Virus record (IMG/VR): IMGVR_UViG_3300048672_000344
Coordinates: 1 to 29,368 of that record
DNA length: 29,368 nt
Direction: 5' to 3' (one strand)
Origin: a virus
The position numbers and the translations under genes were made by a program. Below are positions 1 through 29,368 of this stretch, one piece after another. How positions within the stretch are numbered: position 1 is the stretch's first letter; each line of letters opens with the position of its first letter. The notes beneath the pieces are model-generated. The model was given only the letters and a program-made list of their open reading frames with translations. It made no database searches and was not told the DNA's origin.

Positions 1-78
1 AATTCACTGTTTCGACCTTGGCAAAAGAACCATTGCTATGAGTCGATAGAATGGGACAGGCTTAATGAGCGCAAATAA
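1..78 (+). CDS. C-terminal end of an upstream tail gene (partial, frame uncertain)
   Basis: The left edge probably holds the last codons of a gene that starts outside the window. The frame starting at base 1 stays open for 25 codons (ending ...EWDRLNERK) and stops at 76-78, overlapping the next gene by 14 bp, the kind of overlap seen between neighbours here. The other two frames stop at 39-41 and 47-49, so they are also possible ends. The fragment is too short to assign a function. Being upstream of fibre-type genes, a distal tail protein is the natural guess. Confidence 0.3.
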   Translation, partial: NSLFRPWQKNHCYESIEWDRLNERK

Positions 79-937
79 CATTGCAGAGACAAGCACAAGC
101 ACAGGCACTGGCAGTTTTACGCTTGCTGGGGCTTGGTCGCAGTCAGGCACCTTCAACACAGGCAACATAACATTCAACGGCTTTTACGGCACTAATCATG
201 TTTTCCCGTACATGATCCGCGACACTTCCGGCAATTGGGAAAGCGGCGAAGGTTACTTAAGCGCATCGACTACGCTTGTGCGTCAAAACGTGTTTAATAA
301 TTCATTAGGCACAACAGCAAAGATTGATTTTCCATCGGGCGATAAACTTGTTTTTGTGCCAACTGACGCGCGGTCTTTCGGCAGTCGAATGCTTAACCAA
401 GTGAACTACGTGCTATCGTCAAATTTTTATGGTATTCGCGGCCAAATAACAATGACCGCTAACAGGCTGTACATCACTCCGCACATCATACAAGCTCCGG
501 TGCATCTGACTACGCTGGCACACGTAATACGCACAGCAGCAGCAGGTGGAAGCACAATGCGAGTCGGCATTTACAACTTGATCAGGCAGCCGCTAAACGG
601 CAACACTTACGACTCAAATTTTACTTTACTTGCTGACCTTGGCACTGTCGCAGTTGATACCACAGGCACTAAAGCGATCACTTGTGACTTAAAACTTGGT
701 CAAGGCGTATACGGCATTGCCACCATTTCAAATGGCGCTCCAGCTATCATGGCTACAGGGACAACGGCGGCGGATATGTGGCTGTCAGCAAACACGTATG
801 AGGGGCATCCAATCACGCATTGGTACAATGACAGCGCACCTTCATTCACCGCGCTTCCGGCAAACACTCGCGTTGATATGCCATGTGTGATGAACAACAG
901 CGCACCGCAGGCAATGTTCAGAGGGAACATTCTATGA
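65..937 (+). CDS. Putative tail/virion structural protein (290 aa)
   Basis: A 290-residue protein whose start (MSANNIAETSTSTGTGSFTL, then Ala-Gly-rich residues) resembles the opening of many phage tail-tip or fibre-associated proteins, which begin with a Thr/Ser/Gly-rich 'ETxTxTGTGxxxLAGA' stretch. The N-terminal ~100 residues form the recognisable module. The rest is beta-rich with no catalytic motif I can see. It starts with ATG 14 bp inside the preceding open frame, behind a GGGACAGG Shine-Dalgarno-like stretch, and its stop overlaps the next start as ATGA. The location at the end of the late operon fits a distal tail component. Family assignment rests on remembered sequence style, so the role is tentative. 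Confidence 0.75.
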   Translation: MSANNIAETSTSTGTGSFTLAGAWSQSGTFNTGNITFNGFYGTNHVFPYMIRDTSGNWESGEGYLSASTTLVRQNVFNNSLGTTAKIDFPSGDKLVFVPTDARSFGSRMLNQVNYVLSSNFYGIRGQITMTANRLYITPHIIQAPVHLTTLAHVIRTAAAGGSTMRVGIYNLIRQPLNGNTYDSNFTLLADLGTVAVDTTGTKAITCDLKLGQGVYGIATISNGAPAIMATGTTAADMWLSANTYEGHPITHWYNDSAPSFTALPANTRVDMPCVMNNSAPQAMFRGNIL

Positions 938-1425
938 TTAACTTTCAGGATAAAGGTTTTGGTTTGTTTTTGCATCTTGAGAAAAATGGAGTTTTCCTCG
1001 AAGAGCTTGATGGCAAATGGTCTGCAAATGCGCCGGATGATTTAGTTAATCGGCTGATAGATGAGTACAATCCGTGGGGCGCTGAGAAGGCCAAGAAACT
1101 AATCGAGATTAATGAATGGTTTCAGTCAGAAGTAGAAAAGCTAACAGCAGGCACTACGCAAGTTGAGCGCGACTCATGGTCAGTGCAAGTAAGCGAGGCT
1201 TACGGGCAGCGGCCAGTTTCGATGCTTGCTGCAATGGCTCAGGCTCGCGGTATTGAAGTCGAAGCGCTTGTGATAAAGGTGAAAGCCAAAGCTGAGTTAT
1301 TTTCTGTGCTGTACGGAAGATTGCAGGGCGCGAAAGATGCGCTAGAGGATAAAGTTAAAGCGCTACCTGATGCCGGAGAATTGCACCGCTTGCCAGAACT
1401 TTGGGCTATTAAATGTACGGGTTAG
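934..1425 (+). CDS. Putative tail fibre assembly/chaperone-like protein (163 aa)
   Basis: A 163-residue acidic, mostly helical protein. I take the ATG at 934, not the longer frame from 883, because it overlaps the upstream stop as ATGA and is preceded by a GAGGGAAC ribosome binding site. An N-terminal part (FLHLEKNGVFLEELDGKW) is followed by a helical C-terminal segment (about 115-155, LFSVLYGRLQGAKDALEDKV) like the helical tail of small phage proteins encoded beside fibre genes. Position between two virion genes suggests a fibre-assembly helper. No enzymatic motif is visible. The function is an inference from context. Confidence 0.65.
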   Translation: MINFQDKGFGLFLHLEKNGVFLEELDGKWSANAPDDLVNRLIDEYNPWGAEKAKKLIEINEWFQSEVEKLTAGTTQVERDSWSVQVSEAYGQRPVSMLAAMAQARGIEVEALVIKVKAKAELFSVLYGRLQGAKDALEDKVKALPDAGELHRLPELWAIKCTG

Positions 1426-2096
1426 CTCATAACGGTTTGATGCAACCGGGTACTGTTGCCAGCTTTTCAGGTGGCGGCGGTGGCTCTGCCTACAACGACA
1501 TATTAAACGGCTTGTCGTTCACTGGCTCTATTGGCTCGCTAACATCAACACGCGCAAAGGCTGACACGCTATCAGGCACAAGCTATAGCAGCAGCATGGG
1601 CAATATAACAGCAGTTAGAGGCTATGCAAGCGCGTTAAACGGCATCAGCCTCACAAGCTCTGCAGGCAGCTTAACGGCAACTCGCGGTTATTCGTCGGTG
1701 CTTAGTAGCGCGGCTTACTCAAGCTCTGTTGGTTCGCTAACTTCAACAATAACAAGTACATCAGGCTATGACAGCTTATTGGCTGGTTTGCTGTATACGT
1801 CAAGCCTTGGTGATTTGATGTCAACTGTGCAGCGTGCAAGCGTGTTAAATGGCATTGCGCTCAATAGCTCACTAGGCTCGGTGACTTCGGCACTTGGTTA
1901 TAACTCCGCTTTATCCGGTGCAGTTTATTCGTCAACAGTTGGCGCGTTAACATCAACTCGCAGCGGAGAAGTGACAGTAACGATAGAAGGCTATAAAATT
2001 AAGTTTGCCGATAGCACCATTGCTGCGGCTTATGCAAACAACGGCATTAGCGCAGGCTATGCAGCAGATATTTTGGAGATAACATGGCAACACTAG
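1413..2096 (+). CDS. Repeat-rich putative tail fibre/adhesin protein (227 aa)
   Basis: After a short leader with a Gly run (GGGGGS at about 20-25), residues ~26-185 are seven tandem units of about 21-26 residues. The common pattern is Y-x-x-L-x-G-x-x-x-x-S-S-x-G-S-L-T-S-T-x-x-G. The last ~42 residues are non-repetitive (EVTVTIEGYKIKFADSTI). Regular Ser/Gly/Thr repeats of this size suggest a beta-solenoid or stacked beta-hairpin shaft. It overlaps the upstream gene by 13 bp and the downstream gene by 13 bp, so it belongs to the tail-end cluster. The start could instead be the ATG at 1440. I do not recognise a named family. Fibre or surface-binding is inferred from repeat type and location. Confidence 0.7.
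   Translation: MYGLAHNGLMQPGTVASFSGGGGGSAYNDILNGLSFTGSIGSLTSTRAKADTLSGTSYSSSMGNITAVRGYASALNGISLTSSAGSLTATRGYSSVLSSAAYSSSVGSLTSTITSTSGYDSLLAGLLYTSSLGDLMSTVQRASVLNGIALNSSLGSVTSALGYNSALSGAVYSSTVGALTSTRSGEVTVTIEGYKIKFADSTIAAAYANNGISAGYAADILEITWQH
1488..1968 (+). repeat. Seven diverged ~66-bp in-frame tandem repeats
   Basis: The coding repeats of the 227-aa protein are visible at DNA level as recurring phrases such as 'ggctcgctaacatcaac' and 'agcgcggcttactcaagc'. Units are diverged and vary by one to a few codons. The unit hallmark is a Ser-Ser-x-Gly-Ser-Leu-Thr core followed by an aromatic or Ala start of the next unit. Boundaries are approximate. Confidence 0.65.
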
Positions 2097-2506
2097 CGGC
2101 AACAAAGATCCAATCGTTTATCGAAGCGGTTTACGAAAAAAAGCACAACCTTTCCTCAGACTCATTGAAGGTTTACTTAACCAACGCAACGCCAAACGCA
2201 TCAGCAAGTAACGTCAAAGCAGACGTTGCTGAGATTGCAGGCGGCAACGGCTACACAGCAGGCGGCATTGCTGTCACTGTTGCGTCATCAAGTCAAACGG
2301 GCGGCACTTACTCGCTCGCTGTTTCGGTTGATACAACCATCACAGCAACTGGCGCGGTTGGCCCGTATCAATACGCTGTTTTATACAATGACACAGCGAC
2401 AAACAAAGAATTGATCGCCTTTTGGAGCTTCGGCAGTGCCATCACATTGGCATCAGGTGACACGCACCGGATCCAATTAGCCTCGCCATTGATCTCGGCA
2501 TCATAG
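2084..2506 (+). CDS. Putative phage virion protein (140 aa)
   Basis: A 140-residue protein with an N-terminal helix (about 1-20, ATKIQSFIEAVYEKKHNL), then a strand-rich body containing 'LKVYLTNATPNASASNVKADVAEIAGGNGYTAGG'-type sequence and ending in 'AFWSFGSAITLASGDTHRIQ'. This layout is common in conserved phage structural proteins encoded near tail fibres or the head-tail region. There is no catalytic motif. It overlaps the upstream gene by 13 bp with a GGAG site just before ATG, and ends 8 bp before the next gene. The exact role in the particle cannot be read from sequence. Confidence 0.7.
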   Translation: MATLAATKIQSFIEAVYEKKHNLSSDSLKVYLTNATPNASASNVKADVAEIAGGNGYTAGGIAVTVASSSQTGGTYSLAVSVDTTITATGAVGPYQYAVLYNDTATNKELIAFWSFGSAITLASGDTHRIQLASPLISAS

Positions 2507-2514
2507 GTGACACT

Positions 2515-2820
2515 ATGCAAAACGTGATTATCAAAGGTAAGGACAATCCGGCAAGGATTGAATTCACGTTCACCGGCGACGTTACACTTGCGTCGTTTAC
2601 TTCAATCACTGTTAGCTTAGGTGGCGAGACTTACACAAGCGGCAGCGCAGAGTTGGACATTGACGGTAACGCTTTGGTGTTGTCGATTGGTGGCGCTACT
2701 GCTTTAGCACCAGGTAGTTACTATCCTGAGATTGTCGGATTCTCTGCGCAATTCGATGATGGATATTTGCTATCCGGTGAAAAGATGCGGGTGTTACAAA
2801 ATAGTTTGGTAATAAGATAA
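2515..2820 (+). CDS. Putative beta-sandwich virion accessory protein (101 aa)
   Basis: A 101-residue protein predicted to be almost all beta strand, with hydrophobic alternation such as 'ARIEFTFTGDVTLASFTSITVSLGG' (about 13-37) and 'GSYYPEIVGFSAQFDDGYLLSGEKMRVL'. This resembles small Ig- or BppU-like modules that bridge tail baseplate and fibres, but I claim only the fold impression. It is the last gene of the rightward tail cluster. Its TAA enters the foot of the terminator stem that also faces the convergent early operon. Confidence 0.65.
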   Translation: MQNVIIKGKDNPARIEFTFTGDVTLASFTSITVSLGGETYTSGSAELDIDGNALVLSIGGATALAPGSYYPEIVGFSAQFDDGYLLSGEKMRVLQNSLVIR

Positions 2821-2842
2821 GGCGCATTAAGCGCCTTTCTTT
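2819..2842 (+). terminator. Intrinsic terminator between convergent operons
   Basis: The inverted repeat AAGGCGC-ATTAA-GCGCCTT (2819-2837) is followed by TTTCTTT, a good rho-independent terminator for the late tail operon. The complementary strand has the same stem with a weaker T tract, so it may also end the leftward operon. The TAA stop of the leftward gene (2827-2829) sits in the loop. Confidence 0.85.
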
Positions 2843-3279
2843 ACTAGACCGATTTCAAACTTTAATCTGTTATACATCGAGACAGTGATACCTACAGCAG
2901 CACAAGCCTCGCGGGTTATCATGCCATCTTTGCGAAGCATGTGTACCTGCTTAATTTTCTCATTGCGCTTCTTCACAGTCTCAGAGTAAGTCAAGCCAAG
3001 CTCTCTCTGCGCAGCTCTGACCGTGCTTGTGCAAACGCCTAGTGTTGATGCAATAAAGTTTGCCGAGTAGCGCTGAGATTTAACCATGTCGATCAACTTG
3101 GCATCTTTACTGCTGCGCTGATTATATCGAACCTTCACACCCATAGATTCACAGATTGCCAGCACTTTTAGCGCTTTAAATCCGAACTTGTTGCCAATCG
3201 TGCTTGCTGTCATGTTGGACTTTGCAAGCTCTGCGATTAGATACTTATCCTCTTGAGATACTAAATTTAAATTAACCAT
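2827..3279 (-). CDS. Putative DNA-binding protein with repeated helix-turn-helix units (150 aa)
   Basis: A basic 150-residue helical protein with three apparent helix-turn-helix-like segments: about 10-45 (KYLIAELAKSNMTASTIGNK), 60-95 (SQRYSANFIASTLGVCTSTV) and 108-145 (MLRKDGMITREACAAVGITV). Each has the 'helix, short turn, Ser/Thr-rich recognition helix' look of Trp-repressor- or resolvase-like modules. It is the last gene of the leftward early operon and overlaps the upstream 47-aa gene by 8 bp. A regulator of phage or host transcription is plausible. The target is unknown, and a structural use of HTH (as in small terminases) is the main alternative. Confidence 0.7.
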   Translation of the reverse strand: MVNLNLVSQEDKYLIAELAKSNMTASTIGNKFGFKALKVLAICESMGVKVRYNQRSSKDAKLIDMVKSQRYSANFIASTLGVCTSTVRAAQRELGLTYSETVKKRNEKIKQVHMLRKDGMITREACAAVGITVSMYNRLKFEIGLVKKGA

Positions 3280-3415
3280 TTACTTTTACCAATTTTGCTG
3301 TTGTCTTGTGATGCAGATTACCTTTTGCGTCAATCCATCCGGACCCGTAGCTACGCACAGTTACTAGCTCACCAGTCGCTTTGATGCGGATCACTGCTGT
3401 TTTGATTTGGTTCAT
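3272..3415 (-). CDS. Small basic hypothetical protein (47 aa)
   Basis: A short open frame of 47 codons (MNQIKTAVIRIKATGELVTV...) starting at 3415. Its ATG overlaps the upstream gene's TGA as ATGA, and its own stop lies 8 bp inside the next gene, so it fills the gap between two genes exactly. The sequence suggests a small beta-rich domain ('GELVTVRSYGSGWIDAKGNL') followed by a basic tail (HHKTTAKLVKVN). I recognise no family. Translational coupling and the tight fit are the evidence that it is real. Confidence 0.65.
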   Translation of the reverse strand: MNQIKTAVIRIKATGELVTVRSYGSGWIDAKGNLHHKTTAKLVKVNG

Positions 3416-3783
3416 AGCGTCAACTCCGAAAGTTCAACGGTTTTCATGGCGACAGGCTGAGCAATCCACTTGTTAACTCGCGGCTTGTGTCCGAAAAACC
3501 GCTTGCGAACATACGAGATTGTCCCATAATCAGCTCCGGTTGCTGACTTGATGTCACCTGATGGAGCATTATTGTTTTCAGCCAAGTAATCATAAACCAG
3601 CCTGCTTGACGTACCTTCTTTCGGCTTGGTCTGCACCGGAGAGCGGATAGGCTCCGGCGAGATTTCGTTGTAGGCACCCCTGACCGCTTCGACACGCTTA
3701 ATGTTTGAACCCAAAAGCTCAACAATTTGCTTATTGGTTAAGCCTTGCTCGATGGCTTGCATTATTTGGCTTTTGAGGTTCAT
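3412..3783 (-). CDS. Small putative DNA-binding protein (123 aa)
   Basis: A 123-residue protein with an N-terminal helix-turn-helix-like stretch (about 1-30, SQIMQAIEQGLTNKQIVELL) and a second winged-helix-like portion (about 65-105, LVYDYLAENNNAPSGDIKSA then TGADYGTISYVRKRFFGHKP). I start it at 3783, not at an upstream start at 3798, because that ATG overlaps the upstream stop as ATGA and has GGGAGCGGAAG in front. Two DNA-binding modules in a row, beside another HTH gene, suggest a regulatory role. Function is not otherwise recognisable. Confidence 0.7.
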   Translation of the reverse strand: MNLKSQIMQAIEQGLTNKQIVELLGSNIKRVEAVRGAYNEISPEPIRSPVQTKPKEGTSSRLVYDYLAENNNAPSGDIKSATGADYGTISYVRKRFFGHKPRVNKWIAQPVAMKTVELSELTL

Positions 3784-3992
3784 AACTTCCGCTCCCAAAT
3801 ATCAGCAAATCTCAATAACTCAGCAACGCCAGGCTTATTCTGCATTTTCGCAAACTCGGAATTTTCTAACAAATCGCAATCATCAGCAAAACGATAGCCG
3901 GAGTCAAAACAGATAGACTCGACGGCTTTGTATAACTCATCCTGATTTCTCGCCTTGATGATGGCGGCTTTAGCTTCGGCTAGTCCTTTCAT
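3780..3992 (-). CDS. Hypothetical protein (70 aa)
   Basis: A 70-residue acidic helical protein (MKGLAEAKAAIIKARNQDEL...LLRFADIWERKL). The ATG is preceded by GGCGAGGGC, and its stop forms an ATGA overlap with the next gene. No motif or family is recognised. It belongs to the coupled chain of small early genes. Confidence 0.6.
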   Translation of the reverse strand: MKGLAEAKAAIIKARNQDELYKAVESICFDSGYRFADDCDLLENSEFAKMQNKPGVAELLRFADIWERKL

Positions 3993-3994
3993 TT

Positions 3995-4294
3995 TTAAGC
4001 CCTCGCCTTGGATAGAAGCTCAATCAGTCTTTGCTTATAACCTAAAAGCTCGTCAGCTAGCTCAATTTCGTTATAGCCCCATTCAAAGCACTGACGAATA
4101 GAGTCGAGCAAATAATACATTTCAGGAGCGCAAATAATTAGCTGCGCATTGGCAAGTGACTCAGGCGTGTTGGCGTTTGATAGCTCGTCGTTTAGTGGCT
4201 CAAACTGAGCTATCAGCCTGTTGTTGCTATCGTTTATCTGCCAGTCGCCACCAATTGACCATGGCGCTTTAGTGAATTTCGTGTTGTTGCTCAT
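3995..4294 (-). CDS. Conserved phage hypothetical protein (99 aa)
   Basis: A 99-residue protein that opens with 'TKFTKAPWSIGGDWQI' and contains 'ANAQLIICAPEMYYLLDSIR' around residues 47-66. This layout (a 'PGPW' type start followed by 'NAxLIAAAPEMxxLL') is shared by a very common family of small early phage proteins of unknown function. The C-terminal ~30 residues are helical. It starts on an ATGA overlap with the upstream membrane-protein gene, behind GGTGAG. The family is recognised from memory, and no biochemical role is known to me. Confidence 0.75.
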   Translation of the reverse strand: MSNNTKFTKAPWSIGGDWQINDSNNRLIAQFEPLNDELSNANTPESLANAQLIICAPEMYYLLDSIRQCFEWGYNEIELADELLGYKQRLIELLSKARA

Positions 4295-4464
4295 TTCTCA
4301 CCTCGCCATGGGTAATCGTTGCCAGTATTGCGGAACTTTTCAAAGTCTGCGCAGATTTTGTCGTTTTCCTCAATCCGGCGTGCGTCTTTGCGAGCGTCGC
4401 GGATAACCAGTGCAATCAGCACGATACCGGCGATTGCGAATAGGATTGCTAGTGTTGCGTTCAT
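4291..4464 (-). CDS. Small membrane protein (57 aa)
   Basis: I choose the ATG at 4464 (57 residues) over the longer frame from 4530, because it overlaps the upstream stop as ATGA and has GGAG 11 bp before it. Residues ~3-22 (ATLAILFAIAGIVLIALVIR) form one hydrophobic helix, followed by a charged cytoplasmic tail (DARKDARRIEENDKICADFE...). It is encoded directly after another tiny single-helix membrane protein in another frame. Early placement argues against a holin. A membrane-associated early function is all that can be inferred. Confidence 0.7.
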   Translation of the reverse strand: MNATLAILFAIAGIVLIALVIRDARKDARRIEENDKICADFEKFRNTGNDYPWRGEK

Positions 4465-4583
4465 TTTGCTAACTCCATAAAAAACACATAAATAACATAA
4501 AACATCAAAGCCATTGCAGGCACACACCAAGCCAAGCCTTCAAAAAAGCGAGACTTGAAACACTTCCGGCGTTCGTTACGCAT
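4461..4583 (-). CDS. Tiny single-helix membrane protein (40 aa)
   Basis: A 40-codon frame starting at 4583: a basic N terminus ([16 protein letters not shown]) then one hydrophobic helix (about 17-36, LAWCVPAMALMFYVIYVFFM). It has an excellent AGAAGGA ribosome binding site about 8 bp before ATG, overlaps the upstream gene by 8 bp, and ends in an ATGA overlap with the next small membrane protein. By the positive-inside rule the N terminus should be cytoplasmic. Function unknown; the pair may act together. Confidence 0.7.
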   Translation of the reverse strand: MRNERRKCFKSRFFEGLAWCVPAMALMFYVIYVFFMELAK

Positions 4584-4911
4584 AGATAATTCCTTCTATT
4601 TTTGCGATTGCTGCTTGCAGGTTTTCGACTGTTAAGTCAGTCGTTGGAATGAGCCAAGAGCTTTCAGCATCAAGCATCATTACGTCAAAATGCCCGTAGC
4701 CGTCCTTGCTGTACACGTTGGCAATTAGCTTGTTGCTCATGTTGCTAGTTGCAAAACATGCGGCGTAAAGCTCGCCAGTTAATTGCATGATAACTGGGTT
4801 GATTTGCATGTCGATCAGCTTTGTGGCGCGTTCACGTTTAGCTACGGACCACTTCTTTACTGAGTTTGGCGACAGGTTGTAAGCCTGTGCAATTTCTTTG
4901 GTTGGTTTCAT
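4576..4911 (-). CDS. Putative HTH-containing early protein (111 aa)
   Basis: A 111-residue protein. Residues ~3-30 ([20 protein letters not shown]) look like a short helix-turn-helix that would read DNA through 'SPNSVKKW'. The remainder (about 40-111) has no recognised motif and ends '[16 protein letters not shown]'. It starts at an ATGA overlap with the pentapeptide-repeat gene, with GGGAGAG just upstream, and overlaps the 40-aa membrane gene. A DNA-binding regulator is likely, with unknown target. Confidence 0.7.
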
Positions 4912-5495
4912 TGCTCTCCCCCTTCTGCATGAGCATCACATAAAGCGATCAGCGCTGTTTTGTGCTTAGTCCAAAATTTAAGTGCCGATGGAGCCATTTC
5001 TGAAATTGCATCATCGTTAAATGATTTCCATTCAGAAATTAAATGTACTTGGCAACCTATGCGCAAGTGATTGGTTGTTATTGTTACGTCCCACTCAAGG
5101 CTGTAAATAAACAAAGGCGGCTTTGATAGCTTTTCGCCGTACAATTCAGCTCCGCACAAGTTGGCTTCGCACAGGTCAGCTCCGCGCAAGTTGGCTCCGC
5201 ACAAGTTGGCTCCGCGCAGGTCAGCTCCGCACAGGTTGGCTCCGAACAGGCTGGCTTCGCACAGGTCAGCTCCGCACAGGTTAGCTCTGTATAGGTTAGC
5301 TCCGCACAGGTCAGCTCTGCGCAGGTTAGCTTCGGACAGGTCAGCTCTGCGCAGGTCAGCTTCTGACAGGTCAGCTCCGCGCAAGTTGGCTCCTGCTTTA
5401 ATTGCTGCAAGTAAAGTGATTTTCACGCTGTTTTCTTCGGCTTCATGGCTAAATAAAACTGAGCCGGTAAAGCGGTTTTTAATTTCGATTTTCAT
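4908..5495 (-). CDS. Pentapeptide-repeat protein (195 aa)
   Basis: Residues 34-123 are eighteen uninterrupted pentapeptides of the form A(D/N)LxG or A(D/N)LxE (for example [15 protein letters not shown]), which fold as a right-handed quadrilateral beta-helix. They are preceded by a ~30-residue module ([20 protein letters not shown]...) typical of phage members. A C-terminal ~70-residue domain without repeats contains '[19 protein letters not shown]' and '[17 protein letters not shown]'. Some family members mimic DNA and bind gyrase (MfpA, Qnr). Whether this one does is unknown. Many repeats carry Cys at the variable position. ATG at 5495 has GAGG upstream. Early expression would suit a host-modifying role (inference). 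Confidence 0.9.
5127..5396 (-). repeat. 18 x 15-bp tandem repeat encoding pentapeptides
   Basis: The pentapeptide region is a 15-bp tandem array, read on the plus strand as variants of 'caggtcagctccgca'. Because the period is a multiple of three, several other frames are also open across it, giving spurious ORFs on both strands. Copy number may vary by slippage or recombination. Confidence 0.9.
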
Positions 5496-5513
5496 TTTTT
5501 ATCCTCGATTGAT

Positions 5514-5532
5514 TGCCAGTTAGCGACTGGCA
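5514..5532 (-). other. Intergenic hairpin upstream of the pentapeptide gene
   Basis: A perfect 7-bp inverted repeat, TGCCAGT-TAGCG-ACTGGCA, lies in the 58-bp gap before the pentapeptide gene. No T tract follows on either strand, so it is not an intrinsic terminator. It could be an mRNA stability or processing element, or a protein site. Confidence 0.4.
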
Positions 5533-5553
5533 GCGCGGCTCTAGGTTATTTCG

Positions 5554-5853
5554 TCATTTATAAAAAGCTTCAAACTCTGAAACACACTCCATGACTCGTG
5601 GAGTTGCAACGTCGTTTGTTATGATGTGGTTTTTTAAATTGTCAACCATCCACAAGGCAGAGTTTAATCTTTGATCTGCGCCTATCTTGCAAGTTTCTTT
5701 GTGAACTACTACGCCGCCATTGTTGTCAATATCTCCGCAGTGATAACACCTGTATAGAACAAAGATTTCTTTCTCTCTAAAAAGCGACATCGCTTCGCGC
5801 TCTGAAATTGTCGTTTTTGAATTATCACTATTTAAGTAATAAAACATATTCAT
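5554..5853 (-). CDS. Hypothetical protein with CxxC motif (99 aa)
   Basis: A 99-residue protein (MNMFYYLNSDNSKTTISERE...). It has a Tyr/Cys/His cluster 'LYRCYHCGDIDNNGGVVVHK' followed by 'ETCK', that is CxxC plus His and Cys, which could bind one zinc ion. The C-terminal half is helical (NSALWMVDNLKNHIITND). GGAG lies about 9 bp before the ATG and overlaps the previous gene's stop region. No family is recognised. Confidence 0.65.
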   Translation of the reverse strand: MNMFYYLNSDNSKTTISEREAMSLFREKEIFVLYRCYHCGDIDNNGGVVVHKETCKIGADQRLNSALWMVDNLKNHIITNDVATPRVMECVSEFEAFYK

Positions 5854-5859
5854 ATATGA

Positions 5860-6072
5860 TTACTCCATAATCTCTATTACGCTAACAGCCGCCATAAACC
5901 CGCGCTCCCACTCTTTTTGGATTGTTCTTTTCTTGTCAATCATTGCTGAGCGTATTTCTTTTAGTAGCTCTTGCCTTGCTTCTGCAACCTGCTGCTTTGC
6001 GCTCTTGCGCTTCGCTTTCTGTGCAGCGTGGCGAGTTTTGAAGCTCGCCATAAATTCGCTGGCTGTTGTCAT
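5860..6072 (-). CDS. Small basic coiled-coil hypothetical protein (70 aa)
   Basis: A 70-residue Lys/Arg/Ala-rich helical protein (residues ~12-50 AAQKAKRKSAKQQVAEARQE... and KKRTIQKEW), predicted as one long charged helix. It starts with ATG at 6072 overlapping the upstream stop as ATGA and ends 6 bp before the next start. Nucleic-acid binding is possible from charge alone. No family is recognised. Confidence 0.6.
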   Translation of the reverse strand: MTTASEFMASFKTRHAAQKAKRKSAKQQVAEARQELLKEIRSAMIDKKRTIQKEWERGFMAAVSVIEIME

Positions 6073-6209
6073 ACGATGAAGATTCCTTTTCCTGCGAATT
6101 CTGCTTTAATTTCTTCAAGCTCTTGCTTCGCTGCGTCCGCCCAATCTTGATTTTTGTGGCTCATCATTTCGCGCAAGTATTCGATGTGCATTTCAGTCAT
6201 TTTGTTCAT
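6069..6209 (-). CDS. Small acidic hypothetical protein (46 aa)
   Basis: A 46-codon frame (MNKMTEMHIEYLREMMSHKN...KGIFIV) starting at 6209 with an AAGGAAAGAG ribosome binding site, and ending in an ATGA overlap with the next gene. It is the first gene after the internal leftward promoter at 6255-6283. Helical, with no recognised family. Confidence 0.65.
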   Translation of the reverse strand: MNKMTEMHIEYLREMMSHKNQDWADAAKQELEEIKAEFAGKGIFIV

Positions 6210-6254
6210 TTTCTCTTTCCTTCCGTTTTCGGCGTTATTGCCTTCGATGGATTT

Positions 6255-6283
6255 AATATAATACCGTTATCGGTATCGGTCAA
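6255..6283 (-). promoter_or_regulatory. Internal early promoter with embedded palindromic operator
   Basis: On the minus strand: TTGACC (6283-6278), a 17-bp spacer, and TATATT (6260-6255), a near-consensus sigma-70 promoter. The spacer contains the perfect palindrome ATACCG-N4-CGGTAT (6261-6276), with a further ATCGGT half-site abutting the -35. This is where a repressor would block RNA polymerase. It lies just downstream of the terminator at 6293-6318, so it restarts transcription for genes 6209 to 2827. Confidence 0.8.
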
Positions 6284-6292
6284 GCGATAAAT

Positions 6293-6318
6293 CAAAAAAA
6301 GGCGAGTTATTTTTCGCC
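6293..6318 (-). terminator. Leftward intrinsic terminator after DUF6378 gene
   Basis: Minus strand: GGCGA-AAAATAAC-TCGCC followed by seven T residues. The TAA stop of the DUF6378 gene (6309-6307) is inside the loop. It separates the recombination half of the early operon from the promoter that follows it. Confidence 0.8.
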
Positions 6319-6852
6319 TAGTTCGCTCGTTAGTTGTTCAGCCCACAAGCTAAGATAACTAACACCATCCAGTAAGCTATCCTGGTGCAGTCTATCCGGC
6401 GAGCTATATTGACGGACTAGCTTAACCATCGTTAACAGCAAACAAACATCTGAACCAGTCAGTGATTTACCAGTTGCCGCATTAAACGCACTGGCAGCGG
6501 CTGCAAAGCTGCGTTCACCTGTGCCGCTTGCGTCGTATTGCTTGCCGCGTTCAGATTGCACAGCTGCGCAGGCGTTTAGGAATTCGACGGCTGTTTTTGG
6601 TTGGTTATCCTGGTAATGCTCGCCAGTTCCGCCATTTTGCGCAATCGCGTTGATCCGCTCGTCGGTTTCTGGCCATTGCTGTGGGCGCTCGCAGTAGTCC
6701 AAGCACTCCCTGCACTCTTGCGAAGTCCAAGAGCCTCTCACCCATTTAATAAAATCCCATTTATGCGGACATCCATCGTCAACGACCTTTCTAAAGTGAC
6801 CATTTGCATAAAACTCCGCCCCTTCTGGCGCTTTGCTCCAATCTATTGCCAT
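6307..6852 (-). CDS. DUF6378-domain phage protein (181 aa)
   Basis: The C-terminal ~90 residues (about 90-178) match the phage DUF6378 pattern: 'ERGKQYD', then 'ERSFAAAASAFNAATGKSLT', then 'SDVCLLLTMVKLVRQYSSPD' and 'DSLLDGVSYLSLWAEQL'. The N-terminal part carries Cys pairs ('QECRECLDYC') and Trp/His residues that could form a small metal-binding knob. The domain is common in early phage operons and its biochemical function is unknown to me. It has a TTAGGAGC ribosome binding site 8 bp before ATG. The gene ends inside the loop of its own terminator. Confidence 0.85.
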   Translation of the reverse strand: MAIDWSKAPEGAEFYANGHFRKVVDDGCPHKWDFIKWVRGSWTSQECRECLDYCERPQQWPETDERINAIAQNGGTGEHYQDNQPKTAVEFLNACAAVQSERGKQYDASGTGERSFAAAASAFNAATGKSLTGSDVCLLLTMVKLVRQYSSPDRLHQDSLLDGVSYLSLWAEQLTSELGEK

Positions 6853-6863
6853 GTTATTTGCTC

Positions 6864-7064
6864 CTAATCCTGTAAAGTTATTTCACATTGAAGACTCAAG
6901 GTTTCTGGCTTGATTTTTATCTTCGACTCTGACACTGGGTAAACATAAAATCTCTTTGTTGGCTTTCCTTTGAAAAAACACTTATTTCCTTTTTTGTATT
7001 TTTCACCAGTTCTATTTAAAACAAAGCAATCGCCAACATTAATGTCGTTAAGGGTTATTTCCAA
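6864..7064 (-). CDS. Hypothetical protein with TTG start (66 aa)
   Basis: A 66-residue beta-rich basic protein (MEITLNDINVGDCFVLNRTG...). The only reasonable start is TTG at 7064, preceded by AGGGG at proper spacing and overlapping the upstream gene by 10 bp. No in-frame ATG exists nearby. 'GDCFVLNRTGEKYKKGNKCF' resembles a small barrel-like fold. No family is recognised. Confidence 0.6.
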   Translation of the reverse strand: MEITLNDINVGDCFVLNRTGEKYKKGNKCFFKGKPTKRFYVYPVSESKIKIKPETLSLQCEITLQD

Positions 7065-7216
7065 GCATTCATCCCCTGCTTAATTCGTTTCTGATTCCAC
7101 TTGCACGCCATCTTAATGGCATCCTCAATATCTTTCTCGTTCGGCTCGTCACGATTGCGCTCTAGGCATAGCTGTTTCGCTGTGACTAGCTCAAATTCGG
7201 TTGGTGGTAGGTTCAT
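7055..7216 (-). CDS. Small hypothetical protein (53 aa)
   Basis: A 53-codon frame (MNLPPTEFELVTAKQLCLER...) starting at 7216. It overlaps the preceding gene's stop as ATGA and runs into the next gene by 10 bp. The sequence is helical and charged, ending 'MACKWNQKRIKQGMNAWK'. The early part 'FELVTAKQLCLERN' might be a weak DNA-binding helix pair. No family is recognised. Evidence is the exact fit in the coupled chain. Confidence 0.65.
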   Translation of the reverse strand: MNLPPTEFELVTAKQLCLERNRDEPNEKDIEDAIKMACKWNQKRIKQGMNAWK

Positions 7217-7416
7217 TGCTGCTCCGACCATCTAAAGTTAGGAAATTGACCATCTAACCAAAAGCCTTTATTGCCTGTGCTTTGAGGCATTGGCGGCATA
7301 ACATCAACGCAAGACTCGCACAAGCACCGATAACCGCCAAGCTGGTCAAGTGGCTTTTCAGTGTTGCAGCCATCGCAGAAAAAAGTGTCTTCCACATCAA
7401 ACTCCAAAAGCGCCAT
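7213..7416 (-). CDS. Small zinc-ribbon-like protein (67 aa)
   Basis: A 67-residue protein with two Cys pairs, 'FCDGCNTEKP' and 'YRCLCESCVDV' (residues ~13-37), the usual spacing for a single zinc ribbon or knuckle. The C terminus is Pro/Trp-rich. Its ribosome binding site is weak. It lies right after the SSB gene and its stop overlaps the next start as ATGA. A nucleic-acid- or protein-binding adaptor is plausible. No specific family is recognised. Confidence 0.65.
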   Translation of the reverse strand: MALLEFDVEDTFFCDGCNTEKPLDQLGGYRCLCESCVDVMPPMPQSTGNKGFWLDGQFPNFRWSEQQ

Positions 7417-7435
7417 TGCTGGCGCTGCTAGTTAA

Positions 7436-7915
7436 TTAAAAAGGCGCTGAATCGAAGTCAGGCATTTGCTGCATCGACTGCCCGATCATCGGCTGATAAC
7501 CTTGCTGCGGCTGCTGGCGAGGATGATTGTATGACTGTTGCTGTTGCTGTTGTTGTGGCTGCTGCCTTTGCTGCTGCGGCTGCTGTGCTGGCGCTTGTTG
7601 TGGCGCATGAACAAAGCCTAATTTTGCATCAAGCAATTCAATTGATAGGCTCAAACCGTTTTGACCTTGAAACTGGCGTATTTTCAGCTTATCGCCTGAA
7701 ACTTCAACCACTGCACCTTCGACCAGCACTTGCTGATAGAATTGCACTTGTGCGGGAGCTTTGGCGAAAATTACTGCTGAGTAATTTGTCCATTGATCTG
7801 ACTTTGTTTCTCTATCGTAGTAGCACACGCCAACATTGATATTGAACCCAGTGCTTTCGCCAGCTTGGAACTGATTAGCTGCCTTGTTTAACTTACCTGT
7901 AATAGTTGTTGCCAT
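7436..7915 (-). CDS. ssb: Single-stranded DNA-binding protein
   Basis: A 159-residue SSB. An OB-fold-like N-terminal part covers about 1-103 (with 'YYDRETKSDQWTNYSAVIFA' and 'VEGAVVEVSGDKLKIRQFQG'). Residues ~106-150 form a Gln/Pro linker containing a run of seven Gln, and the end is MPDFDSAPF, a variant of the acidic DFDDxxPF tip through which bacterial SSBs recruit partner proteins. It would coat single-stranded DNA in replication and annealing. It sits beside Gp157 and a Rad52-like annealing gene, a normal phage recombination module. AAGG lies 7 bp before ATG. Confidence 0.88.
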   Translation of the reverse strand: MATTITGKLNKAANQFQAGESTGFNINVGVCYYDRETKSDQWTNYSAVIFAKAPAQVQFYQQVLVEGAVVEVSGDKLKIRQFQGQNGLSLSIELLDAKLGFVHAPQQAPAQQPQQQRQQPQQQQQQQSYNHPRQQPQQGYQPMIGQSMQQMPDFDSAPF

Positions 7916-7924
7916 TTTTAAACC

Positions 7925-8404
7925 TTACTTGATTTGTATTGTTGTTTCGCCGCGCTTAAGTGCAGCACCTTTAACTTCTTTGCCAGCTCGCAAGTCGGCC
8001 TTGATTGCGTTTTTGTCGATTTTCTCAACCACTTCGGCGATCACGTACTCATCAGGGATTTCGCTTTCATCCAGGATGTCAACAGATTCAGAACCAATGC
8101 GCAGCGACACAGTAAACAGCGGGCAAGTAATTTTACTGATGCCAGTTGCTTGCATGTTATGCAGCAAGTAATTGCGCAGGCGCTTCTGGTTGTTCTGGAT
8201 TGTTGTCTTTCTGGCTTTTAGTCGCTCAATTTCGGCATCAATTACCGATGTGTCAGCGGCCATATTCTCAACAACTTTAATGATGGCAACAGCCTTATCA
8301 TTAAACTCGCCACGTATTGAGTCAAGAGTGTTTTCAATAGTCTCAGCATCGAAGTCAAGATTCTCGATTTGCTTTAACTCGCCTGTGATTTCATGCAGTT
8401 TCAT
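7925..8404 (-). CDS. Gp157-family phage protein (159 aa)
   Basis: It shows the siphovirus Gp157 pattern (PF05565): an N-terminal coiled coil (about 1-90, with 'IDAEIERLKARKTTIQNNQK'), then 'RLRNYLLHNMQATGISKI', then the beta-rich end 'FTVSLRIGSESVDILDESEI' with 'IPDEYV' and 'VEKIDKNAIKADLRAGKEV'. The family is linked to recombination/replication modules, with phage-resistance effects reported for some members; the mechanism is unclear. I choose ATG at 8404 (AGGTGG 5-10 bp upstream) over a GTG at 8413. It overlaps the upstream annealing-protein gene by 14 bp. Confidence 0.88.
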   Translation of the reverse strand: MKLHEITGELKQIENLDFDAETIENTLDSIRGEFNDKAVAIIKVVENMAADTSVIDAEIERLKARKTTIQNNQKRLRNYLLHNMQATGISKITCPLFTVSLRIGSESVDILDESEIPDEYVIAEVVEKIDKNAIKADLRAGKEVKGAALKRGETTIQIK

Positions 8405-9089
8405 TTTCGCCACCTAAGTCTAATAAACGTGATTCATATTGACGCTTAAACGCCTTCATACCTTCCTCATCATTGCGACGCTTACATGCTCTAGCGTGTG
8501 CAGTGTAGGCGGTCTTTAATGCTGTAATGGTTTTCAAATGCTGATAGGTATCAAGCTCGCGCTGTTTCCAATCTTCATGCTCGTTACGCTGGCGCACGAT
8601 TTCAGCATCTTTGTCATCTGCTTTCTGGATTGCTAACTCGTTTTGAAGTTCTGCAATGTATGATTGATCCTCATGCAACCCCATAAACACATCAGCATTA
8701 AAGCCGAGCTTTGATAACGCCTTGCTTACTGTGTTGGTTTCCACCTTCTTAGCAAAGTCAGTGTCGACATAGCGACCGTTCTTAGTAGTCTTTGCTGCTT
8801 CAATTGCGTTGGTTAGTGGAAACTCATAACGCTTGCCGTCCAGCAAATAAAAAAACACAGCCTTATGGATAACGATACCAGTCGATTCAAACAGCTCAAA
8901 GCTCATTTCTGATTGGCACAAGCCAAACCCAGCACCATAAGCGCCGAACTGCTCAGTAGCTATCATAAGCTGATATTGAGGGCTGATTGCAGTATATCCG
9001 CCGCGCTGATTTACGTGTTTAGTGTATGTGAGGTCGGTTGTATCAACTGACTTCCATAATTTTAGATTTTGGGATTCTCTTACGCTCAT
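8391..9089 (-). CDS. Putative Rad52-like single-strand annealing protein (ERF/DUF1071-like)
   Basis: A 232-residue protein. The N-terminal ~140 residues show features of phage Rad52-superfamily annealing proteins: 'YTAISPQYQLMIATEQFGAY' with Gly-rich 'GAGFGL', a strand-rich centre, then 'YEFPLTNAIEAAKTTKNGRY' and the helical 'KKVETNTVSKALSKLGFNAD' with 'VFMGLHED'. The C-terminal ~90 residues are a charged helical tail. It would anneal homologous single strands, with SSB and Gp157 encoded next. It is the first gene of the leftward operon, with GAGGAAAG before its ATG. Subfamily assignment (ERF versus DUF1071/Sak) needs profile comparison. Confidence 0.7.
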   Translation of the reverse strand: MSVRESQNLKLWKSVDTTDLTYTKHVNQRGGYTAISPQYQLMIATEQFGAYGAGFGLCQSEMSFELFESTGIVIHKAVFFYLLDGKRYEFPLTNAIEAAKTTKNGRYVDTDFAKKVETNTVSKALSKLGFNADVFMGLHEDQSYIAELQNELAIQKADDKDAEIVRQRNEHEDWKQRELDTYQHLKTITALKTAYTAHARACKRRNDEEGMKAFKRQYESRLLDLGGENETA

Positions 9090-9118
9090 TTCTTCTTTCC
9101 TCGTTGTCGATATAAGCG

Positions 9119-9147
9119 ATGGTAATGCAAAACTTGCAACTCGTCAA
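9119..9147 (-). promoter_or_regulatory. Leftward early promoter
   Basis: Minus strand: TTGACG (9147-9142), 17 bp, TACCAT (9124-9119), about 30 bp before the annealing-protein start. The spacer contains the short palindrome TGCAA-AAC-TTGCA (9126-9138). Confidence 0.65.
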
Positions 9148-9168
9148 GAGGAGTGTTATATTTTGCAT
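9125..9168. promoter_or_regulatory. Operator-like inverted repeat spanning both early promoters
   Basis: The arms ATGCAAAA (9125-9132) and TTTTGCAT (9161-9168) are perfect reverse complements and bracket the two divergent promoters. An additional inner TTGCA half-site at 9134-9138 pairs with the left arm. A dimeric repressor or looping regulator could use these sites. Confidence 0.5.
9134..9162 (+). promoter_or_regulatory. Rightward early promoter
   Basis: Plus strand: TTGCAA (9134-9139), 17 bp, TATATT (9157-9162), followed by a ~30-nt leader and the ribosome binding site GAGGG before the Rha-like gene. Its -35 is separated from the leftward -35 by 2 bp, so the two promoters face away from each other and probably cannot be occupied together. 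Confidence 0.75.
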
Positions 9169-9192
9169 GTCATTTAATTAGAGGGTATCAAC

Positions 9193-9684
9193 ATGACTGA
9201 TTTAGTAATGATCAAAGACGGAAAGCCAACTGCTAATTCTAAAGCAATTGCTGATTTCTTTAACAAAAATCACCGGGACGTTTTACGAGACATTTCAAAC
9301 CTTGAATGCTCTGATGATTTTAGAGAGCGCAATTTTGCGCGCTCCTCTTATAAGTCACTTCAAAATAAATCTTTGCCATGCTACGAAATGACAAAAGACG
9401 GCTTTTGCTTTCTGGCTATGGGCTTTACTGGCAAAGAGGCTGCCAAGTGGAAAGAGGCTTTCATTTTGGCTTTTAACCAGATGGAAGAAATTATCAAGTC
9501 AAGCGGAGGCATGATGGATCAAATTAACCAGGCGATTAGCATTATGGAGCAGGATAAAGACATCGCAAGTAAATGCGGGAAAGGATTGTCGGCATGGAAG
9601 AAAGTAAAGAAAGAGCATGTCAAGCAAATTGAGCGCCTTAAAGATGCTGCGCAGTTAACGCTTGGCTTTAAGATGGGTGAGTAG
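9193..9684 (+). CDS. rha: Rha-family phage regulatory protein
   Basis: A 163-residue protein whose first ~95 residues match the pRha domain (PF09669): 'DGKPTANSKAIADFFNKNHR' with 'DVLRDISNLEC', then 'CYEMTKDGFCFLAMGFTGKE' and 'AAKWKEAFILAFNQME'. The C-terminal ~65 residues are a helical part where other family members carry ANT/KilA-C-type domains. Rha proteins are winged-helix-like DNA-binding regulators of phage development, first described in phage phi-80 and P22-type contexts. It is the first rightward gene, with GAGGG upstream of ATG, so it is well placed to control the divergent promoter region. Confidence 0.88.
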   Translation: MTDLVMIKDGKPTANSKAIADFFNKNHRDVLRDISNLECSDDFRERNFARSSYKSLQNKSLPCYEMTKDGFCFLAMGFTGKEAAKWKEAFILAFNQMEEIIKSSGGMMDQINQAISIMEQDKDIASKCGKGLSAWKKVKKEHVKQIERLKDAAQLTLGFKMGE

Positions 9685-9686
9685 CT

Positions 9687-10424
9687 ATGTCTGGCTGGAT
9701 AAAGTTACACAGAGGCATCTTTGATCATTGGATATCCAGCGATCCAGATTATTTTTGCGTCTGGTTGAGAATGCTAACAGAAGCGAACTTTGAGGATAAA
9801 AAACACCTGTTTAATGGCGCTTTGCTTGAGATAAAAAGAGGTCAAATTATCTTCGGTCTTGAGGCTTGGAGCGCTAAAACTGGAGTGACAATTGCCAAGT
9901 TAAGGAAGCTGCTTGAGATGCTTGAGAATGACAAAATGATCAACAGGCAAAAAACAAACAAATATTCTTTAATATCAATAGTTAACTACGCTTTGTATCA
10001 AGATGACGACAGGCAAACCGCATGCAGAACGCATGCAGAAGACAAGCAAAACGCAACACCTAAAGAATTAAAGAATATAAGAAGTAAAGAAGATAATATC
10101 TTGTCAGATTCTGCGAATCAGACGGTTGAAGAAATTGATTTTATCGATGTTCAGTTTGCAAGATTTTACAGGCATTACCCTGTGAAAAAATCCAAAGTCC
10201 CTGCTGAGAAGGCTTTTAAAAAGTTGATGAAAGGAAAGCGGGAAGGGCAAGTTAAGTTTTGGGTGGACTTACTTTTGAATTACCACAGTGATTGCATTGA
10301 TCGCGGCGATGTTGGCGCTGACAAGCTGCACCCGTCAACATTCATTAATCAAAAACGCTGGGAAGATGAGCCAGCATATCTTGAAGACTTTAAAGCAAGG
10401 TGGTTAAAAGAAAATGGTCAATAA
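9687..10424 (+). CDS. Putative replication initiator/helicase loader (DnaD/O-like, 245 aa)
   Basis: The N-terminal ~110 residues have the phage replication-protein winged-helix look: 'GWIKLHRGIFDHWISSDPDY' then 'LRMLTEANFEDKKHLFNG' and 'LEAWSAKTGVTIAKLRKLLE'. A low-complexity charged linker (~115-150) follows. The C-terminal part contains 'ARFYRHYPVKKSKVPAEKAF' and 'KLHPSTFINQKRWEDE', a signature often seen at the C terminus of phage helicase loader/initiators. It is directly followed by the DnaB-type helicase gene, the usual pairing. GGTGAG precedes ATG. The linker-coding DNA contains short direct repeats and an A-rich tract that may be the origin. Confidence 0.8.
   Translation: MSGWIKLHRGIFDHWISSDPDYFCVWLRMLTEANFEDKKHLFNGALLEIKRGQIIFGLEAWSAKTGVTIAKLRKLLEMLENDKMINRQKTNKYSLISIVNYALYQDDDRQTACRTHAEDKQNATPKELKNIRSKEDNILSDSANQTVEEIDFIDVQFARFYRHYPVKKSKVPAEKAFKKLMKGKREGQVKFWVDLLLNYHSDCIDRGDVGADKLHPSTFINQKRWEDEPAYLEDFKARWLKENGQ
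10009..10105 (+). other. Candidate replication origin inside the initiator gene
   Basis: Two tandem copies of CGCATGCAGAA (10019-10029 and 10030-10040) are flanked by two imperfect copies of a 15-mer, GACAGGCAAACCGCA and GACAAGCAAAACGCA (13 of 15 identical). About 45 bp of very A/T-rich sequence follow (10060-10105). Iterons plus an AT-rich unwinding stretch within an initiator gene is how lambda's origin is built. Only the repeats are seen; origin function is inference. Confidence 0.4.
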
Positions 10425-11793
10425 CATGGAACAATTTTACAGAGCAGACGCAGAGCAATCGGTTATCGGCGGCATTCTGTTAAACGCGAATTCCGACAAG
10501 GCGCTAATAGCTTTGGAGATGCTTAACCCTGAAGATTTTTATTTGCGTCAGCATCGGCAGATTTGGCAGGCAATCCGCCAGCTATTTTCCGCAAATTATC
10601 AAATCGACATTGTGACAGTCGCGGATCAACTTGAGCGAGACAATGCAGATCACGACATTCGATTTTCTTACCTTGGAGAAATATCCAAGAACACACCAAG
10701 CCAAGCAAACGTTCACGTTTACGCCAAGATAGTCAAAGACCACGCAAAGCTGCGGGATGCGCTTAGCAAGCTATATGACGCAAGCAATGCAATCCATGAC
10801 AAAGCGGTAAGCCCTATCGACCGCATCAACACAGCTTTAAGCATGGTTGCAGATATTGGCGCTGATGAATCACAGGATGAATTGAAAGATCCAGCAGATG
10901 TTGCTATGTCAGTATTGGACAGAATGCAGGCAGCCTTCACTTCAGGAACTAACATCGTCGGACTTTCTTCAGGATTTGCAAACATCGATCAAATGACTGG
11001 CGGCTTTCGTGATGGCGATTTGATTATCGTTGCAGCTCGGCCATCAATGGGTAAATCAACTTTCTGTTTGAATATTGCCGAGAATGTTGCGCTACTTTCT
11101 GACAAGCCAAAACCTGTGCTGTTTATCAGTTTGGAAATGCCAGCAGAGCAGCTTATGCAGAAAACAATTGCGAGAGCAGGTAACTTAATGCTGAGTAAGG
11201 TTTTAAACGGCCAAGCTATGGGAAATGATTATGATGTCGCTCGCGTTGGAACTGCTCTTGAAATCGTAAAACGCAATTCTAAGTTTTTGCGCATTGACGA
11301 CAAAGGCGGGCAGCATATCAGCCAAATCCAGGCTAGAGCAAAACGTGCTGCAATGAAGATGGGCGGATTATCGCTTGTTGTTGTCGATTACTTGCAGATG
11401 ATAAATGCCGAAGGGGAAAGCCAAACAATCAGGATTGGCAATGTATCAAAGGGCTTGAAGGAATTGGCAAAGGCGCTCAAATGTCCGGTGATTGCATTGT
11501 CGCAACTTAATCGTGCGCTAACTGGAAAGCCTGAACTAAAAAACCTACGCGACTCAGGAAGTATCGAGCAAGATGCAGACGTTGTTATGTTTCTGCACGA
11601 TGAAGACTATGAAGGGCAAAGAACACAGGATAGCTTAACTGAAATCATTTTCGCAAAGCAGCGCATGGCAGCAATCGGATCTACATTCTTGCAGCCTGAG
11701 CTTGGATTTAGTCGGTTTTCAGATACAGCCAGATTACCAGCGCCAAAAACAGAAGAACAACCAAAGAAAACGTATAAGAGGTTTGACCAATGA
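10414..11793 (+). CDS. dnaB: Replicative DNA helicase, DnaB family
   Basis: A 459-residue hexameric 5'-3' helicase. An N-terminal DnaB domain covers ~5-115 ('DAEQSVIGGILLN', 'IWQAIRQLF', 'YLGEISKNTPSQANV'), and a RecA-like domain begins around 180. Walker A is ARPSMGKST at 208-216, Walker B is LVVVDYLQM at 321-329, the sensor segment is SQLNR at 363-367, and the arginine-finger region is 'LRDSGSIEQDADVVMFL' at 378-394. Length is normal for a phage DnaB. It overlaps the initiator gene, which likely loads it. The start could also be ATG at 10426. It ends on an ATGA overlap with a 52-aa gene. Confidence 0.95.
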   Translation: MVNNMEQFYRADAEQSVIGGILLNANSDKALIALEMLNPEDFYLRQHRQIWQAIRQLFSANYQIDIVTVADQLERDNADHDIRFSYLGEISKNTPSQANVHVYAKIVKDHAKLRDALSKLYDASNAIHDKAVSPIDRINTALSMVADIGADESQDELKDPADVAMSVLDRMQAAFTSGTNIVGLSSGFANIDQMTGGFRDGDLIIVAARPSMGKSTFCLNIAENVALLSDKPKPVLFISLEMPAEQLMQKTIARAGNLMLSKVLNGQAMGNDYDVARVGTALEIVKRNSKFLRIDDKGGQHISQIQARAKRAAMKMGGLSLVVVDYLQMINAEGESQTIRIGNVSKGLKELAKALKCPVIALSQLNRALTGKPELKNLRDSGSIEQDADVVMFLHDEDYEGQRTQDSLTEIIFAKQRMAAIGSTFLQPELGFSRFSDTARLPAPKTEEQPKKTYKRFDQ

Positions 11794-11948
11794 GCTATCA
11801 ACCAGTAACAAACAACGAAATCAACGAGCCACCGTATCAGCTAGTGAAGATCATCTGTGATGATTTTAAACGGCTGACGATATGCGCAAGATTTGCAAAG
11901 AACATTAAGCGGAATATTACTGCATACAAGAAGGTTGTGAGGGTGTAA
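11790..11948 (+). CDS. Small basic hypothetical protein (52 aa)
   Basis: A 52-codon frame (MSYQPVTNNEINEPPYQLVK...) bridging the gap between helicase and DUF1367 genes. Its start overlaps the helicase stop as ATGA and its stop overlaps the next start as TAATG. The C-terminal half is strongly basic and helical (FKRLTICARFAKNIKRNITA), suggesting nucleic-acid or protein contact. No family is recognised. Confidence 0.7.
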   Translation: MSYQPVTNNEINEPPYQLVKIICDDFKRLTICARFAKNIKRNITAYKKVVRV

Positions 11949-12517
11949 TGGCTGAAATCATGTTAGTTAAAACAGGTAATTCACTTCGGCCAGCTTATGA
12001 CCAAGACGGTGAAGCATTGCGAAAGCTCAAAGCAGGCGTTATTTATCGAGCAGAGGTATCAGCGCCACGGGACCAGAAGAAGCACAGAAAGTTTTTCGCG
12101 TTGCTGAATTTGGCTTTCTCATATTGGGAACCTGAAACAATGGTCAGTGATGTTGAGCGGCAAACGGTCGATAAGTTGGCGGATTATCTAAAACGCGCTG
12201 GAATTGATTCTGAAGCTGTCAACAGCTTAACCAGTGACTTTATGCGTCAATTAGAGTTAAAGCGCAGCACAATCAGTTTGGGGCGCAATTTCGATATGTT
12301 TCGGGAGTGTGTGATAGTTGAAAGCGGATTCTTTGAGCTTGTAGCAACTCCGGCAGGGCCAAAGAAGATTGCCAAGTCGATGAGTTTTGCAAATATGGAC
12401 GAAGCAGAATTTGACGGTTTGTATCGGTCTGTTTTGGATGTTTGTTGGCAAATCTTCCTTAGTCGGTGCTTTGATGATCAGTCTATGTTAATTGAGCATT
12501 TAGCGAGGTTTGAGTAA
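11948..12517 (+). CDS. DUF1367-family phage protein
   Basis: A 189-residue protein matching DUF1367 (PF07105): 'LVKTGNSLRPAYDQDGEALR', 'AGVIYRAEVSAPRDQKKHRK' followed by 'FFALLNLAFSYW', and the C-terminal 'FANMDEAEFDGLYRSVLDVC'. The family is frequent in lambdoid and related phages beside NinB/NinG-type recombination genes. Its biochemical function is not established to my knowledge. It is coupled by TAATG overlaps to genes on both sides and lies directly before NinG, consistent with a recombination or replication accessory role. Confidence 0.88.
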   Translation: MAEIMLVKTGNSLRPAYDQDGEALRKLKAGVIYRAEVSAPRDQKKHRKFFALLNLAFSYWEPETMVSDVERQTVDKLADYLKRAGIDSEAVNSLTSDFMRQLELKRSTISLGRNFDMFRECVIVESGFFELVATPAGPKKIAKSMSFANMDEAEFDGLYRSVLDVCWQIFLSRCFDDQSMLIEHLARFE

Positions 12518-13110
12518 TGACTAAATGCCCGACGTGCAAATCGCCAGCAACACTCCGAATTAATCTCAAGCTATTCTGCTCGATAGATTGCGCGGTTAGT
12601 TGGTCAAAGCTCCAGGCTGATAAGTCGAAAGCCAAGAAGCAAAAAGAGTTCAACGCTGAAACCAGGCAGCGAAAGCAGAGGTTAAAGACTAGCGCGGAAT
12701 GGAAATTTGAAGCGCAAGCGCTGTTTAATAAAATGCGAAGACTTGAGGAATTGCTGTGGTTCAAAGAGCGAGGAATCGAACCATACTGCATAAGCTGCCA
12801 ATTGCCGCTAGGAAATGATCAATGGTGCTGCGGTCATTTTAAAACAAGAAAGGCTCGGCCTGATTTGGCATTTGATAAAGACAACACATTTCTACAGCAC
12901 AACCACAGATGTAATCAGCAATTATCAGGAGATATTGAGGGTTATAAAATTGGATTGGCTTTTAGATTTGGAGAAGCTAAAGCAAGAGAGATAATCGAGT
13001 ATTGCGAGACTGAACAGAAAACTCCGAAGCGAAGCACTGATGATTGGCAGCAAATGAAAAAAGAATTTAGCGCTGAAATTAGACGTTTACAGCGATTGCT
13101 TGAGATTTAA
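12517..13110 (+). CDS. ninG: NinG/Rap-like recombination nuclease
   Basis: A 197-residue protein matching NinG (Rap), a Holliday-junction or D-loop endonuclease of lambdoid phages. An N-terminal zinc-binding region has 'CPTCKSPATLRINLKLFCSI' and 'DC'. A basic helical linker follows (about 33-65, KSKAKKQKEF). The HNH-like C-terminal half has 'CISCQLPLGNDQWCCGHFKT' (about 92-111), then 'RPDLAFDKDNTFLQHNHRCN', including His and Asn residues of the metal site. It is coupled to DUF1367 by TAATG. It likely resolves branched intermediates made by the annealing protein. Confidence 0.92.
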   Translation: MTKCPTCKSPATLRINLKLFCSIDCAVSWSKLQADKSKAKKQKEFNAETRQRKQRLKTSAEWKFEAQALFNKMRRLEELLWFKERGIEPYCISCQLPLGNDQWCCGHFKTRKARPDLAFDKDNTFLQHNHRCNQQLSGDIEGYKIGLAFRFGEAKAREIIEYCETEQKTPKRSTDDWQQMKKEFSAEIRRLQRLLEI

Positions 13111-13129
13111 AAATAAAGCAGCTTTCAGC

Positions 13130-13157
13130 TTGACCATTGGCGCATATCTGATACACT
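13130..13157 (+). promoter_or_regulatory. Promoter for the middle small-gene operon
   Basis: TTGACC (13130-13135), a 16-bp spacer, and TACACT (13152-13157) preceded by TG, giving an extended -10. It lies in the 77-bp gap before the gene at 13188, with GGAGAG as ribosome binding site after it. Confidence 0.65.
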
Positions 13158-13187
13158 GCAATTACGAAGCAATGACGGAGAGATGAA

Positions 13188-13505
13188 ATGAAACGAATGA
13201 ATGAGGTTTTTGAGTTGCCAGTTAACGAAATGGATGTTTTTGAAGCCATGCAAAATTACTCTGAAGAAAATGACGCGGCAATTTGTAACGCAATCAACCA
13301 CGTTGACGCGCTTGCTGATGCTTTGAGTTGTATAGTTATGAATGCCGAAGATTCTGCGTTTGAATCATGGCTTGATAAAAATCATCCATCTGGCGATGTT
13401 TCAGAGGTTCAGTATAAATTTGAGCGCTCTTCTGAATTTGAAGATTTTATTGAAGAGTTTAAGGTTGCAAGAAAAGCATTAGCCGCTTATCGAGGTGAAA
13501 AATGA
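13188..13505 (+). CDS. Acidic hypothetical protein (105 aa)
   Basis: A 105-residue, highly acidic helical protein (MKRMNEVFELPVNEMDVFEA...). It is the first gene of the operon behind the promoter at 13130-13157, with CGGAGAG before ATG. The high Asp/Glu content could mimic DNA, but nothing specific supports that. The stop overlaps the next start as ATGA. No family is recognised. Confidence 0.7.
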   Translation: MKRMNEVFELPVNEMDVFEAMQNYSEENDAAICNAINHVDALADALSCIVMNAEDSAFESWLDKNHPSGDVSEVQYKFERSSEFEDFIEEFKVARKALAAYRGEK

Positions 13506-13792
13506 AATACTTTAGTTATGATCCAGAAGGTGACGGATTCACTTTGCACGACACTGCGGAAGATGCAAGGAAAGCATCTGAGATTGATTTGTCATGCTAC
13601 AAAGACAACGCTTCAGAGGGTTGGAGTGATGGGGTTTCTCATGTTTGTTGGGGTGAGTTAAAGCAGCGCGCAGTTATGGTCAATGAAATGAATAAGGAAG
13701 AAGCTGAACATCAAGGGATTTATTTTGATAACTCTTTCGATACTATCTGCGACTATGAATTGAGAGGTTTTGATAGCGGAGAGAAACCATGA
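13502..13792 (+). CDS. Conserved phage hypothetical protein (96 aa)
   Basis: A 96-residue acidic protein with the pattern 'KYFSYDPEGDGFTLHDTAED' followed by 'ARKASEIDLSCYKDNASEGW' and 'VSHVCWGELKQRAVM'. Many phages encode a small protein with this 'YDPxGxGFxxHDTxEEAxxxA...DGWxxxVxxICWG' arrangement. I recognise the layout but no function is known. It is coupled on both sides by ATGA overlaps. Confidence 0.75.
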   Translation: MKYFSYDPEGDGFTLHDTAEDARKASEIDLSCYKDNASEGWSDGVSHVCWGELKQRAVMVNEMNKEEAEHQGIYFDNSFDTICDYELRGFDSGEKP

Positions 13793-13962
13793 AACCAGTC
13801 AGCGACCTAGTTCGCAAATACGGCAGCCTGCGCAAAGCGGGCAAGGTTCTTAACCGATGCCACAAGACGGTTGATCGATGGGCCAAAGCTGGCGCGTTGA
13901 TTGACCAGCAAGGTACGGTTTGGATTAAGACGGCAGAGACTAACTACAAGGAATCGGAATAA
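13789..13962 (+). CDS. Small helix-turn-helix protein (57 aa), Cro-like size
   Basis: A 57-codon frame: 'MKPVSDLVRKYGSLRKAGKV' then 'LNRCHKTVDRWAKAGALIDQ'. The segment about 10-36 reads as a helix-turn-helix (YGSLRKAGKVLNRCHKTVDRW, with 'KTVDRW' as recognition helix), followed by a short strand 'GTVWIKT'. Size and layout resemble Cro or excisionase-type proteins. It starts on ATGA and ends on TAATG overlaps. A small transcriptional regulator is likely; the target is unknown. Confidence 0.72.
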   Translation: MKPVSDLVRKYGSLRKAGKVLNRCHKTVDRWAKAGALIDQQGTVWIKTAETNYKESE

Positions 13963-14207
13963 TGAGCGAACAAATGCGGAAAGAGTTTGAGGCGTGGGCT
14001 GAATCAAAAAAGTGGTGCATTTTAAAAACTGATGGCGTTTATAACAACACGATTGTTGGCTGCGCTTTTGAAGCATGGCAAGCCAGCCGAGCGGCGATTG
14101 TTGTTGACCTATCGGATTTATGCGAAGCAAGTTATACTTATTTTGGTACTTGTTATAAATCAGATGTTGAGTATCGTTTAGAACAAGCAGGAGTATCGTA
14201 CAAATGA
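13962..14207 (+). CDS. Conserved phage hypothetical protein (81 aa)
   Basis: An 81-residue protein: 'MRKEFEAWAESKKWCILKTD' then 'CAFEAWQASRAAIVVDL'. The 'REAFEAWxxx...AFEAWQASRAAI' pattern is a widespread small early phage protein of unknown function, often found near replication genes. It is coupled to neighbours by TAATG and ATGA overlaps. Confidence 0.75.
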   Translation: MSEQMRKEFEAWAESKKWCILKTDGVYNNTIVGCAFEAWQASRAAIVVDLSDLCEASYTYFGTCYKSDVEYRLEQAGVSYK

Positions 14208-14371
14208 AAGGATTAACATACCAAGTAAAACAAAAAGCCACTAACAGAGTGTTGCGACTGTCGGAATTGGGGCCAAATAGCAGAGAAGTAGCCAAGCGCT
14301 TAATCGCACAAGGCGAGTTGATTAAATCTAAATGCGGAACTGGTTTTGTGATTGGGGAGTTGAAGAAATGA
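14204..14371 (+). CDS. Small putative winged-helix-like protein (55 aa)
   Basis: A 55-codon basic frame (MKGLTYQVKQKATNRVLRLS, then ELGPNSREVAKRLIAQGELI). 'SREVAKRLIAQGELIKSKCG' followed by 'TGFVI' looks like the last helix and wing of a winged-helix module. Start and stop both form ATGA overlaps. Function unknown; DNA binding is a reasonable guess. Confidence 0.65.
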   Translation: MKGLTYQVKQKATNRVLRLSELGPNSREVAKRLIAQGELIKSKCGTGFVIGELKK

Positions 14372-14655
14372 CAGTACACGACTTTTGGCTAACAATCGAC
14401 CATCAAGGCGAGCGAGACAGCTTGGAGCAAGCGCGACTAGAACACTTGGCGCAGCAAATCCGCAGTGAGATGAAGGCGAGTGATTTTATCCAGGAGATTG
14501 AAGAAAGCGCAAGTTTTGACACTGATTGCATCAAAGCGATTCAGTTGATGTTCTTAGGTGGAGATCCGGCAACGTGCGCGAAGGTTTTGACTAAGTTTGC
14601 TGATGCTTGGTTATACCGTCAAGCAATGAAGTTGGCTCAACAGTATAACAAATAG
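14368..14655 (+). CDS. Hypothetical protein (95 aa)
   Basis: A 95-residue acidic helical protein (MTVHDFWLTIDHQGERDSLE...). I start it at 14368 because this ATG overlaps the upstream stop as ATGA and GGGGAG lies before it; a longer frame from 14332 has no such support. The C-terminal 'GGDPATCAKVLTKFADAWLY' is followed by a stable hairpin after the stop. No family is recognised. Confidence 0.65.
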   Translation: MTVHDFWLTIDHQGERDSLEQARLEHLAQQIRSEMKASDFIQEIEESASFDTDCIKAIQLMFLGGDPATCAKVLTKFADAWLYRQAMKLAQQYNK

Positions 14656-14667
14656 CGCTTCGGCGCT
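14654..14667 (+). other. UUCG-tetraloop mRNA hairpin
   Basis: AGCGC-TTCG-GCGCT, a compact stem capped by the very stable UUCG tetraloop, lies between two genes and is followed by GAGG, the next gene's ribosome binding site, not a T tract. It is not a terminator. It may protect or process the transcript. Confidence 0.55.
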
Positions 14668-14680
14668 TGAGGATGAAGAA

Positions 14681-14902
14681 ATGAACGAAACATATTTGGC
14701 TTGGTTCGTTATTGGCGTTTGCGCAGTTGTTGTTTTACCTTTCTTTGGCGCAGCAGCTATTGATTTTAATCCAGACAAAAAAGGCGTCACAGAAAGAGTG
14801 CTGCAAGTTTGGCTTGCTGGATTTGCTGTCTTCGCTTCGCTGTCTGCGTTTATCGCGGTAGCTGTGTTGCTTACTTGGGCTTTGTCGGTGGTGACGAAGT
14901 GA
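14681..14902 (+). CDS. Small two-helix membrane protein (73 aa)
   Basis: A 73-residue hydrophobic protein with two predicted membrane helices, ~5-26 (YLAWFVIGVCAVVVLPFFGA) and ~43-70 (VWLAGFAVFASLSAFIAVAV), separated by a polar loop (IDFNPDKKGVTERV). GAGG lies upstream of ATG. Size and topology would fit a class II holin, but it lies in the middle operon without an endolysin nearby, so a membrane-located early/middle function is as likely. The stop overlaps the next GTG start. Confidence 0.7.
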   Translation: MNETYLAWFVIGVCAVVVLPFFGAAAIDFNPDKKGVTERVLQVWLAGFAVFASLSAFIAVAVLLTWALSVVTK

Positions 14903-15354
14903 CTAAGCGCAAACCACACAACCAAAACAAGCGGCTAATCACGCAATCAATCATTGCAATGAGAAACCTGGCGCTAAAGATGAAACTTTCCGAAGTAGAC
15001 AAAGGCGTTGATGCAATCAACTACAAGACGCGCAAGCCTGAGGCAGTAGGCCAGTCAGTCGCACAAGCTTTAGACCGCACAGCGTTCAAATGGGCCATCT
15101 TATTAGTGGTTAATGCAATCGAGCGCAACGGAAAGAGCAAGACGTTAACCAAGTGGACACGACTAGCAGCGCCTTATAGGCACTCTGCGCTAACCGATTG
15201 GCTGCGAGTTGAGCGCCAAGCCATGATCGACGATTGCAAAGGAAAGTGCGAAGTCATAGATGCCGGATGGGTAGCAATACCAACTCCGCCAGCGTTTGTG
15301 GATGATTTAACAGAGCAGATATTGATTGATAACTTGAAGGAGTTGATAGCATGA
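14899..15354 (+). CDS. Hypothetical protein with GTG start (151 aa)
   Basis: A 151-residue basic protein. I place the start at GTG 14899, which overlaps the upstream TGA (GTGA); the longer frame from 14809 would run deep into the membrane-protein gene. The N terminus is Lys/Arg-rich (TKRKPHNQNKRLITQSIIAM), and the centre includes 'AFKWAILLVVNAIERNGKSK' and 'WTRLAAPYRHSALTDWLRVE'. Its place near the end of the middle operon is where lambdoid phages keep the late antiterminator Q, but I see no Q-like motif and make no assignment. Confidence 0.65.
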   Translation: MTKRKPHNQNKRLITQSIIAMRNLALKMKLSEVDKGVDAINYKTRKPEAVGQSVAQALDRTAFKWAILLVVNAIERNGKSKTLTKWTRLAAPYRHSALTDWLRVERQAMIDDCKGKCEVIDAGWVAIPTPPAFVDDLTEQILIDNLKELIA

Positions 15355-15521
15355 ACGTATACCGCATAGCAGCAACAACACGCGCAGGAAACTACATTCA
15401 AACAGAAATATCAGCCAGCAGCATGTTGGCACTTGTGCAGCCGATGGTTTATGAACTAGCAGTTGAGCATAAGACTTGCATCGACGATGTTGTTGAGCTT
15501 GATATAACGGAGTTGGAATGA
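15351..15521 (+). CDS. Small hypothetical protein (56 aa)
   Basis: A 56-codon acidic frame (MNVYRIAATTRAGNYIQTEI...DDVVELDITELE), beta-alpha in appearance, joined to both neighbours by ATGA-type overlaps. No family is recognised. Confidence 0.65.
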   Translation: MNVYRIAATTRAGNYIQTEISASSMLALVQPMVYELAVEHKTCIDDVVELDITELE

Positions 15522-15736
15522 TGGGATATCACAGCAATGAAGATATGACAAAAAAGTGTATCAGTGATGCTTGCAGATTTATTAATGACAGAGAGCGTTA
15601 TAAGTATTTAGCTCAGTTGCTGATGGACCACATGAAACTAAGCGATGCCGACGTGGTTGGATTGCTACTTAAAGCTAGAGCTGCCGATTTTGATGGTGTC
15701 CGAGCTTTTTTAGCGAAGGCTGGTAAAAATGGCTGA
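15518..15736 (+). CDS. Hypothetical protein (72 aa)
   Basis: A 72-residue helical protein (MMGYHSNEDMTKKCISDACR...). Two ATG codons in a row offer the start, with GGAG a few bases upstream. 'KLSDADVVGLLLKARAADFD' forms a likely amphipathic helix pair. The last codons overlap the next gene by 8 bp. No family is recognised. Confidence 0.65.
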   Translation: MMGYHSNEDMTKKCISDACRFINDRERYKYLAQLLMDHMKLSDADVVGLLLKARAADFDGVRAFLAKAGKNG

Positions 15737-15893
15737 AATCCTAGACCTAAACAAGCCAAAGGTATTTGTCAGAGAGGCTGAGCTATATGAGCGAATCACA
15801 AAGCTGCTTGATGAATACGCAGGCGACTTGTCAGTAGTTGCGGCTCTTGGTGTTTTAGAGCTTGCAAAGGACTACATTAAACACCAATCATAA
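15729..15893 (+). CDS. Small hypothetical protein (54 aa)
   Basis: A 54-codon frame (MAEILDLNKPKVFVREAELY, then ERITKLLDEYAGDLSVVAAL). The 'LLDEYAGDLSVVAALGVLEL' stretch is like that of small early proteins found in several siphoviruses, of unknown function. It is the last gene of the rightward middle operon, and its TAA leads directly into the terminator stem. Confidence 0.65.
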   Translation: MAEILDLNKPKVFVREAELYERITKLLDEYAGDLSVVAALGVLELAKDYIKHQS

Positions 15894-15917
15894 GCAGCTT
15901 TCGGGCTGCTTTCTTTT
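15892..15917 (+). terminator. Intrinsic terminator of the replication/middle operon
   Basis: AAGCAGC-TTTCGG-GCTGCTT followed by TCTTTT: a 7-bp perfect stem with a T tract, right after the last middle gene and just before the small-terminase leader. Confidence 0.9.
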
Positions 15918-15921
15918 GCGC

Positions 15922-15973
15922 TATACTCAACAAATCTGCCAGCGGTGCTGGTGTTTATTAAGCGGTGCTTGAT
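15922..15973 (+). promoter_or_regulatory. Late leader A: TATACT + GCGGTGC pair upstream of terS
   Basis: TATACT (15922-15927), then 14 nt, GCGGTGC (15942-15948), then 13 nt, GCGGTGC (15962-15968), then 5 nt and ATG at 15974. The first copy is the core of hairpin CCAGC-GGT-GCTGG (15939-15951). The second provides a GGTG-type ribosome binding sequence. No good -35 exists 17 bp upstream, suggesting activator dependence. The same arrangement with identical spacing precedes the scaffold gene. Confidence 0.7.
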
Positions 15974-16369
15974 ATGTTGACCCCAAAACAAGAAAACTTC
16001 TGCCAGCTTTACGTTAAGCTAGGCAATGCCAGCGAAGCCTATAGACAGGCTTATAACTCATCTGCAAAAGCTCAATCTGTAGCGGTAGAGGCTTCAAAGC
16101 TGATGTCTGATCCTAATATTTCCCTTAGAGTTGCAGAATTGCGCGAAGAAATGAGCGAGCTTGCTTATTGGTCACGCATGGACAGCCTGAAAGTGCTTGC
16201 CGATATTGCCAAAGGCATTGATTCAGAAGCGAAGCCATCCGATAAAGTTGCAGCGGTTAAGGTTATTAACTCAATGCATGGATGGGATAAGCAGATCATC
16301 GACCAGACAACAACACACAAAGCTGATAAATCACTTGCTGAATTGCTGACAAATGGCAGCAAGCGCTAA
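15974..16369 (+). CDS. terS: Terminase small subunit (Terminase_2-like)
   Basis: A 131-residue small terminase that recognises phage DNA and regulates the large subunit. The N terminus 'LTPKQENFCQLYVKLGNASE' with 'AYRQAYN' is the classic helix-turn-helix opening of the Terminase_2 family. The middle 'EASKLMSDPNISLRVAELRE' forms the coiled oligomerisation part. ATG 15974 is preferred to an in-frame GTG at 15965, which lies inside the conserved leader motif. It overlaps terL by 17 bp. Confidence 0.92.
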   Translation: MLTPKQENFCQLYVKLGNASEAYRQAYNSSAKAQSVAVEASKLMSDPNISLRVAELREEMSELAYWSRMDSLKVLADIAKGIDSEAKPSDKVAAVKVINSMHGWDKQIIDQTTTHKADKSLAELLTNGSKR

Positions 16370-17921
16370 TCACGAAGCGGCAAAAGAATATCTAAGCCGC
16401 TTATCAGAGCTTTCACTTATCGAACTTGTTGACGCAATGTCTTACAAGTGGTTTAGGCTCAACACGCTTTACCACATCAAAGACAAAACAGGTAAAAAGG
16501 TTTTATTTGAGCCAAACCAAGAGCAAGAAACATTTTATCTTGACACTCATGGCAGAGACATAATCTTAAAGGCTCGGCAACTTGGGTTTACCACGTTCAA
16601 GATGATCAGCGACTTGGACGATTGCTTATTCACTCCAAACCATAGCGCTGGTTGTATATGTCACAATCTGGAAGATGCAAAAGACATATTTAGAAATAAA
16701 ATCAAATACGCATACCAAAACATATCAGAGCAGCAGCGCGAATTGATTGCGATGATGGGTTACGACCTACCAAAGCCAATCAACGACAAAGATAACAGCT
16801 ATGTATTTAACAACGGAAGCAGCATTAAAGTATCTGTCAGCTATCGAGGCGGCACCTTGCAAAGTCTGCACGTTTCCGAGTTTGGTAAGATTTGCAAGAA
16901 GTACCCAGAGAAGGCAAAAGAGATTGTTACAGGCGCGTTTGAAGCTGTTGGTATCGACGGAAGCATTACGATAGAGTCAACCGCAGAAGGTAAAGATGGC
17001 TATTTCTTTGATTACTGCTCAACAGCTAAGAAGTTAAAAGACCAAGGTAAAAATCCGTCAAAGCTAGATTTTAACTTTCACTTCTTTCCTTGGTATTGGC
17101 GCGCAGAGTACTCGCTGGAAGGTGGAGAAATTGCCAACAGCTTAACTTCATACTTTGATGAGCTAAAAGCAAAGCACAGCATCGAGTTAACTAATGGACA
17201 GATGGCTTGGTATTCTGCGAAATGGAAAACGCTTGGCGACGATATGAAGCGCGAATATCCGTCAACACCAGAAGAAGCATTTGCTCAGTCTATTGAGGGC
17301 GCTTACTACGCGCAGCAATTCAGAAAGATTTACGCAGACGGTCGAATTTGCCAAGGTTTAAACAATCAGGCCAAGGTGCACACCGTTTGGGATATTGGTG
17401 TTGGCGACTCTACATCGATTTGGTTCTATCAGCGCATTGGCAGTGAGATCCATTTGGTTGACTTCTACGAAAACAGCGGAGAAGGTTTGCAGCACTACAT
17501 GAAGGAGATGAAAAAGCGCGGCTATGACTATGGCGAGCACTGGGGACCTCACGATATTGAAAACAGAGAATTTGGCTCAGGTGCGCAAAGCAGGAAAGAT
17601 GCTGCCGCCAACGGTGTTGAAATAGATGGTGTTATTTACAAGATAAATTTCCAAGTAGTGCCGAAAAAGCCAATTGACGCAGGCATTGATGATGTTAGGA
17701 CTATACTTGCTAAATGTGTTTTTGATGAAAGAAAATGCGAGCAAGGCATAAAGGCGCTTGAGAGCTACCGCAAAGAATGGAACGATAAACTAGGCTGCTG
17801 GCGCGATAGACCGCTACATGATTGGTCAAGTCATGCTTCTGACGCTTTCCGCTACCTAGCTGTTGTTGAGGTTGGCAGAACTAAACCGATAGACAGGCCG
17901 CTCGCATGGGGCCGCAGATGA
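16353..17921 (+). CDS. terL: Terminase large subunit
   Basis: A 522-residue packaging motor. The ATPase domain holds the terminase-type Walker A 'KARQLGFTT' (73-81), the Walker B/catalytic Glu region 'SLHVSEFGK' (171-179) and the coupling-like 'ESTAEG' (208-213). The RNase H-like nuclease domain starts near 'VWDIGVGDSTSIWF' (345-358; Asp347 and Asp352 as likely metal ligands) and ends with 'HDWSSHASDAFRYLA' (489-503, Asp490 and Asp497). Length is normal. It overlaps terS by 17 bp and the next gene by ATGA. Packaging mode (cos or headful) cannot be decided by eye. Confidence 0.95.
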   Translation: MAASANHEAAKEYLSRLSELSLIELVDAMSYKWFRLNTLYHIKDKTGKKVLFEPNQEQETFYLDTHGRDIILKARQLGFTTFKMISDLDDCLFTPNHSAGCICHNLEDAKDIFRNKIKYAYQNISEQQRELIAMMGYDLPKPINDKDNSYVFNNGSSIKVSVSYRGGTLQSLHVSEFGKICKKYPEKAKEIVTGAFEAVGIDGSITIESTAEGKDGYFFDYCSTAKKLKDQGKNPSKLDFNFHFFPWYWRAEYSLEGGEIANSLTSYFDELKAKHSIELTNGQMAWYSAKWKTLGDDMKREYPSTPEEAFAQSIEGAYYAQQFRKIYADGRICQGLNNQAKVHTVWDIGVGDSTSIWFYQRIGSEIHLVDFYENSGEGLQHYMKEMKKRGYDYGEHWGPHDIENREFGSGAQSRKDAAANGVEIDGVIYKINFQVVPKKPIDAGIDDVRTILAKCVFDERKCEQGIKALESYRKEWNDKLGCWRDRPLHDWSSHASDAFRYLAVVEVGRTKPIDRPLAWGRR

Positions 17922-18109
17922 CAAACCTGTCAGAGCATCAACCGCATATCGTCGTAGCGACTGCTGATGCGGTACATGTTATTTGTCTAACCGATATTCG
18001 CAGGCTTGCACAAGGTTTGCCTTATCATGGAGACAAGGCGATAATGATTCAAATACTAGCCACAGCATTAAGAGATTTAATCGATGAGCATGACAGCAGA
18101 TCAACTTAG
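17918..18109 (+). CDS. Small hypothetical protein between terL and head gene (63 aa)
   Basis: A 63-residue protein (MTNLSEHQPHIVVATADAVH, then VICLTDIRRLAQGLPYHGDK). The start at 17918 gives an ATGA overlap with terL; an alternative at 17906 adds four residues. It overlaps the next gene by 26 bp. The location suggests a packaging or head accessory protein. No family is recognised. Confidence 0.6.
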   Translation: MTNLSEHQPHIVVATADAVHVICLTDIRRLAQGLPYHGDKAIMIQILATALRDLIDEHDSRST

Positions 18110-19181
18110 ACATGAGGCAATGCTGCAACGAGTGGCAACCGGGTTATTAAAGACCAACGTTTACCCGTCACTCGCTGAGGCTTACAAATCAGTCAGAGAA
18201 ATCCTGTTGGCTCAGGAAGAAATCAAGAGCGCAGCGCAGCTTAATCGCATAACGAAAGCCATTAGCGCATCAGTAACAGAGATTTACTCAGCAGGCTGGC
18301 AAGAAGCTACCAAAGAATTGCAAGCGCTGGCTGTTTACGAATCTAGCTACTATGCGGAGTTAATCGGCAAGTGGAATGATGTCGAGTTAGCTACTCCAGG
18401 CAGCAAGTCGATTATCGATTATGTGAATTCGGCTTTGATGGTACTTGGTGAAGGCGAGCGAGCAAAGGTTGGCGCATGGGCTGAGTTTGTCAACACTGCA
18501 ACGCAGGAATATACACAGCAGTACAATAACCTTGTGAAGATTGGCTATACTCGCAGCGCAACGGTTCAGCAGATCACTAAGTCACTCAAGACATTCAATG
18601 ATGGATTAGCAAAACAGCAAGCAGAAGCGTTGGCGCGTACCGGTGTCATGCACTACGCACAGAATGCACGAGAAGCAATGGCAACCGATAACCGCGACAT
18701 CATAGACAGGCGGTATTTTCTTGCAATGCTCGACAATCGCACCTCGCTTGGTTGCAGGTCATTACATGGGCGCACTTGGCAGCTTGAAGATGACAGCTAT
18801 GTGAGATTGCCTCGGCATTTTAGATGCCGCTCAAGCTACGTCTATCTATTGGAAGGTCAGGACAAGCCAATCGGCATGACTCCGGCAATTGGCTCAGGTG
18901 CTGACTATCCTGAAGATGCAGATAAAAAGCCAACTTACAAAGGACGAAAAGATTTAGGCAAGTTCAAAATTGAGCAAGTGCCTGCTGATATTTCACCGGA
19001 CGCATGGTTAAGGCAGCAATCGAGAGAGTTTGTCATTGACTCACTCGGCAAGACTCGCGCAGAGCTATTCTTGGATGGCGGATTGAAGATTGAAAGCATG
19101 ACTGATACGTTTGGCAATCCGTTAACATTGGAGCAGTTACGAGAGCGAGACGGCAAGGCTTTTGCTAAGATTGGCATTTAG
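18084..19181 (+). CDS. Head morphogenesis protein, SPP1 gp7-like (Phage_Mu_F superfamily)
   Basis: A 365-residue minor head protein. The helical N-terminal half is followed by the family signature 'MLDNRTSLGCRSLHGRTWQL' (about 215-234) and 'LPRHFRCRSSYV' (about 242-253), with the conserved Cys, His and Arg residues of the PF04233 module. A C-terminal ADP-ribosyltransferase-like or structural part ends 'LEQLRERDGKAFAKIGI'. Proteins of this family sit with the portal inside the procapsid and affect DNA ejection. Gene order terL - head morphogenesis - portal differs from SPP1 (portal first) but occurs in related phages. Confidence 0.88.
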   Translation: MSMTADQLRHEAMLQRVATGLLKTNVYPSLAEAYKSVREILLAQEEIKSAAQLNRITKAISASVTEIYSAGWQEATKELQALAVYESSYYAELIGKWNDVELATPGSKSIIDYVNSALMVLGEGERAKVGAWAEFVNTATQEYTQQYNNLVKIGYTRSATVQQITKSLKTFNDGLAKQQAEALARTGVMHYAQNAREAMATDNRDIIDRRYFLAMLDNRTSLGCRSLHGRTWQLEDDSYVRLPRHFRCRSSYVYLLEGQDKPIGMTPAIGSGADYPEDADKKPTYKGRKDLGKFKIEQVPADISPDAWLRQQSREFVIDSLGKTRAELFLDGGLKIESMTDTFGNPLTLEQLRERDGKAFAKIGI

Positions 19182-19214
19182 CAGTAAACTATTAAAAACG
19201 ATTAAGGGCGCAAC

Positions 19215-20669
19215 ATGCAGCAGATCACATTACACGCAGACGCAGCATTAATGCTGCCGAAGATTGAAGAAACTCGGATTACCTTGGCTGGTGAGTTTTT
19301 CGTAAAGCAGGCTCAATATGACTTGTTGCCGCATCCTAGCGATGGCGACAAGACAACGGTTGACGCGAAAAACCGTTATTCGATTTACATTGCAAACGCC
19401 GAGTACCAAAACTACGGCGGGCAGACGTTAGCTAGTTTGCTTGGCCGCATGAAGATTAAAGAAGCGGATATTCAAATTCCTGAGCGATTGAGCTACCTGT
19501 TAGAGTCCGCAGACAATGACGGCACATCACTCACAGGCATGATTGAGCAAACCGCATCAGAGTTAATGCCGATTAAGTGGCAAGTGCTTGTGTCTGACTA
19601 TCTTGGATTATCTGAAGTTGATTTAACTGATGTGTCAATCGAGGATGTTAAGCGGGCCAATCCTCGCGCAACGATTAAAGCGTACAACAGAGATAAGGTG
19701 GTTAACTGGCATTTTAGCCGCATCAATGGTGCGATGCAGTTGACTTACATCATGCTACGCGAAGACGGCACAGAGTTCGACCCGTACACGGCAACGCACA
19801 CAGCGGTAGAATCTTACCTAGTGTTAGCGCTTGACGAAGGCGGCAATTACTATCAGCAAAAGATTGTTAAACGCTCAAGCGGGTTAGAAGAAGGCGAGCG
19901 CAGCTACATGACTGTTAGCGGCTCAGCGTTAACCTGGCTACCGGTAACATTCGCATCAGATGAAGAAATCAAAGCTGGTGCATTACCTAAGCAAATGGGC
20001 TTCATTAGTCCGATTTGCGACTTGGCATTAGCTCGCTACCGCATGAGCGCTGAATATAAAGAGACTATCCGCAACTTGCCGCCGACTACTTATGTTTTCG
20101 GTGCGCGGTCGAACTTTCAAGAGCAATTCTTTGCTGCTAATGGCAGGGATTACATAGAGACAGGTTCAGGCAGTCGCAACACGTTACCAGATGGCTGCAC
20201 AGTTCAAGTTGTTGGTTGTGAGACTTCAGTCGAGCCATACGAGTCATACTTTGAACGCAACACACAAGAAGCGAGACAAATGGGCGCAGTGCTACAGGGC
20301 GATGTGAAAGCAGCAACAGCTACAGAAGCAGAGATTGCAGCGGCAGAGAATAACGCTCGCTTGGTTGCTTTGGCTCAGGGCTTGGAGTCTGCATATCAGA
20401 AAGCTATTTTATACTGCGGCATGTTTGAAGGGTTGTGGGGAGCTGATGCCATCGAGCAAAACATGGACCAAGTAGTTATCAGCTTGCCTCGCACATTCGC
20501 TAAGTCGAAACTATCAGTCGAAGAAGTGCGCGTTATCATGGAATTAGTGCTTGCAGGACTCAAGCCGCGAGAGTTGGCAATTCGTGAATTAGCAGAGGGT
20601 GGCTGGTCTATGGATGATGCAGAATCGGTGCTGAATGCTATTGACGGTGGCGATAATTTGACGGTTTAG
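19215..20669 (+). CDS. Portal protein, DUF4055-like
   Basis: A 484-residue protein with the DUF4055 portal layout: 'YQNYGGQTLASLLGRMKIKE' near 62-81, 'LLESADNDGTSLTGMIEQTA' near 95-114, a beta-rich middle, and a helical crown including 'RQMGAVLQGDVKAATATEAE' and 'AENNARLVALAQGLESAYQK'. It should form the dodecameric DNA channel at one capsid vertex. AAGGGCG lies before ATG. It is followed by a conserved leader and the scaffold gene. Confidence 0.88.
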   Translation: MQQITLHADAALMLPKIEETRITLAGEFFVKQAQYDLLPHPSDGDKTTVDAKNRYSIYIANAEYQNYGGQTLASLLGRMKIKEADIQIPERLSYLLESADNDGTSLTGMIEQTASELMPIKWQVLVSDYLGLSEVDLTDVSIEDVKRANPRATIKAYNRDKVVNWHFSRINGAMQLTYIMLREDGTEFDPYTATHTAVESYLVLALDEGGNYYQQKIVKRSSGLEEGERSYMTVSGSALTWLPVTFASDEEIKAGALPKQMGFISPICDLALARYRMSAEYKETIRNLPPTTYVFGARSNFQEQFFAANGRDYIETGSGSRNTLPDGCTVQVVGCETSVEPYESYFERNTQEARQMGAVLQGDVKAATATEAEIAAAENNARLVALAQGLESAYQKAILYCGMFEGLWGADAIEQNMDQVVISLPRTFAKSKLSVEEVRVIMELVLAGLKPRELAIRELAEGGWSMDDAESVLNAIDGGDNLTV

Positions 20670-20730
20670 TAAGACAGGTATAAAATCACTAAAGCGATGC
20701 GGTGCATCATAACTAGAGGCGGTGCCTATA
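20658..20730 (+). promoter_or_regulatory. Late leader B: TATAAA + GCGGTGC pair upstream of scaffold
   Basis: TATAAA (20679-20684), then 14 nt, GCGGTGC (20699-20705), then 13 nt, GCGGTGC (20719-20725), then 5 nt and ATG at 20731. The first copy lies in hairpin GATGC-GGT-GCATC (20696-20708). TTGACG at 20658-20663 with a 17-bp spacer to TAAAAT (20681-20686) also makes a good sigma-70 promoter here. All spacings from the TATA box to ATG equal those of leader A. Confidence 0.75.
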
Positions 20731-21426
20731 ATGTTTGTTGAATCATTGGAAAAAGTGCCTGAAGATTGGCGCGATCAGTTTGTTGAAGTTGAAATTGACG
20801 GTAAGAAAGGCTATCAAGATAAAGACAGCCTAGCGCTAAAACAACTAGCGTTTAACGTCAAAGAAGAAAACAAGACGGTTAAAAGCCGTTTATCAGAATT
20901 TGAAAAGCAGCAAGCAGAAAAGCTGGCTGAAGCAGAGCGTAAGGCACTTGAAAAGCTGAAAGCTGAAGGTAAGACGGATGAGATCATAGCAGACCTTGAG
21001 CGCAGACATGGTGAGACGGCTAAGGATTTTCAATCGCGCATCGACCGATTGACCAACAGCATCAAGACCGAAAAACGCACTGCACTTGTAGCAGATTTAG
21101 CGAGCGAGTTGGCAACGGACTCAGGCAGTAAAGCATTTAAACGCCTAGTTGCGGACCGCATCGAGGTTGACCCAGAGACGGGCAAAGTAACGTTTTTAAA
21201 TGATGATGGCGGTGCCTCATCGTTAGATTTGGCAGGGTTCAAAGCGGAGTTATTGAAAGATGACAGCTTTGCGCCACTGCTTAAAGCAGGTGTTGTTACC
21301 AAAGGCGGTGGCAATGCTCAAGGCTCAACAGGTGCAGGCGGTGCTTCCTCTGTTGGCAATTTAGGCGGCTCACGATCTGAACGTGAAGCAGCTTTAGCTA
21401 AAAAGTTTAAATTACCAATCAACTAA
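20731..21426 (+). CDS. Capsid scaffolding protein
   Basis: A 231-residue protein of typical scaffold character: an acidic N terminus (VPEDWRDQFVEVEIDGKKGY), a long charged coiled coil (about 40-115, including 'KSRLSEFEKQQAEKLAEAER'), a Gly/Ser-rich hinge near the end ('GGNAQGSTGAGGASSVGNLG') and a basic C-terminal tail 'ALAKKFKLPIN' that could bind the coat protein. It directly precedes the major capsid gene. ATG 20731 is preferred over the in-frame GTG at 20722, which is within the leader motif. Confidence 0.85.
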   Translation: MFVESLEKVPEDWRDQFVEVEIDGKKGYQDKDSLALKQLAFNVKEENKTVKSRLSEFEKQQAEKLAEAERKALEKLKAEGKTDEIIADLERRHGETAKDFQSRIDRLTNSIKTEKRTALVADLASELATDSGSKAFKRLVADRIEVDPETGKVTFLNDDGGASSLDLAGFKAELLKDDSFAPLLKAGVVTKGGGNAQGSTGAGGASSVGNLGGSRSEREAALAKKFKLPIN

Positions 21427-21440
21427 CGGAGAGTACCATC

Positions 21441-22412
21441 ATGGCATTATCACAAATGCAGGTGTTTAACGAATACATCATGCCAGCGACAATTGAAACG
21501 CTTGGTCAGATGATCGACAAGTTTAACGCAGCTTCAAACGGCGCGATTCGCTTAACTACAACTGGCTTTAGCGGTGACTTCCTGCAAGAGTCTTTCTTTG
21601 CTGGCATTCATGCTGCACAACGCCGCGTTGACCGCTATGCTGCCAACGGCACACCATCAGTTACCGATTTATCGCAACTGAAGCACAGCACTGTAAAAGT
21701 GGCTGGCGGTTTCGGCCCAATCCGCTTTGAGCCATCACAGATGACTTGGTTAACCATGCCAACTGCACGCGGTATCGAAGTGGCATCACGCAACTTTGCT
21801 GAAGCGTTATTATCCGACCAGTTGAACAGCGCTATCTTAGCGTTACGTGCTGCAATCGCAGGCCAAGCTGCCGCGACTAACGACGTGTCTGCAACTGCTG
21901 GCATTAACTACACAAGCATGAACGGCGCACACGCTAAGTTTGGCGACCGCTCAGGCGATTTAGTTGCAACTGTTGTTTCTGGTGCCGTCTATCACAAGTT
22001 GATCGGCGATAACTTAACCAACACTCCGCAACTGTTCCAGGCTCAGAACGTTCGCGTTGTTGACATCCTTGGTAAAGCAATGATTGTTACCGATGCTCCG
22101 GCATTGCGCGTTGCGGGTACTCCGAACAAGGTCTACGCACTGTCACTGGTTGACTCTGCTGCAACTGTTCACGATGCAGGCGATGTTATCAGTAACATTC
22201 AAACCAACAACGGCAAAGACCGCATTGAAACCACAATGCAAATAGATTATTCGTTCGGTCTTGGCCTGAAGGGTTACACATGGGACGAGTCGAATGGTGG
22301 AAAATCGCCCACAGACGCTGAAATTGGAACCAGTGGCAACTGGGACAAAGTAGCTACTGACATCAAGATGACCGCAGGTGTGGTGACAATTGGTGACGAA
22401 GCCAAGGCTTAA
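21441..22412 (+). CDS. Major capsid protein
   Basis: A 323-residue protein between scaffold and terminator, with strong ribosome binding site CGGAGAG. Features of phage coat proteins include the N-terminal 'MQVFNEYIMPATIETLGQMI', the 'GAIRLTTTGFSGDFLQESFF' stretch, a helical spine 'ASRNFAEALLSDQLNSAILA', and the C-terminal 'MQIDYSFGLGLKGYTWDE'. The codon pattern is regular and few rare codons are seen, as expected for high expression. The HK97 fold is presumed; the exact family needs a structural or profile match. Confidence 0.88.
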   Translation: MALSQMQVFNEYIMPATIETLGQMIDKFNAASNGAIRLTTTGFSGDFLQESFFAGIHAAQRRVDRYAANGTPSVTDLSQLKHSTVKVAGGFGPIRFEPSQMTWLTMPTARGIEVASRNFAEALLSDQLNSAILALRAAIAGQAAATNDVSATAGINYTSMNGAHAKFGDRSGDLVATVVSGAVYHKLIGDNLTNTPQLFQAQNVRVVDILGKAMIVTDAPALRVAGTPNKVYALSLVDSAATVHDAGDVISNIQTNNGKDRIETTMQIDYSFGLGLKGYTWDESNGGKSPTDAEIGTSGNWDKVATDIKMTAGVVTIGDEAKA

Positions 22413-22425
22413 CCACTGATTAAAT

Positions 22426-22450
22426 AAAGGGGCTTAAATGCCCCTTTTTT
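22426..22450 (+). terminator. Bidirectional terminator after the major capsid gene
   Basis: AAAGGGGC-TTAAAT-GCCCCTTT followed by T residues. On the minus strand the same stem ends the HNH endonuclease gene, whose TAA (22436-22434) lies in the loop. Confidence 0.88.
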
Positions 22451-22904
22451 CTCTGTATGCCTTATAAGCCGCAAAAGCATCGTCCTCAGTCTTAAAAACG
22501 CCCAAATGAATAGTTTTGCCATCTTCTTGAATTGAAGCTCTAAATTTATTCTCTGATCTTTTTGATTTGTATGTTGAAACGCCAAGCATTAAGTTGGTTC
22601 TCGATTGGTGCTGATTCTTGTTGTTCATTGCCTTTGTGGTATTTCGCAGGTTGGCAATTCTGTTGTCAAGCTTGTTCCCATTGATGTGATCAATGCAATC
22701 GGGCATTTCACCATGAACAAAAAGCCAAGCAAGGCGGTGACAATACTCTTTCTTTCCTAGCAAGCTTAAGGAGCGATAACCTAGCTTTGTAACGACTCCA
22801 GCCTCGTCTCCAACCTTAATCCTGTTACTAGTTCTTATCTTCCATTGGAAAACTCCAGTATCTTGGTTATAATCTAAATACTTTTTAACTTCTTCGATAT
22901 TCAC
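22434..22904 (-). CDS. HNH homing-type endonuclease with AP2-like domain
   Basis: A 156-residue protein encoded antisense to the late operon. HNH motif: 'CHRLAWLFVHGEMPDCIDHI' with 'NGNKLDNRIANLRNTT' (about 55-90; His56, Asp72-His73 and Asn residues as active-site candidates). The C-terminal part (about 108-153, GVSTYKSKRSENKFRASIQE, HLGVFKTEDDAFAAYKAYRE) is an AP2-like DNA-binding module. I start it at GTG 22904, behind GGAGG with 5-nt spacing; a GTG at 22916 lacks such a site. Free-standing HNH-AP2 genes are mobile. A weak promoter (TTCCAT-17-TATGCT) may lie upstream. Confidence 0.9.
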   Translation of the reverse strand: MNIEEVKKYLDYNQDTGVFQWKIRTSNRIKVGDEAGVVTKLGYRSLSLLGKKEYCHRLAWLFVHGEMPDCIDHINGNKLDNRIANLRNTTKAMNNKNQHQSRTNLMLGVSTYKSKRSENKFRASIQEDGKTIHLGVFKTEDDAFAAYKAYREKRGI

Positions 22905-22954
22905 AATCGCCTCCACTTAATGAATATCGAAAGCATAACATAAGGTGATTAGTT

Positions 22955-23101
22955 ATGGAAATCGTTTATCTACCGATGCCAGTTAGCGTTGAAGAAAAGC
23001 GCGAATGGAACAAGAAGGGCTTCAAGGTTGTTGATGAGTTTTACAAACCAGCCGAAGAAGCAAAACCAGAGCAGAAAGCCAAAAAGAAAGCCGCAGAATA
23101 A
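22955..23101 (+). CDS. Small Lys/Ala/Glu-tailed head-region protein (48 aa)
   Basis: A 48-codon frame (MEIVYLPMPVSVEEKREWNK, then KGFKVVDEFYKP) with a Lys/Glu/Ala-rich tail. AAGGTG lies 8 bp before ATG. Small proteins with a 'W/xxKGFKVVD' segment occur next to capsid genes in other phages. Its stop lies in the loop of the terminator that follows. Function unknown; a capsid accessory role is inferred from position. Confidence 0.7.
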   Translation: MEIVYLPMPVSVEEKREWNKKGFKVVDEFYKPAEEAKPEQKAKKKAAE

Positions 23102-23115
23102 GCGGCTTTTTCTTT
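23088..23115 (+). terminator. Intrinsic terminator with stop codon in loop
   Basis: AAGCCGC-AGAATAA-GCGGCTT followed by TTTCTTT. The TAA of the 48-aa gene is the end of the loop. Confidence 0.85.
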
Positions 23116-23131
23116 ATATGGAGCAGTAAAA

Positions 23132-23677
23132 ATGTCAAACTCATACGTTCCAAATGGTATACCTGGAGTTATGACGGGATCCGGCAAGGGCACGGCGAGA
23201 TTAAAAGTAGACTCAGGCCAAACAGGATTCTTTGAGCGCAGAGAGTTTCGCATCAGTCAGGAGTTAAGCATTGCCAGCGGTCAGGGCTTGACGTTTAAAT
23301 TCAGCTCGCCTGTTAACTTTATTCTGTGGGAGCAGTCGATTGAAGTCGATGACGGGTTGCTGAAATTCGAGGCTGTTGTGGGCGGCACTCCTAGCGGCAC
23401 TTTCGATACTCCGATTGCTGTATGGGGAAAAAACCGCATGAATGAGCAGCCATTGTACGTGGGACAAATAACGGTAAGCACAGGCGGCACAGTATCAGGC
23501 GGGCAAGTTGCTGAGGTTATCCGGATAAAGGCTGCCACATCGACGGCTAATAGGTCGAGCGTTGGTGCAACGGTAGGCAGCGAACGCGGGTTGCCTGCTG
23601 GCGATTACTATTTGCGCATGACGGCAACAGGCGACGTTACCGGGACATTTTCTCTGGTATGGGAAGAAAGGCCATAG
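23132..23677 (+). CDS. Putative virion protein (capsid decoration-like, 181 aa)
   Basis: A 181-residue beta-rich protein (MSNSYVPNGIPGVMTGSGKG...), with strand-like segments 'EFRISQELSIASGQGLTFKF', 'FILWEQSIEVDDGLLKFEAV' and a C-terminal 'PAGDYYLRMTATGDVTGTFS'. No catalytic motif. Its location just after the capsid region, with GGAG upstream of ATG, suggests a capsid-surface or head fibre protein. I do not recognise the family. Confidence 0.7.
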   Translation: MSNSYVPNGIPGVMTGSGKGTARLKVDSGQTGFFERREFRISQELSIASGQGLTFKFSSPVNFILWEQSIEVDDGLLKFEAVVGGTPSGTFDTPIAVWGKNRMNEQPLYVGQITVSTGGTVSGGQVAEVIRIKAATSTANRSSVGATVGSERGLPAGDYYLRMTATGDVTGTFSLVWEERP

Positions 23678-23910
23678 TTGCTAAAGTTTGTTGGTTAAGC
23701 TAATCTAATTGCATTCCCACGGTTGGCGACAATGCCATGATAACGGGTTAAAGACTAGAGCGGCCTTCCTCTGCTCGTATTAGCTTCCTGTTTGAAATTG
23801 TCGAAGGCAGGTTCTTTCCGCCCACATGCGCGGTTTCTACCTTTCCGCTTTAGCTGCTAAGTGCCGACATCGCAGCAAACACTAACCGCCTAGAGCGGTT
23901 TTTGTTTTTT
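23678..23910 (+). ncRNA. Candidate structured RNA/attenuator, no ORF
   Basis: This stretch has no convincing ORF but several pairings: AAGCTAAT (23697-23704) with ATTAGCTT (23779-23786); GCATT (23711-23715) with AATGC (23731-23735); GCTGC (23853-23857) with GCAGC (23872-23876); and a terminator at the end. GCGGTT at 23830-23835 is identical to the terminator's 3' arm, so it could pair with AACCGC (23884-23889) and block the terminator. A weak promoter TTGCTA-17-TAATCT begins at 23678. RNA function is a hypothesis. Confidence 0.35.
23884..23910 (+). terminator. Intrinsic terminator before the Gp49-like gene
   Basis: AACCGC-CTAGA-GCGGTT followed by TTTGTTTTTT: a clear rho-independent terminator at the end of the 23678-23910 intergenic stretch. 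Confidence 0.88.
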
Positions 23911-23973
23911 ATGAACATACAATGTGCTAAAGTTAAAGCGCCAATAACGGCTAGATTGATATTTGAGGTTGAT

Positions 23974-24288
23974 ATGTCAGAGCAAGATTTAGAGAAAGAG
24001 ATCGTTTCAAAAGGTTTGACTGCGCCACGGATCACGCCAACTCACATTGATGAGTGCATCGTGTCTGAGCAATATCACGTTTTTGCAAATACCACATTCA
24101 CTGTTTGCCTGCTTACTCTAAAAAACGGCTATACAGTATGCGGAGAGTCGGCTTGTGCTAGCCCTGAAAATTTCAATGCTGAAATCGGCAGAAAGATTGC
24201 GCGAGAGAATGCAAGAAATAAAATATGGGCGCTAGAGGGTTACTTGTTGCGTTCCGTGCTTTCTGGTTCGGTTTCCCATGCCAGCTAA
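23974..24288 (+). CDS. N4 Gp49/Sf6 gene 66 family protein
   Basis: A 104-residue protein matching PF13876: 'APRITPTHIDECIVSEQYHV' then 'FTVCLLTLKNGYTVCGESAC' followed by 'ASPENFNAEIGRKIARENAR' and 'NKIWALEGYLL'. The family is widespread in phages of Gammaproteobacteria and its function is unclear. I start at 23974 (GAGG five bases before ATG), not at an upstream frame start at 23902. It is bracketed by two terminators (23884-23910 and 24310-24336), so it behaves like a separately inserted cassette. Confidence 0.88.
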   Translation: MSEQDLEKEIVSKGLTAPRITPTHIDECIVSEQYHVFANTTFTVCLLTLKNGYTVCGESACASPENFNAEIGRKIARENARNKIWALEGYLLRSVLSGSVSHAS

Positions 24289-24309
24289 AAGCGCTTAAGC
24301 AGCAAACAG

Positions 24310-24336
24310 ACCAGCCTTGTGCTGGTTTTGTTTTTT
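24310..24336 (+). terminator. Intrinsic terminator after the Gp49-like gene
   Basis: ACCAGC-CTTGT-GCTGGT followed by TTTGTTTTTT. Confidence 0.88.
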
Positions 24337-24393
24337 GTAAGCAAAATCACTAAAAGTAAGTATAAATCCAAGAATGTAAGCGCTTCTTGAGTG

Positions 24394-24458
24394 TTGCGTA
24401 TACCTGCTGAATAAGTGCTATACTAAATCGCCGGAGCTTCTCACGGATGAGTCGCGGC
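24394..24458 (+). promoter_or_regulatory. Putative promoter and structured leader of membrane-protein unit
   Basis: TATACT at 24419-24424 is a good -10; the best -35 (TTGCGT at 24394) is 19 bp away and weak. The predicted leader folds as GCCG...CGGC (24430-24433 with 24455-24458) around CTCA-CGGA-TGAG (24440-24451). Genes at 24492 and 24569 follow. Confidence 0.45.
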
Positions 24459-24491
24459 ATTAACTTTTAACTTAAAAGCGGAGTTTATTTT

Positions 24492-24572
24492 ATGCCAGCA
24501 GGATCAACGCCAATTACCAAGCCAGTAAAGCCAAGCTCAAAAAGCACAGGCAAGAAACCAGCTAAAAAATGA
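24492..24572 (+). CDS. 26-residue Lys/Pro/Ser-rich leader peptide
   Basis: A 26-codon frame (MPAGSTPITKPVKPSSKSTG, then KKPAKK) with GGAG 9 bp before ATG and a stop overlapping the next start as ATGA. It is strongly basic and disordered. It may be a functional microprotein or serve mainly to couple translation into the membrane protein that follows. Confidence 0.55.
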   Translation: MPAGSTPITKPVKPSSKSTGKKPAKK

Positions 24573-25084
24573 GCAACCTCGAAGTTGTCTGCATTGTTGC
24601 AGCGCTTTGGTTTTTAACAGGCAGGGGTATTAACCTCTGCTTTGTTATATTGCTTTATTATGCTTTGTATATCGCATATCCGTTGCTCCCTGAGCTATCA
24701 ATTGCAATGGTTGCACTAGGAGAAGCGCAGGCTATTTACGCATCACAATTGAGCTTTGACACTATCGCTTTGGTCTTAACACTAGCTTTATCAAACATTT
24801 ATCACAAATCAATAAGGATTTATCTTGTTTATGGTGCGATAATTGCGACAAGTGCCATGCTTAACGCATCTATGTTATTTGGCGTTACAGTTGGTTGCGA
24901 AGAGCTTTATTATATCCACGCCTTACGGCAAGAAATATCTGCACCTCTTGATGTGTTGTTTGCGGTGCTAGGGAGCGGCAAAGGTGGACAATTCACAGAT
25001 TATTTTAGTCGCAGTTTGCTTAGTGTTGGTCGCTCAGTCTATAATCGCATTAATCGTTTTAGTAATCACTTTAAAGGCGCTTAG
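24569..25084 (+). CDS. Polytopic membrane protein (171 aa)
   Basis: A 171-residue hydrophobic protein with about four predicted membrane helices (~3-18, ~21-48, ~62-78, ~82-108) and an amphipathic basic C-terminal tail (SRSLLSVGRSVYNRINRFSN). It is coupled to the 26-aa frame by ATGA. Unusual within a head-tail block. It could be a lysis, superinfection-exclusion or ejection protein, but no known family is recognised. It ends 2 bp before the next gene. Confidence 0.7.
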   Translation: MSNLEVVCIVAALWFLTGRGINLCFVILLYYALYIAYPLLPELSIAMVALGEAQAIYASQLSFDTIALVLTLALSNIYHKSIRIYLVYGAIIATSAMLNASMLFGVTVGCEELYYIHALRQEISAPLDVLFAVLGSGKGGQFTDYFSRSLLSVGRSVYNRINRFSNHFKGA

Positions 25085-25086
25085 AC

Positions 25087-25437
25087 ATGGCAGACCTCAA
25101 CGAAATAAAAGTGCTAGTGGAGCAACACGACCGCGACATTCAGGCGATCCAAGCGTCAACAGCCAAGATGATTCAGGGTCAGGAAAAACTGACGGATTCA
25201 ATCAATGGTTTAACCCTTAGTTTGCAGCGATATATTGACAGGCACGATACTGTTGCGCGTGAGTTGGTATCTTTGCAAGCTGACGTTCGCGGATTGCGGG
25301 ACAAGCATTTAGAAAACCAGCCAATTATCGAAGGCATTCGCGCCATTCATGGTAAGTTGTTGTTAGTGGTTATCTCTGCGCTTGCCTCGCCTGCCGCAAT
25401 CCTGGCGATGCTGGCAGCTACAACTAAAGGCGGTTAA
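25087..25437 (+). CDS. Coiled-coil protein with C-terminal membrane helix (116 aa)
   Basis: Residues ~5-85 are a heptad-like charged helix (NEIKVLVEQHDRDIQAIQAS, QRYIDRHDTVARELVSLQAD), followed by one hydrophobic helix at ~91-112 (LLLVVISALASPAAILAMLA). This topology resembles XhlA/haemolysin-like phage membrane proteins (PF10779), which act with holins. Here it lies beside a polytopic membrane protein, so the two could form a membrane pair. AAAGGCG precedes ATG. Confidence 0.7.
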   Translation: MADLNEIKVLVEQHDRDIQAIQASTAKMIQGQEKLTDSINGLTLSLQRYIDRHDTVARELVSLQADVRGLRDKHLENQPIIEGIRAIHGKLLLVVISALASPAAILAMLAATTKGG

Positions 25438-25438
25438 C

Positions 25439-25885
25439 ATGGCTACACTCGGAACGAATTCATACACTACAGCGGCTGACTACGAAGCCTACGCAGCAGA
25501 GCGCGGGATTGTTGTCAGTAACGCAACGCTTGACCAAGATTTAATCTTATCTGCTGACTTCATCGATACATATTACACTTTCAAAGGTCAAGAGCTAGAT
25601 GCAGCGCAGGCAATGAGTTTGCCAACTGATATTGTTGCGATTGCTGACATTAGCAAGGCAGCATTAAAGGCTGTTGAGCTACAGCAGGCTGGCAGGTTGT
25701 CGCTTGATGCCTCTGTGTTGGCTGGCGGATTGATTGCGAGTGAATCGAAGTCGCTTGATGGCGTTGGTTCAAAGTCAGTTAGCTATGAATCCGGCTCGCA
25801 AGTTACATATAAGCCAAGGACACCTGAGCTTGACAGATTGCTGATGCCGTTCACTAAAGGCGGTTCAGGGCTGCAAAGGGGCTGA
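25439..25885 (+). CDS. Head-tail connector/adaptor, DnaT-like fold
   Basis: A 148-residue protein starting at ATG 25439 behind AAAGGCGG (a longer frame from 25382 would run inside the upstream gene). 'ATLGTNSYTTAADYEAYAAE' with 'LILSADFIDTYYTFKGQEL' is the typical opening of phage head-tail adaptors annotated as DnaT-like (PF20557) or gp6/gp15-like. It binds beneath the portal. The gene order adaptor - stopper - gp10-like - terminator - tube follows and supports the call. Confidence 0.82.
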   Translation: MATLGTNSYTTAADYEAYAAERGIVVSNATLDQDLILSADFIDTYYTFKGQELDAAQAMSLPTDIVAIADISKAALKAVELQQAGRLSLDASVLAGGLIASESKSLDGVGSKSVSYESGSQVTYKPRTPELDRLLMPFTKGGSGLQRG

Positions 25886-25886
25886 C

Positions 25887-26243
25887 ATGGCTACCACAAA
25901 ACAAGAATTCAAAAACCTAGCAAGCGAGCTTATCGACTCGGAGTTTGCTGACTTTCGACAGGCTTTAGTTATCACAAGCGGCGGAACTTATAACCCGGTC
26001 ACTGAGTCGGTCACAGGCGCAACGAATCGCACCTATCAAGCGATCAAGTTTGCAGTTGATATGATTGACTGGCAAGGCACAGACGCGCAACAGAGTGACA
26101 CAGGCGCGGTTTATACTCGCGTCGATAGCTTTACGCCTAGTGTTGGCGATTATTGCAGCTTAGGCGGCTTGGCAATGTCTATTGTGGCGATTAAGCTAGA
26201 TGCTGCTGATGCGACGGTTAAACTTGTGCTGAGGGCGCGATAA
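25887..26243 (+). CDS. Head closure (stopper)-like protein
   Basis: A 118-residue protein (MATTKQEFKNLASELIDSEF...) with a beta-barrel-like centre ('RTYQAIKFAVDMIDWQGTDA', 'VGDYCSLGGLAMSIVAIKLD'), the size and pattern of SPP1 gp16-like head completion proteins. AAAGGGG precedes ATG. Coupled to the next gene by TAATG. Assigned mainly from gene order. Confidence 0.75.
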   Translation: MATTKQEFKNLASELIDSEFADFRQALVITSGGTYNPVTESVTGATNRTYQAIKFAVDMIDWQGTDAQQSDTGAVYTRVDSFTPSVGDYCSLGGLAMSIVAIKLDAADATVKLVLRAR

Positions 26244-26629
26244 TGGCTACCGACTACAGCAAAACGCTATCAATCAATGCAGAGCTTACCGAGGATGTAA
26301 GTAGAGAGATCCGCAGGCTTGGCTTTTTAGTTGATCAGGCTATTGTCGCTGCCACTCCATTCGATACAGGTCGGGCAAAGTCTAACTGGTTGATGGGCAT
26401 TTACACTCCGCCAACGCGACAAAATTACAACGAGTTTGATATAAGCGGCTCTTACTCATTAGCTCTGGCGGCTGAAGTTGCAAAAGAATATCCGACAGAC
26501 TCTTTGCCGGATTTATGGATAGTTAACAACTTGCCGTATATTCAGCGATTAAACGAAGGCTGGTCTGCTCAGGCTGGCAAAAAGTTTGTAGAAACAGCAA
26601 TTGCACAGGCGGTAAGCTATGTCAGATAA
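26243..26629 (+). CDS. Neck/tail completion protein, HK97 gp10-like
   Basis: A 128-residue protein with the HK97 gp10 family pattern: 'IVAATPFDTGRAKSNWLMGI' (about 34-53) and 'VNNLPYIQRLNEGWSAQAGK' followed by 'KFVETAIAQA'. These proteins are tail completion or neck factors that join tail to head. It overlaps the next gene by 11 bp. Confidence 0.85.
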   Translation: MATDYSKTLSINAELTEDVSREIRRLGFLVDQAIVAATPFDTGRAKSNWLMGIYTPPTRQNYNEFDISGSYSLALAAEVAKEYPTDSLPDLWIVNNLPYIQRLNEGWSAQAGKKFVETAIAQAVSYVR

Positions 26630-27023
26630 AAGATTTAGTGAAGCGGTAAAAAGTATTACTGCACAGATTGCAGGTGCGCCACCTTCAGGTGCTTCGATTT
26701 ACTATCCTAATCAGTCGGGATGGCAGCAGCCAGCTAATACACCTTGGGCGCGGATTAATGTTATTAATACCGCATCGAATAACGTTGCTGTGGGCGGCGG
26801 TTCGGCTTGGGTGCGTCGTAATGGGTTGCTAGTGGTTGACGTATTCACGCCAAAAGGCTCTGGCATTAACGGCAATCTATCAATCTGCGAATCCTTTATT
26901 GCACTGCTAGAAAACACTGAATTCGGCAATGTGAAGACATTCGAAGCTAACACTGCTAAAATTGAAGACGACCCATGGCTGGGTTATCAAGTAACTATTA
27001 ATTTTTATTGTGAGGGGTTCTAA
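26619..27023 (+). CDS. Tail terminator-like protein (DUF4128-like)
   Basis: A 134-residue protein: 'FSEAVKSITAQIAGAPPSGA', 'NTPWARINVINTASNNVAVG', 'RRNGLLVVDVFTPKGSGING' and a C-terminal strand 'GYQVTINFYCEGF'. This matches tail-terminator-type proteins (gpU/DUF4128 style), which cap the tail tube at the head end. It lies just before the tail tube gene, as expected. Confidence 0.8.
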   Translation: MSDKRFSEAVKSITAQIAGAPPSGASIYYPNQSGWQQPANTPWARINVINTASNNVAVGGGSAWVRRNGLLVVDVFTPKGSGINGNLSICESFIALLENTEFGNVKTFEANTAKIEDDPWLGYQVTINFYCEGF

Positions 27024-27025
27024 AC

Positions 27026-28207
27026 ATGCCAACAACTGTAGCCGACCGTCAAATTGTTGGCGGTGATTGGAAATTCTTCCTTAGCGAACAAACCGCTAAG
27101 GGCGCAATTAACGCTAACCCAGTTTTTACTCCGGTGCGACGTGTTAGCGGTCGATTCAAAAAGTCGATCAGCTACACTCAAAGCGCCGAGGTATCACTAG
27201 ACTTCAATGCTGCAAAGCAAATTCAAGACACTAAAGAGCTAATGGCAGAGATTGCCACTGAAGCCACAAAGCAAACCATTAACCTGTTGCTGTCAACTAT
27301 TCACGGCACCGAGTCAGCGGTCACGGTAACTGGCACAGGCATTGCTGCAACGGCTTCTGGCTTGACTGATTCTGCAAACGGGTTCACTAACTTAGCTGTA
27401 GGTGATTTTATTTTCGTTACCGGGTTTGCCAATGCGTTAAATAACCGGACTTACCGCATCACTGCAAAAGTGAGCAACGGATCAATAAGCACTTACCCGG
27501 TGCCAGCGGCTACCGCAGCGGCAGGGCCATCAATTACGATTGCAACACGCAAGACTTACAACGCAAACACGCCTACTTACTACGCAGGCCAAAACCGCGT
27601 TATTGATGATGCTGCTGTGGGCGATATTAATTACGACACGCCTTACGATGGCTTAATCAACCAACAAACGTTGGAAGTTGGCGAAACAGGTGTTATCACT
27701 TCAACTGTTAGCATGATGTTCGAGAAAGACTCAGCAGCAGCGACAGCAATCAGCGGTCAAACTGACGGCGCGCAACTAACTGATGATCCGTTATCGGCTG
27801 TGCAAAACGTTGCAAACTGGTATTTTAACGACCTGACAGCCTTATGTGTACTGAAGTCTGCAAACATCACTGTCAACAACAACTACCAAACAGACCAAGC
27901 GGCAGGTTGCACGCCTCGCATGAGTCGCGGACAATTTGAAGTAACAATGGACGGCGCATCACGCTCGACTATTGCTAACTCGATGGCTGTGCGCAACTTG
28001 TACTACGCAGGAACTCGCGTTGCTTTCGGTGTTGAGTTTGATCATGGCTCAGGTCACAAAACTGTTGTTCATCTTCCACAGGTTGTTTTAACCGAGTGGG
28101 ACATGGAGGATGGCCAAAACGCGATCAGTGCTGATACCTTCAGTGCGGCGGCTGAGAAGTCTGCGGCATTGGGTTACACAATCGCAGTTTTCCGCAACTG
28201 GTCTTAA
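27026..28207 (+). CDS. Major tail tube protein (Phage_tube_2-like)
   Basis: A 393-residue tail tube protein. The flanks carry the tube-fold pattern ('RRVSGRFKKSISYTQSAEVS', 'DTPYDGLINQQTLEVGETGV', 'VVLTEWDMEDGQNAISADTF'), compatible with PF18906. Residues ~95-175 form an inserted domain ('GTGIAATASGLTDSANGFTN', 'LAVGDFIFVTGFANALNNRT') often seen decorating long tube proteins. GAGGGG lies before ATG, and a terminator follows, as after the capsid gene. Expected to be one of the most abundant virion proteins. Confidence 0.88.
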   Translation: MPTTVADRQIVGGDWKFFLSEQTAKGAINANPVFTPVRRVSGRFKKSISYTQSAEVSLDFNAAKQIQDTKELMAEIATEATKQTINLLLSTIHGTESAVTVTGTGIAATASGLTDSANGFTNLAVGDFIFVTGFANALNNRTYRITAKVSNGSISTYPVPAATAAAGPSITIATRKTYNANTPTYYAGQNRVIDDAAVGDINYDTPYDGLINQQTLEVGETGVITSTVSMMFEKDSAAATAISGQTDGAQLTDDPLSAVQNVANWYFNDLTALCVLKSANITVNNNYQTDQAAGCTPRMSRGQFEVTMDGASRSTIANSMAVRNLYYAGTRVAFGVEFDHGSGHKTVVHLPQVVLTEWDMEDGQNAISADTFSAAAEKSAALGYTIAVFRNWS

Positions 28208-28227
28208 TGGTCAGTTAAGTATAAACT

Positions 28228-28249
28228 AGGGGCTTAACGCCCCTTTTTT
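28228..28249 (+). terminator. Intrinsic terminator after the tail tube gene
   Basis: AGGGGC-TTAAC-GCCCCT running into six T residues. It would reduce transcription of chaperone and tape measure genes relative to the tail tube. Confidence 0.88.
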
Positions 28250-28263
28250 ATTGCAGGAACAAA

Positions 28264-28668
28264 ATGAAACTATCAGAAGTCAGAGAATCAAAAGAGTTAC
28301 AGCAATCAGGTGCGCCAATTGTCGTTGGTGACGCTGTTTTTTACGTGCGCAGACTTGGAACCAAAGAAAGCCAGGAAGCATTGAAAAACATCCGTCAGCA
28401 ATTGTACGGGCCATTTCACAAGATGTCAGAGGTCGATAATAATCGGCTTTATGGTCACTGGCTGACTGAGTATGGCGTTACAGGATGGTCTAATGTCGAA
28501 GACCAAGATGGCAAACTTGAATACAGCAAAGACGCGGCGCGTAACATCTTCACCAATCCTGAATACTTTCTATCGCTTAATGACATTCTTATCAGCGCGG
28601 CTTTGCGCTTTGAAAACTATCTACACGATGAAGCGCAAGCAGACGGAGACAAACTCGAAAAAAAGTAG
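28264..28668 (+). CDS. Tail assembly chaperone, short form (gpG-like)
   Basis: A 134-residue protein between tail tube and tape measure, the position of lambda gpG. 'VVGDAVFYVRRLGTKESQEA' and 'WLTEYGVTGWSNVEDQDGKL' fit tail-assembly chaperones that coat the tape measure protein during tail building. AGGA precedes ATG. The last sense codons GAA AAA AAG form the slippery site used to make the long form. Confidence 0.85.
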   Translation: MKLSEVRESKELQQSGAPIVVGDAVFYVRRLGTKESQEALKNIRQQLYGPFHKMSEVDNNRLYGHWLTEYGVTGWSNVEDQDGKLEYSKDAARNIFTNPEYFLSLNDILISAALRFENYLHDEAQADGDKLEKK

Positions 28669-29015
28669 CGTCCGACTTTAACGGTCGGGACTTGCAAGCG
28701 GATTACAAAGCAGCGCTACAAATGGACAAGTACGGCGGCACAAATCACGCAGCAGAAGTGCTAAAAGAGCTTGAAGCGGTAGAGCTAGACGAAAGGCAGC
28801 AGGCTTTGCTTTATGCCTTTTACGAGGCGCGGCGAGAAGTTGAACCTGATAGGCGAGTATCATTAGCGACATTGCAAGCAGTCACTGCTACAATAAGCTA
28901 TGAGCAAGATTTAGCGATTGCCGTTTTAAAGAGATTGGATGATCATCTAATGAAACTAATCAACGACAAGCGGCAAAAAGACATTGACGCGATAAAACGT
29001 AAGGGTGCGCGATGA
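28264..29015 (+). CDS. Tail assembly chaperone, long form (gpGT-like) by -1 frameshift
   Basis: A fraction of ribosomes should slip -1 at A_AAA_AAG (28659-28665). The G of AAG is then re-read and translation continues as VASDFNGRDLQADYKAAL... to 29015, giving about 250 residues (134 + 116). The T part (with 'YEARREVEPDRRVSLATLQA' and 'IKRKGAR' at the end) is open in the -1 frame directly from the slip site and has no good start of its own. Its stop overlaps the tape measure start as ATGA. This is the lambda G/GT arrangement. Confidence 0.88.
28659..28688 (+). promoter_or_regulatory. Programmed -1 frameshift signal
   Basis: Slippery heptamer A_AAA_AAG (28659-28665), the TAG stop directly after, and six nt downstream a stem CCGAC-TTTAACG-GTCGG (28672-28688). 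Heptamer type and spacing are those of efficient bacterial -1 sites such as dnaX. Confidence 0.85.
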
Positions 29016-29368
29016 CTGATAAAGTTATTAGAATCAAAATCGAGTCCGGCGACAGCAAAGCCCAGATTGACGCACTAGACAGGTCGATGACTGAGCTTGG
29101 AAATCAGACAAATCAAACCATAGCTCTAAACACTAAGCTGACTAGGACTGCCGAGGCGGTAAGCACAGCAACTGGCAGGATGGGCTTTGTGGCTCAGCAA
29201 GCAGGTTATCAAATTCAAGACTTTGCAACGCAGGTTGCAGGCGGTCAATCAGCAATGTTGGCTTTCGGGCAGCAGGCTCCGCAGCTATTCTCTGTTTTTG
29301 GTGTTGGTGGTGCTGTTTTTGGTGCCGTTATCGCGGTAGCTGCTGCTATTGGCGGAACTCTTGTTAAC
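29012..29368 (+). CDS. Tape measure protein, N-terminal part (runs off window)
   Basis: Open from ATG 29012 (ATGA overlap with the GT frame) to the window end, 119 codons visible. 'IRIKIESGDSKAQIDALDRS', the helical 'TRTAEAVSTATGRMGFVAQQ', then 'AGYQIQDFATQVAGGQSAML' and a hydrophobic segment 'FSVFGVGGAVFGAVIAVAAA' are characteristic of siphovirus tape measure proteins ('YQIQDFATQVAGGQS' recurs in many). It sets tail length. It confirms a long-tailed, siphovirus-type particle. Confidence 0.9.
   Translation, partial: MTDKVIRIKIESGDSKAQIDALDRSMTELGNQTNQTIALNTKLTRTAEAVSTATGRMGFVAQQAGYQIQDFATQVAGGQSAMLAFGQQAPQLFSVFGVGGAVFGAVIAVAAAIGGTLVN

Follow-up and report, generated by a model that had tools for sequence, protein, structure and literature searches.

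Background

The balance between scaffold, capsid and terminase in tailed phages is an old question, and an RNA operator of assembly genes is known from the RNA phages. In MS2, PP7 and Q-beta, the coat protein operator is a hairpin over the start codon of the replicase gene, which is recognised through its loop bases, and the loops are lineage-specific. In tailed phages, the scaffolding protein gp8 of P22 regulates its own synthesis post-transcriptionally in response to free scaffold; this is a classical system that has been little followed, and we know of no description of its RNA target as a twin triloop hairpin. The leader of Escherichia coli thrS, the operator of ThrRS, has a hairpin on either side of the ribosome site, and the N-G-U of the threonine anticodon lies in a 7-nt loop. 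Hairpins at the 5′ terminus can also protect an mRNA. Near phage GP20 (scaffold) genes, two candidate RNA motifs, GP20-a and GP20-b, are said to have been listed by Weinberg et al. in 2017. Leaders controlled by CsrA/RsmA carry tandem hairpins, one of which overlaps the ribosome site (PMC4347634).

Paired hairpins in the terS and scaffold leaders

The window, that is, the whole stretch of DNA analysed, is a 29.4-kb virus record. The first-pass annotation had pointed out an identical layout, TATAxx-N14-GCGGTGC-N13-GCGGTGC-N5-ATG (equal to TATA-N16-GCGGTGC-N13-GCGGTGC-N5-ATG), in front of two late genes, which PHROGs assigned to the small terminase subunit (terS, phrog_51) and the head scaffold (phrog_206). 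The layout is exact: there are exactly two copies in the window (15922–15976 and 20679–20733), and the full TATA...ATG pattern occurred in 0 of 100 shuffles of the window. The word GCGGTGC alone is not rare, being present in 9 copies against 4.2 expected. Copy 1 forms the hairpin with a GGT loop that had been described, CCAGC-GGT-GCTGG (15939–15951) before terS and GATGC-GGT-GCATC before the scaffold gene. Searching for further hairpins with this apex revealed that copy 2 is likewise a GGU-triloop hairpin in both leaders, a feature that had been overlooked. Copy 2, previously taken to occupy the ribosome-binding position, does lie over the Shine-Dalgarno (SD) sequence or start codon, yet it is a second hairpin rather than mainly a ribosome-binding word. 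RNA folding returned exactly these four GGU hairpins as the minimum-energy structures of the two leaders; their folding energies were not unusual relative to shuffles (z of +0.5 to −2.2), and z-scores did not discriminate.

The last base of the terS hairpin 2 is the A of the start codon, and an in-frame GTG lies 9 nt 5′ of the ATG of both genes, inside copy 2 (at 15965 in the terS hairpin and at 20722 in the scaffold hairpin). Transcription of the scaffold operon is expected to start at about 20693, a few nt 5′ of hairpin 1. The features are collected in Table 1.

Table 1. Features of the two leaders, a candidate regulator gene and related leaders with GGAU loops
Feature	Position	Strand	Basis
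55-aa winged-helix-like protein, secondary candidate regulator	14204..14371	+	Only in element-bearing core-clade contigs
Intrinsic terminator of the preceding operon, immediately 5′ of the terS promoter region	15892..15911	+	Terminator scan
−10-like box TATACT, terS leader	15922..15927	+	Sequence; same box in relatives
terS leader hairpin 1, core CCAGC-GGU-GCUGG (15939–15951), Y-NGU-R triloop	15937..15953	+	MFE fold; conservation in homologous leaders; covariation
terS leader hairpin 2, UAUUAAGC-GGU-GCUUGAUA (DNA: TATTAAGC-GGT-GCTTGATA)	15956..15974	+	MFE fold; equivalents over start codon in relatives
Small terminase subunit gene terS, which opens the packaging operon; regulated gene	15974..16369	+	phrog_51, E=3.6e-22
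Sigma-70-type promoter TTGACG-N17-TAAAAT, scaffold operon	20658..20686	+	Scan of the window; sequences of relatives retain TTGAC and a −10 at 17-nt spacing
Scaffold leader hairpin 1, GAUGC-GGU-GCAUC	20696..20708	+	MFE fold; relatives have GACGC/GCGUC, among others
Scaffold leader hairpin 2, AGGC-GGU-GCCU, between SD-like AGAGG and ATG	20717..20727	+	Apex search; MFE fold
Head scaffold gene, regulated gene	20731..21426	+	phrog_206, E=2e-22
GGAU scaffold leader, L338	6020–6111		
GGAU scaffold leader, L339	6170–6242		
GGAU scaffold leaders, L276, L301, L253 and L273			

Other features of the late region were also noticed. Intrinsic-terminator-like sites on the plus strand at 22426–22447, 23085–23111, 23884–23900 and 28228–28244 suggest read-through or antitermination of late transcription. 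Right behind the major capsid gene, an HNH endonuclease gene (22434–22916) has been inserted in the opposite orientation (minus strand), and a protein of 60–67 aa with the motif QPHIVV...HVI... (17906–18109), encoded between terL and the head morphogenesis gene, is found from this clade to Pseudomonas prophages.

Conservation of the hairpins in related phages

Homologous leaders were fetched by scaffold and TerS protein homology, before any hairpin had been defined. In these leaders a hairpin is kept after the −10 box and a second one, with few exceptions, at the start codon, while arms and spacers differ: arms of hairpin 1 include GACGC/GCGUC, CUGGU/ACCAG, UCGGU/ACCGA, CAGGC/GCCUG and GUGGU/ACCAC, and those of hairpin 2 include GGAU/AUCC, AGCC/GGCU, CAGUC/GACUG and UUUGUC/GACAAA. 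When the best triloop hairpins were taken from 22 homology-chosen leaders, whatever their loop or closing pair, two were present in 18, and 39 of the 40 triloop hairpins had a Y-[N-G/A-U]-R apex; tetraloops were nearly absent. The compensatory arm differences had been read as a sign of RNA structure, and covariation bears this out: among 28 NGU-class leaders, all nine stem pairs change on both sides, 98% of cells are paired, and double changes number 90 vs 23 in shuffles, a count that leans towards structure, since the distant rows of this set were chosen by a hairpin descriptor; the unconditioned test on 22 leaders is free of such selection. Scanning 22 contigs (0.53 Mb, both strands) yielded 25 two-hairpin leaders with NGU loops and none for each of 15 other loop classes. 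Under the rules applied, about 15 of 86 thinned scaffold leaders had no hairpin pair.

In the leaders read, hairpin 2 covers or adjoins the SD sequence or the start codon, and in several relatives (L132, L138, L143, L147 and L139) the evident start is a GTG (or ATG) built from the loop and the closing base. The element expected by the first-pass annotation, structured RNA common to the packaging and capsid operons and lying over the translation start, is thus borne out by the hairpins at terS and scaffold, and the structural part of its proposed comparison with related leaders gave strong conservation. The literal part did not hold. The rigid 20-nt spacing, the word GCGGTGC and the full TATA...ATG pattern occur in near relatives only, and among the matches listed for GCGGTGC-N13-GCGGTGC in viral contigs most looked unrelated. 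What is conserved is not the word but a hairpin with a Y-[N-G/A-U]-R apex, which is replaced by NGG, NGA, NAU or GGAU loops in other lineages. Hairpin centres are 19–34 nt apart in relatives, so the 20-nt period, once regarded as suiting a DNA-binding protein, is a local feature; G-U pairs in the hairpin arms also speak against that reading.

Distribution and loop classes

Homologues of the major capsid protein (MCP) in genomes and viral contigs were used to widen the set of leaders. Among 93 scaffold leaders, two hairpins with a Y-R closing pair were found with NGU loops in 21, NGG loops in 20 and NGA loops in 4, and such leaders were nearly absent from 28 other loop classes. Across the head module the loops are lineage-specific: 1) NGU, as in the window; 2) NGG, in Pseudomonas prophages, in Guernseyvirinae such as E. 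coli phage K1H and in Oceanospirillum phage GJ44, the set consisting mostly of closely related Pseudomonas prophages; 3) NGA; 4) NAU, in L139, L141, L303 and L269; and 5) GGAU, with two to three tandem C-GGAU-G or U-GGAU-A tetraloop hairpins before the scaffold gene, resembling CsrA/RsmA sites. Carriers of GGAU loops include Pseudomonas aeruginosa phage YMC11/02/R656, PS-1 and, with a single hairpin, Acinetobacter prophages. Some lineages mix classes (AGU with AGA; UGU with AAU), and H105/1 and Vibrio 242E40-1 have other or partial hairpins. Named carriers of the element, which include cultured phages of E. coli, Salmonella, Klebsiella and Serratia, are Klebsiella phage VLCpiS11a, Serratia phages Tsm2 and Otaku, E. 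coli phages K1H and fPoEco01, Salmonella phages f18SE and VSiP, and Hafnia phage TS33. A genome scan of K1H for NGG hairpin pairs gave exactly two, in the terS and scaffold leaders, and GJ44 also has the element at both genes. In the Pseudomonas prophages the hairpins directly follow a terminator, with no promoter between.

Several gene exchanges were seen around the element. In L139 (5809–7681), an SU10-type MCP stands beside a GP20-type scaffold and a portal related to those of the window, amounting to a capsid protein swap within a conserved head module. In L123 and L126 (both at 3521, compared with 15922 in the window), a terS of a different type (MSELGRPSKYKPEY...) follows a near-identical leader, so that promoter and operator stay and the first gene is swapped. 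In L074 (reverse complement), GUAGGGC-GGU-GCCCUAC and GGGC-GGU-GCCC occur near position 201 before a gene starting MALKRKITKAEFDKLSG; by eye the product looks like another scaffold family, and the element may therefore reach further.

Proposed operator and its putative binding protein

Read from sequence, the element comprises a two-hairpin structure with covariation, a position on the translation start, a wide spread and a loop class that matches within genomes. We think it probable that its tandem hairpins form a translational operator for a protein encoded by the phage; the scaffold is the likeliest binder and would act as an autorepressor linked to assembly. Each leader would then work as an RNA operator in which both small hairpins present a sequence-specific triloop, hairpin 1 lying close to the 5′ terminus of the late mRNA and hairpin 2 over the SD and start-codon region of the first gene, which is terS in the packaging operon and scaffold in the capsid operon. 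A protein recognising the loop and closing pair would bind both hairpins and block ribosome loading, and packaging and head-assembly genes would thereby be co-regulated at translation; hairpin 1 may raise the affinity, as in two-site leaders. With hairpin 2 masking the SD sequence or translation start, a bound protein would block initiation, and for this reason we infer repression rather than activation. Of the phage-encoded translational repressor or late activator suggested by the first-pass annotation, the shared structured RNA is consistent with the regulation, and the binder itself is a putative one. The scaffold is the natural candidate because the P22 scaffold feeds back on its own synthesis; free scaffold outside procapsids would repress synthesis of itself and of terS.

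Evidence on the binder came from comparing genomes. The loop class was equal in the terS and scaffold leaders of 12 of 12 genomes, these being 10 NGU/NAU genomes (mostly one NGU clade) and two NGG phages, so that few independent class switches lie behind the concordance; the stem sequences differ between the two leaders of a genome, and the agreement in loops is therefore not simple copying. Explaining the loop classes takes 11 changes on the scaffold tree vs 18 on the MCP tree; the scaffold tree has long branches, and linkage alone could produce such tracking because the scaffold gene adjoins its own leader. Scaffold and element remain in L139 with its SU10-type MCP, and in L123 and L126 the leader has stayed the same in front of a terS of another type. 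The fit to the scaffold tree, these MCP and TerS swaps with the element kept, and the restricted occurrence of the 55-aa protein make the scaffold our preferred binder. The scaffold protein has no match in Pfam, and no domain for RNA binding could be recognised in it.

Another phage-encoded regulator, for example the 55-aa protein or a different assembly protein, is an alternative that we hold to be rather unlikely. The 55-aa family, with the motif LxELxPNSREIAxRLxxxGEL, lies upstream of terS and occurs only in element-bearing core-clade contigs; its predicted model is winged-helix-like with weak fold matches only, and it has no Pfam or confident PHROG match. However, it was not found in G002 or G007, near terS of L148, L150 and L178, in the Pseudomonas prophages or in the searched loci outside the core clade, and the MCP has been swapped without loss of the element. 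The 67-aa protein encoded after terL was dropped as a regulator, because prophages with a different loop class have it too. Binding by a host protein of the CsrA/RsmA type, which would tie late translation to host physiology, is suggested by the GGAU lineage, whose tandem loops present GGA as in CsrA/RsmA sites. We regard this as improbable, given that the loops of the window class and the NGG, NGA and NAU loops lack GGA and that phages of a single host genus can differ in loop class, as NGG prophages and GGAU phages do in Pseudomonas; a conserved host protein would leave this unexplained.

A similarly low probability was given to passive hairpins with no dedicated regulator, which would stabilise the 5′ end of the mRNA and keep the first gene at a low or timed level of translation. 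Such a role would suit the window clade, where hairpin 1 begins a few nt from the 5′ end expected from the scaffold promoter, but a passive structure would not require N-G/A-U loops and Y-R closing pairs to be kept while the stems drift, nor loop classes to agree between operons, and the Pseudomonas prophages have no promoter just before their hairpins. That the leaders are instead transcription antitermination RNAs (put-, nut- or ops-like) would agree with the terminator-like sites of the late region and is very improbable: hairpin 2 stays on the start codon at any distance from hairpin 1, and the searches gave neither a boxA or ops sequence nor an antiterminator match in Rfam. The disfavoured reading as a DNA operator, with inverted repeats bound by a dimeric protein at late promoters, is hardly credible. 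The arms are also DNA palindromes and, in the window clade, follow closely on the −10 box; however, their sequences drift, they include G-U pairs, their spacing varies, and hairpin 2 tracks the start codon and not the promoter.

Comparison with known systems

No leader matched Rfam 15 (including int-alpA and Proteo-phage-1) at gathering score, in the window, in 12 loci of the NGU/NAU class or in 9 loci mostly of other classes, and relaxed E-values gave no relevant leader match; JUMPstart had a single weak hit in the window (20032–20052, minus strand, E=9). Likeness of AGU pseudotriloops to the iron-responsive element was rejected, as no consistent bulged C was present. If GP20-a or GP20-b were the same element, its structure would be partly known already, though Rfam shows no match. 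The open literature searched contained no description of the twin-hairpin element and no paper on autoregulation by P22 gp8.

The thrS leader shares with the present element two hairpins at the ribosome site and an N-G-U in the loop; here, however, the loops are triloops, and relatives use NGG, NGA or NAU, which are not threonine anticodons. The likeness to CsrA/RsmA leaders lies in the tandem hairpins and, for the GGAU lineage, in the GGA loops, whereas all four loops of the window are GGU and the NGU, NGG, NGA and NAU classes have no GGA loop. Neither the conserved palindrome sequence and helical spacing of a dimeric-repressor operator nor the boxA/boxB, put fold or ops match of antitermination RNAs (nut, put, JUMPstart/ops) was found. 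By analogy with P22 gp8, the RNA element on the scaffold start may serve a similar feedback by free scaffold, with the difference that terS is included here.

There is a parallel with the coat operator of RNA phages, in that a start-codon hairpin with phylogenetically supported pairing and a conserved loop is present in both. The differences are that the present element belongs to dsDNA tailed phages, has two hairpins with a triloop lacking the bulged A, serves two operons and has a putative binder. RNA operators of assembly genes are known from RNA phages; what appears to be new here is the twin triloop form, together with its distribution and loop codes. It offers a concrete RNA target in a large phage group, directly testable because the group includes the cultured Guernseyvirinae of E. 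coli and Salmonella, and since lineages use different loop codes, it may yield a set of orthogonal RNA-protein pairs. More tentatively, and with less than even confidence, we suggest that a widespread RNA-binding function of the scaffold family in tailed dsDNA phages could read twin triloop hairpins through lineage-specific loop codes (NGU, NGG, NGA, NAU and GGAU), coupling the state of capsid assembly to translation of scaffold and terminase, as a DNA-phage counterpart of the RNA-phage coat operators with evolvable specificity.
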